Shown here: positions 1-64,000 of the stretch, in pieces
Layout of the letters: each line of letters opens with the position of its first letter
How positions within the stretch are numbered: position 1 is the stretch's first letter
Notes under the pieces: generated by a model
What the model saw: the letters and a program-made list of their open reading frames with translations, nothing else
Told to the model about the DNA's origin: nothing
Databases searched by the model: none
DNA from: Actinomycetota bacterium
GTDB taxonomy: Bacteria > Actinomycetota > CADDZG01 > WHSQ01
DNA length: 64,000 nt
NCBI GenBank assembly: GCA_009379915.1
Contig: WHSV01000001.1
Location: 1 to 64,000, forward strand
Reading direction: 5' to 3'
Made by a program: the position numbers and the translations under genes

Positions 1-387
1 GTGGGCGAGATGCTGGCCCTTGTTGTCGGCGACCCCTCGTCCGAAGACCCGGCCGTCACGCACCTCGGGCTCGAACGCCGGGGAGATCCAGGCCTCGATC
101 GGCTCGGGCGGCTGGACGTCGTAGTGGCCGTAGAGCAGGACGGTGGGCGCGTCCGGCTCGGCGACCATGGCGCCGATCACGACCGGATTGCCGCCGCTCT
201 CGATGACCCAGACGGCGCACCCGGCGGAGGCCAGCAGCGTTGCCGAGTGCTCGGCGCACTCGACGATGCCGATGTTTTGGGTCGAGATACTGGGGCGAGC
301 GACGTAGTCGAGCAGGATCTCGAGATGCTCGTCGCGGTGTTTCTGGGCGTAATCAAGGGCGGCAGAGCCCCGATCGGCTGGCGGCAT
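1..387 (-). CDS. M20-family metallopeptidase (dipeptidase), N-terminal fragment
   Basis: The window edge cuts this gene, so only residues 1-129 are visible. M20 peptidases are cytoplasmic two-zinc enzymes that cleave dipeptides or N-acyl amino acids. The first metal motif GHYDVQP lies at residues 87-93 (His88, Asp90), followed by the RG-ADNKGQ segment with the bridging Asp at about 121. The ATG at 387 gives a normal N-terminus of an alpha-helical lead-in (LDYAQKHRDEHLEILLDYV) before the first strand. It follows the vapC gene on the same strand by about 60 bases. The family call is firm; the exact substrate cannot be told from this part. Confidence 0.85.
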   Translation of the reverse strand, partial: MPPADRGSAALDYAQKHRDEHLEILLDYVARPSISTQNIGIVECAEHSATLLASAGCAVWVIESGGNPVVIGAMVAEPDAPTVLLYGHYDVQPPEPIEAWISPAFEPEVRDGRVFGRGVADNKGQHLAH

Positions 388-447
388 CCGGCAACGTTAT
401 CGGAGGCCGCACCCCTCCTCACGCTAGATCCGAGGTCAAGAGCCCGA

Positions 448-873
448 CTACGTCGTCGATATGCGAAGACCCTCTCGCTCCGCGGCCCCCACGAGCCTCT
501 CGTCGAGGGTAACGATCTCGAGAGAGCTCGGAGCATCATCGGAGCCGACCAACGCACCCGCTAGCTGCAGCGCGTCGGCCGCCCGGAGTCTGTGAGTGCG
601 CAGAAGACGGCGAGCGATCCGTCTGACCGCCTCGGTTGCCTGTATTTCATGCCACGAGTTACTGAGCACGTTCAGGCGATCGAATGCTTCACGTGCGCCG
701 GAGTCATCGAGTTGCCCATCGTGCTCGAGCCGGGCAAGCGCCGAGGCGCACTCAACCTCCGTTGCCCACCAAACTAGTTGGACGGGATCGGACTCCAGCA
801 GCCGGCTCATGGATGCGCTTCTCGCTTCAGCGACGAGAAGGGGTACCACGGCGGAACTGTCCCAGAACTTCAC
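448..873 (-). CDS. vapC: PIN-domain toxin, VapC family
   Basis: A 141-residue PIN-domain ribonuclease, the usual VapC length. VapC toxins cleave tRNA or rRNA when freed from their VapB partner. The acidic metal-binding set is visible: Asp5 in the N-terminal WDSSAVVPLL strand, Glu41 in EVECASAL, Asp100 in RAADALQLA and Asp124 in VTLDERL. The ATG overlaps the end of the upstream antitoxin gene by four bases (870-873), so the two are translationally coupled. It is intact and should be active; the RNA target is unknown. Confidence 0.92.
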   Translation of the reverse strand: MKFWDSSAVVPLLVAEARSASMSRLLESDPVQLVWWATEVECASALARLEHDGQLDDSGAREAFDRLNVLSNSWHEIQATEAVRRIARRLLRTHRLRAADALQLAGALVGSDDAPSSLEIVTLDERLVGAAEREGLRISTT

Positions 874-1163
874 CTGCCGGCTGAGCGCTCATCGAGGAGC
901 ACCTCGACAACGCTGACCGCTTCCTTGAGGGCAGGAGGCTGGGATTCCCAGATCACGTGCGGCGGGATGCCGCTGCCGGGTAACAAGGCCCCTTGTCGCA
1001 GGAGCTGGTCCAGCCTGGGGGCGGATCCGGCCTTCATATCAATCTGCTCGAGCCTCGCCACGGGACGGCCACGATCCAAGATGAGGACCGACTCGCCGCC
1101 TCGAAGCCCCCGCAGCAGCGAGCTGAGCTTGTTCTTCGCTTCCGAGATGCTGACGACCTTCAT
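870..1163 (-). CDS. vapB: Phd/YefM-type antitoxin of VapC
   Basis: A protein of about 97 residues that neutralises the VapC toxin encoded directly downstream with a 4-base overlap. The N-terminus (MKVVSISEAKNKLSSLLRGL) is the Phd/YefM fold, which dimerises and binds the operon's own promoter. The segment ESVLILDRGRPVARL is the typical second half of that fold. The C-terminal part, rich in charged and hydrophobic residues, is the expected toxin-wrapping tail. An in-frame start further upstream (1226) exists, but the ATG at 1163 places the conserved fold at the N-terminus and is preferred. The operon is probably autorepressed, as in other vapBC systems. Confidence 0.88.
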   Translation of the reverse strand: MKVVSISEAKNKLSSLLRGLRGGESVLILDRGRPVARLEQIDMKAGSAPRLDQLLRQGALLPGSGIPPHVIWESQPPALKEAVSVVEVLLDERSAGR

Positions 1164-1282
1164 CTGGCCATAATAGCCACTTCTATGTGACCAATCTAGA
1201 CTCGGAGCAATCAGGCAGGCGTACATGGCTCGTGGCCCCCGGCTCGTGCGCAGAATGCCCCGGGCGGTGAGACCATGGGGGC

Positions 1283-2227
1283 ATGGCGATGAAGACCGTG
1301 CTCCGCTCCAACGACCCGTGCTGGTGCGGGAGCGGCAGGAAGTACAAGCGGTGCCACAAGCTCTCGGACGAGCCGGTGCGCCCCGGCAACGTCTCGCCCC
1401 GGCGTTCGGTGCCGACTTCGATCGTCCACCCGGACTATGCTGAGGGGGGCGTGCCGGGCTCGGGCTCGACCTCGGCGATCCAGAAGCCCGAGGTCATCGA
1501 GCGCATGCGGCGAGCCGGCAGGATGGCGGCCGAGGTTCTGGCGCTGGCGGCGGCCGAGGTCGCTCCGGGCGTGACCACCGAGCACATCGACGAGGTCGTG
1601 CACGAGGCCTGCATCGAGCGCGGCGTGTACCCGAGCACGCTCGGCTACAAGGGCTACCCGAAGTCGTGCTGCACCTCGGTCAACGAGGTCATCTGCCACG
1701 GGATCCCGGACGACCGAGCGCTGCGGGACGGAGACATCATCAACATCGACGTGACGGTGTTTGTCGACGGTGTGCACGGCGACACGTCGGCGACCTACCC
1801 GGTCGGGGAGATCGCACCCGAGTCACAGGAGTTGATCGACGCGACGCGCGAGGCGACGTGGCTCGGGATTCGGGCGGTTCAGCCGGAACGACCGATCGGC
1901 GACATCGGCAAGTCGATCGCCGGCTTCGTCGAGCCGATGGGCTACGGGGTGGTGAGGGTGTTCGGGGGCCACGGCATCGGCGAGCGCTTCCACACGAGCC
2001 TCCACATCCCGCACTACTACGAGCCGCGGGCGGACACGCTGCTGAAGCCGAACATGGTGTTCACGGTCGAGCCGATGATCACGATGGGGAGCTACCACCA
2101 CCGAGTCTGGCCGGACGCCTGGACGGCGGTGACGACGGACCTGAAGCGAACGGCCCAGTTCGAACACACCGTGGTGGTGACGAAAACGGGGGCCGAGGTC
2201 CTGACGCTGCCGCCCGAGTCCCGCTAA
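1283..2227 (+). CDS. map: Methionine aminopeptidase type I with SEC-C zinc tag
   Basis: Removes the initiator methionine from nascent proteins in the cytoplasm, using a two-metal centre. At 314 residues it is longer than the basic 250-residue enzyme because residues 10-26 form a SEC-C motif (NDPCWCGSGRKYKRCH), a zinc knuckle thought to bind the ribosome. This matches the MetAP1c type of actinobacteria. Metal ligands are visible in order: Asp in INIDVTVF, Asp in HGDTSA, His in GGHGIG, Glu in TVEPMI and Glu in QFEHT. The ATG at 1283 has only a weak G-rich Shine-Dalgarno; an ATG two codons later is equally possible. The gene is intact and monocistronic by position. Confidence 0.95.
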   Translation: MAMKTVLRSNDPCWCGSGRKYKRCHKLSDEPVRPGNVSPRRSVPTSIVHPDYAEGGVPGSGSTSAIQKPEVIERMRRAGRMAAEVLALAAAEVAPGVTTEHIDEVVHEACIERGVYPSTLGYKGYPKSCCTSVNEVICHGIPDDRALRDGDIINIDVTVFVDGVHGDTSATYPVGEIAPESQELIDATREATWLGIRAVQPERPIGDIGKSIAGFVEPMGYGVVRVFGGHGIGERFHTSLHIPHYYEPRADTLLKPNMVFTVEPMITMGSYHHRVWPDAWTAVTTDLKRTAQFEHTVVVTKTGAEVLTLPPESR

Positions 2228-2248
2228 CGGCGCTCCGCAGAACCAGGC

Positions 2249-2952
2249 TCACCCGGCGCGCGCGGCGGGAACGAGTCCCGCGCGCGCCAGCCGGGCGAGA
2301 CGGCGCGCGCGGCGGAGCGGCTCGGGCGTGCGGGCACGCGCAAGACTTCGTTCGACGACCTCGACCGCGGTCTCGACGTCGGTTCGCCACCCGGGATGAA
2401 CCACGACGGGCCGGACTCCGGCGCGGCTCCGGAGCCACGTCGCCACGACCTCGCCGTCGATCGCCAGAGGCGAGGTCGCCCCGCGCGCCGCGCCCGGAGG
2501 GTCGCCTTCGGCAATCAAGGGACGGTGCGTCACGCCGACGGTGGGGAGATCCAAGACCGCACCGAGGTGAAGCGCGAGGCCGCTCGGCGGGGATGGTCGC
2601 GGCCGGTTGCGTTCACCAGCAACACCTCCGGCGTCGATCCGAGCGCGCGCACGCAATCCTCGAGCAAGAGCCCTTCGCGCAGGGCCAGCAGCCCCGGTTG
2701 ATACGCCGCTCCGGCCACACCGTCTAACACCGCGGTCGTAAGCAGCCTGCATCGCCGCATAGTTACGGCCGCGGTCCAGGCTCTGTCCCCCGGCGCCCCC
2801 CGGCCGGAGAGCCCGCGCTCGAAACAAACCCACCCTGCACCGAAGGTGAGCCGGTCGGGAGGCTGCCACGGCTCGGGGTACTCGAGCCCGAAACGTTGCT
2901 GGACCGCAACGAGATCCTCCGCGGCGTCGGGCCACCGCTCATGATCGGTCAG
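2249..2952 (-). pseudogene. Endonuclease V-like gene broken by a 1-base deletion
   Basis: Endonuclease V repairs deaminated purines in DNA. The first frame encodes the N-terminal half (WPDAAEDLVAVQQRF through YQPGLLALREG to TGRDHPRRA). At about 2580 the homology jumps to another frame that continues GLALHLGAVLDLPTVGVTHRPL to the C-terminus. One missing base there explains the break. Two family positions also look altered: the usual catalytic Asp before ATG-R-DH is Asn (LLVNATG), and the early Asp of VGVDVSY-type motifs is absent, as in some actinobacterial relatives. The start is uncertain; a CTG at 2952 overlaps the stop of the upstream membrane gene. It may be an assembly error or real decay. 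Confidence 0.7.
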
Positions 2953-3416
2953 CGACGAGCGCGCATGGCGGCGAGGCTGCCGGCGGCCAAGCCGGTGAAG
3001 GCCACGCCTTCGACGATCAAGAAACCACCGGTGTGGTGGCCCGTGACGGCACAGGCTCCCGCAACGATCACGCCCAGGCCTCCCGCGAGCACCGAGGCGC
3101 CGAGCCCCCAGCGACGGCGGGTTGCCAACCCGAGGATCGAGCCGAACAGCGCGTAGGTGAAGGTCATCAGCAGGATCGTTCCCCACAGCGGGGTGGCCGT
3201 GGGATCGGTCGGTCTCGGTTCGAAGACGTAGATAGCGACCATGGTCGCAATCCATGCGACGAGCAGAGGGCGCGACCAATCTCGGGTCTCTCGAGAAGCC
3301 TCTCTGACGGGTGGGTGACTATCGACCCGCGTGCGGGCGGGCTCGGCGGAGGGCTGCTTCCACAGCTCCTCGAGACGCTCGGATTGCCGCAGGCGATCTT
3401 GCGTGGTGGCCATCAT
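2949..3416 (-). CDS. Small four-helix membrane protein, function unknown
   Basis: About 155 residues. The first 50 are hydrophilic and charged (DRLRQSERLEELWKQ); four predicted membrane helices follow (around WSRPLLVAWIATMVAIYVF, GTILLMTFTYALFGSILGLA, LGASVLAGGLGVIVAGA and GFLIVEGVAFTGLAAGSLAAM), ending in a short basic tail. The start is set by a GGGGGAG Shine-Dalgarno a few bases before a double ATG at 3411-3416; the second ATG has the better spacing. Its stop overlaps the probable start of the endonuclease V-like reading frame, suggesting one transcript. I do not recognise a named family. Confidence 0.7.
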   Translation of the reverse strand: MMATTQDRLRQSERLEELWKQPSAEPARTRVDSHPPVREASRETRDWSRPLLVAWIATMVAIYVFEPRPTDPTATPLWGTILLMTFTYALFGSILGLATRRRWGLGASVLAGGLGVIVAGACAVTGHHTGGFLIVEGVAFTGLAAGSLAAMRARR

Positions 3417-3527
3417 CCACTCCCCCGGCTCGAGGTGCGTTTGAAAGCCGAGCCTACTCCTCGTGGGAACGCTCGGAGCGCGCCGGCACGGCCGTTTCTC
3501 GGAGTGCCTGCTTTCTATACTGCACTT

Positions 3528-3962
3528 ATGGCCTCCGTTCCTCCCGCCCGCCACCTGCTTCTCACCAAGGACCTCGTCGACGGAAGGTATTTCGAGCCGC
3601 TGGACGTGACCGCCATGGCCGACGCAGCTGGGCTTTCCCGCGCTCATTTCAGTCGCTAGTTCCGCCGCGTCTTTGGCGAGTCGCCGCATGCATATCTGCT
3701 CACCCGGCGGCTGGAGCGCGCCGCGGTGCTCTTGAGAACGACCGACCGCTCGGTCGCCGACATATGCCACCTCGTGGGGCTGCAGAGCGTCGGCTCGTTC
3801 ACCACCAGCTTCACTCGCACCTACGGGAGGACTCCCACCGCCTACCGCGCCGCGTATCCATCTGCGGCTCACCACGCTCTGATTCCGAGCTGCGTCCTGC
3901 GGGCCTACGGGAGGCCGCAACGCAGCACGTTTCGAGAAGACAACAGCTCGACGCCTGACTAG
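3528..3962 (+). pseudogene. AraC-type DNA-binding protein with in-frame TAG
   Basis: One continuous frame encodes the two helix-turn-helix units of an AraC/XylS DNA-binding domain: TAMADAAGLSRAHFSR, then FRRVFGESPHAYLLTRRLERA and SVADICHLVGLQSVGSFTTSF. It is cut by a TAG at 3657-3659, exactly where family members usually carry Gln or another polar residue (HFSR-x-FRRVFG). A single C-to-T change of CAG would give this stop. Without it the protein would be about 144 residues, a stand-alone DNA-binding domain with no sensor domain. It may control the VOC gene 40 bases downstream. Pseudogene, base-calling error or suppressed stop cannot be told apart here. Confidence 0.75.
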
Positions 3963-4001
3963 CGTTGCCGGCAGAAACCAGAAGCTGAGGCTGGAGGACC
4001 A

Positions 4002-4430
4002 ATGATCAAGATCGGCAACGTTCAGCTGTGGGTGCACGACCAGGACGACTCGCTCGCGTTCTACACCCAGAAGCTTCAAATGAAGATACGCGCCGATGTG
4101 ACCGTCGCCGAGATGGGGAACTTTCGCTGGCTAGTCGTGGGCCCCGCGAGTCAGCCCGAGGTTGCGATCGTGCTCATGGCGATCCCCGGCCCTCCGATCA
4201 TGGACACGACGACGTCCGAGGAGGTGCGGGACCTCATGGCGAAGGGTTTCGCGGGGACGATCTTCCTCACGACCGAGGACTGCCAAGCCTCCTACGAGGA
4301 GCTCAAGGGCCGCGGTGTCGAGTTCGTCGAGGTGCCCGAGCAGCGTCCCTACGGGATCGACGCGTCCTTCCGTGACCCCTCCGGCAACCACATCCGTCTG
4401 ACCCAGGTCGACGAAACCTTCGGAGGGTGA
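4002..4430 (+). CDS. VOC-family (glyoxalase/bleomycin-resistance fold) protein
   Basis: 142 residues with the paired beta-alpha-beta-beta-beta units of the vicinal oxygen chelate fold. The N-terminal half starts VQLWVHDQDDSLAFYTQKL; the C-terminal half ends FRDPSGNHIRLTQ, the most conserved VOC signature, with its metal-binding position. Such proteins are small metal-dependent lyases, dioxygenases or drug-binding proteins; this one resembles the uncharacterised group often found beside AraC regulators. A clear GGAGG precedes the ATG by seven bases. It lies between the AraC fragment and a methyltransferase on the same strand. The substrate is unknown. Confidence 0.88.
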   Translation: MIKIGNVQLWVHDQDDSLAFYTQKLQMKIRADVTVAEMGNFRWLVVGPASQPEVAIVLMAIPGPPIMDTTTSEEVRDLMAKGFAGTIFLTTEDCQASYEELKGRGVEFVEVPEQRPYGIDASFRDPSGNHIRLTQVDETFGG

Positions 4431-4449
4431 ATCAGGGTGGGCGTAGCCG

Positions 4450-4827
4450 ATGAGCGAGCGACTGCGAGCCGTGGTGGAGCAACTGAACCTCCAGCCGGAT
4501 GACCGGGTGCTCGAGATCGGATGCGGCCACGGAGTAGCGGCAACGCTCGTCTGCGAGCGCCTCCAAGGAGGACGTCTAACTGCGATCGATCGCTCATCGA
4601 AAATGATCGAGGCGGCGAGACGCCGGAACGCGGCCCACATCGAAGCTGGCAAAGCGGAGTTCATCGTCATGAGCCTCGAGGACATGGATCTCGGCGAGCG
4701 CCGCTTCGACAAGGTGTTCGCGGCCCGGGTGGGCCTATTTCATCGCGAGCCACAACGTGCGCGCAGCCTCGTTGAGGAGTGGCTCTCGCCGGGCGGAGAG
4801 GTCTTCTCCTTCTACGACTCCCCCTGA
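4450..4827 (+). CDS. Short class I SAM-dependent methyltransferase
   Basis: The SAM-binding motif I LEIGCGHGVA is at residues 21-30, followed by the acidic ribose-binding position in LTAIDRS and a motif II/III region (FDKVFAARVGLFHREP). The protein is only 125 residues; relatives with the same RLFxFY ending usually run on for another 50-60 residues, so it ends just after the core fold. The bases beyond the stop, read in the same frame, do not resemble the usual C-terminus, so this is either a natural minimal form or a truncation. It starts 20 bases after the VOC gene and is probably cotranscribed. The methyl acceptor is unknown. Confidence 0.82.
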   Translation: MSERLRAVVEQLNLQPDDRVLEIGCGHGVAATLVCERLQGGRLTAIDRSSKMIEAARRRNAAHIEAGKAEFIVMSLEDMDLGERRFDKVFAARVGLFHREPQRARSLVEEWLSPGGEVFSFYDSP

Positions 4828-4920
4828 TCTTTCGATGCCATCGGGGCTCGGTCCACCCGTCCGATGAGTTTCGGTATCTCGACCGGTCCAAGTGACAAAG
4901 CTTCGTAGAGAGAAAGGAAA

Positions 4921-5598
4921 GTGGAGATGGATCAAGCGGCAGCGGTTCGAACCGCACCCAGCGCGACCTCCGAGTCCAGAGCCCTTCTTGCCTGCGGTGT
5001 CGTAGCCGGACCTCTGTTCATCGTCGTGGCCTTGGTGCAGGCGTTCACGCGTTCTGAATTCGACCTCTCACGCCACCCGCTCAGTCTGCTGAGCCTGGGC
5101 GACCTCGGATGGATCCAGATCGCCAACTTCGTTGTTGCCGGGTTGCTTTTCAGCGCGTGCGCGGTCGGAATGCGGCGCGCGATGGATCGAAGCAGCGGCG
5201 GAACTTGGGTACCGCGCCTGATCGGCGTCTTCGGGTTGAGCCTGATTGCGGGCGGGGTGTTCCTCTCGGATCCGGCCTTCGGCTTTCCACCCGGAACTCC
5301 TCCGGGGACGCCCGAGGAGCTCAGTTGGCACAGCATCGTGCACGGCATCGCCCCGGTGCTGGGCTTCCTGGCGCTGGTCGCGGCCTCGTTCGTGTTCGCT
5401 CGTCACTACTCCCGTGTCGGCGAGCGGGGATGGGCCGTCGGCTCTGCGCTGGTCGGCGTGGTCGTCCTGGCGCTCAGCGCCTGGCCCAATCTCGGCGGGG
5501 ATCCGGAGGGCAGGTTCGGGCCGCTCTGGGTGGCGATGGTCCTCGGTTTCGCATGGGCATCGATCATGGCGGTCCGGTTGCTGAGGGGCGGTCGCTGA
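4921..5598 (+). CDS. DUF998-family membrane protein
   Basis: 225 residues with six predicted membrane helices (for example ALLACGVVAGPLFIVVALVQ, IANFVVAGLLFSACAVGM, GVFGLSLIAGGVFLSD, APVLGFLALVAASFVFA). The motifs SRHPLSLLSLGDLGWIQIANF and the loop DPAFGFPPGTP are characteristic of DUF998. The role of the family is not established. Translation may start at GTG 4921 or ATG 4927; a purine-rich AAAGGAAA lies just before. Its stop codon shares a base with the start of the cupin gene that follows (TGATG), indicating coupled translation. Confidence 0.88.
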   Translation: MEMDQAAAVRTAPSATSESRALLACGVVAGPLFIVVALVQAFTRSEFDLSRHPLSLLSLGDLGWIQIANFVVAGLLFSACAVGMRRAMDRSSGGTWVPRLIGVFGLSLIAGGVFLSDPAFGFPPGTPPGTPEELSWHSIVHGIAPVLGFLALVAASFVFARHYSRVGERGWAVGSALVGVVVLALSAWPNLGGDPEGRFGPLWVAMVLGFAWASIMAVRLLRGGR

Positions 5599-5948
5599 TG
5601 AGCGAGAACAAGAGAGTTATCCGATCCGGCGAACTGCAGCCCACCCCCCGGAGGCATGGTGACACTTCAAGGCGAGCCCTACGGCTCGGGCGTCTCGTTC
5701 TTCCTCGTCAACAACGAACCCGGCGCGGGACCGGACCTTCAAAGGGCATCCCTATCCCGAGACCTGGATTCGTCCGGTCCGGAACGGCACGCTTCACGGC
5801 GGGCGACGACGAGATCGAGGTTGGGCCCGGTGACATAGCGGTGGTGAGCGCAGAGACTCCGCACAAGTTCAAGAGCAGCTGCACCGAACGGCTCGACATC
5901 ATCTGCATCCTCCCATCGCCCCGGATGATCCAGGAGGACCTGGAGTAA
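5598..5948 (+). pseudogene. Cupin-domain protein scrambled by three 1-base insertions
   Basis: The frame from ATG 5598 to the stop at 5948 is open, but its middle third is nonsense. The true cupin core appears piecewise in the other frames: GEPYGSGVSFFLVNNEPGAG from about 5655, HPYPETW from about 5750, and VRSGTARFTAGDDEIEVGPG back in the original frame. Removing one C near 5645, one G near 5748 and one A near 5768 gives a continuous cupin with the usual histidine and Glu metal-site positions. Three insertions restore the frame, so the gene appears open although its core is wrong. It overlaps the DUF998 gene by one base. Confidence 0.72.
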
Positions 5949-6056
5949 CGATCGAGCCGCCCCCCGGGATGCCGACCGCACCCGAGCCGTCCTTCATGCG
6001 GTCGATAGCGCCCGGCCTCTCGGCGCAGCTCGCTCTGATCGTGTAAACATGCATTC

Positions 6057-6965
6057 GTGGCGGATGCAGATGCTGCTGTTCGATTAGCTGCGTTCGAGTT
6101 TCTCGACGAGCTGACGCAGGTTCACGGCGATGCGCTCCCCCGCAACGCGTTGTCTGCCGGCTTCCCCTTCGAAGGCCGCCGCGTTCCTCTACTCGGTCCC
6201 CAGGGCATCTTCAAGCCAGCGGTGATGTCCGACATGCCGCTCAGCATCACGACCACTCCGATCGTCGAGGGCAAGACGCGACCATACGAGGATCAGGTGA
6301 CCGATGACGGTTTCATCGCTTATCGCTATCGAGGTACCGATCCCGGCCACCATGAGAACGTTGGCTTGAGGCGCGCCCTTAAATCGCAGACGCCGCTCAT
6401 CTATTTCTACGGTCTAGTCCCGGGCCAGTACGCGGCATCGTGGCCGGTGTACATCGTCAACGACGATCCGAGGTCCCTTACCTTCACCATTGCCGTCGAC
6501 ATGCCCGAGGCCGTTCTGGCACAGCCGACCTCCGAGCTGGACCGTGCGTTCGAGCGACGCTACGCAACCAGGATGCAACTCGTGCGACTGCACCAGGCGA
6601 GCTTCAGACAACGAGTGATCCGCGCCTATCGGGAAGCGTGTGCTATTTGTCGCCTGCGGCATCAAGAGTTGCTCGATGCCGCTCATATCCTCCCGGACAC
6701 TAGCGGCGGGGATCCAAGCGTTACGAATGGGCTCGCGCTCTGCAAGCTCCACCACGCAGCCTTTGATCGGAACATCATGGGAATCCGGCCCGATCTCGTG
6801 GTGGAGATAAGTACCGCCCTACTCAACGAGATTGATGGGCCGATGCTTGTGCACGGTCTGCAAGGGTTCCATGGCAGCTCCCTGATAGTTCCTCAAGCTG
6901 TGGCACAGCAGCCCGACCGAGCTTTTCTCGAGGAACGATACGAGGTCTTCCGAGAAGTCGGCTGA
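6057..6965 (+). CDS. SRA-like/HNH endonuclease, candidate type IV restriction enzyme
   Basis: 302 residues. The C-terminal third is an HNH nuclease: CAIC at 195-198, the catalytic His in LLDAAH (210), Asn224 in SVTNGLALC, and the second zinc pair CxxHH (229-233). The N-terminal part (about 35-150; GPQGIFKPAVMSDMPLS, IAYRYRGTDPGHHEN, LIYFYGLVPGQY) resembles the SRA-like domain of ScoMcrA-type enzymes, which read modified cytosines. By family knowledge such proteins cut modified foreign DNA. The start is GTG 6057. The gene opens a lower-GC patch that also holds a NERD protein, consistent with a transferred defence gene. The HNH call is firm; the SRA assignment is from remembered motifs. Confidence 0.8.
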   Translation: MADADAAVRLAAFEFLDELTQVHGDALPRNALSAGFPFEGRRVPLLGPQGIFKPAVMSDMPLSITTTPIVEGKTRPYEDQVTDDGFIAYRYRGTDPGHHENVGLRRALKSQTPLIYFYGLVPGQYAASWPVYIVNDDPRSLTFTIAVDMPEAVLAQPTSELDRAFERRYATRMQLVRLHQASFRQRVIRAYREACAICRLRHQELLDAAHILPDTSGGDPSVTNGLALCKLHHAAFDRNIMGIRPDLVVEISTALLNEIDGPMLVHGLQGFHGSSLIVPQAVAQQPDRAFLEERYEVFREVG

Positions 6966-6995
6966 CGAGCGACTCACATTCAAGAGGAGGTAACT

Positions 6996-7181
6996 GTGAC
7001 TGCTCGCAGAAGCGAATGGACTCTTGCAGAACTTCAATATGAGCTCCGAGATTTTGAAGCTGCATTGACCCAAGCCGGATTGAAGCGAAACACGATTCGG
7101 ACGTACGTTGATCGAACGGAGATCTTCCTTCGGTGGCTCGGCGGCGACTACCAACCCCGAGGACCGGTTGGGCCTGATTGA
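6996..7181 (+). CDS. 61-residue protein resembling an integrase core-binding segment
   Basis: GTG start with a strong GAGGAGG Shine-Dalgarno six to seven bases upstream, 30 bases after the HNH gene. The segment QAGLKRNTIRTYVDRTEIFL and the following RWLGG look like the first helices of the SAM-like N-terminal domain of tyrosine recombinases, but no catalytic domain follows; the stop comes after a Pro/Gly-rich tail. Its tight placement suggests it belongs with the restriction gene, perhaps as an accessory DNA-binding protein. The function is unknown. Confidence 0.6.
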   Translation: MTARRSEWTLAELQYELRDFEAALTQAGLKRNTIRTYVDRTEIFLRWLGGDYQPRGPVGPD

Positions 7182-7234
7182 GCGACGAAGTTCCCGGCGA
7201 CCACCTGATAACCAGGGGTCGTGACCGGGAACGG

Positions 7235-7348
7235 TTACTGCAGCGGGATGACGTTGTCGGGCTGAGGGTCAAGCACCCTTCGGTCGATGCAGTACGTAAG
7301 GGCAAAGGCCACCGCGAAAATCGTCAGCAAACCAAGCGCCAACCACAT
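7235..7348 (-). CDS. 37-residue single-pass membrane protein
   Basis: A very small gene. A GGGAGG Shine-Dalgarno lies seven bases before ATG 7348, and the ribosome site itself overlaps the stop region of the upstream gene at 7353. The peptide begins MWLALGLLTIFAVAFALTYC, one membrane helix, then a short hydrophilic tail with RRVLDPQPDN. It has no Arg/Lys before the helix and a positive patch after it, so an N-out orientation is likely. Translation is probably coupled to the preceding gene. I recognise no family. Confidence 0.55.
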   Translation of the reverse strand: MWLALGLLTIFAVAFALTYCIDRRVLDPQPDNVIPLQ

Positions 7349-7352
7349 TGAA

Positions 7353-7694
7353 CTACCTCCCATCATTGACCTGCACCTCCGATTCCTGATCACTCTGCAC
7401 CGGTCGATCACGGCGTCTAACCTGCTTACTGCGAATCGAAGCCTGTGCGGAGCGCTTCTTCTTTCGCTTGGAAGCAGCCTTCCCAGCCGCTGCTCCAATT
7501 CCTGCTGCAAGGAGCGCGGCGGCAACAAGATCAGGAAGATTAGAGGCAACGTCGTCGAGAACGGCCCGTCGCACTCGAAGTTCGTCATCGTCTGCTGCGG
7601 GATTCGCGAGTTCTCCAGCCGCCGACTCGAATCTCAATCGCTCCAAGATCCGTCTCTGGCTTTCGCTGCGGGTTCCGGTCTCCAGCACGGACAT
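7353..7694 (-). CDS. Hypothetical protein with one hydrophobic segment and a basic tail
   Basis: About 113 residues from ATG 7694. The first half is predicted helical and charged (RTRSESQRRILERLRF). A hydrophobic Ala/Leu-rich stretch (LPDLVAAALLAAGIGAAAGKA) could span the membrane, then comes a strongly basic segment (SKRKKKRSAQ) and an acidic end. There is no clear Shine-Dalgarno before the chosen start, and an upstream start at 7814 would add 40 residues. It is placed five bases before the 37-residue membrane protein, which suggests a pair. No known family; moderate confidence that it is real. Confidence 0.45.
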   Translation of the reverse strand: MSVLETGTRSESQRRILERLRFESAAGELANPAADDDELRVRRAVLDDVASNLPDLVAAALLAAGIGAAAGKAASKRKKKRSAQASIRSKQVRRRDRPVQSDQESEVQVNDGR

Positions 7695-7888
7695 CAGGCT
7701 AGCGCAAGCAATAGGACATCTAGAGGGAACGCACTTTTGACCTAGAGGGGTGCGATCTTCCGAGGCTTCGTTGCCGGGTGGTAACAGCTCGGCGCGCGCC
7801 AGCCGCTCCAGCACAGATTCTCGTCGGGGCTCCTGAGGGCTCTGCCGAAGATGTCGAAAGCGCCTACCGCCCGGTGACGGCCAGACTG

Positions 7889-8617
7889 CTATTGGAGACC
7901 CAGTTCGTGCTTCTCGCGCATCTCTCGATACTCAAGCAGTCTCGCCCGAATATCGTCGATCTGCTCCCGCGACAGATTGCTGGAAGAGTTACGCCAAACG
8001 GAAGCATGAGACTTCATCTCTTTGGGACGCAAGACCGGCACCTCGCTTTCCAGTGGCACTCCTGAGATCTCCGGTCCCCACACGACCACTACGGGGCTAA
8101 CTCGAAGCCGGTAGCCGAAGCTCGAGAGCAAGTACTGCACCGAACGGCTTCCATTGGTCGCCTGTTGGATCCACTCATGGGCTCTCGTTTTGCCTCTGCT
8201 CGACCTCAGATCCAGCTTGGAATCCGTCCACTTTGTTTCAACCGCAAGAACTCCGCCTGGGCCCACGACGACGTGATCAACGTCGTGGAACTCAAAGGAA
8301 ATCCAATCGACCACGTGCCAATCCCTGCCCAACCACCGCCGCAAGTCCTTGGACGTCCATCCCTCTGCCTCCAGCGCGTTTACAAGATGATAGGTCCCGT
8401 CAAATAGCTCACGCCCGAAGAAAAGCAAAGCCAAGAAGAGGCTCGGCACTGCAGCCCAGACCGGGATCTGAGCCGTCGGAAACACCCAGTGGAGCCCCAC
8501 CCCCACAACCGTCAACATCCCCACAATGATTGCAAGGCGCCACCAATGCTTCCGTAAGAAATCTCGACGGCGCTCGATCAGCTGCCGTTTCGCGAAGTGC
8601 CCCGCCACAGATGACAT
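7889..8617 (-). CDS. NERD-domain membrane-anchored protein
   Basis: 242 residues. Two predicted membrane helices (about residues 32-50, LAIIVGMLTVVGVGLHWVF, and 55-72, PVWAAVPSLFLALLFFG) precede a nuclease-related domain. The NERD core is visible as VDWISFEFHDVDHVVVGPGG-type strand-turn-strand and VLAVETKW, matching the nuclease-fold Asp and E-x-K positions. Family members are thought to act in DNA processing, often in defence or mobile regions, but the role is unproven. A long C-terminal helix (REQIDDIRARLLEYREMREK) ends the protein. The codon use and base content are AT-richer than the neighbours, in line with the adjoining HNH gene. Confidence 0.82.
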   Translation of the reverse strand: MSSVAGHFAKRQLIERRRDFLRKHWWRLAIIVGMLTVVGVGLHWVFPTAQIPVWAAVPSLFLALLFFGRELFDGTYHLVNALEAEGWTSKDLRRWLGRDWHVVDWISFEFHDVDHVVVGPGGVLAVETKWTDSKLDLRSSRGKTRAHEWIQQATNGSRSVQYLLSSFGYRLRVSPVVVVWGPEISGVPLESEVPVLRPKEMKSHASVWRNSSSNLSREQIDDIRARLLEYREMREKHELGLQ

Positions 8618-8675
8618 GAGGTGTGTATCGGCATCTCGCTGTCGTTTCCTGATGGCGGCTAACCCTCCAGAAAAG

Positions 8676-8698
8676 AACCCCCTCACGGGGAGGGGGTT
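8676..8698 (-). terminator. Rho-independent terminator of the membrane protein gene
   Basis: An 8-base stem AACCCCCT/AGGGGGTT closes a 7-base loop. On the minus strand it is followed by a T-rich run (TTCTTTTCT). It sits 24 bases downstream of the stop of the two-helix membrane protein gene on that strand. Confidence 0.75.
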
Positions 8699-8721
8699 CG
8701 TGGCCCGAAGAGCGCCGAGCC

Positions 8722-9309
8722 TTAAGCGGCAGCAGCACCCACCGAGGGGCGCTCCGCCGCCCTCAGCGTCACCTTGCGAGCGTGACGGAAGCCGAGCAGC
8801 GCCAGGACCGCCAGCAGCCCGCCGGCTGCGATCAGGCCGTAGCCGGCCAAGATGGCGATCGTGGAAACGGTCCACCAGCCGTAGGCGTTGAGCAGGATCG
8901 CTCGCAGCGACTCGCCCTTGAACAGCGTGTCGGCCTTGCCCTGCAGTTCGGCTGCGGTGTCCGGGTCGAGGCCCTCGGCACGAGCCTCTGCGCTCGTCTC
9001 GGAGTAGGTCTTGCCCTCGTTGACTTCCTCGAGGTGAAGTCCGATGTAGGCCGCGAAGGCCTCGGCCGAAGCGCCGTCGTCGACCTTCTGTCCGGCGAAG
9101 TCGCCGACGGTCGCCTTCTACTTGGGCGTCATCGCCTCGAGGGGAGGAAAGGTCACCTTCTGGGGCTCGAGCCGGTCCCTCACGTTGTCCTGTCCGAAGT
9201 TGCCCCCGTAGAGGGCGGCCGCACCGAGCAGCAGGAGCACGATCGCCACGACGGCCCCCGCCCCACTCACGATCTGGTCCCACATCCTGCGTTCCACGGT
9301 TCTCTCCAT
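8722..9309 (-). pseudogene. Two-helix membrane protein (often labelled LigA-like) with in-frame TAG
   Basis: One frame of 195 codons encodes an N-terminal membrane helix (GAGAVVAIVLLLLGAAALYGG), an extracytoplasmic middle (FAAYIGLHLEEVNEGKTYSE, LDPDTAAELQGKADTLFKGE) and a C-terminal helix (ILAGYGLIAAGGLLAVLALLG) with a basic end. This arrangement fits a common actinobacterial family, misleadingly labelled aromatic ring-opening dioxygenase LigA in databases. A TAG at 9118-9120, after EAMTPK, interrupts it; a CAG-to-TAG or GAG-to-TAG change would suffice. The first 63 residues alone could still make a one-helix peptide. The terminator at 8676-8698 follows the full frame, which supports the longer gene as the original unit. 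Confidence 0.72.
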
Positions 9310-9387
9310 CTGTCATCCATCCCCGGCACTCCCCGACGGGGTACCTTCGGTTCTCGATGAGCTTGTCAGGGGTGCCGCGGACGACCT

Positions 9388-9464
9388 AGGGTCCTTCGGA
9401 CCCTTTCCGGCAGACGAAAGGCCCCCTCGCGGGGGGCCGGTAGAGACCGGGGCCGGTAGAGACC
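9388..9464 (+). promoter_or_regulatory. Structured leader with two hairpins and a tandem 16-bp repeat
   Basis: Just before the SLC13 transporter gene lie a 7-bp hairpin AGGGTCC-TTC-GGACCCT (9388-9404), a GGCCCCC/GGGGGCC hairpin (about 9419-9437), and two exact head-to-tail copies of GGGGCCGGTAGAGACC (9433-9448 and 9449-9464). The start codon follows 12 bases after the second copy. The second hairpin is followed by T residues only on the minus strand. This could be a 5' leader controlling the transporter, or a terminator for antisense transcription. Confidence 0.45.
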
Positions 9465-9475
9465 AAAAGGCGGTG

Positions 9476-11272
9476 ATGACCAAAGTGACCTGGGAGGCGT
9501 GGCTCACACTCGTCGTGGTCGCGCTGACCATCGCCACACTCGTCACCGAGCGCATCTCGCCCACCTTCGCCGTGCTCGGCGCGGTCGTGGTCCTGCTCGT
9601 CACCGGGGTCATCGAACCGGAGCAGGCCTTCTCGGGCTTCTCGAACGAGGCCCCCATCACGGTGGCCGCGCTCTACGTGCTCGCCGCGGGAGTCGAGCGG
9701 ACGGGGGCGCTCGAACGGGTGGCCTCCACCCTGCTGCGCGAGGACAAGAAGGGAGGCTCCGGCGGCATCGGCAGCATGGCCCGGGTGCTGGGCCCGACCG
9801 CCGTCTCGTCGGCCTTCCTCAACAACACGACCATCGTTGCGATGGTGGCGCCCGCGGTGCTCACCTGGGCCCGCCGCACGGGGCGCTCGCCGTCGCCCTA
9901 CCTCCTGCCACTGAGCTTCGCCGCGATCCTGGGGGGAGTCGTCACGCTCATCGGCACGTCGACCAACCTCGTCGTGTCGGGCCTCCTCAGCGAGGCGGGA
10001 GAGGAGCCCCTGGGGTTGTTCGAGATCGGCCGGGCGGGACTGCCGGTCGCGCTCGCGGGCCTGGCCCTGCTGCTCTTCCTCGGCCCCCGTTTGCTCCCGG
10101 TGCGCAGGGCGCCGAGCGAGGAGTACCGGGAGGACGCACGCCAGTTCACCGTGGAGATGGTCGTGTCGGCGAACAGTCCGCTGGCGCACAACACGGTCGC
10201 GGAGGGCGGGCTGCGAAGCCTCGAGGGAGTGTTCTTGATCGAGATCGAACGTGACGGACGGCGCATCGCTCCGGTGCCGCCGACCGAGGTTCTGGCCGGA
10301 GGCGACCGGCTGATCTTCGCCGGCAACGTGAGCCGGATCGTCGACCTGCAGCGGATTCCGGGACTGAGCTCGGCCGAGGAGCGCCACTACACGAAACTGG
10401 ATGCCGGGGCGCAGCGCCAGTTCTTCGAGGCCGTCGTCGCCGAGGGCTCTTCGCTGGCCGGCTCGACGCTGAAGGACACCGGCTTCCGAGGGCGCTACGG
10501 GGGCGCAGTGGTGGCCGTCCACCGGGCCGGGGAACGAGTCCCGGGCAAGCTCGGCGAGGTGCGTCTGAGGCCGGGGGACGTCTTGCTGGTGCTCGGCGAG
10601 AGCGGCTTTCGGCGGAGGTGGCGCCACGAGCCCGACTTCCTGCTGATCGCGTCGCTCGACGGCGGAGCCCCGCCGCGCCGCGAAAAGGCTCCCATCGTGG
10701 GCGTCGTCCTGCTGGCCGTGCTGGTGCTTGCGGCCACCGGTCTCATGTCCATCCTCGACCTCTCGCTGCTGGCGGCCGTGGCGATCGTCGCGCTGGGAGT
10801 GCTCACTCCCAATCAGGCGCGCAACGCCGTCGACTTGAACGTCATCGTGCTCATCGCGGCCAGCTTCGGACTCGGCGCGGCCCTGCAGGAGAGCGGACTG
10901 GCGGAGTCCCTCGCGTCGGGGCTCGTCTCGATCTTCGATCCTTTCGGCGACCTCGGCCTGCTGCTCGGGGTGCTGCTGGCGACGATCATCCTGACCGAGA
11001 TGATCACCAACAACGCGGCCGCGGTGCTGATGTTTCCCATCGCCTTCGCCACCGCCACGCAGGCGGGGCTCGAGCCGCGCGGCTTCGCGATCGCGGTCGC
11101 CATCGGAGCGTCGGCCTCGTTCCTGTCTCCGATCGGCTACCAGACCAACACGATGGTCTACGGGATGGGGGGCTACCGCTTCATGGACTTCCCCCGGGTG
11201 GGCTTCCCGCTCACGATCGTCGTGATCGTGCTGGCGGCGATCTTCATTCCCCTGTCCTGGCCGCTCAGTTGA
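9476..11272 (+). CDS. SLC13-family anion/sodium symporter with two RCK_C domains
   Basis: About 598 residues. The membrane parts (1-200 and 400-598) carry the SLC13/DASS signatures twice: AFLNNTTIVAMVAPAVL with GTSTNLVVSG in the first repeat, and TEMITNNAAAVLMFPIAFA with SFLSPIGYQTNTMVYG in the second. Between them are two TrkA-C/RCK_C regulatory domains (about 205-300 and 310-400; typical GGDRLIFAGN and RPGDVLLVLG endings). This is the arrangement of bacterial sulfate, phosphate or dicarboxylate transporters of the SdcS/YfbS group. The ATG at 9476 follows AAAAGG. The ion is not determinable from sequence. It is preceded by the structured leader listed above. Confidence 0.9.
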   Translation: MTKVTWEAWLTLVVVALTIATLVTERISPTFAVLGAVVVLLVTGVIEPEQAFSGFSNEAPITVAALYVLAAGVERTGALERVASTLLREDKKGGSGGIGSMARVLGPTAVSSAFLNNTTIVAMVAPAVLTWARRTGRSPSPYLLPLSFAAILGGVVTLIGTSTNLVVSGLLSEAGEEPLGLFEIGRAGLPVALAGLALLLFLGPRLLPVRRAPSEEYREDARQFTVEMVVSANSPLAHNTVAEGGLRSLEGVFLIEIERDGRRIAPVPPTEVLAGGDRLIFAGNVSRIVDLQRIPGLSSAEERHYTKLDAGAQRQFFEAVVAEGSSLAGSTLKDTGFRGRYGGAVVAVHRAGERVPGKLGEVRLRPGDVLLVLGESGFRRRWRHEPDFLLIASLDGGAPPRREKAPIVGVVLLAVLVLAATGLMSILDLSLLAAVAIVALGVLTPNQARNAVDLNVIVLIAASFGLGAALQESGLAESLASGLVSIFDPFGDLGLLLGVLLATIILTEMITNNAAAVLMFPIAFATATQAGLEPRGFAIAVAIGASASFLSPIGYQTNTMVYGMGGYRFMDFPRVGFPLTIVVIVLAAIFIPLSWPLS

Positions 11273-11328
11273 GGGATCTCACCTGGTAGCGTTTCCTCTA
11301 GGAAAGCTGAGGTAAGGGGGGAGTGCGC

Positions 11329-13191
11329 ATGAAACGTGCGTTATTGGTCGCGTTGCTGTGTTACGCAGTCGCATTGGCGGGGGCGCCGCCCGGAGTGGCT
11401 CAAACCGGGGGCGATGTGGCGGTCAGCGATCAGGTCTACGTTCGTCACGACGGCGGATCGGATCAGTCGATCGGGGCCTGCTCCACCAACCAGCGGCAGC
11501 AGAACGAACCCTCCGCTGCGGTGTCACCGACGAACCCCGACCTCATGGTCTCGGGAGCCAACGACTACTGCACGGTGGACACCGCGGGTGACACGTGGGC
11601 GGGCTTCTACTACTCCTCCGACGGCGGCGCCTCTTGGACCAACAGTCTCTTGCCCGGCTACTCGACCGACACTTCGGCAGAGGGTCAAGACTCGCCCCTG
11701 TTCCAGTTCACGTCGGCGGCCGGCGACCCGGTGCAGGAGTGGAACAACGACGGCAAGGTCTATTACGGAGGCATCGCCTTCAATCGCACGCAGCCTGCCA
11801 GGGGTTCGATCTGGCTCGCGCGCTACGACTGGGACTCGGGAGCGGCACCCGACTACGAATTCACAACGCTCGTGTCGCGCGGCGCCTCGAGCCCGCTGTT
11901 CATCGGTAACTTCGAAGACAAGGTTCAGCTGGGCGTCGATCGCGGTGCCGAGAGCCCCCACGAGGGCAACGTGTACATGTGCTGGGCGCGCTTCAACGCA
12001 AACGTCAACAGCAATTCGATCTTCTTTGCTCGCTCGACCGACGACGGTCGCTCCTTCTCGGTCCGGAGGATCTCGCGGACCGTAGCCGGGAGCCAGTTCT
12101 GTGATATTGCTGCGACCAAGAGCGGCGACGTTTACGTCGGCTGGCGCCAGTTCGAAAACACCGGCCGAGGGGCCAGAGCTCAGGACAACGCGGTCGTTTA
12201 CGTGAAGTCGACCAACGGTGGGCGATCCTTCACCAACCCGCGGATCGCGGCTGAGTTCACCGCTTGGGATGTCGGCGACGAGTTCTCCAACCCCGAGGCC
12301 GCCGGACGGGCGCGTTTCAACTCCTGCCGCAACGCCGATATGACGCCGGGCGCCTGTCGCTCGCCCGAGCCTCAGATACCGGCGCGCGACTGCGGCGACG
12401 GACCGTTGGTGTGTGACTCTGGCTACGTGTTTCACCGGCAGGCGAGCCAGATACGGATAACCGCGGACCCAACCGCGGCCGGTGACGAGGACTCGGTGTA
12501 CGTCGTCTACGACGGGTCCGTTCCGGGATCCGAAACACCCACCGGGTCTACCTACGGCACGATCGAATCCGGAATCGGCAGCCAGGGGGCCGTCTACTTC
12601 ACCAAGACCAACAACGGTGGTGCCACCTGGTCGGATCCCGAGCGCATCGACCCGCAATCCGAGGGACATCAGTACTTCGCCGACATCGACGCGAACTCCG
12701 GCTCGCTGCACGCGGTCTGGCAAGACAGCCGGAACGACCTGGCCTCGGGACCCGACGGGGGCGACTTCCGCACGGTGCCGGTGGCCAATGTCTGGGTTCC
12801 GAGCAACCCACCGGGCAGCGTCTCGACCGAGACGACGGGCCTCGACACCTTCTACGCCACTTCGGGCGACGATGGCGACTCCTGGGCCGTAGAGATGGTG
12901 TCGACCGAGTCGACCATGCCCCAGTACGAGCAGTTCGGCGATCGCGACGTGCCGTTCTTCGGCGACTACAACTACGTCTCGGCCTCGGGCGACAGCGTGC
13001 TGATGACCTGGACCGATCAGCGGGACACCATTGCGGGCGACGATCCTCGTTACGCCGACGGTGACGGCACCGACGGATTCGACGTCCTGCAGTGCAGGGC
13101 CCCGAACCCGGACGGGTCCTTCGGGCCGGACACCTGTCCCAATGCCGGAGGGCTCAACCAGAACATCTACGGAGCCGTTATCGCCGACTGA
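11329..13191 (+). CDS. Secreted sialidase-like (BNR repeat) beta-propeller protein
   Basis: About 620 residues. A signal peptide (KRALLVALLCYAVALAGAPPGVAQ) is followed by repeated Asp-box motifs of the BNR type: SSDGGASWTN, STDDGRSFSV, STNGGRSFTN, KTNNGGATWSD and SGDDGDSWAV, spaced roughly as blades of a six- or seven-bladed propeller. Several Cys pairs suggest disulfides. No sialidase FRIP motif or clear catalytic set was seen, so a binding or unknown hydrolytic role is as likely as sialidase. GGGGGAG lies six bases before ATG 11329, which decides against the upstream GTG. It is exported and probably cell-surface or free. Confidence 0.85.
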   Translation: MKRALLVALLCYAVALAGAPPGVAQTGGDVAVSDQVYVRHDGGSDQSIGACSTNQRQQNEPSAAVSPTNPDLMVSGANDYCTVDTAGDTWAGFYYSSDGGASWTNSLLPGYSTDTSAEGQDSPLFQFTSAAGDPVQEWNNDGKVYYGGIAFNRTQPARGSIWLARYDWDSGAAPDYEFTTLVSRGASSPLFIGNFEDKVQLGVDRGAESPHEGNVYMCWARFNANVNSNSIFFARSTDDGRSFSVRRISRTVAGSQFCDIAATKSGDVYVGWRQFENTGRGARAQDNAVVYVKSTNGGRSFTNPRIAAEFTAWDVGDEFSNPEAAGRARFNSCRNADMTPGACRSPEPQIPARDCGDGPLVCDSGYVFHRQASQIRITADPTAAGDEDSVYVVYDGSVPGSETPTGSTYGTIESGIGSQGAVYFTKTNNGGATWSDPERIDPQSEGHQYFADIDANSGSLHAVWQDSRNDLASGPDGGDFRTVPVANVWVPSNPPGSVSTETTGLDTFYATSGDDGDSWAVEMVSTESTMPQYEQFGDRDVPFFGDYNYVSASGDSVLMTWTDQRDTIAGDDPRYADGDGTDGFDVLQCRAPNPDGSFGPDTCPNAGGLNQNIYGAVIAD

Positions 13192-13202
13192 CGAAGGACT
13201 GG

Positions 13203-13234
13203 CGAGGAGCCGTTCCCGAGGGAGCGGCTCCTCG
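13203..13234 (+). terminator. Hairpin after the beta-propeller gene, possible terminator
   Basis: A 10-bp perfect stem CGAGGAGCCG/CGGCTCCTCG with a 12-base loop starts 11 bases after the stop. Only a short TCTCC follows, so it is a weak intrinsic terminator at best. It also separates two convergent genes. Confidence 0.5.
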
Positions 13235-13325
13235 TCTCCACCCCGATGGCGGCTCCGGCGACGATCGTGCGCGCGGCGTTCTTCATTTCCCGTCCTGACG
13301 CCTCAGTTGAGGGTGCGCTTCGGAG

Positions 13326-14357
13326 TCAGTCTCCGAACTCCGAGCGCAGCAGCGCGGCCGCCTCCGCCAGGGCTCGCATCTTTCCCCGTGCCGATTCTCT
13401 CGGGAGGTACTTCATCCCGCAGTCGGGAGCGAGAACGAGACGCTCCGGCCCCACGACCTTGAGGGCCCGCCGCGCTCGTTCGGCAACCTGATCGGCGGTC
13501 TCCACGGTCGCGTCCGAGAGATCGATGACTCCCAGGATGATCGTCTTGTCGGGCAGGTCGGCCAGCACGCCGGGGTCGAGGTTCGGCTGCGCCGTCTCGA
13601 TCGAGATCTGATCGCAGCTGCAGTCCGCGAGCTCGGAGAGAAACGAGTAGCCCGAGGGCTTGTCGTGAATAATGGCCGCGTATCCGAAACAGATGTGCAC
13701 GGCCGTCGTACCGTCCACTCCGTCGAGCGCCCGGTTCAGTGCGGTCAAGCCGAAGCGGCGAGCCGCCTCCGGCCTCGCCTGCATGTAGGGCTCGTCGAGC
13801 TGCACGACGTCGGCCCCCGAGGCGAAGAGGTCGCGGATCTCGGCGTTGCACGCCTCGGCGTAGGCCATCGCAACCGATTCGTCGTCCGAGTAGTAGTCGT
13901 TCTGCGCCTGCTGCGACATCGTGAAGGGGCCCGGAACCGTCATCTTCACGAGCCGGTTCGTGTGGCTGCGGAGAAACTCGAGATCGTCGACACCGACGGG
14001 CTCAGGACGACTGATCGGGCCAACCACCCGCGGGACCGGGTTCGGGTGACCGCTGCGATCCAACGCGGTCCCGGGGTTGTCGATGTCGACCCCCTCCAGC
14101 GCCGTTGCGAAATGGTTCGAGTAGCTCTCGCGCCGGATCTCTCCGTCGGTGATGATGTCGAGCCCGGCAGCCTCCTGATCTCGGATCGCCATGACGGTGG
14201 CATCGGCCTGCGCTTCGGCGAGATGCTCGGGATCGACTCTCCACAACTCGCGTGCGCGCACCCGAGGAGGGAAGCGCGATGCCAGCTTCGCGCGATCGAT
14301 CAGCCACTCCGGTTGGGGGTAGCTGCCGGCGAGTGAAGTCGGAAAGAGCATGCTCAC
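13326..14357 (-). CDS. MetE-like methyltransferase (cobalamin-independent methionine synthase C-terminal type)
   Basis: 343 residues, the size of the free-standing catalytic barrel of MetE. Full MetE moves a methyl group from methyl-tetrahydrofolate to homocysteine; stand-alone versions may use other methyl donors or substrates. The barrel start SLAGSYPQPEWLID, the DGEIRRESYSNHF region and DVVQLDEPYMQARPEA match the family. Zinc ligands appear as His in AVHICFG and Cys in LAPDCGMKYLPRESA. Two starts, GTG 14357 and ATG 14351, are possible. It converges with the beta-propeller gene and stands alone on its strand. The family is firm; the true methyl donor is not. Confidence 0.87.
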   Translation of the reverse strand: MSMLFPTSLAGSYPQPEWLIDRAKLASRFPPRVRARELWRVDPEHLAEAQADATVMAIRDQEAAGLDIITDGEIRRESYSNHFATALEGVDIDNPGTALDRSGHPNPVPRVVGPISRPEPVGVDDLEFLRSHTNRLVKMTVPGPFTMSQQAQNDYYSDDESVAMAYAEACNAEIRDLFASGADVVQLDEPYMQARPEAARRFGLTALNRALDGVDGTTAVHICFGYAAIIHDKPSGYSFLSELADCSCDQISIETAQPNLDPGVLADLPDKTIILGVIDLSDATVETADQVAERARRALKVVGPERLVLAPDCGMKYLPRESARGKMRALAEAAALLRSEFGD

Positions 14358-14412
14358 GCCGGAATCATGTCAGATTCATTCCGGCGGCGCCGAGGATGAA
14401 CGCGGGCTCCGA

Positions 14413-14805
14413 TCAGCTCCAGAACTCGTCGGCCTTGGTGGTGTCCTCAACGAGGTTCCAGAACTCGGTGACCTGGCCGTTGTCGACGTGTAGGACGTGC
14501 ACGCTGTGAGCCTCGAAGGTCTTGCCGGCGCGCTCAGCATGTACGTCGATGAGCGCCACACCATGAGTGTCGTTGGCGAGAACATCGTGGATGTCTTGCC
14601 GGAAGTTGCCTCCGGTTTCCTGCATGAGCTTGCCGAAAAAACCAAAGACCGCGTCACGGCCCTCGTAGTCCCCGGAGAGAATGTTGTTGCCGGGCACGTG
14701 CCACACGATGTCTTCGGCGAAAAACTCGCGCAGGGTATCCATGTCCCCCTTTGCGAACGCCTCGTAGCCCCTACGCAGCAGGTCTACGTTGGGATGGTCG
14801 GCCAT
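14413..14805 (-). CDS. SnoaL-like (NTF2-fold) protein
   Basis: 130 residues of the cone-shaped NTF2 fold. The N-terminus NVDLLRRGYEAFAKGDMDTL and the strand FFAEDIVWHVPG are the standard SnoaL-like opening. The later strands SVHVLHVDNGQVTEFWNLVED complete the sheet. Such proteins are small cyclases, isomerases or ligand-binding proteins; nothing in the sequence decides which. GGGGAG lies eight bases before ATG 14805. The gene follows no obvious partner; the MetE-like gene 55 bases downstream is on the same strand and could be cotranscribed. Confidence 0.88.
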   Translation of the reverse strand: MADHPNVDLLRRGYEAFAKGDMDTLREFFAEDIVWHVPGNNILSGDYEGRDAVFGFFGKLMQETGGNFRQDIHDVLANDTHGVALIDVHAERAGKTFEAHSVHVLHVDNGQVTEFWNLVEDTTKADEFWS

Positions 14806-14956
14806 ATCGTTCTCCCCTCGGCACGGCGGATTGAAGCACTAGCGCACCACGACGGGCTGCACCGCGCAAGGGAGTAGCCGCACGATCGGGCATGAAGACC
14901 GTCGGGATGTCACTTATGAGAAGTCTCGTCAATACCTTCGGTGAGCTCGCCTCGGT

Positions 14957-15724
14957 TCACTGAGGTGGTGGGTCGGTAGGAGGCGGCCCCGCCGCGGGCG
15001 GGTCGGTGGGGGGCGGATCGGCCGCGGGCGGATCGACGAAAGGTAGATCGTCCGGGGGCGGATCTGTGAGGGGCGGTCCTTCCGATGGCGGGTCCGCGGG
15101 GGGTGGCTCTTCGGGGAGAAGGTCGGCGGGAGGCGGCTCTTCCGGTGGGGGCTCTGCAGGGGGCGGGGTCGGCTGCGCCGCGGTAGCTGGCTCTGGGATC
15201 ACCACGTCCGACGACGCGGATTCCGTTTTGCTCACCACCCTGGCTCGTTCGCCGCCCTCTATGGGGCATCTTGCTGGATGCACGGCGCCGGCTGCATGCG
15301 CAAGCGCGCGAAGGTACTCGCAGTTCTTCTCTCCCTCCCAGTTGTCGACAACCTCGAGAACCCTGCGACGTACAGCGGGTGATTCCTCCGATGCACTCAA
15401 CGAGGTGAGCCGAGGGTCGTTCGCATCATCACTAGAGGGAATCTCTAGGCCGACACGCTCGGCGGCCGCGGAGACCGCGTTCTGCATGGGCCTTGGTAGC
15501 GATCCCTCTATCGCGAGACCGCCCACCGCGGCAAACGCCACACCCCCGAGCATTAGCTTTCCGGCCAGCGTTGTGAAGAGTCCTAGGAGTCCGAACCTCG
15601 TAACGCGGGAGGACGCGCGCCGAGCTTTACGCGGGGCGCGATCTGCAACCATTGCCGAGCGCATCCCCCACCCCAAGACGAAGGCGAGGGAAACGAGGAC
15701 CCAAGCCCCAAGAAGCAGCATCAT
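14957..15724 (-). CDS. Membrane protein with a long Pro/Glu/Asp-rich repeat tail
   Basis: 255 residues. There are two hydrophobic segments: residues 2-22 (MLLLGAWVLVSLAFVLGWGM) and about 45-75 (FGLLGLFTTLAGKLMLGGVA). The motif LPRPMQNAVSAAAERVGLEI after the second helix is like that of actinobacterial membrane proteins related to DUF5667/anti-sigma-type proteins. After residue 170 the protein is almost entirely PPP-A/E-x-PP units, about 85 residues of imperfect repeats that would sit outside the membrane and could cross the wall. The start may be either of two adjacent ATGs. The family link is tentative; the tail is obvious. Confidence 0.7.
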   Translation of the reverse strand: MMLLLGAWVLVSLAFVLGWGMRSAMVADRAPRKARRASSRVTRFGLLGLFTTLAGKLMLGGVAFAAVGGLAIEGSLPRPMQNAVSAAAERVGLEIPSSDDANDPRLTSLSASEESPAVRRRVLEVVDNWEGEKNCEYLRALAHAAGAVHPARCPIEGGERARVVSKTESASSDVVIPEPATAAQPTPPPAEPPPEEPPPADLLPEEPPPADPPSEGPPLTDPPPDDLPFVDPPAADPPPTDPPAAGPPPTDPPPQ

Positions 15725-16078
15725 CGTGCGCTACTCATTTGAGCTGTCGGTGGGACACCGAGTTCAATATTCAAATACCCTCCCTGCCGCCGATACATTG
15801 AACCATCGCCGGTCGGCGGGAACCACACCCTAGCGACGCGTATCGGCGAAACCAAAACCGGGCACCCCAACACATTTAGCAATCTTTCGGACCCAAATCC
15901 GGCCGCTCGTGATTCCATAAAGGAACCCTCGAACCTCCCCTCGTCGATCGGGGGACCCCGCAATCGTTCTGGTCAAGTCCGGCACGTTCAAGCTTTTTGA
16001 CGGAGCGTATTGAGGGACTGATATCCCAGGAGCATGCTGAATGGGTCTCGGCGACGCCGTGAAGTACTGCCGCCCTGG
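15725..16078 (-). other. Intergenic stretch, no convincing gene
   Basis: About 350 bases with visibly lower G+C than the surroundings around 15755-15790 and 15870-16020. An 80-codon minus-strand frame (15721-15963) overlaps the next gene's start but has no Shine-Dalgarno and no recognisable protein features. The stretch most likely holds promoter elements for the Pro-rich membrane protein gene. I see no RNA gene or repeat. Confidence 0.4.
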
Positions 16079-16966
16079 CTAGGCCTCGCAGGTCCCCGAA
16101 CCGGAATCGAGAACCTCGCCGGACACGTCGATCAGCTCGAACTCGTACCTGCCGTTGCGGAACAGGTCCATGAACAGAACCGCGTGCACCTGGGCGATTG
16201 CCTGCTCGCTGCCGGTGACGAGATCGGATTCGATGAAGTCGTCATGTTGCTCGCCACCCCCGGTGCCCACCAGGAACTGATGTATGCCCTCGTAGGTCAA
16301 GCGCTCGTAAATGTGATCATGGGAGACAAGATTGATGCATCCACCTCCGTCACGAGCCGCATCCCACAGCGGATCAATCTCGTCATCTGAGCCGTGATCT
16401 GATCCACTGCTGTAACGAGCGTGGTGCCACATAACTATGTCGAAGTCGGGTGTGGGGAAGTTGTCTTGGATGAAGTCGGCGGCATCCTCGACCTCGTTCG
16501 AGTCTGCGCCGGTAACACTCCACGCACCGAGATCCTTGATCCAATTCTGGGGAATGGGATTACCCAGGCCCGCATCGGCGAAGTAGGTACTGTAACCACT
16601 GTCGTACAAGTCGTGGTTGCCGGGCACCGGCAGCGTCTGGGCTTTGAAACGACCCCACGCGTGCTCGTAAACGGCCTCGAAGTCTTCGAGCTCTCCATCG
16701 TCATACTGAGCGTCCCCCGCCAAGAGCACCCAGTCGGCACCGTGCGAGAGAATCAGATCGCCAGTCTCCATGCACCCCTCGGTTGCCCCTCCTGGGCCCT
16801 CACAAATATCTCCCGCAACAGCGATGGTGACGAAGTTATCCTCGCGGCTTCCTTTGAGGCCGTCGGAGATGTCCGGGTCCCGGCTCGAGCATCCGGCGAC
16901 GATCGAGACAATTGCGGCCACAGTGAGTAAGAGACCACTGAACTTCACGCGTTTCAGGGCAAGCAA
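16079..16966 (-). CDS. Metallophosphoesterase lipoprotein
   Basis: About 295 residues. The N-terminus is a lipoprotein signal with lipobox VAGC (Cys26), so it is anchored outside the cell. The calcineurin-like metal motifs follow: VAGDIC (about 50), LLAGDAQYDD (about 83), PGNHD (about 115), MWHHARY (about 180) and SHDHIYER (about 215). In the last motif the usual Gly before HDH is Ser. The family includes purple acid phosphatase-type enzymes that release phosphate from esters. The longest frame uses TTG 16966; a GTG six codons later, before KFSGLLL, is an alternative. There is no partner gene on this strand within 290 bases. Confidence 0.88.
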   Translation of the reverse strand: MLALKRVKFSGLLLTVAAIVSIVAGCSSRDPDISDGLKGSREDNFVTIAVAGDICEGPGGATEGCMETGDLILSHGADWVLLAGDAQYDDGELEDFEAVYEHAWGRFKAQTLPVPGNHDLYDSGYSTYFADAGLGNPIPQNWIKDLGAWSVTGADSNEVEDAADFIQDNFPTPDFDIVMWHHARYSSGSDHGSDDEIDPLWDAARDGGGCINLVSHDHIYERLTYEGIHQFLVGTGGGEQHDDFIESDLVTGSEQAIAQVHAVLFMDLFRNGRYEFELIDVSGEVLDSGSGTCEA

Positions 16967-17261
16967 GGACCACCGACAAACATAAAGCCCCTAAGTGCGA
17001 TCTCTTCTCTCCGCTTCGCGTCGGTCTACGTGTCTCTGCTGCTATTAATCCTGCCCAGTGAAGCCAATAGCCGTCAATGGCCTTGGCAACAACAGCAGCC
17101 GCCCAATGTGAACGATGAGTTTTCGCAAAACACGCAAACGCGGAGGAAGATCGGCGCCGACACACTTTCTCAGTCGGGGAGGCAACTGTGCCGCCATCGA
17201 TACATGAAGGGGGTGCCGGCCCCGGAACGTCCGCCAAGCCGGGACCGGCACACGCGCTGCA

Positions 17262-17774
17262 TTAACGCCTACCGAGCCGCCCTCGAATCTCGCCCCCCGG
17301 GAACATTTCCGAGTGGACGTTGGCATAAGTCACTCCGGCTCTCATGGCACGGACGAGTTCGTCAAACTCCCCGGGCGCAATTCCCTGGTTCGCGGGGCCG
17401 ACGACGTCGGCCGGCTCGATGACTCCTTCGACCTCACCCTCCTGGGGGCATGGATCGGTGCCGCCACCACCACACAGGAAAGCCGACACTCCACCGTTTA
17501 CGTCCTTCTGACCCAGGTGAATGTGGGCAAACAGAACGGGAGCCTCCAGGCCACTGAACTGCAGACGGTACGAGATCTCTTGGTCACCGGGGTCGATCCT
17601 GGCCGTAAACTGCCCGCTGGCCGCCGTGGACACCGCAGGCACCTCGTTGTATCCAATGAGCCGAGCGTGGAACGTGTTCCTCTGGTTGCCGCCTCCATTG
17701 CTGGAGGCCTGCAAGCCAACAAAAGGCAGCAAGGCCAAGAGCCCAACAGAAAACGCAATCGCCAACTTCTTCAT
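17262..17774 (-). CDS. Secreted CHRD-domain protein
   Basis: 170 residues from ATG 17774, chosen because GGGAGGGG lies six bases upstream and the protein then begins with a signal peptide (MKKLAIAFSVGLLALLPFVG). The mature part is one CHRD (chordin-like) domain: ARLIGYNEVPAVSTAASGQF at its start, LFAHIHLGQKDVNGGVSAFL in the middle, and YANVHSEMFPGGEIRGRL at the end. Bacterial CHRD proteins are exported and of unknown function, with possible metal or polymer binding. The Gly- and Cys-rich loop (FLCGGGGTDPCPQ) is typical. It stands alone between low-information intergenic regions. Confidence 0.88.
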   Translation of the reverse strand: MKKLAIAFSVGLLALLPFVGLQASSNGGGNQRNTFHARLIGYNEVPAVSTAASGQFTARIDPGDQEISYRLQFSGLEAPVLFAHIHLGQKDVNGGVSAFLCGGGGTDPCPQEGEVEGVIEPADVVGPANQGIAPGEFDELVRAMRAGVTYANVHSEMFPGGEIRGRLGRR

Positions 17775-18030
17775 TGCATCCCCTCCCATCGGGTTGCGCC
17801 CGCAAGTAAAACGGGCGCGCTGACACTCCGTCATCTTCTTCCGGACCCCCTCACCCCCTCACCCCTGTCGAGCGTATACCGGGAGCAATACCGTATCCGG
17901 TGGCCCATCAGTTTTCCGAGGCCGAGAGTGAGGATTACCGGTCAATCGAAGAGGTGCGGCGCGCACGCACCGCACCTGCATGACGACCCGGTGTCGCTCG
18001 CAGCGGACCCTGTTCCGTGAGCAGAAGGAT

Positions 18031-19224
18031 CTAGTGAAACTGGCGACGTCTGCGCTGAGGTCGCCGGCCTGGGCGCCTTGCGGTTGCCGAGCGATGCCCT
18101 CGCGGCTCGGACAGCGTCAAACCGTCGGCCTCGAACTCGCGGCTCAGCTTCAGCTCGCGGGCCAGGGCACTCATCTCGTGACGCTGGGTCGCGCCGACGA
18201 AGGTCACGCCCGTACCCGTGCGGCCCGCTCGAGCCGTGCGACCGATGCGATGGACGTAATCCGTGTGGTCGTGGGGCGGATCGAAGTTGATGACGTGTGT
18301 GATGCCGTCCAGGTCGAGACCTCGTGCGGCAACGTCGGTCGCGATTAGCACGTCGACTCGCCCCTTGGCGAAGCGGTCCAACGCACGCTTGCGCGCGGAC
18401 TGGGTCATGCCTCCGTGCATCGCGTCTGCCGCAACCCGGCGAGCCGTCAGCTTCTTGCGCAGCCGGTCCACTCCCCGCTTGGTGCGAACGAACACCAGAG
18501 CCAGGTCGCGCTCATCGGAGTTCAGCAGACGAACGAGCTCGTCGACCTTGCTTGCGTCGTCGACCGGGGAGAAGCGGTGCGTGGCGTCCTCTATTGCCAG
18601 AGTCTTCTCCACGACCTCGTGGCGGACGGGGTCGTTCGTATAGGTGCGGGCAAGTTTTCCCACCCGCCCATCGAGCGTTGCCGAGAAGAACATCGTCTGA
18701 TGCTTGCTCCTGAGTCCCGCCAGAATGCCGTCGACCTGTGGCTGGAAGCCCATGTCGAGCATCCGGTCGGCCTCGTCGAGGACCAGAATGCTGATCCTCG
18801 CCACCGACAACGCCCGGCGGTTGAGGAGGTCCTGCATGCGGCCGGGAGTCGCAACGATGATGTGCGCCTTGGCGGCTCGGCGAGCCTGAGCGTCGATCGA
18901 GACACCGCCGAAGACCGGCGCGACGCGCAGGTCGCGAGCTCGAGCGACGTCCTCCATCTCCTCGGTTACCTGAACTGCTAACTCCCGAGTGGGAACCAGA
19001 ACGAGGGCCGAGGGGCGTGGAGCGCCGGCCTCGAGTCGTTCGGCGATCGGAATGGCGAAGGCGAGCGTCTTGCCCGATCCCGTTCGGGACTTGGCCAGCA
19101 CGTCGCAGCCCCTGAGCGCGTCGCGCATCACGAGGGCCTGGATTTCGAAGGGGGCGTGAATGTCCCGGCGGGACAGCGCCCGGTGAACGGGCGCGGACAC
19201 GCCGAGTTCGGCGAAAGATGACAA
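18031..19224 (-). CDS. DEAD-box RNA helicase
   Basis: An ATP-dependent RNA-remodelling enzyme of about 397 residues, core domains only with a short basic tail. Motifs in order: Q-motif region FEIQALVM, Walker A SRTGSGKT, PTRELAVQ, TPGRMQDLL, DEAD (VLDEADRML), SAT (FFSATLDG), then domain 2 with LVFVRTKRGVDRL, ATDVAARGLD and HRIGRTARAG. The Arg-rich C-terminus (RPGRRPQRRRRQ) would bind RNA. AAGGAG sits directly against TTG 19233 but nine bases before TTG 19224, so 19224 is the better start. Such genes are often cold- or stress-induced; no regulatory site is evident. Confidence 0.93.
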   Translation of the reverse strand: MSSFAELGVSAPVHRALSRRDIHAPFEIQALVMRDALRGCDVLAKSRTGSGKTLAFAIPIAERLEAGAPRPSALVLVPTRELAVQVTEEMEDVARARDLRVAPVFGGVSIDAQARRAAKAHIIVATPGRMQDLLNRRALSVARISILVLDEADRMLDMGFQPQVDGILAGLRSKHQTMFFSATLDGRVGKLARTYTNDPVRHEVVEKTLAIEDATHRFSPVDDASKVDELVRLLNSDERDLALVFVRTKRGVDRLRKKLTARRVAADAMHGGMTQSARKRALDRFAKGRVDVLIATDVAARGLDLDGITHVINFDPPHDHTDYVHRIGRTARAGRTGTGVTFVGATQRHEMSALARELKLSREFEADGLTLSEPRGHRSATARRPGRRPQRRRRQFH

Positions 19225-19445
19225 GTGATTCAACTCCTTGTTTCGGTAGGAACCGCTACCGGTGACCGGGAGATCATGAAACCCGACGACCTACCGAATG
19301 GGAGGAACCGAGAGAGATCTCACGAGCGGCGTACCTGCCGCTCGTATTCAATTGCTACAGCGCATGACGATACACGTCTATTCCCGAGGCCGATACCACC
19401 ATGGCTGAACTCAGCCATGAAGCATGTCCCTGGGTCCCGGTGGTG

Positions 19446-20156
19446 CTAGGAAACCGCCGGCGGTGGCGTGGTTGTGCCGGGTGCGGGTCCCTGTCCTTCT
19501 TTCGCCGCCTTGAGCCTGAAGTACAGAAGGGTCGTCACCAGTGCGGCGAAGGGGCCCGTCAGCGAGCCGCTCACGATGCTCGAGAAGAAACCGCGAATGG
19601 CATCCGGCAGCGCCACCAGGATGATTCCGAAAACGATTCCGAAGGCGATGAATATCAAGAACACCAGCACGATCACTCCGAACACCTGAAAGTCGTGTCC
19701 GCGCACGAGATCCCGGCTGCGCGAGAAGGAGTCGAACGCCCCAACTCGCTCGAGCACGATCACGGGGACGATGACCGCCCACCAGGTAATGAGGATGAGA
19801 CCGGGGACGATCAGCAGAGCGAAACCAATCGCGATCGCGATACCGGCGACTATCGACGCCCCCGCCACCGACCCGATCCGAGACGAACCCCGGCTGAGCG
19901 TCTCTCCTATCGAGAGGTCGGCCCGTCCGTCGCGGATGTCTGCTACCGCCTCGACCAGGGCAGCCTGGACGAGGAATAGACCTATCAGGGAGATGATGCC
20001 CGATAACAGAGCTCCGACGACCCCACCGAGGGCCGTCAGGAGAGCGCTCAGAACCGCGATAACCGCGTAGATCACGAAGGCCACAGAGAAGAGGTGGCCG
20101 AAGTGCTTCTTGTAGAGGTCAAACGCCTCTGAGATGACACCGTCTGTGGGGTTCAT
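19446..20156 (-). CDS. Six-helix membrane protein, YciC/DUF975-like
   Basis: 236 residues. A short amphipathic opening (ISEAFDLYKKHFGHLF) precedes about six membrane helices: FSVAFVIYAVIAVLSALLTA, LLSGIISLIGLFLVQAALV, SIVAGIAIAIGFALLIVPGL, ITWWAVIVPVIVLE, FGVIVLVFLIFIAFGIVFG and a final one near TGPFAALVTTLLYF. The pattern of SRDLVRGHDFQVFGV between helices 4 and 5 is typical of the membrane domain shared by YciC-like and GDPD-N-terminal proteins. The C-terminus is Pro/Thr-rich. The function is unknown. ATG 20156 is the natural start; no partner gene is close on the same strand. Confidence 0.75.
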   Translation of the reverse strand: MNPTDGVISEAFDLYKKHFGHLFSVAFVIYAVIAVLSALLTALGGVVGALLSGIISLIGLFLVQAALVEAVADIRDGRADLSIGETLSRGSSRIGSVAGASIVAGIAIAIGFALLIVPGLILITWWAVIVPVIVLERVGAFDSFSRSRDLVRGHDFQVFGVIVLVFLIFIAFGIVFGIILVALPDAIRGFFSSIVSGSLTGPFAALVTTLLYFRLKAAKEGQGPAPGTTTPPPAVS

Positions 20157-20265
20157 GGCGGCATTATCTCCCCGTTTTGCGCGGTCGTGCCGGATTCGGT
20201 CCCGAGCCGGCGAGAATCAGGATCGCGGAAGATCGGATGGGCGAGATCGCCTTCGGCGGCGCATC

Positions 20266-20415
20266 TTAGAAGAGCGCGTGCATTGCCTCGCGTAACAGGA
20301 AGAAGGCCAAGATTAACGGCCAGGTCGCCAGCAGGACAAAGGCGACCCTGAGCCCGAACTCCCACACACCCTTCAAGAGTCCGAACCTCGGGATCGGCGC
20401 GTGATGAGAGATCAA
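20266..20415 (-). CDS. 49-residue single-pass membrane protein
   Basis: TTG start at 20415 with GGAGGG five bases before it. The peptide has a polar first third (ISHHAPIPRFGLLKG) and one strong membrane helix (LRVAFVLLATWPLILAFFLL) ending REAMHALF. A longer reading from 20622 lacks protein-like features. It lies upstream of the YciC-like membrane gene on the same strand, about 110 bases away. No family recognised. Confidence 0.5.
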   Translation of the reverse strand: MISHHAPIPRFGLLKGVWEFGLRVAFVLLATWPLILAFFLLREAMHALF

Positions 20416-20693
20416 TTGGGCCCTCCCCCCGGAACGGGCGACAACAAGTTGAGCCAGACTTCCCCCTCGGACGGACCGACGAAACCGAGCAACGGCACAA
20501 ATTCGCGAGTTTGTAGCGAAGATGGAGTCGGAATCGGTGCGAAAGGGCCATTTAGGGCTCACCTCGACGAGCGATGACTGCCGCGAGGTCCGAACCGAAA
20601 GCGAGGATCCCTCGCGAGCCATCGAAACGGTGTAAAAAGATCTCCGATGGGCAAGTCGAGCAAACCCGAAATTCGCTCCTGGGGGGGGTTGCG

Positions 20694-23216
20694 ATGAACG
20701 CCATCAACCGTCGCCGAGCGCCTGCGCTTGTGAGCGCTGCGCTCCTGTCGATCGCTTTGCTCGTCGCCGGAGACCCGGTGGCCGCCGTCCCCAAGAGCGC
20801 CCCCGAACGCTCGACCCGGGACGACCTGGCCGGGAAACGCTGGGTCGCGTCCGGCGATCGCGCCTACGCCATAGGCGCCCAGGACGGGACCTTCCCCCCG
20901 ATGGGTTGGCATATACGCGGCGAGATGGGAGGCGTATGGGCCCACCCGATCAAGTTGCTCGACGGTTACTGGTTCGCCATCAACGGTCGCTACCCCACCG
21001 CCGGCGAGTACACGACCGGCATCGGTTACGCCCGACAAGAGTTCGCCGCTCGCACGGGTATTCAGATGACACAGACGGCCTTCTCGCCGGACGGCTCCCC
21101 CGTCGTCTTGGTGGGGGTCGAGCTCAGCAACACCAAGGAGAACGGCAGAGCATTCTCCCTTCGCATGGACGCTCGCAGCGACATTCTGTCCGCCTACCCG
21201 TGGGGGTGGACCGTGCCGAGCGCCGCCGAGTTCAACCGCGATGACGAGGGTCGTTACGACCGCTCGACCGGCACACTCGAGTTCAACGAGCCCGGCAGGT
21301 CGTGGCACGCACTCGTGAGGACGTCGGAGCGTCCCAAGAACGGCCGGGTGCACGACAACGTCTGGGGCCCGGTTGCACCAGACGAGCGCGCCGACTACAT
21401 GGAGCACGGACGGGGCAAGGGTGGACGCCTGAAGTGGACCATCAAGCTCGAGGGCAACGCCACCGAGACCCTGTGGCTCGCAGTCGCGGGTTCGCACACC
21501 TCGAAGGCCGAGGCCGAAAGCGCACTGGATTCGGCGCTCGCAGCTCCGGAAACACTTCTCGACGAGAAGATCGCCCACCGTCAAGAGCTGCTGGCCCGCA
21601 CGAACGTCGAGCTTCCCGATGACGGGCTCGAGGCGGCATTCGACTGGGGCAAGCTGAACCTGCAGGCACTCCGGCGAACCGTGACCGACGCCGAGATCCG
21701 CGACGTCGACGAGGGTCGCAACTATCCGGCCCCCGTGGCTACCGTGCCCGAGCTCACGGGTATCGGCGCCGGTTATCCCGACTACCCCTGGTACTTCGGA
21801 ACCGACGGTGCCTACACCGCGCACCCGCTCGTTGTTTCGGGCCAGTGGGACACGGCCATCGAGCACCTCCGCTCGATCAAGGACGTCTCGCGCATCCTCA
21901 ACGGGGATACCGGCAAGGTCGTCCACGAGGTCATGACGGACGGTTCCGTCTACTGGGGCAATACCGAGCACGCCGGGAACACGAATGAAACGTCGCAGTT
22001 CGCGACCGCGGTGCACCTCGTGTGGCGCTGGACGGGGGACGATCCGTTCCGCGACGAGATGTACGACTTCATAGTCGATGGCCTTCGTTACGTAATGTCC
22101 AACGACTGCGTCGTCACCTGCGACAAGGACCAGGACAACTGGGCCGAGGGCAACGGCATGGTCGAGCGCACCGGTATGGGTTCCGAAAAACTCGACGTGA
22201 CCGCCTATCAGTGGCAGGCGTTACGCGCCCTGCAGGATATGGCCCTGAGCAAGGGCGACCTCACCACCGGAGCCTGGGCGGGCTCCGAGGCCGACGCCAT
22301 TGAGAACGCCTTCGAGGACGCGTGGTGGATGAACGACGAGGGCCTGTTCGCGGATTCGCGCTGCAACGCGGGCGACGAAGGCGAAGAGGGCACCAACGTC
22401 TGCGCCGCACCGGACCAGAAGCTTCAGCAATATCACTGGATCAACGCGACCCCGATGGAGGTCGTGCTCGATCAACAGGGACTCGATCCGGCGACCGGCG
22501 ATCTCGAGCTGGCGTCGCGGCCACACGCACAAACGGCTTTGGACAACCTCGAGTCGGACAGGTTCACGGGCGAGTGCGGTCTCTTTCACACCGGGATCGG
22601 TGGAGGGCCAACCGAAGCCGGCGAACTCAGTTGCTGGACGCTTCCGTCCTCGGTAATGGCCGTTGCCGAGGCCAACCACGGTCGCGTCGGAGACGACCAG
22701 GCCCAGTTCTACATGCACACGATCTCGGACCAGCTCGATCTCGAGATGCCCGGTGCTCTGCCGGAGATCGCCCCGAGCCCCGAATACGATCCCTTCGTCG
22801 ATTTCCGCGATCGGGCGATGTTCATGCAGGCGTGGTCGTCCTACGGAGTGCAGTGGCCGGTGATCAACCATTTCCTCGGAGTGCGCCCGGACGCGCCCGA
22901 CGAGCATCTCTACGTCGTGCCTCAGGTTCCGGACGAGTGGCCGGGCCTCTCAGTTACCGACCTGGCCGTGGGCCCGGGCACTGTGGCGGCCGAGGCGAGC
23001 CGCGACGGCAACCAACACGTGACCAAGGTCTCGGCAACGGAGGGCGAGTGGTCGCTGACCATCGGACATACGGTGCGCGAGGACGCGGTGATCGAGTCGG
23101 TCACGTTGGACGGTGCACCCGTCGCTTACGACGAGGTCGTCACCTCGCGCGGCCGCGAGGTACAGGTGAAGACGACGACAGAATCGGATCGCACGCTCGT
23201 GGTCACAGCCGAATAG
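20694..23216 (+). CDS. Secreted six-hairpin glycoside hydrolase (debranching-enzyme-like)
   Basis: 840 residues. It begins with a signal peptide (RAPALVSAALLSIALLVAG) after ATG 20694, which is preceded by a run of eight G. An N-terminal beta-sandwich (about 45-330) is followed by an alpha/alpha barrel (about 340-720) with PWYFGTDGAYTAHPLVVSGQ, GNTNETSQFATAVHLVW and DNWAEGNGMVERTG, the type of motifs seen in amylo-alpha-1,6-glucosidase/GDE-like and related six-hairpin enzymes. A small C-terminal beta domain ends it. The probable catalytic acids lie in the GTDGAY and EGNGMVE motifs. The sugar substrate is not determinable. It meets the tail-tube gene stop to stop with no gap. Confidence 0.8.
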   Translation: MNAINRRRAPALVSAALLSIALLVAGDPVAAVPKSAPERSTRDDLAGKRWVASGDRAYAIGAQDGTFPPMGWHIRGEMGGVWAHPIKLLDGYWFAINGRYPTAGEYTTGIGYARQEFAARTGIQMTQTAFSPDGSPVVLVGVELSNTKENGRAFSLRMDARSDILSAYPWGWTVPSAAEFNRDDEGRYDRSTGTLEFNEPGRSWHALVRTSERPKNGRVHDNVWGPVAPDERADYMEHGRGKGGRLKWTIKLEGNATETLWLAVAGSHTSKAEAESALDSALAAPETLLDEKIAHRQELLARTNVELPDDGLEAAFDWGKLNLQALRRTVTDAEIRDVDEGRNYPAPVATVPELTGIGAGYPDYPWYFGTDGAYTAHPLVVSGQWDTAIEHLRSIKDVSRILNGDTGKVVHEVMTDGSVYWGNTEHAGNTNETSQFATAVHLVWRWTGDDPFRDEMYDFIVDGLRYVMSNDCVVTCDKDQDNWAEGNGMVERTGMGSEKLDVTAYQWQALRALQDMALSKGDLTTGAWAGSEADAIENAFEDAWWMNDEGLFADSRCNAGDEGEEGTNVCAAPDQKLQQYHWINATPMEVVLDQQGLDPATGDLELASRPHAQTALDNLESDRFTGECGLFHTGIGGGPTEAGELSCWTLPSSVMAVAEANHGRVGDDQAQFYMHTISDQLDLEMPGALPEIAPSPEYDPFVDFRDRAMFMQAWSSYGVQWPVINHFLGVRPDAPDEHLYVVPQVPDEWPGLSVTDLAVGPGTVAAEASRDGNQHVTKVSATEGEWSLTIGHTVREDAVIESVTLDGAPVAYDEVVTSRGREVQVKTTTESDRTLVVTAE

Positions 23217-23726
23217 CTAGGAGGGCTCGACCGGTTCCTTAACCTCGACATCTCGCTCCCAGCCCTCGTTCTCGAGCTTGATCGACTCGATCGCCACGGT
23301 GCTGCCATTCGCGTCGAGGTCGGACAGGGCCTGGTACTCCGACACCCAGCACCGGTAGACCTTGTAGGCGAGCACGAGCTGGCCCGCCTCGTTGTTGAGC
23401 TCGACGATGATGTCCTTGCGGAAGTTCTTGAGAGCCACCTCGCTGCCCAAGCCGGCTCCGTGCCTCAGGACCTTCCTCGCCCAGTCCTCGAACTCGGTGT
23501 CGTGAGTGACTCCCCGTTGCAGGACGAGCGGTTCGTAGCGCGTCACACCCGGGGACTTGCGAGTGAAGTTCGGGTCTCCTCCGTCGCGTTGCTCGACCAC
23601 ATCCGTGGCGCGCCTCAAACCGCTGATCTTGCTGACACCGGCGACGTAGCGGCCGTCCCACTTAACGCGGAACTTGAAGCTCTTGTAAGGATCGAACCTG
23701 TGTGGATTGACACTGAACTCGGGCAT
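23217..23726 (-). CDS. Orphan phage/eCIS-type tail tube protein (gp19-like)
   Basis: 169 residues from ATG 23726 (GAGGGAGG nine bases upstream). The sequence FKFRVKWDGRYVAGVSKISG, the block VVEQRDGGDPNFTRKSPG and VTRYEPLVLQRGVTHD are the hallmark of the conserved phage tail region protein family (T4 gp19-like), which builds the inner tube of contractile injection systems such as Afp/PVC and of tailed phages. No sheath, baseplate, spike, AAA+ ATPase or terminator-cap gene is nearby, so this tube gene is isolated. It is intact and well spaced from its neighbours. Role outside a full system: unknown. Confidence 0.85.
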   Translation of the reverse strand: MPEFSVNPHRFDPYKSFKFRVKWDGRYVAGVSKISGLRRATDVVEQRDGGDPNFTRKSPGVTRYEPLVLQRGVTHDTEFEDWARKVLRHGAGLGSEVALKNFRKDIIVELNNEAGQLVLAYKVYRCWVSEYQALSDLDANGSTVAIESIKLENEGWERDVEVKEPVEPS

Positions 23727-23830
23727 CGGACCAGCCTCCCTCGTTGACGCGACCAACGAGGGCCATTGTCGCCCGCCCGTCAAGCCGAGCAGCTAGGGAC
23801 CACTTGGATATCCGGCGCCTCTGCCGAGCG

Positions 23831-24155
23831 CTAATCCTCCAGCACCATGCGGTATCCCACCTTGACCACGGTCTGGATGGTCTCGGGAGGAAGGTGGCGC
23901 CTGAGGCGCGAGACGTGGATGTCAATGGTTCACCCGCGCGCTCTTCCACCCCACACCTGTTGCGAGATGCGCTCTCGATTGAGCACCCGGCCCGGGGTTG
24001 CGCGAGAACAACGTGAGAAGCCGAAACTCCAGATTGGTCAACTCGAGAGGGACGCTTGCGTAACTCGCCTGGAACTGGGCCGGAAAGATCCGCAACTGCC
24101 CGAGCTGGATCTCGGCGTCGTTGTCGAGACCGCCGGTGTTCGCCGCAGAAAGCAA
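23831..24155 (-). pseudogene. Winged-helix (OmpR/GlnR-type) DNA-binding domain, interrupted
   Basis: Only the DNA-binding half of a response-regulator-type protein is present. It starts at TTG 24155, 15 bases after the glnB stop, with IQLGQLRIFPAQFQASY and LELTNLEFRLLTLFSRNPG. One extra base near 24000 shifts the frame; then RVLNRERISQQVWGGRARG is followed by an in-frame TGA (about 23933, CGA would be expected) and TIDIHVSRLRRHLPPETIQT to the stop at 23831. The recognition helix and wing match the OmpR family. Its position after amt and glnB suggests a nitrogen regulator such as GlnR, but no receiver domain is here. Confidence 0.65.
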
Positions 24156-24170
24156 CCGCTCGTCTTCCTC

Positions 24171-25967
<1,797 letters not shown>

Positions 25968-26167
25968 CCGTACCACCAGGTTGGATGAGCGTGGTGGGCA
26001 ATTCCTGGAGGGAAGCTAGAGAAGGGCTGTTTCGGGATCGTGTCGGACTTGTTGCAGTTCGGTTAAAAGGATGTTGCACCTCTACCACCGCACTTCCGCT
26101 GGACGTTTCTACGCCAACTCGGGTGATTGGAGATCTCAAGGCTTACGACGGACTTCGCGGGTATCGA

Positions 26168-26902
26168 CTAGCTCGGGACAATGACAGCATCAAGCTGTTC
26201 TGCGATCTGTTCTGCAAGGAGGCGGCCATCGCCTCGCGAGAGATCGTCGAAATGGGGATCTCCTGGCTGCCAGGCAACATGCTCAAGGGGCAGACGATCC
26301 CCGAAAAGCAAACACGCGTCGCTCGCATGACCGAGTAGATCGTCAAAGAGCAGGGAGTCGGCGCGGGCAAGCTCGGCAATTCGCGACTGCCACACCAGCC
26401 CCACTGGAACGATGGGGCCGATCCGCCGACCGTGTAGTGCGACGGCCCATTCGCGCGTACAAGCATAGTGTTCGGGCGTCGTCGCCACCAGCGAAGCACG
26501 GGACAAACCAATACGGTCCAGCCCTTCGTCCGTGAGGTCAATCAACGGAAGGGATTCGGGCGCATTCAATGCGACAACGCCGCGAGGCTCGAGATGCAGT
26601 GACTCCGATATGATTCGCGTTCCCGCCTCGTGGACATCGTGAAACGACGTCTCTAGGAGCGCTACGGTTTGAGTGGCCGCCCCGTAAAGCGTGGGTAGGA
26701 TTGCTCCGCCGATCTGCAGCGGAGAGAAGCGCGCATTTCCTTTACCCGAATCGTTAAAGAGCGCTGGCCAGCGGTCTCGATTGTAAGAAGTGTGCAGGGA
26801 TGCCCCTTCTGGAATGCGGATAAGCCTCAGCCGCCGAAGATCCATGTTCTGCGGGTCAGGAACGGGGCAGTTCACCGGGTCAAGGCACCCCGGCGCGGTC
26901 AC
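26168..26902 (-). CDS. RES-domain toxin (NAD+-degrading type)
   Basis: 244 residues. The RES fold is recognised from LIRIPEGASLH with S-Y-N-R, ARFSPLQIGGAILPTLYGAA and the catalytic Glu region TVALLETSFHDV, then the Ser-containing C-terminal part. RES toxins such as MbcT or ParT consume NAD+ or ADP-ribosylate a host enzyme. The partner gene upstream ends inside this gene's start (4-base overlap, 26899-26902), so synthesis is coupled. The final residues EQLDAVIVPS end about 200 bases short of amt. Arg, Tyr and Glu positions look intact, so it should be active. The precise target is unknown. Confidence 0.88.
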   Translation of the reverse strand: MTAPGCLDPVNCPVPDPQNMDLRRLRLIRIPEGASLHTSYNRDRWPALFNDSGKGNARFSPLQIGGAILPTLYGAATQTVALLETSFHDVHEAGTRIISESLHLEPRGVVALNAPESLPLIDLTDEGLDRIGLSRASLVATTPEHYACTREWAVALHGRRIGPIVPVGLVWQSRIAELARADSLLFDDLLGHASDACLLFGDRLPLEHVAWQPGDPHFDDLSRGDGRLLAEQIAEQLDAVIVPS

Positions 26903-27648
26903 TCCGACGCTGCTGCCCGCTGCAGCGCGCTCTCAGCCACCCGCTCCGGGTCGGTGGAGAGGACTTCCGCAGGCACATGACCCCCGAGCCAAGCGGATGG
27001 CGTGGCAAACCACGCCCACAGCGCCCAACCGTCCTCGCCGGCCTCACCAAGCACTTTGATGGCTTCCAGGGCTTCTGGTTTTGGCTCAAGTTCTTCATCA
27101 AGCAGAAAGGCAGGCACAAGGGTTTCCCCTTCGTGGGTCACGGTGAACAGACGATGCGCTTTTCGATGCCGAGAGATCCACTGACGAGCATTGTTGGGGG
27201 TAATGCTCCGAGCCTCCGCAATGGTAGCCGTAGAAAGCGCACCTTCCCGTAGCAACGAAGCTCGCAGGGTCGCGAGTCGGCGAGCCTGCTCCACAGTTGC
27301 ATATGGAACAGGGTCCAAGTCCACCAACGAAGGGCCTAGCGCTCGAGCAAGCTCCTCACGTGCCTCCGGAGCTCTTCGCTCCTGGAGCAAGCCAGATTGG
27401 ACGAGCCGGTAGAGCACGTTCCGAACCTGACTTTCAGAGACCTCAGTCTCATCAGCAATACTCCCCATGGCCTGGACCAGCAACAGAGCGAACCGCTGCT
27501 GCTCGACAGGGAGTCCGCCGAGGGCGTCAAGCACCGAGTGCGCCTTCCCCGAGCCAGTGGTGGCGAATACTGTCGAGGTTCGACGCTCGCCCTCTGATCT
27601 CTTTAATTCAACATCCCGCCCAGTTCTTGCGGCAGTCTTTGCGGCCAC
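26899..27648 (-). CDS. Large antitoxin with DUF2384-like C-terminus, partner of the RES toxin
   Basis: 249 residues, about twice the usual 120-150 of RES antitoxins. Residues 195-245 (AIKVLGEAGEDGWALWAWFA, GGHVPAEVLSTDPERV) match the toxin-binding DUF2384/MbcA domain that plugs the RES active site. Before it are two putative helix-turn-helix units: a winged-helix-like one at about 50-95 (IADETEVSESQVRNVLYRLV) and another at about 130-165 (ATIAEARSITPNNARQWISR). Start GTG 27648 with AGGAGG eight bases upstream. It should bind DNA and repress the operon. The additional N-terminal domain is the unusual part. Confidence 0.8.
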   Translation of the reverse strand: MAAKTAARTGRDVELKRSEGERRTSTVFATTGSGKAHSVLDALGGLPVEQQRFALLLVQAMGSIADETEVSESQVRNVLYRLVQSGLLQERRAPEAREELARALGPSLVDLDPVPYATVEQARRLATLRASLLREGALSTATIAEARSITPNNARQWISRHRKAHRLFTVTHEGETLVPAFLLDEELEPKPEALEAIKVLGEAGEDGWALWAWFATPSAWLGGHVPAEVLSTDPERVAESALQRAAASE

Positions 27649-27809
27649 GGCTTTATCCTCCTAAGTCGAGTCCTGTCACGATTGTAGCAATCCAGATAGC
27701 TCGTTACAAGTGCGACACCCCTCCCTCCACCCGAATGCGCCTTGGAAGAGATCCATCCGGAAGGTTGCCGACTTTCACGGGATGCCAACGAAGGGAGGAG
27801 GTAAGAGAG

Positions 27810-27992
27810 ATGGCAAGCAATCACAACGCATTCATGCGGGAGTTCTGGCTTCGGGCAATCAGCCACGACCCCGAGAACGCCGAGCTGCTGCGAGAGATGC
27901 TGAGGGATCACCCGGAGCACGTGGTCAAGAGTGGGGTCGCGATGACGAATCTTTGGGCGAACCTCCAGGAGCAGATGATCAACGTCCGGTAG
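27810..27992 (+). CDS. 60-residue helical protein, function unknown
   Basis: ATG 27810 with an extended GGGAGGAGG eight bases upstream, one of the strongest ribosome sites in the window. The peptide contains FMREFWLRAISHDPENAELL and MLRDHPEHVVKSG and is predicted all-helical without a membrane segment. It is divergent from the RES operon, with 160 bases between, which would hold both promoters. It is followed by a GC-rich partial hairpin (about 27999-28030). No family recognised. Confidence 0.6.
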   Translation: MASNHNAFMREFWLRAISHDPENAELLREMLRDHPEHVVKSGVAMTNLWANLQEQMINVR

Positions 27993-28362
27993 CGACTCAC
28001 GAGGGCCCCCGGCTCCGGTCGGGGCTCCTGCCGGACGCGCGGTGTCGCCTGTCTTCATCGCTCGCCTTCGCCCATCCAATGACGAAGTCCCCGGTGCTCG
28101 ACCGGGGTAGAAGGGAGACTCAACCGCTCATCCCCGGGTGTTACTCACATCTTCATGCCTTCGAAGACAAGATCATGTCGATCACTTTCGACCGCGTGGA
28201 CGCTGAGTTCTGTCGGCTCCCCTTTCACGAGGTCGAATCGTGTACGGCTAGCGCAGCGCACCCAATGTAGGAGCCCTCCCTCTGCTGGTCGCACCCCACT
28301 CAGCAAAAGGGCGTGACGACGACTTTGCCGAGCATGGACATTCGACCTCTACACTTTCGAGG
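27993..28362 (+). other. Intergenic stretch of 370 bases
   Basis: No convincing gene. It contains a 7-bp hairpin CCCCGGT-GCTCG-ACCGGGG at 28089-28107 without a T-run on either strand, and a somewhat AT-richer segment before the amidotransferase gene (28270-28360) likely to carry its promoter. Confidence 0.4.
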
Positions 28363-29052
28363 ATGAAACCGCTCCTGTGCATACGGCAGCAGGCGAACGT
28401 CCCCCTAGGGATCCTCGAGGGCGTGCTGAACGAGGAGAAGGTCGAGTGGCGCTACGCGGACTGCTGGAACGGTGCAGACCTACCCGACCTGAAAGAAGTC
28501 TCGGGCCTGATCGTTCTCGGCGGGACGATGAATGCCGACGAGATGGTCGAGTTCCCGCACCTCGGGCAGGTGAAAGAAGTCATGGGCGAGGCAGTGGCGA
28601 CGGGCAAGCCACTGCTCGGAATCTGTCTCGGCGTTCAACTTCTCTCGCGAGCTCTCGGCGGGGACGTCTACATGGCGCCGGTCAGGGAGACCGGTTTTCT
28701 CGAGGTGGAGGCGGTCGGTAAGGATTCTCTGCTCGATCCCTTTGGACCACGGTCGAGACTCTTCCAGTTCCACGAAGACACTTGCACGCTGCCCGAGGGG
28801 GCCGAGCTCCTGTTCACGAGCGAGGACGTCGTCGTGCAGGCCTTCAAAGCCGGTGAGCGCGCCTACGGCGTCCAGTTCCACTTCGAGATCACTCCAACGG
28901 AGATCACCAATTGGTGCGACGCCACCCCCGATCTCGAGACAACATGGGGAACGTCCAAGCAAGAGCTCCTCCACCAGGCCGACCATTATCTGGAACAGCA
29001 ACAGCAAAGCGGACGAGAGGTTGCAAGGAGGTTCGTCGACCTGCTCGGGTGA
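28363..29052 (+). CDS. Class I glutamine amidotransferase-like protein
   Basis: 229 residues. The nucleophile elbow GICLGVQLLSRALGG carries the catalytic Cys (about 88), and the His-Glu pair is in YGVQFHFEITPTE (about 174 and 176). Stand-alone proteins of this type hydrolyse glutamine or gamma-glutamyl compounds, or act as GMP synthase-like amidotransferases in small-molecule pathways. The N-terminus MKPLLCIRQQANVPLGILEG matches the free-standing group. It is intact and cytoplasmic. It is 98 bases upstream of the ADP-ribosylglycohydrolase gene on the same strand and could share its transcript. The substrate is unknown. Confidence 0.87.
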   Translation: MKPLLCIRQQANVPLGILEGVLNEEKVEWRYADCWNGADLPDLKEVSGLIVLGGTMNADEMVEFPHLGQVKEVMGEAVATGKPLLGICLGVQLLSRALGGDVYMAPVRETGFLEVEAVGKDSLLDPFGPRSRLFQFHEDTCTLPEGAELLFTSEDVVVQAFKAGERAYGVQFHFEITPTEITNWCDATPDLETTWGTSKQELLHQADHYLEQQQQSGREVARRFVDLLG

Positions 29053-29150
29053 GCTACCTCTCGAGGGCATTTCGTTTGCGACGCGCGCGAGGATGATAGT
29101 CAACGAGGGACTCGCACGAACAGCTCTCACTGAATCGGTGGAGGTTCGAC

Positions 29151-30158
29151 TTGAGCAGCCCCAATGACACAACGGCTCTCGAGAACATCGTCGACTCGAC
29201 GCCGCTCGACGACAACCGCGAGGCTCTCCTGGATAGGTTCCGAGGGGCGATGCTGGGATTAGCAGTGGGCAACGCACTGGGCCTGCCCGTCGAGGGGGAG
29301 TCCGCAGCTGCGATTCGGCGTCACTTCCCGGGGGGGATAACCGAGGTCGGCACCGAGGAGCACGATCGTCCCTGGGATGACGATCTCGCTCAGGCTGCGA
29401 TTCTCGCCGAGGTTCTGCTCCAGTCCGAGGAGCTCGATCCAGAGGCGTTCGCCGCCCGGCTTGTGGTGTGGGCTCGCGAGAACGGGCGCGGCATCGGCGG
29501 GCTAACTCGATCCGCCATCGACGAGCTTGCCAAGGGCCGCACCTCGCACGAGGCGGCCCGCGTTGCCTGGGAGAGAAACGCGATGAGCAACGCGGGCAAC
29601 GGCGCCGTCATGCGCTGCCCGCCTGTGGCCCTTCGTCACATACGGTCGGGAGCCGACTTGATCCGGACGGCAAGGACCAGCGCGCTCGTGACCCACTACG
29701 ACGCGCGCTGCGAATGGAGCACGGTCGTAACCGCGGTGGCTCTGGCAACCTGTCTGAGCACCGAACCTGTGGCGGTTGGTGATCTGGCGATCGCCATCGA
29801 GGCCATTCGTGGAGAGGGATGGCCGGCCGACTCCATGGAGCAGGTCGCCGAGGCAATACATCGCGTAGAGGGGGCCACGTTGGATGCGCTGAAGCTGGAT
29901 GACCCGGTGGACATGGGTTACACGCTCAAAGCCATGCAGGTGGTGTTGTGGTGCACGGCACAGGCGGGTGGCTTCGAGCGGATCGTGGTCGGGGTGGTCA
30001 ACGAGGGAGGCGACACCGACACCAACGGTGCCCTCGCCGGGGCCGTCATGGGAGCCCGCTACGGCGCCTCCAGCATCCCGCCTCGCTGGCTCGCCAACGT
30101 CGCCGATACCCAGGGCCTGACCAAGCTTGCGGATCGGCTCTTCGAAGGCCCCCACTAA
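29151..30158 (+). CDS. ADP-ribosylglycohydrolase-family protein
   Basis: 335 residues with the all-helical ARH fold. The opening RFRGAMLGLAVGNALGLPVE, the first metal site WDDDLAQAAILAE and the second metal site NEGGDTDTNGALAGAVMGAR are all present. ARH enzymes remove ADP-ribose from proteins, as DraG does for nitrogenase reductase, or cleave related bonds. The first site reads WDDDL instead of the classic TDDT, as in a known subgroup. Start TTG 29151 has GGAGG six bases upstream. There is no matching ADP-ribosyltransferase in the window apart from the RES toxin 3 kb away, which makes a functional link conceivable but unproven. Confidence 0.88.
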   Translation: MSSPNDTTALENIVDSTPLDDNREALLDRFRGAMLGLAVGNALGLPVEGESAAAIRRHFPGGITEVGTEEHDRPWDDDLAQAAILAEVLLQSEELDPEAFAARLVVWARENGRGIGGLTRSAIDELAKGRTSHEAARVAWERNAMSNAGNGAVMRCPPVALRHIRSGADLIRTARTSALVTHYDARCEWSTVVTAVALATCLSTEPVAVGDLAIAIEAIRGEGWPADSMEQVAEAIHRVEGATLDALKLDDPVDMGYTLKAMQVVLWCTAQAGGFERIVVGVVNEGGDTDTNGALAGAVMGARYGASSIPPRWLANVADTQGLTKLADRLFEGPH

Positions 30159-30225
30159 ACCAGAGCCGCAGCTCCGATGAACGTGATCGATGCGCGGGAG
30201 CCGGCCTGCTCAGCCCACGGCCGAG

Positions 30226-30474
30226 CTAGCGCTTCGCGATCTTGCCCGACTTGTGCTTTGCCCTGTCGTTGTTGTCTCGCATCCAGCGAACGGCCGATTG
30301 CGCGGCCCCCGCGGCCGGAACGACGAGCTTTTCGATTCGCTTTCCGCGCGACCGCTCGACGGCTTTGCCCGACCAACGTTCGACTTCATCCGTGTGATCC
30401 TCGAACCACTTGTAGCCGGCATAGGCGAACGCCCCGATCTTCGGAGCGTTCCTGCGGATCCTCGAGAACTTCAC
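30226..30474 (-). CDS. Small basic protein, function unknown
   Basis: 82 residues starting GTG 30474 with AAGGAG seven bases upstream. It is strongly basic (SRIRRNAPK, VERSRGKRIEKL, RDNNDRAKHKSGKIAKR) with an aromatic patch FAYAGYKWFEDH and an Ala-rich middle. This composition suggests nucleic-acid or membrane-surface binding, but nothing more specific. It converges with the ARH gene and is divergent from the methyltransferase gene. No family recognised. Confidence 0.55.
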   Translation of the reverse strand: MKFSRIRRNAPKIGAFAYAGYKWFEDHTDEVERWSGKAVERSRGKRIEKLVVPAAGAAQSAVRWMRDNNDRAKHKSGKIAKR

Positions 30475-30511
30475 TCACTGCTCCTTGCTTCGACTAGACC
30501 CTTCGATCATA

Positions 30512-30530
30512 GGGCCCTCGATGAGGGCCC
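30512..30530. repeat. 8-bp inverted repeat in a divergent promoter region
   Basis: GGGCCCTC-GAT-GAGGGCCC, a perfect palindrome with a 3-base spacer, lies midway between two divergently read genes. No T-run follows on either side, so an operator or cruciform is more likely than a terminator. Confidence 0.5.
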
Positions 30531-30622
30531 GACACCTGTTGGCTACCCACGACGGGCGGGTTCACCGTACCCGCTCAATGGTGCATCATGAGCGGACCGG
30601 TTGGACGTTCAGGGGGTGACTC

Positions 30623-31435
30623 GTGGGTTCGAGCAAGGATGAGCAACGAACACGAGCCGATTTCTCCCAGAGATACGCGACAGAACGAACGACCGCACTC
30701 GAGGACATCGAGCGACGCGTCATCGGTGCGGCCTGGGCGGCGAACGGATTTACAACCGTTCGGCAGGCCAACCGGCTCGGCGAGATCGTCGAACTTGCAC
30801 CGGGCAAGCACCTGCTCGACATAGGCACCGGACAGGGATGGCCGGGCCTCTACCTTGCGAAGCGGACGGGTTGCCGAGCAACGCTCACCGATATGCCGCT
30901 CGAGGGGCTCGCGGCCGGACTCAGGCGCGGCCAGCGCGAGCGCCTCGACGTCACGGGAGCGGTCGTCGCCTCGGCCAAGGCTCTCCCGTTCGCGCCGGAG
31001 TCCTTTGACGCGATCATCCACACCGATGTGCTCTGTTGAATGCGACCCAAGCTCTCCGTGCTGAGAGCCTGTAGGAGGATTCTCAAGCAAGGGGGCCGGA
31101 TGGCCCTCTCCACGATCGTCGCCGCTCCGGGGCTCTCGAGGTCCGAGCACAGGCGGGCCGTGCGGCTCGGTCCTCGCGCCACGAACTCGACACGTCCCAT
31201 CGACACGCTGGTGGAAGCCGCTCGATTCGACGCAGTCGAGGTCACGGACGTGACGTCGAGTTTCCTCGAGACGGCGCGCGCCTGGCACACGGAGTTCGCC
31301 CAACACGAGAGCGAACTTCGGGACATCATCGGCCCAACCTGGGACGAGCGTCAGAAGGAGCGCGGCGAGATCATTCAGGCAATCGAAAAGGGGCTGCTGC
31401 TGCGTCTCCTCGTCTCAGGTACGGCCCGAATCTGA
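30623..31435 (+). pseudogene. SAM-dependent methyltransferase with in-frame TGA
   Basis: One frame from GTG 30623 (GGGGGTGA just upstream) encodes a class I methyltransferase of about 270 residues: SAM motif I LLDIGTGQGWPGLYL, acidic strand-2 end ATLTDMP, AKALPFAPESFDAIIHTDVLC, then LRACRRILKQGGRMALSTIV and a helical C-terminus. A TGA at 31037-31039 separates the two halves just after VLC. TGC, CGA or TGG by one change would repair it. The next codon is ATG, so a second peptide could start there, but half a Rossmann fold would not work. Selenocysteine is unlikely because nothing catalytic is expected at this place. Confidence 0.75.
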
Positions 31436-31443
31436 ACGACTGG

Positions 31444-32262
31444 TCAGTCCCGCTCGAGGTCTTCGAGATCCTCGTCGCAGGTCGCAAGAATGACGCGGTG
31501 TAGCGACTGCGTTGACTCCCCGGGCGTGACCCCGAGCTCTTCTCGCAAGAGCACTCGCAGATCGTCGTAGACGCGCAGGGCCTCGGCGGCGTTGCCGGCT
31601 GCGGTCATGGCCTCCATGAGCATGCGGTAACCGCTCTCACGGTAAGGGGCCGTTCGGATCAACGAGCGCGCACTCCGCTCGGCCCCCGCAAGCTCGGCCC
31701 CACCGATCTCGAAGCACGCGCGCCCGTAACACTCCAGGGACCTCAGGTAGAGCTCGGTAACCCTTGCCCTGTGGGGATCGATCCAATGAGCGTCGTGATC
31801 CGTGAGGAAACCTCGGCCGGCGATGTGCAGGGTTGTGCGCGCCGGGGTCCATGCGTCCAAGAATCGACCTTGAGCTGCGGCCGCCTCGGCACGATGCAAG
31901 GCTTCCGATGCAGCATCGAGGTCGATCCAGGTCTCGTCGGGAAGCTCGAGTCGGAGGGTCGAACGACCTTCGAGCCTGGCCGGTGAGATCACTCGGCGCA
32001 GCTTCGAAAGTATCGCCGAGAGAGCCGATTCGGGGTCGGATGGTGTCGCATCGCCCCAGAGAGACTCGATGAGCTCGTCCCGTTCGACCGCCTTGCCACG
32101 ATTGACCACGAGATAGGCAAAGGTGAGGCGCCCCTGGCGGCCGGGCATCGCATCCTCAACCCGGTGCCCGTGCAAGGACACCACGAGCCGCCCACACAGG
32201 TAGATGCGATGAGGCTGCGCCAAGGTCCCCCCAAGGTTTGCCCAAACGGGCTCTCCTATCAT
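31444..32262 (-). CDS. SARP-type transcriptional regulator (winged helix plus BTAD)
   Basis: About 272 residues. A short N-terminal OmpR-like DNA-binding domain (RIYLCGRLVVSLHGHRVEDA to ALSAILSKLRRVI) is followed by a bacterial transcriptional activation domain with TPR-like repeats (LYLRSLECYGRACFEIGGAEL, YRESGYRMLMEAMTAAGNAA, LLREELGVTPGESTQSL). SARPs switch on secondary-metabolite or local gene clusters in actinobacteria. The longest frame starts at 32298, but that overlaps the start of the divergent DUF1059 gene, so ATG 32262 or the nearby GTG is more likely. It probably regulates its divergent neighbours and itself. Confidence 0.87.
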   Translation of the reverse strand: MIGEPVWANLGGTLAQPHRIYLCGRLVVSLHGHRVEDAMPGRQGRLTFAYLVVNRGKAVERDELIESLWGDATPSDPESALSAILSKLRRVISPARLEGRSTLRLELPDETWIDLDAASEALHRAEAAAAQGRFLDAWTPARTTLHIAGRGFLTDHDAHWIDPHRARVTELYLRSLECYGRACFEIGGAELAGAERSARSLIRTAPYRESGYRMLMEAMTAAGNAAEALRVYDDLRVLLREELGVTPGESTQSLHRVILATCDEDLEDLERD

Positions 32263-32296
32263 CGCGTTGTCGGCGTCCGGATACAGGAGGGTTGGC

Positions 32297-32455
32297 ATGG
32301 CTTATCTCATCAACTGCGAATGCGGAGCACAGATTCGAGCCGAGAAGGAAGACTCGCTCGTGCTCCAGGTCGAGCAGCACGTCGCAGACACCCATCCCGA
32401 GCTGAAGGGGAAGATGACGCGCGACGACATCATGGCGATGGCCGAGCCGGTCTGA
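32297..32455 (+). CDS. DUF1059 small protein
   Basis: 52 residues from ATG 32297, with CAGGAGGG six bases upstream. The CxC near the N-terminus (LINCECGAQIRAE), the middle LQVEQHVADTHPELKGK and the ending TRDDIMAMAEPV are the DUF1059 signature. The paired Cys hint at metal or redox chemistry; no function is established. It is followed after two bases by the DsrE-family gene, with which it forms a two-gene unit divergent from the SARP regulator. Confidence 0.85.
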   Translation: MAYLINCECGAQIRAEKEDSLVLQVEQHVADTHPELKGKMTRDDIMAMAEPV

Positions 32456-32457
32456 CG

Positions 32458-32817
32458 GTGGCGCATTTCCTGATTCATCTGACCCATGGGCCCGAGCACC
32501 CCACCCAGGCGGCTCTCGGATTTCTGGTTGCCCGCGCCGCGGTGGACGAAGGTCACGACGTGTCGATGTTCTTGGCCGGTGATGCAGTGCAGCTCGTTCG
32601 CGCACCGGTCCTCGACGGCCTCGTCGGCCTGGGAACGGGCGAGTTGCGCGAGAGTTTCGAAGCGGTAGTGGACGGTGGAGGCAGGCTCTACCTCTCGGGC
32701 ATGTCGAGCAAGGCAAGAGGAGTTGGGGAGGCCGAGCTCGAGGGCTCCGCGCAGTTCGCGACTCCGCACGATCTGCTGAAGCTCTCTCTCGAGGCGGACC
32801 GGGTGCTCACCTACTAG
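32458..32817 (+). CDS. DsrE-family protein
   Basis: 119 residues from GTG 32458, two bases after the DUF1059 stop. The fold begins AHFLIHLTHGPEHPTQAALG, with a second strand DVSMFLAGDAVQLV and a conserved GGGRLYLSGMSSKARGV, as in DsrE/TusD-like proteins that carry sulfur or sense redox state. The catalytic Cys of sulfur-transferring DsrE members is absent; a Ser (LSGMSS) is found in that area, so it may not be a sulfurtransferase. Cytoplasmic; intact; cotranscribed with DUF1059. Confidence 0.84.
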   Translation: MAHFLIHLTHGPEHPTQAALGFLVARAAVDEGHDVSMFLAGDAVQLVRAPVLDGLVGLGTGELRESFEAVVDGGGRLYLSGMSSKARGVGEAELEGSAQFATPHDLLKLSLEADRVLTY

Positions 32818-32885
32818 CCGGGGGGGCCATTTCTGTTGTCATCGCCCCGGCACGAAACGTTCTGGCCAAGCGGCGCTCTCGCTCG

Positions 32886-33857
32886 CTACCAGGCGTAGTC
32901 CTCGGGCGCGGTCCTGTGGCCCGGCCAGATCTCGTCGAGCCGGAGCAGCTCCTTGTCACTGAGCACGAGCTCGAGGGCGTCGAGCGACGAGTCGAGTTGC
33001 TCCATGGTGCGCGGCCCGATGATCGGTCCGGTGACGGCCGGCTGGTGCAACAACCACGCCAGTCCAACGATCGCCGGCTCGCGGCCGATCTCCTCGCAGA
33101 ACTCCTCGTAGGCCTCGACCTGTTCGCGCACCTCGTCGAACGAGTCCTTGGCCCGTCCGGTCAACCGGCGCTTGCCCTCACGTTCCTTGCGAAGAACGCC
33201 GCCGAGCAACCCACCGTGGAGCGGACTCCATGGAATGACACCGAGTCCGTAGTCCTCGCATGCCGGCAGGACCTCGAGCTCGATCTCGCGCTTCACGAGG
33301 CTGTATATGGACTGATCGGAAACGAGCCCCATAAAGTTGCGCCGGCGCGCGCACTCCTGCGCCTTTGCGATGTGCCATCCGGCAAAGTTGCTCGACCCGG
33401 TGTAGATGATCTTGCCTTGGGCGCGCAGCACCTCCATGGCCTCGAAGATCTCATCGAAGGGGGTGTTCCGATCGACGTGATGCATCTGGTAGATGTCGAT
33501 GTAGTCGGTCTGAAGCCGCCTGAGAGATGCATCACACGCTCGCCGGATGTTGAGTGCGGACAAGAAAGTTTCGTTCGGCCCCTCTCCCATCGACCCGTAC
33601 AACTTGGTCGCGATGACGGTGCGCTCGCGACGGCCTCCGCCCTTCGCGAAGAAGCGCCCGACGATCTGCTCGGTGACACCTTCGCCCTTCTTCCAGCCGT
33701 AGACGTTGGCCGTGTCGAAGAAGTTGATGCCAACCTCATGAGCGTGGTCCATGATTGCGTGCGAGTCGTCCTCCGTCGTCTGGGGCCCGAAGTTCATCGT
33801 TCCCAGCACGAGGCGCGAGACCTTGAGACCGCTGCGACCCAACTGTGTGTACTCCAC
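32886..33857 (-). CDS. Aldo/keto reductase
   Basis: 323 residues, the standard NADPH-dependent TIM-barrel enzyme that reduces aldehydes and ketones. The catalytic tetrad is visible: Asp and Tyr in FFDTANVYG, Lys in VIATKLYG and His in IYQMHHVDR. The cofactor part includes VIPWSPLHGGLLGG and the C-terminal GPRTMEQLDSSLDAL. The start MEYTQLGRSGLKVSRLVLGT is the family norm. It is close in type to the YajO/Gcy-like AKR group with the long loop before VTEQIVGRFF. It stands alone between the DsrE and PhoD genes; the natural substrate is unknown. Confidence 0.93.
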   Translation of the reverse strand: MEYTQLGRSGLKVSRLVLGTMNFGPQTTEDDSHAIMDHAHEVGINFFDTANVYGWKKGEGVTEQIVGRFFAKGGGRRERTVIATKLYGSMGEGPNETFLSALNIRRACDASLRRLQTDYIDIYQMHHVDRNTPFDEIFEAMEVLRAQGKIIYTGSSNFAGWHIAKAQECARRRNFMGLVSDQSIYSLVKREIELEVLPACEDYGLGVIPWSPLHGGLLGGVLRKEREGKRRLTGRAKDSFDEVREQVEAYEEFCEEIGREPAIVGLAWLLHQPAVTGPIIGPRTMEQLDSSLDALELVLSDKELLRLDEIWPGHRTAPEDYAW

Positions 33858-34032
33858 GACGGCTCCTCCTCAGACTGGTTTGGTGAATCAGATCCGCCCC
33901 CATGTTCCGGCATACCCGCGGATAAGCGTCAAGAACCCATGACTCGTCTTGCCGCTGTCTGGGTAAGAGGCCGATAGGCTCGGTTGCCGAGCGACGATCG
34001 ACACTCTTGGGGGGAACATCGAACTGCCGCTG

Positions 34033-36036
34033 TTGCTCGCCGGCCCCATTCTGCGCCGGACGACGCCCGATCATGCATTCATCTGGATAGCTACGAGCGA
34101 GACCTGCAAGGCGAGCGCCCACATCTCGCACGCGGACGAATCAGACACCGTCGGACGAGGCGAGGGCGAGATGGTGAAGCTCGGCCCCCGGCTTTTCGTG
34201 CATCTGATCGAGGCGAAGCCGACGAGACGGGGTTTCCCGACCGACACCTTTCTGTCGTACGACGTCGCGCTCGAGAGAGAGGACGGAGTGAGCAGGCTGC
34301 GCGATCTCGGCCTGCTCCAGGGCGAGGGCCGGATCACTCTCGGCCGGGCGAAGCTTCCGACCTTCTTCGTCTCCTCCAACGAGGTCGCACGCAACATCAT
34401 GCACGGGTCCTGCCGGCAACTGCATGGGGGAGGTGAGGACGCCTTCCTTGCCGCCGATGAGACGCTGACGCAGTCGTCGGACGACATCGACACCCGACCG
34501 AGCGCGCTGTTCCTGACCGGGGACCAGATCTACGCCGATGACGTGGCCGCGCCGCTGATCGCTCACGTACGGGCGCTCGCAACCGAACTGATGGGTGAAG
34601 GCGATGTCACCTCGATCCCCGAACTCGACTCACTCGACAAGCTGGGTGTCAACGGCCGAGCCGAGATCATCGCCGAGCGGGCTCGCTTCACATCCCAGAA
34701 GGCCGACAACCATCTGATGAGTTTCGGTGAGTGGGCCGCGATGTACGTGACGGCCTGGAACCCAGACGTCTGGCCCCCATCTCTTCCTGCAGCCGAACAG
34801 CTGATACCAGACGACGAGGCCAACAAAGCCGGCGTTACCAAAGAGCGCCGGAAGGCGGCAAGTCAGCGAAAGGCCCTCGAGCGTGCCCTCGTCGCACTGC
34901 CATCGGTCAGACGTGTGCTCGCCAATGTTCCGACCTACATGATCTTCGACGATCACGACGTCACCGACGACTGGAACATCACCGAAGAGTGGTGCGAGGG
35001 CGCGCGCAGAACCGCGATGGGACGTCGGGTCATCTCGAACGCTCTGGCCGCTTACTGGGTTTTTCAAGGATGGGGCAACCACCCAGACGAGTCGGATCGA
35101 GAACTGCGGGAGCAGATTTCGTCTTTCTTCTCCGGGTCGTTGGACGGCGACGAGTTCGACGAGACCATGTGGTCGTTCGATCGTTGGAGCTACACGGCCC
35201 CCTTCGATCCGCCGACGATCATCCTGGACACGAGAACACAACGGCACTACGACTCACCCAAGGGTGGAGCGCGTCTCATCAACGAAACCGAGCTCGAACG
35301 CGTAGCCATGCTCGCCACCGACGCCGGGCACGAACCGGGGAGGCCGCTCATGCTCATCTCGCCGGTGCCCGTATTCGGGTTCGAGTTCCAAGAGCGCCGT
35401 CAGAAGTACCTCGTCGGAACGCTCGGCCCCTACGAGATCGACTTCGAAGCGTGGCACTCGAACATGCACGGACTTGTCGACTTCATGCGACTTCTCGTCG
35501 AAGATCTCCAACCCGATCCCTGCATCATCCTGTCCGGAGACGTTCACTACGGCGTGAACGCGCAGAGCTCGTTTGCCGTCGACGACAAGGAGATTGCCGT
35601 AATCCAACTGGTGAGCAGCGGATTCAAGCACGCCAACCTTGTTGCGAAGTCCGGGCTCTATCTTTTCGGACACCTGCTTCGAGCGACACACGAGCGCCTC
35701 GGTTGGAACAAGCCACCCGACCACAAAGCGCCCGATGGTGCGGGACAGAAGCTGATCAATCGTCCACCCAACACCGACGAGTGGGCGGATGACTCGCCGG
35801 TCTTCCTCGCTCCACGCCACGTCAAGGTGCTCGGCATCGAGACACCGCCCGACTACAGGGAGCGCCGCGTCTACGTGCGGCCGTCGGGTCGCAACCGCTC
35901 GGTGCTCATCGGCGAGAACAACGTCGGGTTGGTAACCCTCGAGAAAGAGGGAGTCGAGCATCGAGTGCTCTCCCGCGGACGCCGCACACACGTCCACACG
36001 GCGCGCCTTCGATCCGTCGGGACGGAAGATGATTGA
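34033..36036 (+). CDS. PhoD-like metallophosphatase
   Basis: About 667 residues. The calcineurin-like core contains IMHGSCRQL (about 120), ALFLTGDQIYADD (about 160), YMIFDDHDVTDDW (about 305) and IILSGDVHYGVN (about 500), the four metal motifs of PhoD-type phosphodiesterase/alkaline phosphatases. It lacks an obvious Tat or Sec signal, so it may act in the cytoplasm, unlike classic PhoD. The start is unclear: TTG 34033 is the first standard start in frame, though GGGGGG at 34011-34016 would fit a CTG a few bases earlier. It is an intact long gene with no partner on its strand. Confidence 0.85.
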   Translation: MLAGPILRRTTPDHAFIWIATSETCKASAHISHADESDTVGRGEGEMVKLGPRLFVHLIEAKPTRRGFPTDTFLSYDVALEREDGVSRLRDLGLLQGEGRITLGRAKLPTFFVSSNEVARNIMHGSCRQLHGGGEDAFLAADETLTQSSDDIDTRPSALFLTGDQIYADDVAAPLIAHVRALATELMGEGDVTSIPELDSLDKLGVNGRAEIIAERARFTSQKADNHLMSFGEWAAMYVTAWNPDVWPPSLPAAEQLIPDDEANKAGVTKERRKAASQRKALERALVALPSVRRVLANVPTYMIFDDHDVTDDWNITEEWCEGARRTAMGRRVISNALAAYWVFQGWGNHPDESDRELREQISSFFSGSLDGDEFDETMWSFDRWSYTAPFDPPTIILDTRTQRHYDSPKGGARLINETELERVAMLATDAGHEPGRPLMLISPVPVFGFEFQERRQKYLVGTLGPYEIDFEAWHSNMHGLVDFMRLLVEDLQPDPCIILSGDVHYGVNAQSSFAVDDKEIAVIQLVSSGFKHANLVAKSGLYLFGHLLRATHERLGWNKPPDHKAPDGAGQKLINRPPNTDEWADDSPVFLAPRHVKVLGIETPPDYRERRVYVRPSGRNRSVLIGENNVGLVTLEKEGVEHRVLSRGRRTHVHTARLRSVGTEDD

Positions 36037-36127
36037 GTCTGAGAGCTCTAGGTTGCCGGCACGCAAAGGCTCATGGCGGCCGAGCAAAGGGTTGATCGAG
36101 CTCGGCCGCCGGCGCGTGATCTAGCCA

Positions 36128-36830
36128 ATGGCCGTCGTCGACGACCCTCTGAGCACGGAGGCGCCCCGCGTCACGCATACTCTCGGGGTGATCGCCTCGG
36201 CCACCGTGGCCGGCCTCCTCTCGGGCCTCATCGCCGGCGGACTCGGGTCACGCCTTGCCATGCGGATCCTCTCTCTCACGAGTCCCGACGCTCGGGGGGC
36301 CATTACCGAGGCGGGGGAAGTCGTCGGCGAGATCACCTTGGACGGCACGCTCTTCCTGCTGGCGGCGGGCGCCCTGCTCGGCATCGGAGGGGGCTGGCCT
36401 ACGTGGCGTTCAGGCGCTGGCTACCAAGCCGGGGAACCGGCCTCGTCTTCGGACTGCTGGCGCTCGCCGTGTCCGGTCGCCTGCTCGTCGGTCCCGACAA
36501 CGTCGACTTCGCCCTCTTGGACCCCGCCTCGCTGGGCATCGCCATGTTCGCCGCGCTGCCCATACTCTTTCGGGCTCATCGTCGTGCCGCTTCAGGCGAG
36601 GCTCGAGCCCTTCTTCACGAAGCCTCGCTCGAGGATCGCGACCACTCTGGTAATGACCGCGGGCCTGCTACCTCTGGCGATTGATCGGCGGACCGGTCGC
36701 CGTTGCCCTGGCGGTCCTCCTCGCGGCCGGCTTCCTCCTGGTTCGTTCCTCGACGGTGCGGGACCTGTGGGCCGCCACCACGGTGGACATCTACGGTCGC
36801 GCGCTGCTCGGCGCGGCGGGAGTCTTCTGA
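36128..36830 (+). pseudogene. Membrane protein broken by several frameshifts
   Basis: The N-terminus from ATG 36128 (THTLGVIASATVAGLLSGLI, LGSRLAMRILSLTSPDA, GTLFLLAAGALLGIGGG) continues in a second frame (GLAYVAFRRWLPSRGTGLVF, LLVGPDNVDFALLDPASLGI), returns to the first (FGLIVVPLQARLEPFF) and ends in a third (VAVALAVLLAAGFLLV to a TGA at 36828). At least three indels separate the pieces. It resembles actinobacterial four- or five-helix membrane proteins with the motif GSRxAMR and VDFxLL. It is either a decayed gene or a poorly resolved stretch of assembly. Confidence 0.65.
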
Positions 36831-36972
36831 CTGGGACCCTTCGCATGGGGGGCGCTCGAGGTTCTCGTGTGACTCACCGGATGCTCGGCTGCTCATCCTC
36901 CTCGGTTACAAGCCGGTCTCGTGGGAATGAGGCAGGCAGGCTTTCGTATCGACTCGGCCAAGGGGGACCCAA

Positions 36973-37254
36973 TTGAGAAGCATCATCACGATCGTCTATC
37001 TCGTGATCGGCGTGATCGTCGCGAGCGCCCAGGGATATCTCGGTGACATCGGTGGTCTCGGCGACGCCGTCAACCTGCTGCTTGCGATCGTCCTCTGGCC
37101 TCTCCTGCTCGTCGGGGTCGATTTCAACATCAGGATCGGCGACAACAACGGCGGCGGCCGAAACCGGAACAACGGAGTTCTCCCGCCGGCCGCTGTCGTG
37201 GGGAGCTACCTCCGAACCTTCGCCCGGCCGGGTCGAGGCGAGCGCGCCGGCTGA
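36973..37254 (+). CDS. Small two-segment membrane protein
   Basis: 93 residues from TTG 36973, with GGGGGA upstream at suitable spacing. Helix 1 is ITIVYLVIGVIVASAQGYLG, helix 2 VNLLLAIVLWPLLLVGVDFN, followed by a Gly/Asn-rich linker (DNNGGGRNRNNG) and a basic tail. The general layout, a first helix ending near QGYLG and a second ending in VGVDFN, is common among small actinobacterial membrane proteins. Function unknown. Same strand as the exporter operon downstream, but separated by 100 bases. Confidence 0.68.
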   Translation: MRSIITIVYLVIGVIVASAQGYLGDIGGLGDAVNLLLAIVLWPLLLVGVDFNIRIGDNNGGGRNRNNGVLPPAAVVGSYLRTFARPGRGERAG

Positions 37255-37353
37255 ACACCCCGGGAAACTCCACGATTCCTACTTGTACTACATCTGTCAC
37301 GGCACTATGGTCATCTCCGGATTAGTCCTAACAGAACTATGCCGGAGAGGCCT

Positions 37354-37902
37354 ATGGAGGAGAAGCTCGGCACCACGTCGTACGCGGCCCTCGGTCTTCT
37401 GACGTTCGGGCCCATGTCGGGATACGAGCTGCTCAAGCTCGCCGAGCAGAGCATCGCCCACTTCTGGTCCCCCGCCAGGAGCCACGTCTACACGGAGCTG
37501 CGGCGCCTCGCCCGTCTCGGGCTCGCCACCGAGCAATTGGTTCAGCAGGAGCAGAGACCGAACAAGCGCGTCTATACCATCACCGAGGAGGGCCGACGCG
37601 TCCTGGAGCTGTGGTTGACCGAAGGGCCCTACGAGCCCGACCAGGTGCGCTCCTCGTTCACGGTGAGGATGTTCTTCGGCAACCTCGCGGCGCGATCGTC
37701 GATCGTGGCTCAGGTCGAAGAGTTGCGGCGAAATGCGGAGCGGACCCTCGAGGAGCTGAGGGCTACCGAGACCAAGATCAAAGACGACGAGAGCCTCCTC
37801 TTTCCGTATCTCACCCTGAAGTCCGGACTCGCGCACTGCGAGGCCGAGATTCGATGGGCGGACGAGGCTCTCGAGGCGCTACGGGAAAGGGAGGACGCAT
37901 GA
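37354..37902 (+). CDS. PadR-family transcriptional regulator
   Basis: About 182 residues. The winged helix TTSYAALGLLTFGPMSGYEL and SHVYTELRRLARLGLATEQ is the PadR type, and the long C-terminal helices (VAQVEELRRNAERTLEELRA) form the dimer arm. PadR proteins repress neighbouring efflux genes until a drug or phenolic ligand binds. GGAGAGG lies directly before ATG 37354; an ATG five codons earlier lacks a ribosome site. The stop overlaps the ABC ATPase start by four bases (ATGA), so regulator and exporter form one autoregulated operon. Confidence 0.92.
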   Translation: MEEKLGTTSYAALGLLTFGPMSGYELLKLAEQSIAHFWSPARSHVYTELRRLARLGLATEQLVQQEQRPNKRVYTITEEGRRVLELWLTEGPYEPDQVRSSFTVRMFFGNLAARSSIVAQVEELRRNAERTLEELRATETKIKDDESLLFPYLTLKSGLAHCEAEIRWADEALEALREREDA

Positions 37903-38885
37903 CTGCGATTGCTCAGACCGAATCGGGGGTTCCCTCGAGCACCGACGCGCGCCCGATCCTCGACTGCCGCGGTCTCGAGAAGTCGTACGGCGACAGACGC
38001 GCGGTGGCAGGCGTCGGTTTCGAGATCGCGGCGGGCGAGACCTACGGTCTGCTGGGCCCGAACGGCGCGGGCAAGACCACGACCATCTCGATGGTCTGCG
38101 GGCTCCTGTCGCGCGACGCGGGTGAGGTGGTCGTGAACGGCAAACCCCTGACTCCGAGCAGCACCGATGCCAAGACGGCGATCGGTTACGTCCCGCAGGA
38201 CCTGGCGATCTACCCGGATCTGACGGCGAAGGAAAACCTCACCTTCTTCGGCCGGCTTTACGGAATGGCGCGCGTCGATATCAGGCAGCGAAGCAAAGAG
38301 ATTCTCGAGATAACCGGTCTCGCGGATCGAGCCGACGAGCGCACGGATGAGTTTTCCGGCGGTATGAAGCGCCGCCTCAACATCGGAATCGCCCTTCTTC
38401 ACAGGCCGAGCCTCCTGGTGCTCGATGAGCCAACCGTCGGCGTGGATCCGCAGAGCCGCAACGCCATCCTGGGAAACGTCGAGGCGCTATCCGGCGCCGG
38501 CATGGCCGTTCTCTACACGACTCATTACATGGAGGAGGCCGAGCGACTCTGCGACCGGGTCGGGATCATCGACGAGGGTGAGATCAAGGCGGAGGGTACG
38601 CGACGCGAGCTCGTCGCGATCCTCGGCGAGCACGACCATGTCAGCCTCGATGCGACGGGCGATCTAACCGGTGCAGCTCGCGCGCTGGCGAGCCTGGAGA
38701 CCATCGCCGAGGCCACGCACCGGGAGTCGGGGATCGATCTCATACTGGCCAACGCAAGTCGTCACCTCCCGCAGATCCTCGAGACGGTGGCTCAGGCGGA
38801 TGCCGAGGTCACGAGCGTGAACGTCGTGGAACCGGACCTGGAGGCCGTGTTCTTGAAGCTCACCGGCAAGGCGCTCAGGGACTGA
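37899..38885 (+). CDS. ABC transporter ATPase, drug/natamycin-exporter type
   Basis: 328 residues. Walker [10 protein letters not shown] (about 51-59), Q-loop YVPQDLAIYP, signature FSGGMKRRL, Walker B LLVLDEPTVG and H-loop TTHYMEEAE are all intact. The C-terminal 80 residues form the extension typical of CcmA/DrrA-like exporters that end VVEPDLEAVFLKLTGKALRD. It starts at ATG 37899 inside the PadR stop and is followed after three bases by the first permease. It powers export through the two downstream permeases; substrate probably hydrophobic or drug-like, by family. Confidence 0.95.
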   Translation: MTAIAQTESGVPSSTDARPILDCRGLEKSYGDRRAVAGVGFEIAAGETYGLLGPNGAGKTTTISMVCGLLSRDAGEVVVNGKPLTPSSTDAKTAIGYVPQDLAIYPDLTAKENLTFFGRLYGMARVDIRQRSKEILEITGLADRADERTDEFSGGMKRRLNIGIALLHRPSLLVLDEPTVGVDPQSRNAILGNVEALSGAGMAVLYTTHYMEEAERLCDRVGIIDEGEIKAEGTRRELVAILGEHDHVSLDATGDLTGAARALASLETIAEATHRESGIDLILANASRHLPQILETVAQADAEVTSVNVVEPDLEAVFLKLTGKALRD

Positions 38886-38888
38886 CCA

Positions 38889-40070
38889 ATGAAAAACGCG
38901 TTCATCATTGCGTCGAAGGACCTGATGCGCAGCGTGCGCGATCGATCGGCCATCGTTACCGCGATCGTGGCACCCTTCGCGCTTGCGTTCATCCTGAGCA
39001 CTGTGCTCGGTGGAGAGGACGGCAGCTCCTTGAACGTCACGTTCGCGACGGTCGACCAGGATGGCGGGCCCGTGTCGACGGTTTTGATCGACGAGATCCT
39101 TCCCTCCCTGGAGCAGGAAGGGGCCGAGCTCGTCGATGCCGGCTCCGTGGAGGGGGCTCGCCGCATGGCCGAGGACGGGGACATCGCGGCCGCGTTCGTG
39201 CTCCCCGAGGGACTGAGCGAGGCAGTGCAGTCCAACGAGCCCGCGGAGATAACCGTCATCGCCGACCCGGAGGCCGAGATCGGGGGTCAGATCGCAAGAG
39301 GTGTCGCCGAGGGTTTCGCCGCCGAGCTGAACGCGGCTCGTCTGTCGATCGGCACCGTCATCGCCTCGGGGGCAGCCGACCCCTCAGAGATCCAAGGGTT
39401 GCAACAGGAGGCCTCCGATGTCCCGATGCCCACGCGGCTGGTCAAGAGCTCCGCGGGCGGCCGGCAGTTCGACTCGAATACGTTTTTTGCGGCGGGCATC
39501 GCGGTGTTCTTCCTGTTCTTCACTGTGCAGCTCGGGGCCGTTAGCCTTTTGCAGGAGCGAAAGGAGGGCACCCTCGCTCGTCTGCTCGCAGCGCCGGTGA
39601 GCCGGGCCACGATCGTCAGTGCGAAGGCGATCTACAGCTTCGTCCTCGGAGCGCTGAGCATGACCATCCTCATCGTGGCCTCCACCTTTCTCATGGGGGC
39701 TCAATGGGGAGATCCCCTCGGGGTCGCCGTGGTGGTACTGAGCGCGGTCTTCGCCGCGATGGGACTCCAGTCCCTCGTAGCGACGCTTGCGAGCACCGAC
39801 GAGCAGGCGGCCGGCTACGGAGCCATCGTCGGTGTGACGCTCGGACTCCTGGGGGGCACGTTCTTCCCGATCGCGCAGGGGCCTGGGCTTATATCAAGAT
39901 TGAGCTTCGTCTCGCCTCACCGATGGATCATGCGTTCTCTGGGGGAACTGTCGGGTGGCGCAGGGACGCTCGCCGACGTGCTGCCGAGCGTCGCCGTTTT
40001 GCTCTTGTTCGGCGCGATCACGGGAGCGGTCGCCCTCTACCGCTCTCGATCGCTGGTGGCGGCGTCATGA
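38889..40070 (+). CDS. ABC-2 type exporter permease (first)
   Basis: 393 residues. One N-terminal helix (SAIVTAIVAPFALAFILSTV), a large outside domain of about 150 residues (SSLNVTFATVDQDGGPVSTV to SAGGRQFDSN), then five helices (GIAVFFLFFTVQLGAVSLLQ, YSFVLGALSMTILIVASTFL, VVLSAVFAAMGLQSLVATLA, GVTLGLLGGTFFPIAQGPGL and a last one). The motif LLQERKEGTLARLLAAPVSR is the ABC-2 coupling helix. It pairs with the following permease as a heterodimer. ATG 38889 is three bases after the ATPase stop; its own end overlaps the next start. Confidence 0.92.
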   Translation: MKNAFIIASKDLMRSVRDRSAIVTAIVAPFALAFILSTVLGGEDGSSLNVTFATVDQDGGPVSTVLIDEILPSLEQEGAELVDAGSVEGARRMAEDGDIAAAFVLPEGLSEAVQSNEPAEITVIADPEAEIGGQIARGVAEGFAAELNAARLSIGTVIASGAADPSEIQGLQQEASDVPMPTRLVKSSAGGRQFDSNTFFAAGIAVFFLFFTVQLGAVSLLQERKEGTLARLLAAPVSRATIVSAKAIYSFVLGALSMTILIVASTFLMGAQWGDPLGVAVVVLSAVFAAMGLQSLVATLASTDEQAAGYGAIVGVTLGLLGGTFFPIAQGPGLISRLSFVSPHRWIMRSLGELSGGAGTLADVLPSVAVLLLFGAITGAVALYRSRSLVAAS

Positions 40071-41224
40071 ACAGGGCGCTCTCGATCGCGACCGTCAACG
40101 CGACGCGGCTCGCCCGCGATCGCGTGGGGCTGTTCTTTCTCTTCGTGCTCCCCATCGTCTTGATACTGCTCCTCGGCGTGTCGTTCGGAGGCGGTTTCGA
40201 GCCCACCCTGGGAGTCGTATCCACCGGGAGCGGCCCGCTGGCGTCGGAACTCGTCGACGCGCTCGCGTATGAAGATGTGATCGAGATCGACCGCTTGGAC
40301 GGGGCGAAGCAACTCATCGACGCGGTGGAGCGCGGAGGCGTCGATGCGGGCATCGTCGTACCGGCGGGCTACGACCGGCAGCTCAGATCCGGTGAACGGA
40401 CCGAGATCGAATTCATCGAGCCGGCCGGAACGACGACGGCCGCCATCAGAACGACGGTGGAGGCCATCGTCGTAGACCAGGCCGCGCGCGTGCGAGCGGC
40501 GCGCTTTGCATCCGAGCGAGGAGCCGGCGACTTCGGCGAAGCCATCCAGACGGCGGGCTTGGTGCAAGACCAGTCACCCGGAATCGAGGTCGTCGTCATG
40601 GAGGAAGGTGAATCCACCTTCGAGGGACTCGGCCAGTTCGACCTGGGAGCCGCCTCGCAACTCGTCCTGTTCATGTTCGTGAACTCGCTGGCCGCCACCG
40701 TGGCGCTGATCCAGACCCGCCGTCTCGGGGTCTCTCGCCGGATGTTGTCCACTCCGACATCGGCACGAACGATCGTCGCCGGCGAGGCACTGGGGCGGTT
40801 CGTCGTGGCCATGGGACAGGGCGTCTTCATCATCTTTGCCGCCTCACTTCTGTTCGGGGTCGATTGGGGCGACCCGTTGGCGGCCTCGGCTCTCGTTATG
40901 GCGTTCGCGCTGGTGAGTACCGGCGCGGCCATGTTCTTCGGCGCGGTGCTGTCGAACGAGCAGCAGGCTGGAGCTCTCACGCCGCTGAGCCTCGGTCTCG
41001 CGGCGCTCGGCGGGTGCATGGTGCCGCTCGAGGTCTTCTCTCCGACGATGCAGACGATCGCTCACATCACGCCCCATGCGTGGGCGGTCGAGGGCTTCAC
41101 GGAAATCATCAGAACCAACGCGGGCCTCGCCGAAATCGCGCTGCAGCTCGTGGTGCTTCTGGGGTTCGCCGTCATTCTGCTCGCGATCGCGTCGGGGCGC
41201 CTGCGAAAGTCCATAACGAGCTAG
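40067..41224 (+). CDS. ABC-2 type exporter permease (second)
   Basis: 385 residues, same plan as the first permease: helix 1 VGLFFLFVLPIVLILLLGVS, extracellular domain (FEPTLGVVSTGSGPLASELV to STFEGLGQFD), then five helices with coupling segment LIQTRRLGVSRRMLSTPTSA. The sequence GGCMVPLEVFSPTMQTIAHI matches the usual end of the fifth helix. It starts with an ATGA overlap and completes a four-gene operon of regulator, ATPase and two half-permeases. Together they form one exporter of unknown ligand. Confidence 0.92.
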   Translation: MNRALSIATVNATRLARDRVGLFFLFVLPIVLILLLGVSFGGGFEPTLGVVSTGSGPLASELVDALAYEDVIEIDRLDGAKQLIDAVERGGVDAGIVVPAGYDRQLRSGERTEIEFIEPAGTTTAAIRTTVEAIVVDQAARVRAARFASERGAGDFGEAIQTAGLVQDQSPGIEVVVMEEGESTFEGLGQFDLGAASQLVLFMFVNSLAATVALIQTRRLGVSRRMLSTPTSARTIVAGEALGRFVVAMGQGVFIIFAASLLFGVDWGDPLAASALVMAFALVSTGAAMFFGAVLSNEQQAGALTPLSLGLAALGGCMVPLEVFSPTMQTIAHITPHAWAVEGFTEIIRTNAGLAEIALQLVVLLGFAVILLAIASGRLRKSITS

Positions 41225-41336
41225 CCCCGCTCGGTGCCTGTATCCGGGTGGGCGGATAAAGAAGCTGAAGATTCTCTTGGCGGCGACTTTTTGGTCTGGT
41301 CGTCCTCGCCCGCGGCATCGGCGTCACGAGTGATGG

Positions 41337-42887
41337 CTAGCCGAGTTCGCCCCGGCTCCTCAGCCTTGCCATGAGCGCCGCCAGCTCGCGCCTTTCCGCC
41401 GGAGCGAGACCAAAGGCCAGGTAGGCAAGGGCGAAGGCAGCGGTCCCCACCAGGCCGGTCAGGATCAGGTCGACCAGGAAGCCGGTCGTCACCACCCAGT
41501 GTACGAACCACATCACCGCCCCTCCGATGACCGTGGGCCCGACGAGCCTCAGATATTGACGGTCGTAGGGCCAGATCCCGACGTACCTGCGAACGAGGGC
41601 GAGCCGCCACCACTTGCTCGCGGCGAACGTCGCGGCGTTTGCGATCGCTGCGCCCTCCATCCCGTAGCGGGGCGCCAGCCAAAAAGCCAGTCCCAGGTTC
41701 ATAGCAAGAGACCCACCCTGAACCACGAGATCCCAACCGGTGCGACCCACCATGATCAGGACGAAGCCCACACTCCCCGTGGCAACGTTGATGAACTGCC
41801 CGAGGATGAGAATGAGCAACGCCGTCTCGCCGCCGGCGAACTCGGCCCCGAAGATCTCCAGTACACCGCTCGGGGCGATCGCAAGCAGGAGGAAGACCGG
41901 CATCGTGGCGACGAGCGTCCAGCGCGTCAGCGTCTTGTAGAGACCGTCGAGCCGCTGGGTCTCTCCTCTGTTGTGAAGGTCGGCGACGAACGGACTGAAC
42001 ATCAGCGCCACCGACGTCAGGAGCAGCAACAACACCTGTCCCGATCGCAGAGCCGCCGAGTAGACCCCGATCTCGGCCTGGCTTGCGTAACGGGTCAGCA
42101 CGAACAGGTCCGTCCAGAACAGCAACTGGGTGAACAGCGCGGCCGGAGCGCGGGGCCCCGCGTACCGCAACAACGCCGCCATCGCTCCTCGCTGTAGGGG
42201 TTCACGCTCCCAGCCACGGCTCTCCTTGCGCCAGAACCACCATGACGGCAGCGCGACCACGAGCCACGAGAGCGAATAGGCGAGCACCGCCATGCGCGCG
42301 CTCTGTTCGAATAGCCACAGGCCGAGCATGAAGACGATCCACAGGATCGGCTGGCCCGCCCAGAACAGATAGAGCGTGTACCGCATGATCTTGAGCCCGC
42401 GAGTCGCGCTCAACCACACGTTCGTAAGAGCGAGACCGGGAAGAGCCACCGCCGCCGCGGCGGCCATGCCGGGTCGAAACTCTTCGTTAACCGAGAACAG
42501 GTCGAGAAAAGCACCCGAGAACACGACCATGAGCAGGGCGATCCCGGAGGAGACTCCCAGAGCGATCCACGTCGCCCGGCCGACGTGCATTCGGATCCGC
42601 CCGTACCGGCTCTCCCCCGCGTCGATCGCAACATCGCGCAGGACGGCCATGTCCATACCGAAACGAGTGGCGAAACTGAGGACGAACATCGCTTGGGTAA
42701 GCACAGTGACGACGCCGAAAGACGACTCACCGAGAGTTCGGGAAATCAAGACGTTGGCTACGAACTGAGCGACACCGGCGATCGCGAGGCCGGCGATGTT
42801 CTGGCTGGTGCCCGACAGGATGCTTCGGTAGTCGCCGAGGTCCTTACCGGCAGGGCCGACGCGCTTAGTGGGATCTGAGTCGCTCAT
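41337..42887 (-). CDS. Polysaccharide flippase-like (MOP superfamily) membrane protein
   Basis: About 516 residues with some 12-14 helices in the Wzx/MurJ-like pattern. The N-terminus SGTSQNIAGLAIAGVAQFVA and ISRTLGESSFGVVTVL is the usual RfbX/polysaccharide_synt opening, and the middle repeats it (LRYAGPRAPAALFTQLLFWT, LTRYASQAEIGVYSAALRSG). Such proteins flip lipid-linked sugars across the membrane for capsule, O-antigen-like or teichoic polymers. ATG 42887 has no good ribosome site; a TTG at 42959 would add 24 polar residues. It lies 160 bases from guaA and 10 kb from gmd, with no other polymer genes between. Confidence 0.86.
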   Translation of the reverse strand: MSDSDPTKRVGPAGKDLGDYRSILSGTSQNIAGLAIAGVAQFVANVLISRTLGESSFGVVTVLTQAMFVLSFATRFGMDMAVLRDVAIDAGESRYGRIRMHVGRATWIALGVSSGIALLMVVFSGAFLDLFSVNEEFRPGMAAAAAVALPGLALTNVWLSATRGLKIMRYTLYLFWAGQPILWIVFMLGLWLFEQSARMAVLAYSLSWLVVALPSWWFWRKESRGWEREPLQRGAMAALLRYAGPRAPAALFTQLLFWTDLFVLTRYASQAEIGVYSAALRSGQVLLLLLTSVALMFSPFVADLHNRGETQRLDGLYKTLTRWTLVATMPVFLLLAIAPSGVLEIFGAEFAGGETALLILILGQFINVATGSVGFVLIMVGRTGWDLVVQGGSLAMNLGLAFWLAPRYGMEGAAIANAATFAASKWWRLALVRRYVGIWPYDRQYLRLVGPTVIGGAVMWFVHWVVTTGFLVDLILTGLVGTAAFALAYLAFGLAPAERRELAALMARLRSRGELG

Positions 42888-43052
42888 GGATGAAGGGAGC
42901 CTAACCCCGTCGGGGGAGACAGCTTCGGCAACAGAGTCTCGCCCGGGTACTCGGGACAATTCAGAATTTCTTCTGAAGGGAACCGAATACCCCCGGAGTC
43001 CCTCCTCCAGGATCGCAACCGGCGCTCGATCTCGCTCCTCAGAGCCGAGACT

Positions 43053-44585
43053 TCACTCCCACTCGATGGTGCCGGGCGGCTTGCTCGTGATGTCGTAGAC
43101 CACGCGATTGACTCCCGGCACCTCGTTGACCACCCGGTTGCTTACGCGCTCGAGAAGGTCGTAGGGAAGCCGCGCCCAGTCGGCCGTCATCGCGTCATCG
43201 CTGGTCACGGCTCGGAGCACGATCGGATGACCGTAGGTGCGTTCGTCCCCCATGACGCCGACCGATCTAACGGCCGGAAGGACCGCGAAGCTCTGCCAGA
43301 TGTCTCGCAGCAGGTCGGCTCGCTTCATCTCCTCGAGGACGATCGCGTCGGCCGCGCGCAGCATCTCGAGCCGTTCGAGCGTGACGTCTCCGATGATCCG
43401 CACGGCAAGACCGGGACCCGGGAACGGCTGACGCCACACGATCTCCTCGGGCAGCCCCAACTCTTCCCCGACCCTCCGCACTTCGTCCTTGAAGAGGTTC
43501 CGCAGCGGCTCGACGAGCTCGAAGCGCATGTCTTCGGGCAGGCCCCCGACGTTGTGATGACTCTTGATCCTGGCCGCGTCCTTCGTGCCCGACTCGATCA
43601 CATCGGGATAGAGCGTGCCCTGCACCAAGAACCGCGCCCCCTCGACCTCGTCGCGCGCGACCTCCTCGAAGATGCGAATGAAGGTCTCGCCGATGATCTT
43701 GCGCTTGCGCTCGGGATCGGTGACCCCCGCAAGCTTGTCGAGGAATCGATCGGATGCCTTCACATGGATGAGGTTCATCTTAAGGTGGCGGCTAAACGTC
43801 TCTTCGACCTGCTCGCCCTCGCCGGCGCGTAGAAGGCCGTGGTCGACGAACACGCAGGTGAGTTGATCGCCGACCGCGCGATGAACAAGAGCGGCGGCAA
43901 CCGACGAGTCGACACCGCCCGAAAGGGCGCAGACAACCCTCTCGCCGCCAACCATCGAGCGCACCTGCTCGGTAGCGGTTTCGATGATCGACGTCATCGT
44001 CCAGCTCGGAAGTAGGTCGCACGCCTCGTAGAGGAAGTTCTTCAGAAGGTCGAGCCCCTTGGGCGTGTGACTGACCTCGACGTGGAACTGAACCCCGTAG
44101 AGGCCGCGCTCACGGTCCTCGAACGCGGCCACCGGACAAGCGGTGGTGGATGCAGTGGCGACGAAGCCCTGGGGGGGCCTGACGACCGCATCGTTGTGAC
44201 TCATCCACACCGTCTGCTCGGTGGGAGCCTCGACGAATAGGACTGCGTTCGGCTCGCTCACCCGGAGGTCCGTCTTCCCGAACTCGGCGATGCCGGTGTG
44301 CCCTACCTCGCCGCCGAGCGCTTGGGCCATCGCCTGCTGCCCGTAGCAGATTCCAAGGACCGGGACGCCGAGATCGAACAACCTGGGATCGACGCTGGGA
44401 GCACCCGGCTCGTAGACCGATTTCGGGCCCCCCGACAGGATGATGCCGCTCGGGCGCATGTCGGCGAGGGCCGCCACCGGCGTGTCGTGGGGGACGATCT
44501 CGGAATAGACGTGGCACTCGCGCACCCGGCGCGCGATGAGCTGAGCGTACTGAGCCCCGAAGTCGATGACCAGAACCTTGTCCAT
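43053..44585 (-). CDS. guaA: GMP synthase (glutamine-hydrolysing)
   Basis: 510 residues, full length. It converts XMP to GMP with glutamine and ATP. The amidotransferase domain (1-190) has [15 protein letters not shown] with the nucleophilic Cys and [13 protein letters not shown] with His/Glu. The ATP-pyrophosphatase domain follows with the P-loop [15 protein letters not shown], and the dimerisation domain ends [17 protein letters not shown], the standard GuaA terminus. ATG 44585 gives the family start [20 protein letters not shown]. guaB3 is 7 kb downstream on the same strand, echoing the guaB-guaA clustering of actinobacteria. Confidence 0.98.
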
Positions 44586-44699
44586 AACGCAGGGTACCGC
44601 GCCCTCCCACCAGTCCCTTGGATCGCCTCCGAATTCCGCGCACGCTCGATGTTCGAGAGGACATTTCCGCCTCCCAGGGTGAGTCAAACTCCAGACGGA

Positions 44700-45512
44700 C
44701 TAAGGCGTCAGCAAGGCCACCAGGCGCCGGTTGCTCACCGCCAGGCCCGCCACCCCCATGGCCGCCAGAAACGCGACGTGCCCCAACATGTAGAGCCCGA
44801 CGTCGCCGAGCATGAGCCCCCGGATGAGGGCAACTCCGTGATACAGCGGCGATAGGTGTGCAGCGATCTGGAGCCATCCCGGGTAGACGCTCAGTGGATA
44901 GAACGTCGCCGAGAACAGGAACAACACCAGCACCGAGAGATTGACAAACTCGAAGTCCTGCCAGCTCCGCATGTAGGTCGTCGCCGCCATGCCGGTCGCT
45001 CCGAAAGCGAAGCCGACGAGGGTGGCTGCGGGCAGGGCAAGGACCGACCAGGGCGACTCGACGAGACCCATCACGAGCAGAACCATGATGTAGCCGACCG
45101 CATAGATCGAGCCTCGGATCTGCGACCACCCGATCTCGCCGAGAGCGATGTCGAACGGTTGCATCGGAGTCGAGAGCATCGCGTCGTAGGTCTTGGCGAA
45201 TCTGAGCTTGAAGTAGATATTCATCGTCGACTCGAAGACCGCGCCGTTCATGGCCGCGGCTGCAAGGAGGGCGGGGGCCACGTAGGTCGCGTAGTCGACG
45301 GTCACTCCGGAGCCGAGCTGGATGCCGTCCACCAGCGCACCGATGCCGATTCGCACGGCGAACAGATAGACGAGCGTCTCGATGAACCCCGAGAAGATAA
45401 CCAGCCAGATGTGCCTGTAGACGAGAAGGTTGCGCTCGAGGACGTAACGAACGCTCGACCGATCGAGCAGGAACTGGGGCGTTATGCGCAAGGCCGGCGT
45501 ACGGGCGCTCAC
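44700..45512 (-). CDS. ABC-2 type permease, DrrB/NodJ-like (second of pair)
   Basis: 270 residues with six helices; the large outside domain seen in the PadR-linked exporter is missing, so this belongs to the short DrrB/NodJ-like class. Recognisable parts are LVIFSGFIETLVYLFAVRIG, the coupling region FKLRFAKTYDAMLSTPMQPF and LFLFSATFYPLSVYPGWLQI. It starts at GTG 45512 with a GTGA overlap with the upstream permease, and ends the three-gene operon. The pair with its neighbour makes the membrane channel of one exporter. Confidence 0.9.
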   Translation of the reverse strand: MSARTPALRITPQFLLDRSSVRYVLERNLLVYRHIWLVIFSGFIETLVYLFAVRIGIGALVDGIQLGSGVTVDYATYVAPALLAAAAMNGAVFESTMNIYFKLRFAKTYDAMLSTPMQPFDIALGEIGWSQIRGSIYAVGYIMVLLVMGLVESPWSVLALPAATLVGFAFGATGMAATTYMRSWQDFEFVNLSVLVLFLFSATFYPLSVYPGWLQIAAHLSPLYHGVALIRGLMLGDVGLYMLGHVAFLAAMGVAGLAVSNRRLVALLTP

Positions 45513-46282
45513 GGCTGCAGCCTCTTACGAAGGTTCCGTTGCGCGAACCACCACCCCGCCGACGCCCACAGCGCGAGGTATCCCAGGTGGGCGATCGGGT
45601 CGAGGACCGTGTCGAAGCCGATCGCGCTGGAGCGACAGAGCTCCACTCCGTGCCACAGCGGAGTGACGTAGGCGACCGGCTGCAGCCAGCCGGGCAACTG
45701 CTCGATCGGAAAGAACGTTCCGGAGAAAAGAAACATCGGGAGGATGGCGAAGCGAAAAACAGCCGACAAGCGAGTCTCGTCCTTCGCTATGGCCGTGTAC
45801 GCGGTTACCGGAGCGGCGAACGCCATGCCCGTGAGGATCGCAGCGGGCAGCGCCGCGAGAACCTCGATCGGAGCGAGGACTCCGAGAAGCGCGGAGACGA
45901 TGGCAAAGGCGACGGCGGAGAGGGTCACCCGTACCGCCATCCACAGCAGATTGCCGGTCACGAGATCGCTCACCCGCACGGGTGTGGCAAGAGCCGCGTG
46001 GTAGCTCTTCATCCACTTGATACCGGAGAGCACGGGCCACGAGCCTTCGACGGCTCCGGTCTGCATCGCGGTCGCTGCGAGAAGCCCGGAGGCGATGAAA
46101 CTGACGTAGCGCACACCGCCCAGTCCATCCGCCCCGGGATTGCTGTCGATGATCGAGCCGAGGCCGAGTCCCATGGCGAGAAGGAACAGCACCGGACTCA
46201 GGAACGCGGTGACCGCGCTCCCCTTCCAGGTGCGCTTGTACACGCGAGCGTTTGCCTCGACCACTCGGAGAGACTGCACCAT
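45509..46282 (-). CDS. ABC-2 type permease, DrrB/NodJ-like (first of pair)
   Basis: 257 residues, six helices: TAFLSPVLFLLAMGLGLGSI, SFIASGLLAATAMQTGAVEG, LLWMAVRVTLSAVAFAIVSA, IEVLAALPAAILTGMAFAAP, FAILPMFLFSGTFFPIEQLP and a last one near LGYLALWASAGWWF. The coupling segment WMKSYHAALATPVRVSDLVT matches its partner. ATG 46282 shares a base with the ATPase stop (TGATG). It is paralogous to the following permease, so the transporter is a heterodimer. Confidence 0.9.
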   Translation of the reverse strand: MVQSLRVVEANARVYKRTWKGSAVTAFLSPVLFLLAMGLGLGSIIDSNPGADGLGGVRYVSFIASGLLAATAMQTGAVEGSWPVLSGIKWMKSYHAALATPVRVSDLVTGNLLWMAVRVTLSAVAFAIVSALLGVLAPIEVLAALPAAILTGMAFAAPVTAYTAIAKDETRLSAVFRFAILPMFLFSGTFFPIEQLPGWLQPVAYVTPLWHGVELCRSSAIGFDTVLDPIAHLGYLALWASAGWWFAQRNLRKRLQP

Positions 46283-47256
46283 CAGTCGATCAGCCGCCGC
46301 CCCGTTAGACGCAGGAACACGTCTTCCAGCGTGCTCCGACGCACGACGATGCTCTCTGGATTCAGTCCGCGCTCGTGGACGGCGCCAACCGCGTCGTCGC
46401 CGTTGTGCGTGTAGAGCAGTATCCGGTCGGGCAGCTCTTCGATCCTCTGCGCGAGGTCGTCGAGAAGATGACCGACATTCTGCTGGCTCCCCACTGCGAA
46501 GCGGAGTTCGACCACCTCGCGTGTCGAGTACTGATCGATCAGTGCCTTCGGCGACCCCTCGGCGACGATCTTCGCCTGGTCCATAACCACCAGGCGATCG
46601 CACAATTGCTCCGCCTCATCCATGTAGTGCGTGGTGATGATCAGTGTGACTCCGCGCTGCTTGAGCCTGTACAGGCGGTCCCACAACACGTGGCGCGCCT
46701 GAGGATCGAGGCCGGTGGTGGGTTCGTCCAGTATGAGCACGTCCGGCTCGTTGATGAGCGCCCGAGCGATGGTGAGGCGGCGCTTCATGCCCCCGGAGAG
46801 TGGTTCGACCCTGCTGTCGCGACGCTCGGTCAACTGAACGAAATCCAGGAGCTCGTCGATGCGCTCCTTCAACACCGTGCCGCCGATTCCAAAGTAGCGC
46901 CCGTAGATGTAGAGGTTCTCGTTGACTGTGAGCTCGGTATCGAGCGTGTCCTCCTGCGGCACCACGCCGAGGCGTGCACGGATCTCGGGGCCCTGCGACG
47001 CCGGTTCCATCCCAAGGACACGCAAATGCCCTTCCGTGACCGGCGATACCGACGCAATCATGCGCATGGTCGAGGTCTTGCCCGCGCCGTTGGGACCCAG
47101 GAAACCAAAGGCCTCCCCATGAGCAATGGAGAAGTCGACTTCGTCGACCGCGACGAAATCATCGAAACGCTTGGTCAGCCCTCGAGCCGTAACGAGGTCA
47201 CCGCCGCCGCTCGCTGCGTCCGCGGGACGCACCTCTGCCGTTTCCTGGTTGTGCAT
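46282..47256 (-). CDS. ABC transporter ATPase, NodI/DrrA-like
   Basis: 324 residues. Walker [10 protein letters not shown] (about 55), Q-loop [11 protein letters not shown], signature [19 protein letters not shown], Walker [14 protein letters not shown] and the H-loop [11 protein letters not shown] are intact. The C-terminal extension ends [20 protein letters not shown], typical of exporters for drugs, lipids or polysaccharides. It leads a three-gene operon with two permeases, each overlapping by a base or four. By similarity to NodI the substrate could be a glycolipid; the flippase and gmd genes in the region would fit that idea, but this is inference. Confidence 0.94.
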
Positions 47257-47394
47257 CGATTCTCCTGCAACTCGGTGCTCGGCAGAGTCCCCCGAGGCAT
47301 TCTCGCACAGTCATATACAAGATTTCGACCCCCGCCCCCTGGAGCACGTGGTCGGGGGTTAATCGATGAGTCTGCTCTCGTAAGATTTGGAGCC

Positions 47395-47967
47395 GTGAGC
47401 AAGTCCCAGTACTACTGCGCGAGTTCGCTGGACGGCTTCATCGCCGAAGCCGACGACACGCTCGAGTGGCTCCTCGAGTACAGGGGGAGCTTCGATGGCG
47501 AGCGGGTCGAGCCGGCCGAGGGAGCGTACGAGCGCTTCTACGAAGGCGTCGGAGCCGTGGTTATGGGATCGGCGACCTACGAGTTTGTTCTCGGCGAGCC
47601 GTCACTCGGCGGCGAGTGGCCCTATAAAGGCAAGCCGGCCTGGGTTCTGACCTCGCGCGATCTGCCCGTGCCTGACGGCAAGGGCGTCGACGTTCGGATG
47701 AGGGACGCCAGCGTGTCGGACCTCTACGAGGACATGATCGCATCCGCTGCCGAGCGCGACCTGTGGATCATCGGCGGCGGCAACGTCGCCTCGCAGTTCG
47801 CCGACCGGGGTCTGCTCGACGAGGTGTTGGTCACCGTCGTCCCGGTCGTTCTCGGTGCCGGCAAGCCGTTGTTTGACCGCCGTCTGCCGGGTGGCCCGAT
47901 GCAGCTCACGGGGACGAGTGCGTTCGACAGTGGGATGGTCGAACTGCGCTACGAGATCGCGCACTGA
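47395..47967 (+). CDS. Dihydrofolate reductase-like (RibD C-terminal) protein
   Basis: 190 residues from GTG 47395 with GGAG just before. The start KSQYYCASSLDGFIAEADDT, the middle VVMGSATYEFVLG and the nucleotide-binding DLWIIGGGNVASQFADRGLL are the RibD_C/DHFR-like signature. The end PLFDRRLPGGPMQLTGTSAF completes the fold. The family includes NADPH-dependent reductases of pterin- or flavin-like substrates, but many are uncharacterised. It is intact and divergent from the ABC exporter operon, with 138 bases for two promoters. Confidence 0.88.
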   Translation: MSKSQYYCASSLDGFIAEADDTLEWLLEYRGSFDGERVEPAEGAYERFYEGVGAVVMGSATYEFVLGEPSLGGEWPYKGKPAWVLTSRDLPVPDGKGVDVRMRDASVSDLYEDMIASAAERDLWIIGGGNVASQFADRGLLDEVLVTVVPVVLGAGKPLFDRRLPGGPMQLTGTSAFDSGMVELRYEIAH

Positions 47968-47996
47968 GCGGCACCTGCCGTTAACCGAAAGGGAGG

Positions 47997-48869
47997 CTAC
48001 TTGGGTTTGCGCGCCTCGACGACGATGCTGAGATCGTCCTCGTCCGTCGCCGCACCCTGGTCCTCGAGGCCCGCCTTCATGTTCATGCGGCGCACCTTTT
48101 TCTCGAGGTCGTGACTGAGCTCGAGCAGGAGCCACCCGCCCGGCTTCAGCCAGCGGGCCGCTCCGCCGATGGCCATGCGCATCAGGAACAGCCCGTCGTC
48201 GGTCTCGTCCGAGAGGGTGTAGACGGGCTCGTACTCGCGCACCTCGGCGGGCAGATCCTCGAGCTCCTCCCTCGGAACGTACGGCACATGACCGGTGATG
48301 ACGTCCACGCGCCCCTCCAGAGCGGGGGGGAGCGCTCCATACATGTCACCGACCTTGAAGCGCACGTTGTCGATCTCGAGCTCGCGGGCGTTGCTACGCC
48401 CAAGCTTGACCATGTCCTTAGCGATGTCGGTGCCCCACACCTCGGCGCTCGGCACTTCGGCAGCGATGGCAAGGGCAATGGGGCCGGTGCCGGTGGCGAC
48501 GTCGACTACCACCGGATTCTTTCTCCCCGTCAGTTTCTTGAGGCCTCGCTCGACCAGCAACTCCGAGGAGGGGCGCGGCACGAACATGCCCGGCTTCACC
48601 CTGAGGTCGTAGCCGAAGAAATTGATGAACCCGATCAGCAGGGGGAAGGGCTCACCTCCCGCTCGTCGAGCGACAAGGGAGAGAAAGCGCTCGCGACCGC
48701 GTCGCGGCACCTGCTCGTCGAGATCCAGGTCGTCCTCGTCGACTTCCAGAACCGATGCCATGAGCTCCTCGGCCTCGCTGCGGTGGTCGTGGTCGTCGAA
48801 GACTTGGGTCGAATCGTTAAGTACGCGTTCGGCGAGGTCGAGGAGTGCGCCGACTTTTTTTGGCTCCAT
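47997..48869 (-). CDS. PrmC/HemK-like methyltransferase lacking NPPY
   Basis: 290 residues. An N-terminal helical domain and linker (FPLLIGFINFFGYDLRVKPG, FVPRPSSELLVERGL) lead to a class I SAM domain with VVDVATGTGPIALAIA and TDIAKDMVKLGRSNA, closely like PrmC, which methylates the Gln of release-factor GGQ. The motif that binds that glutamine, NPPY, is here GHVPY (ITGHVPYVPREELEDL), so the key Asn is gone while the rest of the loop and the ending WLKPGGWLLLELS are retained. It may methylate another target. ATG 48869; converges with the RibD-like gene. Confidence 0.85.
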   Translation of the reverse strand: MEPKKVGALLDLAERVLNDSTQVFDDHDHRSEAEELMASVLEVDEDDLDLDEQVPRRGRERFLSLVARRAGGEPFPLLIGFINFFGYDLRVKPGMFVPRPSSELLVERGLKKLTGRKNPVVVDVATGTGPIALAIAAEVPSAEVWGTDIAKDMVKLGRSNARELEIDNVRFKVGDMYGALPPALEGRVDVITGHVPYVPREELEDLPAEVREYEPVYTLSDETDDGLFLMRMAIGGAARWLKPGGWLLLELSHDLEKKVRRMNMKAGLEDQGAATDEDDLSIVVEARKPK

Positions 48870-49092
48870 GACGGCGCATCATACGGGTGTGTCTGACACG
48901 TGCTTGCCTCGGTAGGACTAGCAGCAGCAAGAATCCACCCAACCACTCAGCATTTGCGGACAATGATGCACCGCCGTCGGCTCGCTCCGACGTATTTCTG
49001 GCCGAGAATCTCCTTATCTTTCGTTCACCCCGCGACCGGCCCTTCCGCTGCGGCGGGCCGCCCCGCTCCTCCGGGGGGCGCCCCGTCCTCGC

Positions 49093-49548
49093 TCACGAGG
49101 CCTGCCGCAGACGGTCCTTGACCCCGTCCGAGGTGAGCTCTCGCAGCGCGTCATTTGCGATCCAGCGAGCGCTCTTCGTGTTCTGCCCGCGAATGCGCTC
49201 GGCGCTCGCGATGGCCAGTTCCTTGAGATGGGCGTTGCGCTTTCCGATCCCGCGCAGAGCCCAGTTGATCCCACGAGTCGAGTCCTCGACCCACGACTGC
49301 ATTTGTTCCTTGGACACGAGCTCCGGGCCGTCGACGATCGTTGCCAGAATGCGAGCTTCGTGGATGCCGGGGGCCCACAGCCCGAGGGCGAGATCGTGAT
49401 CGCGGCCGATCTCCCTCGCGATGGCTCTCATCTTGGCGACGCTGATCCCCAGAGCGTGGTGGGGATTGATCCCGAAGCGGGCCATGCCCTCTCGGTCCCT
49501 CGGACTCTCGAGCGCCCGCAGTCTCTCAAGGACCTGGTCCGCGTCCAT
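49093..49548 (-). CDS. AlkD-like DNA alkylation repair protein with an internal deletion
   Basis: 151 residues against about 230 for relatives. The N-terminal half (GMARFGINPHHALGISVAKM, GIHEARILATIVDGPELVSK) and the C-terminal half (NWALRGIGKRNAHLKELAIA, SARWIANDALRELT) are well conserved, but the middle block of about 75 residues, which contains the DSWDVCD active-site region, is missing. The junction reads SWVED-STRGI-NWALR. The bases 49268-49280 still spell DSWD in another frame, so a small frameshift plus a large deletion restored the reading frame. The protein may fold but should not excise damaged bases. Confidence 0.8.
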   Translation of the reverse strand: MDADQVLERLRALESPRDREGMARFGINPHHALGISVAKMRAIAREIGRDHDLALGLWAPGIHEARILATIVDGPELVSKEQMQSWVEDSTRGINWALRGIGKRNAHLKELAIASAERIRGQNTKSARWIANDALRELTSDGVKDRLRQAS

Positions 49549-49570
49549 CAGACGAGTCTGTCAGACCGCG

Positions 49571-50698
49571 CTAGAGAACCGCGAGTACCCGGTCGATGTC
49601 ATCAATCGAGTTGTAGAGATGGGGCGAGATACGAATGCGCCCCCGCCGCTCGGCGACATCGATCCGAGCGCGAGACAGACGACTCATCGCCTCTCCTGCC
49701 GAGCCCCGTCGGGGTTCGATTACCGCCATGGTCGATCTCTCTGACGGAGCGCGGCGACTTATGAGCCACCACTCAGCGGAATCGATACCTGCGACAAGAC
49801 GATCGAGCAGCATCGCGTTGTGCTGCTCGATAGTGCCGAGGCCGGCATCGAGGAAGTGTTCGAGCGAAGCGGTCCACGGCTCGAAGTTGAGAAAGTTGGC
49901 GGTCCCGAAGACGTCGAAGCGCGCGGCGCCGAGATCGCCAAGAGACGAATCGTCGCGTCGATCCATCTCATTCCAGCGCTCTCCCGCCAGTGTTAGCCAG
50001 TAAGCCTGACGGGATTCGAGTTGCGCCTGTAGATCCGGATGGAGCCAGCAGAATCCCGTCCCGTAGGGACCGCACAACCACTTGAAGCCACATGAGGTCA
50101 CGCCGTCGACCGGCAACGCGCCCATGTCCAGCGTGAGTGAACCCAGGCCTTGCGTAGCGTTGACTACGAAGAGGACCCCTTCGTTCCTGCACAATGAGCC
50201 CAGCGATCTCAGGTCGTTTACCCGCCCGGAGAACGAGTTCACCCAGCTGACGCAGACGACGCGCGTGCGCTCGTTGAGCTGCGACGCGAGTGCACCGGCC
50301 GTCATCGCGCCGTCATTGGTGGGAATCCGCCGAACCACAACCCCTGTGTGTTTCAGAACGGTCCAGGGCAGGATCGATGCGGGAAAGTCGTCGTCCGGGA
50401 CGAGCACCTCGTCGCCCGGCTTCCACTCAAGACCGTTGGCGATCAGCTGGAGGCCGAAGGATGCGCTGTTTCCGAGGACGATGTCACTCTCCCGAGCGTT
50501 GACGAGTCGGGCCAGGACCGACCTGAGTCGCGCCGGAACGAGATGAAACTCTTCGTCGCGGATCAGATGTGGCTGGACCTTACGTTGCAGGGCGCGCCGG
50601 GCTGCTTCAACGGCAACTCGCGGGAGGGGGCCTTGATGAGCCGCGTTAAGCCAGACGCGCCCGTCGAAAGGTCCGAAGGTTTCGTCCGGTAGGGACAC
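49571..50698 (-). CDS. Class V PLP-dependent aminotransferase-like enzyme
   Basis: 375 residues. PLP-binding Lys is in GFKWLCGPYGTGF (about 205); the cofactor-ring Asp of the usual DAAQ/DGAQ motif is Asn here (FVVNATQGLG, about 181). The opening VWLNAAHQGPLPRVAVEAAR and SASFGLQLIANGLEWKPGDE match the isopenicillin-N-epimerase/cysteine-desulfurase-like group. The Asn variant may be natural in a subgroup, or reduce activity. It starts just 9 bases after the Lrp-type regulator stops, so the two share a transcript. Reaction unknown; amino-acid metabolism likely. Confidence 0.87.
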   Translation of the reverse strand: MSLPDETFGPFDGRVWLNAAHQGPLPRVAVEAARRALQRKVQPHLIRDEEFHLVPARLRSVLARLVNARESDIVLGNSASFGLQLIANGLEWKPGDEVLVPDDDFPASILPWTVLKHTGVVVRRIPTNDGAMTAGALASQLNERTRVVCVSWVNSFSGRVNDLRSLGSLCRNEGVLFVVNATQGLGSLTLDMGALPVDGVTSCGFKWLCGPYGTGFCWLHPDLQAQLESRQAYWLTLAGERWNEMDRRDDSSLGDLGAARFDVFGTANFLNFEPWTASLEHFLDAGLGTIEQHNAMLLDRLVAGIDSAEWWLISRRAPSERSTMAVIEPRRGSAGEAMSRLSRARIDVAERRGRIRISPHLYNSIDDIDRVLAVL

Positions 50699-50707
50699 TG
50701 CTCGTAA

Positions 50708-51211
50708 CTAGCGGTCGGCGAGTTCCTGCCGAGGCTCGGCCAACTCGGGCAAGTCGACGCTCGCTTGCTCGTGCTCGGTGGACAAAACGATGGTGGTGCG
50801 CGTTCGATCGACTCCGCGGATCGAGCGGATGCGTCGCAGTACCTGCTCGAGTTCCTTGCTCGTCGAGGTGCGGATCTTGACGAGATAGCAGTCCTCGCCC
50901 GCGACGCGGTGGAACTCGAGTACTCCGGGCTCCTCGCAGATGCGGGCAACGATGGGTTCGTCCATCGCAAACTCGTTGCCCCCTGCCAGCGTCACCTGGC
51001 AAAAGGCGACGTGGGGAAGACCGACCCTCTCCGGGTCGATGACGGCCGTGTAACCCGCGATGACGCCGGATTGCTCGAGCTTTCGAACTCGCTCGTGCAC
51101 GGCGGGCCCCGACAGTCCCACCTGTTTGGCGATCGCTGCATGGCTCATGCGACCGTCCGTCCGCAGCAGGGACAGGATGTGATGGTCGATCCGGTCAAGG
51201 CCGGCAGCCAT
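50708..51211 (-). CDS. Lrp/AsnC-family regulator
   Basis: 167 residues. The N-terminal helix-turn-helix (LDRIDHHILSLLRTDGRMSH, LSGPAVHERVRKLEQSGVI) and the AsnC ligand-binding RAM domain (HVAFCQVTLAGG, EFHRVAGEDCYLVKIRTS) are complete. Lrp-type proteins sense amino acids and regulate their metabolism as octamers. The C-terminal 20 residues are an extra acidic tail. It precedes the class V aminotransferase gene by nine bases and probably controls it and itself according to an amino-acid signal. Confidence 0.93.
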   Translation of the reverse strand: MAAGLDRIDHHILSLLRTDGRMSHAAIAKQVGLSGPAVHERVRKLEQSGVIAGYTAVIDPERVGLPHVAFCQVTLAGGNEFAMDEPIVARICEEPGVLEFHRVAGEDCYLVKIRTSTSKELEQVLRRIRSIRGVDRTRTTIVLSTEHEQASVDLPELAEPRQELADR

Positions 51212-51318
51212 TGACTACCGACCTCGCCGGATGCGACGCGGGGGACGGCGCCGCTCAGCCGGGGGGAACGTACTAACCGGCGCCGGGGGATGGCGGTTCA
51301 AGAGGGCGACGGGCGACA

Positions 51319-51504
51319 TCACAGATGCACCCGGCCCTGGGAGGCCGCGAGCTCGATCCCGTCCGAGTGCGTGACCCAATCGGAGCCATCGCGCCCCTCG
51401 GAGCCGAACCGGGAGGCCAGGAGGTCGAAGCCCAAGATGAGTGCGGCTACGATTATTAGGCTGATGAACATTCTCACCACCAACTTTCTAGGCCAATCCC
51501 TCAA
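51319..51504 (-). CDS. Small single-pass membrane protein
   Basis: Up to 61 residues (TTG 51504), or 50 from ATG 51471, which begins MFISLIIVAALILGFDLLAS, a clear membrane helix, followed by a polar tail (RFGSEGRDGSDWVTHSDG). Basic residues before the helix favour the longer form or a cytoplasmic N-terminus. No good Shine-Dalgarno distinguishes the starts. It lies between the Lrp gene and the guaB3 terminator. No family recognised. Confidence 0.42.
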   Translation of the reverse strand: MRDWPRKLVVRMFISLIIVAALILGFDLLASRFGSEGRDGSDWVTHSDGIELAASQGRVHL

Positions 51505-51580
51505 CTAACTGAAGGAACTGTATCGTCCAACCCGTTCGAGGGCAAACTATTCCAAGGGAATCAAGTCCTTTTGCAGCAAG

Positions 51581-51604
51581 AAACCCCCGACCAAACGGGG
51601 GTTT
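51581..51604. terminator. Bidirectional rho-independent terminator
   Basis: AAACCCCCG-ACCAAA-CGGGGGTTT: 9-bp perfect stem, 6-base loop. It reads as a terminator on the minus strand for guaB3, which ends 48 bases away, and on the plus strand it is followed by CCTTAACTTTCTT. Confidence 0.85.
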
Positions 51605-51651
51605 CCTTAACTTTCTTCGGTCGAACGGGTAGTATGCTTAGGAAACTTTGG

Positions 51652-52812
51652 TCAGGCTCCCATCCCCAGGCCCTGGGACCGCTGGAGGGCCTTTCCTTCC
51701 GTTTGAAGTGACGGAGCGACCATCACCTCGGCCTTCTGGAACTCTTTGATGTTGGCGTAGCCGCAGGTTGCAAGGCTCGTCCTCAGACCCCCGAACAGGT
51801 TGAGCCGTCCGTCGTTTTCGTGGGCCGGGCCGACGAGAATCTCCTCGAGCGTGCCGATCGTTCGGGTCTGAACCCGTGCCCCGCGCGGCAGGGTCGGATG
51901 GAAGGTCGCCATCCCCCAGTGGTACCCGTGCCCCGGGGCTTCCTCGGCCGCGGCGAGGGGCGAGCCGATCATGACCGCGTCCGCCCCGCAGGCAATCGCT
52001 TTCGCGATGTCGCCACCGGTCCGCATGCCGCCGTCGGCGATGACGTGGCAGTAGCGACCGGTCTCGTCGAGATGCCGGATACGCGCGCCGGAGGCGTCGG
52101 CGATTGCCGTCGCCTGAGGAACACCCACGCCCAGGACGCCGCGCGTCGTGCATGCGGCCCCCGGGCCGACTCCTACCAGTACGCCGACCGCACCCGTTCG
52201 CATGAGATGGAGGGCGGTCGAGTAGGACGCACAACCGCCGACGATCACGGGGATGTCGTACGTCGAAATGAAGCGCTTCAGGTTGAGCGGTTCGGTCCGC
52301 GTCGAGACGTGCTCGGCCGACACGACGGTCCCCTGGATGACGAGGATGTCGAGCTCGGCCTCGAGGGCGATCTTGTGGAAGCTTTCGACCTTTTGCGGAG
52401 TGAGGGAGGCACACGCTTCGACGCCGGCATCCTTGATCTCTCTGATGCGCTTGTAGATGAGCTCTTCCTTGACGGGCTCCGCATAGACCTCTTGCATCCG
52501 GGCGGTGGCCTTGTCGGGAGACAACTCGGCGATCTCGGCAAGCACCGAGTCGGTGTCTTCGTAGCGGGTCTGGAGTCCTTCGAGGTTGAGAACCCCCAGG
52601 CCCCCGTGCCGCCCCACCTCGATCGCGGTCCGCACCGAAACCACGCCGTCCATTGCCGACGCCATGAGTGGAAGCTCTAGCTTGAAGGCGTCGATCTCCC
52701 AAGAGATGTCGACGTCGTCGGGGTCCCGAGTCCGTCGGGACGGGACGATAGCGATGTCGTCGAACCCGTAGGCCCTGCGACCTGACTTGCCGATGCCGAT
52801 CTCGATCTCCAC
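51652..52812 (-). CDS. guaB3: GuaB3-type IMP dehydrogenase family protein
   Basis: About 386 residues. It has the IMPDH/GMPR TIM-barrel without CBS domains, the type found beside guaB2 in actinobacteria and cyanobacteria. The start EIEIGIGKSGRRAYGFDDIA and IVPSRRTRDPDDVD match that group. The loop GPGAACTTRGVLGVGVPQ contains the active-site Cys, and GGMRTGGDIAKAIACGADAV is the phosphate site. GTG 52812 is chosen because GGAG lies five bases before it and it matches the family start; ATG 52842 would add 10 residues. It converts IMP to XMP in purine synthesis or is a regulatory paralogue. Followed by a strong terminator. Confidence 0.93.
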   Translation of the reverse strand: MEIEIGIGKSGRRAYGFDDIAIVPSRRTRDPDDVDISWEIDAFKLELPLMASAMDGVVSVRTAIEVGRHGGLGVLNLEGLQTRYEDTDSVLAEIAELSPDKATARMQEVYAEPVKEELIYKRIREIKDAGVEACASLTPQKVESFHKIALEAELDILVIQGTVVSAEHVSTRTEPLNLKRFISTYDIPVIVGGCASYSTALHLMRTGAVGVLVGVGPGAACTTRGVLGVGVPQATAIADASGARIRHLDETGRYCHVIADGGMRTGGDIAKAIACGADAVMIGSPLAAAEEAPGHGYHWGMATFHPTLPRGARVQTRTIGTLEEILVGPAHENDGRLNLFGGLRTSLATCGYANIKEFQKAEVMVAPSLQTEGKALQRSQGLGMGA

Positions 52813-52916
52813 CTGAGCTCCCTGTCTACTTACGGCGACCATAATCTCGATCGTCGGTTAGTCGTTCGCTGGCCCTGCCACCAACCTAACTCCGTCGCTC
52901 CCGTCCATGCCCTCTT

Positions 52917-54950
52917 TCAGTGATCTCTGTCCTGGCGAACCAACCGACCGGACCTCTCGTCGTCGAGCAACTGCATGTCGGCATCGACCATGAGCCGAGC
53001 GAGCTCGGTGAAACTCGTTCGGGTCTTCCAGCCGAGCTTCTCGTGCGCCAACGAGGGATTCCCTCGCAGGTGATCGACCTCGGCCGGCCGGTAGTAGTTC
53101 GGATCGATCTCGACGTGAGCCTCCCAATCGAGGTCCGCGTGTCCGAACGCGACCTCGCAGAACTCGCGCACGCTATGTGCCTCGCCGGTTGCGATGACGA
53201 AGTCCTCGGGCTCGTCCTGCTGGAGCATGAGCCACATCGCCTCGACGTACTCCGGTGCGAAGCCCCAGTCGCGCTTGGAATCGAGGTTTCCGAGATAGAG
53301 CTTGTCTTGAATCCCGGCCTTGATCCTGGCAACGGCCCTCGTGATCTTCCGAGTTACGAACGTCTCCCCCCGACGGGGGGAGTTGTGAACGACCACGAGG
53401 CCGGGCCCCGCCGCGAACCGGTTGGACGACGTCGCGAGATCGAACATCCATCCCGAGTATCGGCGCGCCTCGACCTTACGCACCTCGGCTTGAGGCCTGA
53501 GGCGTTGACCTTTGCCCGTCAACGATCCGGAGCTGAGGTCCATCAGGTAGTTGCGCCTCTCTATCCCGCTGTGTTTCGGCTCGAGATACACGCCGACGCG
53601 GCGCCCCAAGGTGGTGCGGGCAAGCCAAATCAGTCCCGCTGCAAGCACCGGAGACGAAGTCCGGAAGGACTTGAAGATGCCGTTACCGTGTGCGGACCAA
53701 AGTCCGTTGCCGAGGTTGTAAGCGGTAAGGAAGGCGAGCTGGACCTCGGCCGACGCGTTCAGGATCCGCTTCGGTATTCGCTTGTGGCCGTCGCGGCCAT
53801 AGATCTCGTTGCGAATCATCCGCAGATACCCTGGGTTTCCCGTCAGCTCAAGCGTCGGGGTTCGCTTGGCCTGGAACGCAGATGGTGGTCCTTCTGTCTT
53901 CCTGCTCCTTCCGGCCGCGATTCGCGACCAACAGATTCCCGCCTCCGCCAGTAACTCCTCATCACCGCACGCGATACGCGCGCTCCCCTCGGGGGAAACG
54001 AAGCCCTCGGATACGAGGATTCCCAGCAACCAGGCTTCATCCGTGGTCATCGTGCAGGCGAACGTGTGATCCGGCTGATTTGCCAGCCGCAACCGATCGC
54101 CTTCCTCTACATCCTCAGCGGCTCGTTCCCCACTCTCGAGATAGACGACATGGTCGCCGGTCGTTTCGACGATCCCGCCTCGGCCATGGATCGCGAAGAT
54201 CTCTTCCTCGTGCCAGGTGGCGGTGCGCGCGGTGCAGGTCGCCCAGTCATCTCCATCCCAGACCTCGAGGCCGCCGCCGTCGCTCGTGTGCCGCTTGCCC
54301 TTACTGGGGTCGGTGCGATGTGGCACCAAATCAGCGATGGCAACAACGTCCACGAAACCATGCTTGCGAACTACTACCGGAGTCTCTGCGGTCACACATT
54401 CGTGGTTGAAGAGGATTCCGTTACACGCGTACATGCCGTAGGCCTCGCGGTAGTTGACCGCCATCCAGTGAGCCATGACCTTGGCGACCGCATAAGGGCT
54501 TCGTGGATGAAAGGCCGAGTCCTCGGAATGCGGCGGCGGGGTGGTGCCGAACATCTCTGACGATCCTGCCTGATAGAAGCGCGTAGCTATGCCGGACGAG
54601 CGGATGGCTTCCAGAATGCGAACCGTGCCCATAGCGGTCGAGTCCGCCGTGTACTCCGGGATCTCGAAGCTGACCTTGACGTGGCTCTGGGCCCCCAGGT
54701 GGTAGACCTCGTCCGGCTCGAGGTTACGGACGAGATTCACGAGCGACCCTGAGTCCGACAGGTCCCCGTAATGCATGAAGAAGCGCACGTTGCTCTCGTG
54801 CGGATCCCTGTAAATCGGTTCGAGGCGATGGGTGTTGAACGACGAGGCTCGTCGGATGAGCCCGTGGACCTCGTACCCCTTGGTGAGGAGCAGCTCTGCG
54901 AGGTAGGAGCCATCCTGGCCCGTGACCCCGGTTATCAGCGCCTTCTTCAT
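52917..54950 (-). CDS. gmd: GDP-mannose 4,6-dehydratase precursor containing an intein
   Basis: 677-residue precursor. After splicing, a 338-residue Gmd (184 + 154) would remain, the normal length. Gmd makes GDP-4-keto-6-deoxymannose, the precursor of fucose, rhamnose-D and related surface sugars. The extein has the NADP motif TGVTGQDGSYLAELLL, the catalytic YAVAK (Y-x-x-x-K, about 153-157) and the substrate motifs SEMFG and SPRRGETFVTRKI. The intein sits between NHE and SPRRG. ATG 54950 is the family start; no Shine-Dalgarno is visible. It is not clustered with GDP-fucose synthase or glycosyltransferases. Confidence 0.96.
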   Translation of the reverse strand: MKKALITGVTGQDGSYLAELLLTKGYEVHGLIRRASSFNTHRLEPIYRDPHESNVRFFMHYGDLSDSGSLVNLVRNLEPDEVYHLGAQSHVKVSFEIPEYTADSTAMGTVRILEAIRSSGIATRFYQAGSSEMFGTTPPPHSEDSAFHPRSPYAVAKVMAHWMAVNYREAYGMYACNGILFNHECVTAETPVVVRKHGFVDVVAIADLVPHRTDPSKGKRHTSDGGGLEVWDGDDWATCTARTATWHEEEIFAIHGRGGIVETTGDHVVYLESGERAAEDVEEGDRLRLANQPDHTFACTMTTDEAWLLGILVSEGFVSPEGSARIACGDEELLAEAGICWSRIAAGRSRKTEGPPSAFQAKRTPTLELTGNPGYLRMIRNEIYGRDGHKRIPKRILNASAEVQLAFLTAYNLGNGLWSAHGNGIFKSFRTSSPVLAAGLIWLARTTLGRRVGVYLEPKHSGIERRNYLMDLSSGSLTGKGQRLRPQAEVRKVEARRYSGWMFDLATSSNRFAAGPGLVVVHNSPRRGETFVTRKITRAVARIKAGIQDKLYLGNLDSKRDWGFAPEYVEAMWLMLQQDEPEDFVIATGEAHSVREFCEVAFGHADLDWEAHVEIDPNYYRPAEVDHLRGNPSLAHEKLGWKTRTSFTELARLMVDADMQLLDDERSGRLVRQDRDH
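53382..54398 (-). other. Gmd intein, 339 residues, with a degenerate LAGLIDADG endonuclease
   Basis: An in-frame self-splicing protein element. Block A CVTAETPVVV begins with Cys1 (codon 54396-54398). Block B ends TTGDHVVYL with the TxxH pair Thr80/His83. Block F is YSGWMFDLATSSNRFAAGPG, and block G VVVHN has the penultimate His338 and terminal Asn339. The following extein residue is Ser, a valid +1 nucleophile. In the middle, LLGILVSEG (about 124-132) is a LAGLIDADG motif; the second one reads FLTAYNLGNG, where the usual Asp-containing FDGDG has become NLGNG, so nuclease activity is probably lost while splicing residues remain intact. Confidence 0.95.
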
Positions 54951-55316
54951 GCCGAGGAGGATATAGCCGACCCAGCCCTCTCCCCTCACCACAAAGAAAA
55001 TGCCCATTTCTTATGGGTGCGCCCCACCTCAGCCCTCTGACCAGCCCAAACGCGATGATTGTGAACCCTTTCACATCTGCTTGCAGGTGTTAACTAGTCC
55101 GCGACGGGGTATTTCTGGCCGATAGCTCACAGGAACGTAATTCCGGGACTCGCGGGCACCACCATCCCGGACGAGCTCAGGGAAGCGGGAAGGCACCCGA
55201 AGGGGCGCCCGAACGTGAGGGAAACAGGAAGGCTCCGCTCTATTTCGAGCAGCCCTGACCTCGCGGCAGGCGGCCTCGCCGCGGCCCCCGCCAGGACAAG
55301 CATTAGGAGGCAAGTA
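54951..55316 (+). promoter_or_regulatory. Long leader of the transglycosylase gene, possibly structured RNA
   Basis: About 365 bases without a gene between divergent gmd and the transglycosylase gene. The 3' 200 bases are rich in short complementary G/C runs (55160-55300) and contain GCAGGCGG-like and CCTCGCGGC elements near the ribosome site AGGAGG at 55306-55311. In actinobacteria, cell-wall lysis genes of this type often carry a c-di-AMP (ydaO) riboswitch; the similarity here is only suggestive. The left end must also hold the gmd promoter. Confidence 0.35.
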
Positions 55317-55910
55317 GTGAGAAGAACTTTCTTTGGTCCGCGCGCCAGCAGACGCGAGCGATTGAAACGCCGTCTGGGTGTGTCTGTACTGGCAACTGCG
55401 GCGTCGTTGCTGATCGGCATCCCGGCCGGGATGGGGCCCCTCAACGCTCTTGGGGTGTTCCGGACCGACTCGCCGCCGACCCAGACGAAGCCCGCCAAGG
55501 GCGTGGAGGCGAGCGACAGTCACGCATCGATCGTGAGGTTCCGGCGGGAGGTCTTCAAGGAGCGCAAGAAGCCCGTCAAGCCCGAGCCCGAGCCGGCTCC
55601 GGCCGAGACCGATGAACCGGTGGTGGAGGCCGCCGCCGTGGTCTCTGCCGGCTCGATCGAAGAGATCATCGGCGCAGCGGCGACTGAGTTCGGTCTCGAT
55701 CCCGGTTACCTGATTGAGGTCGCCTCGTGTGAGTCGGGGCTGGACCCGAGCGCCTACAACGCGGCCGGCTACTACGGGCTGTTCCAATTCGACGAGCACA
55801 CCTGGGGTGCCTACGGGTACGGCTCGATCTGGGACGCGAGCGCCCAGTCTCGTACCGCAGGGCGTCTGATCGCGGCGGGCGAGGCAAGCCGCTGGCCGAA
55901 CTGCGCCTAA
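55317..55910 (+). CDS. Secreted transglycosylase-like (Rpf/lysozyme-fold) protein
   Basis: 197 residues from GTG 55317, set by AGGAGG six to seven bases before. A basic N-terminus (RRTFFGPRASRRERLKRRLG) and a hydrophobic segment (VSVLATAASLLIGIPAGMG) form the signal or anchor. A Pro/Glu linker (KPEPEPAPAETDEP) leads to a C-terminal lysozyme-fold domain: IIGAAATEFGLDPGYLIEVA, then SCESGLDPSAYNAAGYYGLF with the catalytic Glu, and the ending GRLIAAGEASRWPNCA. It would cleave peptidoglycan during growth or resuscitation. It is followed by a strong terminator. Confidence 0.87.
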   Translation: MRRTFFGPRASRRERLKRRLGVSVLATAASLLIGIPAGMGPLNALGVFRTDSPPTQTKPAKGVEASDSHASIVRFRREVFKERKKPVKPEPEPAPAETDEPVVEAAAVVSAGSIEEIIGAAATEFGLDPGYLIEVASCESGLDPSAYNAAGYYGLFQFDEHTWGAYGYGSIWDASAQSRTAGRLIAAGEASRWPNCA

Positions 55911-55931
55911 CTAACTAAACCGACGGCGAGC

Positions 55932-55961
55932 AAAGAGGCCCCCCTTGTGGGGGGCCTCTTT
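55932..55961. terminator. Strong bidirectional terminator between convergent genes
   Basis: A perfect 13-bp stem AAAGAGGCCCCCC/GGGGGGCCTCTTT with loop TTGT, T-rich on both exits. It ends the transglycosylase transcript on the plus strand and the symporter operon on the minus strand. Confidence 0.93.
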
Positions 55962-55996
55962 GGCTTCGTCCGTTGTTGAGCTGTCGGTAACTCGCC

Positions 55997-57694
55997 CTAG
56001 CTTGGGCCGCTGGTCACGCGCTCCGAGTCGGGCAGGCGGACGGCTTCGCCGCCGAGGCGCGGATGACGAACCTCCTCGATCAGCAGCTGTATGTCGTCCG
56101 ATGGCGGTGCCGTCAAATTCGACACCGTGATGGTCACCGCGAAGTTGATGATCGCTCCGATGGCTCCGATGCCCTCCGGCGAGATCCCGAACCACGGCTC
56201 CATGCCCCCGTAGAGGGTCATGTACATGTACAGAGCCGTGAGTGTCAGTCCGGTGACCAGGCCGGAAACCGCGCCGACAGCGTTGGTCTTCTTCCAGAAG
56301 ATGCCCAGCACGATGATCGGGAAGAACGACGCCGCCGCAAGGCCGAAGGCAAAGGCCACCACCTGCGCCACGAACCCCGGCGGGTTCACCCCGAAGTAGC
56401 CGGCGACCAAGACCGCACCTCCGATCGCAATGCGGCCCGCGGCAAGCCGTTGCTTCTCGGTCGCTTCGGGTCTGAAGCGTTTGTAATAGAGGTCGTGGCC
56501 GATGGCCGAGCCGATCACCAGCAACAGGCCCGAGGCGGTCGATAGCGCCGCCGCCAGGCCCCCGGCCGCGACGAGGCCCACCACTGGGGCCGGGAGCCCC
56601 GCGATTTCGGGATTGGCAAGCACCATGATGTCCGGGCTCACCACCAGTTCGCCGGGGGCGGTTTCGGGGTTGGAGGTGATGCTGTCGACGAGCCCGTTGC
56701 CGTTGGCGTCTTCGAACCCCATCAGGCCCGTCGCCTCCCAGTTCCGGATCCAGTCGGGACGTTCACTCCACGGCTGGTTGGCGACGTCCTCAAGAAGGTT
56801 GGTCTTGGAGAACACCGCAACCGCCGGAGCCGTCGTATACAGCAGTGCTATGAACAACAGCGCCCACCCAGCCGAGTAGCGCGCGGCTCGGACCGACGGC
56901 GTGGTGTAGAAGCGCACGATGATGTGTGGAAGACCGGCGGTTCCGATCATCAGCGCGAGAGCAACGAAGAACACGTCCTGCATCGGCCGGTTCGTGAACG
57001 GCTCGGTATAGGAGCTCAGTCCGAAGTCGGTCTGGAGCTGGTCGAGTGTGGTCGCGATCTCTCCGAAACTGATCTGAGGCACGGGAACGTCGGTAAGGCG
57101 CGCGGCAATGGCCCACGCCGGTATGAGGTACGCGATGATGAGAACCGAGTACTGGGCCACTTGGGTCCAGGTGATTCCCTTCATCCCTCCCAGGACCGCA
57201 TAGATGACCACGACACACATGCCGATGATCACCCCGGTCGTGATGGTCACTCCTATGAAGCGGGAAAAGACGATGCCGACGCCCGCCATCTGTCCCGCAA
57301 CGTAGGTGAACGACACGAAAACGGCTGCCACGACCGCGACCGCACGAGCCGACTCCGAGTAGCGGTCACCGACAAAGTCCGGGACCGTGTATTTGCCGAA
57401 CTTGCGCAGGTATGGTGCAAGTAGCAGGGCGAGGAGCACGTAGCCACCGGTCCAGCCGAGCAGATAGATCGCCCCGTCGAATCCGAGAAACGAGATGAGC
57501 CCCGCCATGGAGATGAAGGAAGCGGCGGACATCCAGTCGGCCGCAATGGCGGCACCGTTCGCGGCGGCCGGCACCCCGTGACCCGCGACGTAGAAGCCCT
57601 CGGTGTCCTTGACGCGCGTGCGGAAGGCGATGCCGATATAGAGCGAGAAGGTGAGAACCGTGAAGATGAGCGCCCAAAGCTCGATATCGCTCAT
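55997..57694 (-). CDS. Sodium:solute symporter (SSS family), large subunit
   Basis: 565 residues with about 13 helices. The opening LWALIFTVLTFSLYIGIAFR and GFYVAGHGVPAAANGAAIAA with DWMSAASFISMAG is the SSS/ActP-like signature, and GGMKGITWTQVAQY and GTAGLPHIIVRFYTTPSVRA are further family marks. The insertion of about 60 residues near ANGNGLVDSITSNPE is outside the membrane. The small DUF4212 partner gene overlaps its start by four bases, which identifies the two-subunit VC_2705-type system for acetate-like or other organic acids. It ends near the strong terminator. Confidence 0.93.
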   Translation of the reverse strand: MSDIELWALIFTVLTFSLYIGIAFRTRVKDTEGFYVAGHGVPAAANGAAIAADWMSAASFISMAGLISFLGFDGAIYLLGWTGGYVLLALLLAPYLRKFGKYTVPDFVGDRYSESARAVAVVAAVFVSFTYVAGQMAGVGIVFSRFIGVTITTGVIIGMCVVVIYAVLGGMKGITWTQVAQYSVLIIAYLIPAWAIAARLTDVPVPQISFGEIATTLDQLQTDFGLSSYTEPFTNRPMQDVFFVALALMIGTAGLPHIIVRFYTTPSVRAARYSAGWALLFIALLYTTAPAVAVFSKTNLLEDVANQPWSERPDWIRNWEATGLMGFEDANGNGLVDSITSNPETAPGELVVSPDIMVLANPEIAGLPAPVVGLVAAGGLAAALSTASGLLLVIGSAIGHDLYYKRFRPEATEKQRLAAGRIAIGGAVLVAGYFGVNPPGFVAQVVAFAFGLAAASFFPIIVLGIFWKKTNAVGAVSGLVTGLTLTALYMYMTLYGGMEPWFGISPEGIGAIGAIINFAVTITVSNLTAPPSDDIQLLIEEVRHPRLGGEAVRLPDSERVTSGPS

Positions 57695-58044
57695 GCCCGC
57701 CCCCCTGAGCGCTGCACTCGCTTGCGCGCCGAGCCCAGCTCTTCCTCGTGCACGTCGAACTCCTCATCTACTCGGTCCATTCGTTTTGCGTAGATGAAGA
57801 TCAAGGCGACGAACACGACGATTGCCCCCTGCTGCGCGAACCAGAAACCCAGCGGGAACCCGATGAAGGTGATCTCGTTGAGCGGCTCGGCTAGCAGGAT
57901 TGCCAGCACGTAGCCGAAGATCGCCCAGGTGACCAGGAGGGGGACCTTCACCCTCACATTGGCCCGCCAGTAGCCCCGGGACCGATCGGAAACTTGGCTC
58001 CCATCGGGCTCTCGAGCTAATCGACCATGCGACGCATCTGCCAT
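57691..58044 (-). CDS. DUF4212 small subunit of the sodium:solute symporter
   Basis: 117 residues with two helices: VKVPLLVTWAIFGYVLAILL and FAQQGAIVVFVALIFIYAKR. The region YWRANVRVKVPLLVTWAIFG, the loop PLNEITFIGFPLGFWFAQQG and the end MDRVDEEFDVHEE are characteristic of DUF4212. It is the obligate partner of the large subunit, with which it overlaps by four bases (ATGA). The polar first 25 residues (SHGRLAREPDGSQVSDRSRG) are not conserved in the family. ATG 58044. Confidence 0.93.
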   Translation of the reverse strand: MADASHGRLAREPDGSQVSDRSRGYWRANVRVKVPLLVTWAIFGYVLAILLAEPLNEITFIGFPLGFWFAQQGAIVVFVALIFIYAKRMDRVDEEFDVHEEELGSARKRVQRSGGRA

Positions 58045-58309
58045 ATGACATACCCCCCGGCCCTGGCCCTCGGTTGGTCCGATAACTCAATATTCATGAT
58101 GACGGCGTAGGTTTTGCGGGGAAATGGTCGAGGCTCAGACGGTCGGGCCATCCACCCGAAAGGTGAGTCCGGAGGGGCCGGGGGCGAGGTTCGAGCAACT
58201 CGAGGGGAGGATTACCGCTCGGAAGCCCCACCCGACCGTTCGAAGGCGGGAACGACCGTCGAGACGTCACTACTTGGTCCCTTTTGATCCTGCCGTTACG
58301 TTTGCGAGG

Positions 58310-58741
58310 ATGGCAACTCGACGCGAGCTCAGACACGCGCTTTCCGGTGCACGCGCGTACGAGAGGTGGCCCTACTTCGGGCGACCCCAGAAGCGGCTCC
58401 TGGTAGCGGGCATCGCCATGTGGATCGGGGCGCTGCTTCCCTGGGTGATGATCCTCGGTCAATCCCTCCGCGCGGCCCCCCTCGCGCTGTCGTGGGCCCT
58501 ATGGGCCGGCCTGATGACCCTCGCGGGCGCATCGGTGCGGTGGCGCAACATCGCCACGCTGTCGGCAGTCTTGGGCGGGGGCGGAGCTATCTATCTGACG
58601 ACCTGGCAAGCGACCACGCTCTTCAAGGCCTGCCTCTCGACCCAGTGCCTGCCGGGCCCGGGTCTGGTGCTGTTGCTAGCGGCGGGAGTGTTCGCGCTGA
58701 TTCAGGCCCTCGGCCTGTTCAGAGGCCGATCATCTTCTTGA
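58310..58741 (+). CDS. Small membrane protein, function unknown
   Basis: 143 residues from ATG 58310, which follows a weak GCGAGG. After a basic start (TRRELRHALSGARAYERWPY) come about four helices: LLVAGIAMWIGALLPWVMIL, LALSWALWAGLMTLAGASVR, NIATLSAVLGGGGAIYLTTW and PGLVLLLAAGVFALIQALGL. A Cys pair (KACLSTQCLPG) between the last two may form a disulfide. A longer frame upstream to 58124 has no helix or ribosome site. Its end overlaps the response-regulator gene by 23 bases on the opposite strand. No family recognised. Confidence 0.68.
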   Translation: MATRRELRHALSGARAYERWPYFGRPQKRLLVAGIAMWIGALLPWVMILGQSLRAAPLALSWALWAGLMTLAGASVRWRNIATLSAVLGGGGAIYLTTWQATTLFKACLSTQCLPGPGLVLLLAAGVFALIQALGLFRGRSSS

Positions 58742-59480
58742 ACGCGCGCACCTGACGACGCGAGACGGGCACTCGCTCCTGGGACTCGGACAAGATGACT
58801 TGGAGCGCGCCCGCGAAGTCCGGTTCGATCGCTCGAGCGTAACGAAGATTCACGAGATACGCGCGGTGGGTGCGAAAGAACCCACGTCCCTCGAGACGCT
58901 TCTCCAGCTCGGCCAACGAGTAGGGCACCAGGTGCTTTGCCTTGCCGGTGACGACGTGAGAGCCTCCGTGTGCGGCGACCGCGTAGAGCACCCGGTCGGG
59001 CTCGAGGAGGATCGTTCGATCCCGCATCGGGACCGGAATCTTGTCGAAGTGGGCATCCTCATGGGGTGCTTCGGTCGAGTCCCCGTTCCCGGCGTCGGGA
59101 ACCCGCTCGATGATCCGTTGCAGAGCTCGCGCCAGCCGCGGCTCGTCGAACGGCTTGAGCAGATAATCGACCGCGTCTAGATCGAAGGCCTCGACCGCGT
59201 GATCCGGATAGGCCGTGACGAAGATGACGGATGGAGAATGCGGCACTTTGGAAAGCTCGCGCACCAGCTCGAGACCCGACCCCCCCGGCATCTTGATGTC
59301 GAGGAAACAGAGGTCGTAGTCGATGTTACGTATCAGTTGAAGAGCCTCCGCGGCTTCTGCGGCCTCGCCGACGACCTCTACCTCGGGGAAGCTGCGCAAC
59401 AGGTACCGCAGTTCTTCGCGCGCCGGGTACTCGTCATCGACGATCAGTGCTCGCAGCCGCGCACTCGCTTCTGGACTCAT
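58719..59480 (-). CDS. LytTR-family response regulator
   Basis: 253 residues. The receiver domain has RALIVDDEYPAREELRYLLR with the acidic pair and the phospho-acceptor Asp in LCFLDIKMPGGSG (about 57), then VTAYPDHAVEAFDLDAVDYL with its Lys. The C-terminal LytTR DNA-binding domain runs from HFDKIPVPMRDRTILLEPDR to VPVSRRQVRAFKKMIGL. Such regulators bind direct repeats upstream of target promoters. Its ATG overlaps the sensor kinase stop (ATGA). It likely controls one or both nearby symporters. Confidence 0.95.
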   Translation of the reverse strand: MSPEASARLRALIVDDEYPAREELRYLLRSFPEVEVVGEAAEAAEALQLIRNIDYDLCFLDIKMPGGSGLELVRELSKVPHSPSVIFVTAYPDHAVEAFDLDAVDYLLKPFDEPRLARALQRIIERVPDAGNGDSTEAPHEDAHFDKIPVPMRDRTILLEPDRVLYAVAAHGGSHVVTGKAKHLVPYSLAELEKRLEGRGFFRTHRAYLVNLRYARAIEPDFAGALQVILSESQERVPVSRRQVRAFKKMIGL

Positions 59481-60751
59481 TGCGAGTTGATTCCCACGGG
59501 CAGACCAAGCGACACACTGGTTCCCTTCCCCGGAACAGAAGAGATGTCGAAGGAGGCCCGTCCCCCGTAGAGCCGAATCAAACGCTCGTAGATGTTCGAG
59601 AGGGCGCTGATCTCGCCCCCGTTCATCGTCATCAAGGAAGACAGGCGCTCCGACTCGATACCAATGCCGTTGTCGACCACCTTGACGCGCAGCACGCCCC
59701 CGATGGGCTCCATGCGTGCCCGTAGTTCTACGAGCCCTCCATCCGGTCGCTGAGCGATCCCGTGCTTCACCGCGTTCTCGACCAGCGGCTGAATCGTCAG
59801 CACGGGAACCGGGAACGACAGGCATTGCGGGTCCACGTCGTACCGAATCCTGAGCCGGTCTCCGAAGCGAGCCTTCTCGAGGAACAAATAGGTGCGGACG
59901 AAGAAATACTCCTCACCAAATGGGGCCGCGTGGCCCGAATACTTCATCGCGTAGCGGAGGAAATCGCTGAGACGGACCAGCAAGCGACGCGCTTCCTCTG
60001 GATCCGTGCGCGCCTTCATCGAAATCGTATTGAGGGTGTTGAAGAGGAAATGGGGGTTGATCTGAGCTCGCAGCGCATCGAGCTTTGCGGTCTCCGCGAT
60101 CTGGGCCTCGCGGTGCGCCTGCGCCAGTTCAAGCTGAAGAGACAGCATGCCACCCAGACCCTTGGTGAGTTCGACCAACGAATCGTCGACCGTCCCGTCC
60201 GCACTCTCATAGACGGTCAGGGACCCCACCGGATGACCATCGCAAGACAGCGGAGACACGACCGCCCCGGTCAGCGGGCAATTTCCATTCCTATCGGGGG
60301 AACAACCGAGATGACGAGAGTCGCGCGTAACGAGGATCTGGTTGGACTCCATCGCCTTTCTCACCACCGGCGAGCGAACCTCATCGCCCGCCCGGTGATG
60401 ATCCGCGCCGGGGCCGGTGAATGCAAGAACTTGCTCGCGATCGGTTATCGCCACGGCCTCGAGGCGCATCACGTCGTGCAGCAACTGCACGGTTCTCGAG
60501 GCCGTGTCCTCATTCAGTCCGAGACGCATGTGCGGCAGGGTCTGCTCGACCAGCGACACCATGCGTCGCTGTGGCAATGCCTTGCCGGTGCGCAGGGATA
60601 CCGCGCGGACTCGCAAAGCGAGCAGGAGACCCGCGTTGGACCCCGCCACGATCATCACCACGGTCCAGGGCGAGGTGAGCTCGAGCTTCGCCAGCGCCGC
60701 AAGGGCGACCGACGCCCCTACCGCGAGGCTGAGTATCAGTGACACCATCAT
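59477..60751 (-). CDS. LytS-like sensor histidine kinase
   Basis: 424 residues. Two short N-terminal helices (LILSLAVGASVALAALA, WTVVMIVAGSNAGLLLALRV), then a GAF-like sensing domain (about 90-210, with TGAVVSPLSCDGHPVGSLTV) and a LytS-type kinase core: phospho-His in RAQINPHFLFNTLNTISM, N-box VENAVKHGIA, G-box KVVDNGIGI and PGKGTSVSLGLPVG. The GAF domain contains a cluster of Cys and His (HLGCSPDRNGNC) that might bind metal. It starts at the double ATG 60746-60751 overlapping the symporter stop and pairs with the regulator downstream. Confidence 0.94.
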   Translation of the reverse strand: MMVSLILSLAVGASVALAALAKLELTSPWTVVMIVAGSNAGLLLALRVRAVSLRTGKALPQRRMVSLVEQTLPHMRLGLNEDTASRTVQLLHDVMRLEAVAITDREQVLAFTGPGADHHRAGDEVRSPVVRKAMESNQILVTRDSRHLGCSPDRNGNCPLTGAVVSPLSCDGHPVGSLTVYESADGTVDDSLVELTKGLGGMLSLQLELAQAHREAQIAETAKLDALRAQINPHFLFNTLNTISMKARTDPEEARRLLVRLSDFLRYAMKYSGHAAPFGEEYFFVRTYLFLEKARFGDRLRIRYDVDPQCLSFPVPVLTIQPLVENAVKHGIAQRPDGGLVELRARMEPIGGVLRVKVVDNGIGIESERLSSLMTMNGGEISALSNIYERLIRLYGGRASFDISSVPGKGTSVSLGLPVGINSQ

Positions 60752-62544
60752 CCGATCTTCTCCTCCCGGGCCGCAAGCCTGATGAGAAGCGCCTGACGGC
60801 GTTCCGTAGCGGTGCCGTGAATCCGCAACCGCCATGACGGCGCGGCGGCGGGGACGACGTGGCGCAGAGACAGGATCACGGCGCCGGCGGCGGCCAGGGG
60901 TGCGGCGACCAAACTCGGAAAGTGACCCAGTTGCATCCACTCCGCCCAACCGAACTGCTGGGCCACGACCGCCAACGAGATGGCGCCCACGGACAGAACC
61001 GCTCCGATCGTCATGCCGGCGAGGACACCCCCGGCGGTCGTCCTTCGCCACCACACCGACAACAGGAAGACGGGAGTCAACGAGGATCCGGCGACGGCGA
61101 ACGCCCAAGTGACCATCAACGCCACGCCTGGTGCGTCCGCCCCGCCCATCACCGAGACCCCAATGCTCAACGAAGCCGCGACGATCGCCGTAAGCGACAC
61201 CGCGATACGCGCGAATCGGACTCGCCGGGCCTCGCTCGCTTCGGGGTTGATGAACTGCTCATAGACATCTCGTCCCCACGAAGTGGCCGCCGCAATCAAA
61301 AGTCCCGCGACCGTCGAGAAAACGGCCGCAAAGGCGGCCACGGAGACCAGCGTCAGCAATGGTGCGCCACCGGTTTCAGCCGCCAGAAAGAGCAGGGCCT
61401 TCTCGGGGACGCGCACCACGCCATCGATGAAGTCCGAGTTCGTCAAACCGCCGGGGAGGTAACCGGCGAGCTCCGAGCGGGCGGCCACGCCCAGAAGGAC
61501 GGCGAAGAAGTAGAAGACGGCTGCGAGCCCGAGGACCCAGACGGTCGATGCACGTGCGGCGCGACCTGAGGAGCTCGTGAAGTAGCGGTGCGTGATGTGC
61601 GGGAGTCCCGCCGTACCCAGTAACAGGGTGACGATCAGAGCCATCTGCTCGACGAACGTGAATCGGAATCCGGGTTCCATGAAGCGCAGGTCGCGCTCCG
61701 GGTGCATGCGGTTGCTCGCCGGAAGCAGCACGTCAACGCGCGCGGAACCCGATTCGAGCTCTTTCAGCACGGTGCCGTAACCCTGGGGGCTCATGACCGA
61801 TTGAGCCCGCTCGAGCAGCGCCGTTGGTCCGCCGTCGGGTGACATCAATCGAGATCGCGCCACAGAGGCCGAGAAGGTCAGCGGACCACGCGACGCATCC
61901 TCCACCGCCGAGGGATACGAGAAACCGGCGGCGATAACGACGAGGCCGAGGACGATGACCGTGAACAGTTTGAGGCCGAACTGCAGGGCCTGGTTCCAGG
62001 TCGTGCCCTTCATGCCGCCGACGACTGCCTGCAGGACGATGGCAGCGGTGGAGAGCACGATCCCCGTGGTGTAGGGCGACAGGGTTCCGAGACCGCGGCC
62101 GACGAAGACCTCCCAGATCAATCCCGCTCCGGCGAGTTGGGGAACCAGATAGAGAAGCACGATCAACTGGACGATGCAGACGGCCGTCAGTCGCACTCGG
62201 GTCGAGTCAAAACGTGTGGCTAGAAAGTCCGGAATCGAGAACTGCCCGGCGCGGCGAAACGGCGCGGCGAGAAAGAACAGGATGACGATGAAACCCGCGG
62301 TGAAGCCGGTCGCGAACCAAATGCCGTCCGCACCCGCGGCGTAGACGGCTCCTGCGACGCCCAGGAACGATGCGGCAGAGAAGTAGTCGCCGCAGATCGC
62401 GCAGGCGTTGAGAAAGGGTCCGACCTGGCGGCGAGCGAGATAGAAGTCCAGGGTCGTGAAGGTCGAACGTCGCACCGCCCAAGAGACCCCCAACATCGCT
62501 GCAATGAGCCCAAGAGTCGCAAGCAGCGAGCTCGGATCAGACAT
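60748..62544 (-). CDS. Sodium:solute symporter, cation acetate symporter type
   Basis: 598 residues from ATG 62544, which overlaps the end of the small partner gene by eight bases. Signatures: DFYLARRQVGPFLNACAICG, DYFSAASFLGVAGAVYAAGA, VGGMKGTTWNQALQFG and GTAGLPHITHRYFTSSSGRA, with the Na+-site Ser/Thr positions present. A 60-residue external loop after helix 7 (VARSRLMSPDGGPTALLERA) is long. By family it carries acetate, pyruvate or a similar acid. It is the second gene of a four-gene operon: small subunit, symporter, sensor, regulator. Confidence 0.93.
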   Translation of the reverse strand: MSDPSSLLATLGLIAAMLGVSWAVRRSTFTTLDFYLARRQVGPFLNACAICGDYFSAASFLGVAGAVYAAGADGIWFATGFTAGFIVILFFLAAPFRRAGQFSIPDFLATRFDSTRVRLTAVCIVQLIVLLYLVPQLAGAGLIWEVFVGRGLGTLSPYTTGIVLSTAAIVLQAVVGGMKGTTWNQALQFGLKLFTVIVLGLVVIAAGFSYPSAVEDASRGPLTFSASVARSRLMSPDGGPTALLERAQSVMSPQGYGTVLKELESGSARVDVLLPASNRMHPERDLRFMEPGFRFTFVEQMALIVTLLLGTAGLPHITHRYFTSSSGRAARASTVWVLGLAAVFYFFAVLLGVAARSELAGYLPGGLTNSDFIDGVVRVPEKALLFLAAETGGAPLLTLVSVAAFAAVFSTVAGLLIAAATSWGRDVYEQFINPEASEARRVRFARIAVSLTAIVAASLSIGVSVMGGADAPGVALMVTWAFAVAGSSLTPVFLLSVWWRRTTAGGVLAGMTIGAVLSVGAISLAVVAQQFGWAEWMQLGHFPSLVAAPLAAAGAVILSLRHVVPAAAPSWRLRIHGTATERRQALLIRLAAREEKIG

Positions 62545-62911
62545 CGTCCCACTCGAGGTCGTCATCCAGCCTGCCGAGCATCTCGTCCTCGCTCCGGTTG
62601 GCCACGCGGGTGTGGACCAGAGCGATCACAAGGAACGCTACGTTGAGCGCCACCGCGACGGTGATGAAGTTCAAGGTGAGCCCGCCCCAGACGGGTCGGC
62701 CGAACCACCAGGGGGCTCCGAGCGCAAGCAGGGGAACCGCCAGCAGCATCACCAGGACCACGAGCCCGTACTGAATCCCGATCCGTCGCAGCGTACGGAC
62801 CACGGCGTCGACCTCCTCGAGCGAGTCGAACTCCGCCTCGTCGAGACGAGAAACCACGGGCTTGGCGGGACCACGGGTCTCGTCGGACACCTCGAAGCGC
62901 ATAGCTGTCAC
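62537..62911 (-). CDS. DUF485-like small partner of the symporter
   Basis: Up to 124 residues from GTG 62911 (121 from ATG 62902). Two helices, IQYGLVVLVMLLAVPLLALG and TLNFITVAVALNVAFLVIAL, are followed by a basic-acidic tail VHTRVANRSEDEMLGRLDDD. The plan equals that of DUF485/YjcH and DUF4212 subunits of SSS transporters, although the sequence match to DUF485 is modest. It overlaps the symporter start by eight bases (ATGTCTGA), the tightest coupling in this operon. It probably stabilises or regulates the carrier. Confidence 0.8.
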   Translation of the reverse strand: MTAMRFEVSDETRGPAKPVVSRLDEAEFDSLEEVDAVVRTLRRIGIQYGLVVLVMLLAVPLLALGAPWWFGRPVWGGLTLNFITVAVALNVAFLVIALVHTRVANRSEDEMLGRLDDDLEWDDV

Positions 62912-63103
62912 GCCCTATCGGTCGCTGGGGCTAAAAGCCTACGACTCGTGACAACTTTTCCCAAACACCCCGCGACGCCTGGGGCGCGTTCTGGGCATCA
63001 CCTTGCGCGCCTCGAGCGGGCGGCGACCGGGGCAAGACCCCGCCCTCTTGCTGGAATCCAGTCCGCATCGCTTAGGCCCCCGGGTCGTGCCAAGATGCCC
63101 GCG

Positions 63104-63766
63104 ATGAACGAGCATGCTGCCGCTCCGCGTCCCCTCGAGGCCGTGATCTTCGATTGCGACGGACTCCTGCTCGACACGGAGACCCACTGGTCTGAGGCCG
63201 AGACCACGCTCTTCGCGCGCTACGGCAAGACCTTCGGCCGTGATCACAAACTTCGAATGATCGGATCGTCGTTGCAGGCGACGGGCGTGATCCTCGAGGA
63301 GCTCCTCGAACAACCGGGCCGGGCGGCAGAGATCAACACCGAGATGATCGAGCTCGTGGAAGAAGCGATGGTCGCCTCCGAGCCGATGCCGGGGGCCGCC
63401 GACCTGGTCGCCGAGTTGCGCGGCAGGGTTCCCGTTGCGCTGGCCTCGAACTCATGGCGGCGACTCATAACAGTTGCACTACACGCAGCGGAGCTGGCCG
63501 ACTCGTTCGACGTCGTTGTCTGCGGGGATGAGGTCGAGCACCCTAAACCGGCTCCGGACATCTACCTCGAGGCGACGCGACTGTTAGAGGTCGCTCCCGA
63601 GCGCACCATCGCCCTGGAGGACTCGCCCAACGGTGTCAGAGCGGCTCGAGCCGCAGGAATGTTCGTCATCGGCGTTCCATCCTTCGACGGCATCGAGTTG
63701 CCCGACGCACACTTCGTTGCCGACTCGCTGAAATCGAACGACGTGCGACGGGCTCTGAACCTTTAA
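63104..63766 (+). CDS. HAD-superfamily phosphatase/phosphomutase, beta-PGM-like
   Basis: 220 residues (ATG 63104; an ATG three codons earlier is also possible). The nucleophile motif VIFDCDGLLLDTE is intact with both Asp, followed by the alpha-helical cap (ARYGKTFGRDHKLRMIGSSL), motif II ASNSWRRL, the Lys in VEHPKPAPDIYLEAT and motif III LEDSPNGVRAARAAGM. These enzymes act on sugar phosphates or similar small phosphoesters in the cytoplasm. No sugar operon is near. Its stop overlaps the converging membrane gene by four bases. Confidence 0.93.
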   Translation: MNEHAAAPRPLEAVIFDCDGLLLDTETHWSEAETTLFARYGKTFGRDHKLRMIGSSLQATGVILEELLEQPGRAAEINTEMIELVEEAMVASEPMPGAADLVAELRGRVPVALASNSWRRLITVALHAAELADSFDVVVCGDEVEHPKPAPDIYLEATRLLEVAPERTIALEDSPNGVRAARAAGMFVIGVPSFDGIELPDAHFVADSLKSNDVRRALNL

Positions 63767-64000
63767 GGCTTCCCCTTCCTCGATCGGCCGAGCAACACGG
63801 CTGCGACCAGACCAGCAGAGCAAACGGCGAACGAGATACCAATAACGAGCGGTGCGTGTTCGTGCGCCGAATGGCCGAGGTAGGCGAATAGAAGAGTCTC
63901 TGGGATGACGCCCAGCGTGGTGGCCACCAGGAAGCGCTTGAAGCTGATCGATGTGAGTCCGGCTGCGTACGAGATCCCGTCGAAACTGATCCCAGGCACG
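63763..64000 (-). CDS. TVP38/DedA-type membrane protein, C-terminal part
   Basis: The gene runs off the right edge; about 79 residues are visible. The motif FDGISYAAGLTSISFKRFLV followed by ATTLGVIPETLLFAYLGHSA is the end of the SNARE-associated/TVP38 domain, which has its re-entrant loops here. One more helix (LVIGISFAVCSAGLVAAVLL) and a basic tail RSRKGKP close it. The family is linked to lipid scrambling or envelope maintenance. Overlaps the HAD gene stop by four bases. Confidence 0.8.
   Translation of the reverse strand, partial: VPGISFDGISYAAGLTSISFKRFLVATTLGVIPETLLFAYLGHSAHEHAPLVIGISFAVCSAGLVAAVLLGRSRKGKP

What the first reader, a model, noticed from the sequence alone, without database searches (positions are those of the whole stretch)
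53382..54398. Full intein inserted in the NHE|SPRRG motif of GDP-mannose 4,6-dehydratase
The sequence shows a 339-residue in-frame insertion with Cys1, TxxH block B, VVVHN at the end and Ser +1; removing it leaves a 338-residue Gmd, which is the family length. It lies inside the most conserved substrate/cofactor segment of the enzyme, the sort of place homing inteins prefer. I do not recall gmd as a well-described intein host, so this may be a new insertion site for actinobacteria. Unspliced protein should be inactive, so splicing would gate nucleotide-sugar synthesis.
Basis: partly seen in the sequence, partly recalled or inferred. Interest (0 to 1): 0.85.

Follow-up and report, generated by a model that had tools for sequence, protein, structure and literature searches.

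The report
Self-splicing intein inside sugar-enzyme gene gmd
A selfish self-removing protein insert (an intein) sits in this bacterium's only copy of an enzyme gene that makes activated 6-deoxy sugars; the same insert occurs at the same spot in other actinobacteria, other bacteria and viruses, so it is real and mobile, but it belongs to a known kind.

Summary
Window 53382-54398 (-) encodes a 339-residue intein between Glu184 and Ser185 of GDP-mannose 4,6-dehydratase (Gmd), with Cys1, block-B T..H, terminal His-Asn and Ser+1. Removing it leaves a 338-aa Gmd. Single profile hits are weak, but an alignment of 23 relatives matches a solved archaeal VMA intein end to end (E 3.5e-24), and the predicted structure (pLDDT 89) finds the same inteins.

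The same intein sits at exactly this site in gmd of other Actinomycetota, one Rhodocyclaceae genome and eleven viral contigs, and one codon upstream in two Rmd-like paralogues. The host Gmd groups with intein-free Gmds of its own family; the intein does not (p-AU 4e-96), so the intein moved on its own.

Close relatives include an eroded endonuclease and a 165-aa mini-intein.

The "new host" idea is only partly right: a gmd intein is published for Thermosynechococcus (PMC9403480). I found no report for actinobacteria in the held open-access library. "Splicing gates sugar synthesis" has no support here. Splicing itself is inferred.

The parts
52917..54950 (-). gmd precursor gene, 677 aa (N-extein 184 + intein 339 + C-extein 154); only gmd found in the genome
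54399..54950 (-). N-extein of Gmd: Rossmann glycine motif, GSSE, YxxxK, ending ...GILFNHE
53382..54398 (-). intein, 339 aa, Cys1 ... His338-Asn339
54150..54161 (-). splicing block B, T80-G-D-H83
   Evidence: alignments A1-A4
53499..54062 (-). LAGLIDADG homing-endonuclease domain (approx. intein residues 113-300)
   Evidence: PF14528 LAGLIDADG_3 in 19 of 23 family members; match to PI-PkoII and VMA inteins
54000..54029 (-). first LAGLIDADG motif (block C) LLGILVSEGF, acidic residue Glu present
53700..53732 (-). second LAGLIDADG motif (block E) FLTAYNLGNGL; catalytic Asp replaced by Asn at intein residue 231 (codon AAC, 53706-53708)
   Evidence: Asp in nearly all homologues, motif eroded in L090/L091, deleted in L102
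53382..53447 (-). C-terminal splicing blocks F/G, MFDLATSSNRFAAGPGLVVVHN
52920..53381 (-). C-extein of Gmd, starts with the +1 nucleophile Ser of SPRRGETFVTRK

Best explanation
A class 1 intein with an embedded LAGLIDADG homing endonuclease is inserted between NHE and SPRRG of Gmd. The steps, by established class 1 chemistry, would be: N-to-S acyl shift at Cys1, transesterification to Ser+1, Asn339 cyclisation helped by His338, and ligation of the two Gmd halves into a 338-aa enzyme. The element arrived in this lineage horizontally, separately from the gmd gene that carries it. It is now probably past its invasive stage, because the endonuclease has lost one catalytic acid (D231N), while the splicing residues are kept because the cell's only gmd needs them. 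Shown here: gene anatomy, homology, identical site in relatives, discordant trees, motif states. Inferred: that it splices, that the unspliced protein is inactive, and that the endonuclease is dead or only nicks.
For: Junctions and reading frame. Profile of 23 homologues to the solved TliVMA intein 7qsu, E 3.5e-24 over positions 5-342 of 342. Model pLDDT 89.1, pTM 0.89, with top Foldseek hits TliVMA, PI-PkoII, PI-PfuI and PI-SceI. Same site in 21 gmd genes of the alignment, window included. Empty sites in 15 Gmds of its own class. The Gmd tree places the window with its own family (81% identity, supports 99/97 and 99/99) while the intein tree places it with remote hosts (100/99); AU test against one clade p 4.4e-96. 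A single gmd gene in a 95%-complete genome. D231N in block E. In L090/L091 dN/dS (NG86) is about 0.60 in the endonuclease region, 0.19 in the splicing part and 0.025 in the extein. Mini-intein L102, 165 aa.
Against: No splicing data. The window intein by itself scores under the curated cut-offs (Pfam Intein_splicing E 0.11, TIGR01445 E 0.025). The rest of the endonuclease domain is as well preserved as in intact relatives (58% against 52-53% in the N-splicing part), so the endonuclease may have been lost very recently, or Asn may be tolerated. D231N rests on one metagenome-assembled genome.
Confidence: 0.93

Rival explanations
1. The intein is a regulatory switch: splicing responds to a condition (redox, temperature, metals) and so controls GDP-6-deoxysugar synthesis.
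For: The insertion lies between the YxxxK catalytic residues and the SPRRG arginines, and there is a single gmd gene, so splicing would control all activity. Conditional splicing of other inteins is known (own knowledge).
Against: Relatives in the same family have no intein. The element moves independently of the host gene. Homologues are in viruses and unrelated bacteria. No regulatory partner or conserved extra cysteine was seen. An endonuclease and its decay series fit a selfish element.
Confidence: 0.04
2. The intein no longer splices, so the gene is a dead gmd or the two domains act unspliced.
For: Weak single-sequence profile scores; Asp to Asn in the endonuclease shows some decay.
Against: Cys1, T80, H83, H338, N339 and Ser+1 are all kept; block F is intact; the extein is conserved (506 bits); there is no stop or frameshift.
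Confidence: 0.03
3. It is an intein, but the endonuclease is still active (a Glu/Asn active site) and the intein still homes.
For: First motif keeps Glu; domain identity to intact homologues is not reduced.
Against: The second catalytic acid is replaced by Asn; nearly all full-length homologues have Asp there. LAGLIDADG enzymes need both acids for double-strand cutting (established knowledge).
Confidence: 0.1

Closest known systems
gmd intein of Thermosynechococcus spp. (PMC9403480)
   Same: Full-length ('type II') intein reported in gmd, the gene for GDP-D-mannose dehydratase.
   Different: Cyanobacteria; insertion site not given in the text read and sequence not obtained here, so identity of the site is untested.
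Gmd inteins of other Actinomycetota found here (L003/L089, L088, L090, L091, L102, and Solirubrobacterales L092, L094-L100)
   Same: Same insertion boundary NHE|SPRRG; 33-58% identity, full length except L102.
   Different: Most have intact LAGLIDADG acids; L090/L091 are eroded; L102 is a 165-aa mini-intein; several start with Ser1.
Archaeal VMA inteins TliVMA (7qsu/7qss) and PI-PkoII (2cw7)
   Same: Same two-domain architecture, splicing blocks and LAGLIDADG endonuclease by profile and fold.
   Different: Other host proteins; about 14-18% identity.
GDP-mannose 4,6-dehydratase of Pithovirus LCPAC304 (A0A481Z7I5, 791 aa)
   Same: Best viral structure match to the intein (E 2.8e-31, TM-score 0.89 by query length), in a protein annotated as Gmd.
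   Different: Giant virus, 24% identity; site not checked.

Membership tests
class 1 intein | Nucleophile (Cys/Ser) at position 1 | tested here: met
   Cys1
class 1 intein | Block B TxxH | tested here: met
   T80-G-D-H83; H83 is invariant in 23 homologues
class 1 intein | C-terminal Asn with penultimate His, and Ser/Thr/Cys at +1 | tested here: met
   VVVHN|S
class 1 intein | HINT splicing fold | tested here: met
   AlphaFold2 model pLDDT 89.1; Foldseek hits to solved inteins, E down to 7e-23
class 1 intein | Profile similarity to known inteins (not strictly defining: the curated single-protein cut-offs of PF14890 and TIGR01445 are missed) | tested here: met
   Alone: E 0.11 and 0.025, below cut-offs. 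As a family profile: E 3.5e-24 to a solved intein over its full length, so the miss is a sensitivity limit of the models
class 1 intein | Autocatalytic excision and extein ligation | not testable with these tools
   needs expression
active LAGLIDADG homing endonuclease | Two LAGLIDADG motifs, each with an acidic catalytic residue | tested here: not met
   motif 1 SEG (Glu) met; motif 2 LGNG has Asn in place of Asp. By fold it is a LAGLIDADG domain; as an active enzyme the test fails
active LAGLIDADG homing endonuclease | LAGLIDADG fold | tested here: met
   Foldseek matches I-SceI, I-DmoI, PI-SceI
GDP-mannose 4,6-dehydratase (host) | TIGR01472 equivalog cut-off of 415 bits | tested here: met
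   506 bits in two stretches

The most novel reading that the evidence does not exclude
A single Gmd-site intein lineage is traded between actinobacteria, proteobacteria and phages, and has also jumped into another enzyme of GDP-6-deoxysugar synthesis (Rmd-like), one codon off so that a Thr serves as +1. This would make gmd/rmd genes a virus-linked homing site with every stage of the homing cycle preserved (full, point-mutated, eroded, mini).
Probability: 0.45. Interest if true: 0.55.

Novelty: new member of a known kind. Interest (0 to 1): 0.42.

Why it matters
Most well-described intein hosts are DNA-handling proteins (own knowledge). Here the host is a sugar-nucleotide enzyme that is also carried by phages, and the same intein is found in those phages. 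It gives a tractable series (full, point-mutated, eroded and mini forms within one intein clade) for testing how inteins spread and lose their endonuclease, and a warning that automatic annotation can miss such inteins because the standard models score them below threshold.

Tried and rejected
Chance or artefact: rejected by identical insertion boundaries in other genomes. Vertical inheritance of the intein with gmd: rejected. A second, intein-free gmd that could cover for the first: none found. Plasmid carriage: no match in PLSDB. Annotated phage records: only distant helicase and polymerase inteins. Compositional foreignness: GC 62% in the intein against 61-63% in the exteins; GC3 73% against 82%, not informative. 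A first viral scan with the single intein sequence found nothing; the precursor found one intein-bearing locus (L007) and the alignment query found more. Literature: searches for intein with gmd or mannose dehydratase gave one relevant paper, PMC9403480; nothing for Solirubrobacter.

Full report
WHAT IS THERE. The minus-strand frame 52917-54950 encodes 677 residues. Residues 1-184 and 524-677 are Gmd: TIGR01472 at 506 bits, cut-off 415, in two stretches. Solved Gmds align up to ...ILFNHE and resume at SPRRGETFVTRK; the junction is 187/188 in E. coli 1db3 and 216/217 in Arabidopsis 1n7g.

IS IT AN INTEIN. By single-sequence profile the answer is weak: Pfam Intein_splicing E 0.11 but reaching the last profile position, TIGR01445 E 0.025 starting at residue 1, GyrA-intein model E 8e-4. 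With 22 homologues aligned it is clear. The profile matches the solved TliVMA intein (7qsu) at E 3.5e-24 over positions 5-342 of 342, and PI-PkoII at 2e-17. PF14528 LAGLIDADG_3 is found in 19 of 23 members. The model of the window intein has pLDDT 89.1 and pTM 0.89, and its best PDB hits are TliVMA, PI-PkoII, PhoVMA, PI-PfuI and PI-SceI. Cys1, T80/H83, His338-Asn339 and Ser+1 meet the class 1 residue set.

WHERE ELSE IT OCCURS. It is one copy in its own genome and absent from the other 23 genomes of its class at E 1e-6; 15 Gmds there have an intact NHES junction. In the phylum sample, G032 (58%), G135 (41%, single-contig genome) and G090 (29%, in a paralogue) carry it. A genome scan added 15 loci, including Solirubrobacterales, Rhodocyclaceae and Rokubacteria; one of these, labelled Acidobacteria (L089), looks like the same gene as G032's. 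16 of 232 genomes of G135's order have a match to the intein profile. Eleven viral contigs have the same insertion: L103, L104/L105, L106, L107/L108, L109 and L142-L145; slashed pairs are near copies, so nine distinct. L108 is a true phage by its neighbours (UvsX, DnaB-like helicase, thymidylate synthase, exonuclease); L103 was not confirmed as viral by the proteins tested. All insertions in Gmd are between E and S of NHES. The best viral structure hit is a 791-aa Gmd of Pithovirus LCPAC304, site not checked.

PARALOGUE. [quoted passage not shown] TIGR01472 only 162-180 bits). There the boundary is FNH|TGPRRG, one codon upstream of the Gmd boundary, which places Thr at +1.

HOW IT GOT THERE. 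The Gmd tree puts the window with its own family, which is otherwise empty (supports 99/97 and 99/99). The intein tree puts it with G032, L088, L090/L091 and L102 (100/99), with contig L103 as sister (97/96). Forcing the six hosts into one Gmd clade is rejected, p-AU 4.4e-96. So the intein moved without its host gene. The direction and the carrier are not shown.

STATE OF THE ENDONUCLEASE. Motif 1 is LLGILVSEG (Glu kept). Motif 2 is LTAYNLGNG, with Asn231 where G032, L088 and nearly all full-length relatives have Asp. Nearby relatives show later stages: L090/L091 have lost the acid in motif 1 and the motif 2 consensus, with dN/dS about 0.60 in the endonuclease region, 0.19 in the splicing part and 0.025 in the extein; L102 is a 165-residue mini-intein. 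In the window the rest of the domain is not faster-changing, so the loss, if real, is recent. This rests on one codon in one metagenome-assembled genome.

FUNCTION. The insertion lies after the S/T...YxxxK catalytic residues and just before SPRRG. PMC3584063 describes a conserved Arg190 in a Burkholderia Gmd as needed to orient substrate and NADP; by position it falls in SPRRG (my inference). With one gmd in the genome, splicing is probably required for the enzyme made from it. That is a dependency, not evidence of a switch.

NOVELTY. PMC9403480 already reports a full-length intein in Thermosynechococcus gmd. I found no report for actinobacteria, phages or Rmd in the held open-access library, which lacks most subscription papers and intein databases. 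Verdict: new member of a known kind, with an unusually complete decay series and a one-codon-shifted paralogue.

Noticed in passing
own genome G000, contigs C109 (L117) and C56 (L119): Two further inteins in the same genome: one in the DnaB replicative helicase and one in an adenosylcobalamin-type ribonucleotide reductase.
   Followed up: partly
L005 (G090) and L101 (Rokubacteriota): Homologous intein in an Rmd-like nucleotide-sugar enzyme, inserted one codon upstream of the Gmd site (FNH|TGPRRG), starting with Ser1 and with Thr at +1.
   Followed up: partly
L007/L104, L106, L107, L109, L092, L100: Several Gmd inteins end in KN, AN, GN or SN, lacking the penultimate His, so they would need a variant final step.
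   Followed up: no
L110 (IMGVR_UViG_3300008050_006056), ORF at 4141: DNA polymerase A-type ORF with an apparent in-frame intein-like insertion (CLAKGAQVLSRNGW...LIVHN|C).
   Followed up: no
L087 (LR756508.1, 484-kb phage): Unannotated 625-aa frame with an intein just before DTDSVFYP, as in a family B DNA polymerase; 22% identical to the window intein over its full length.
   Followed up: no
window 51652-52842 (-): IMP dehydrogenase/GMP reductase-like gene directly downstream of gmd; no sugar-polymer cluster was seen among the ten neighbouring genes scanned.
   Followed up: partly
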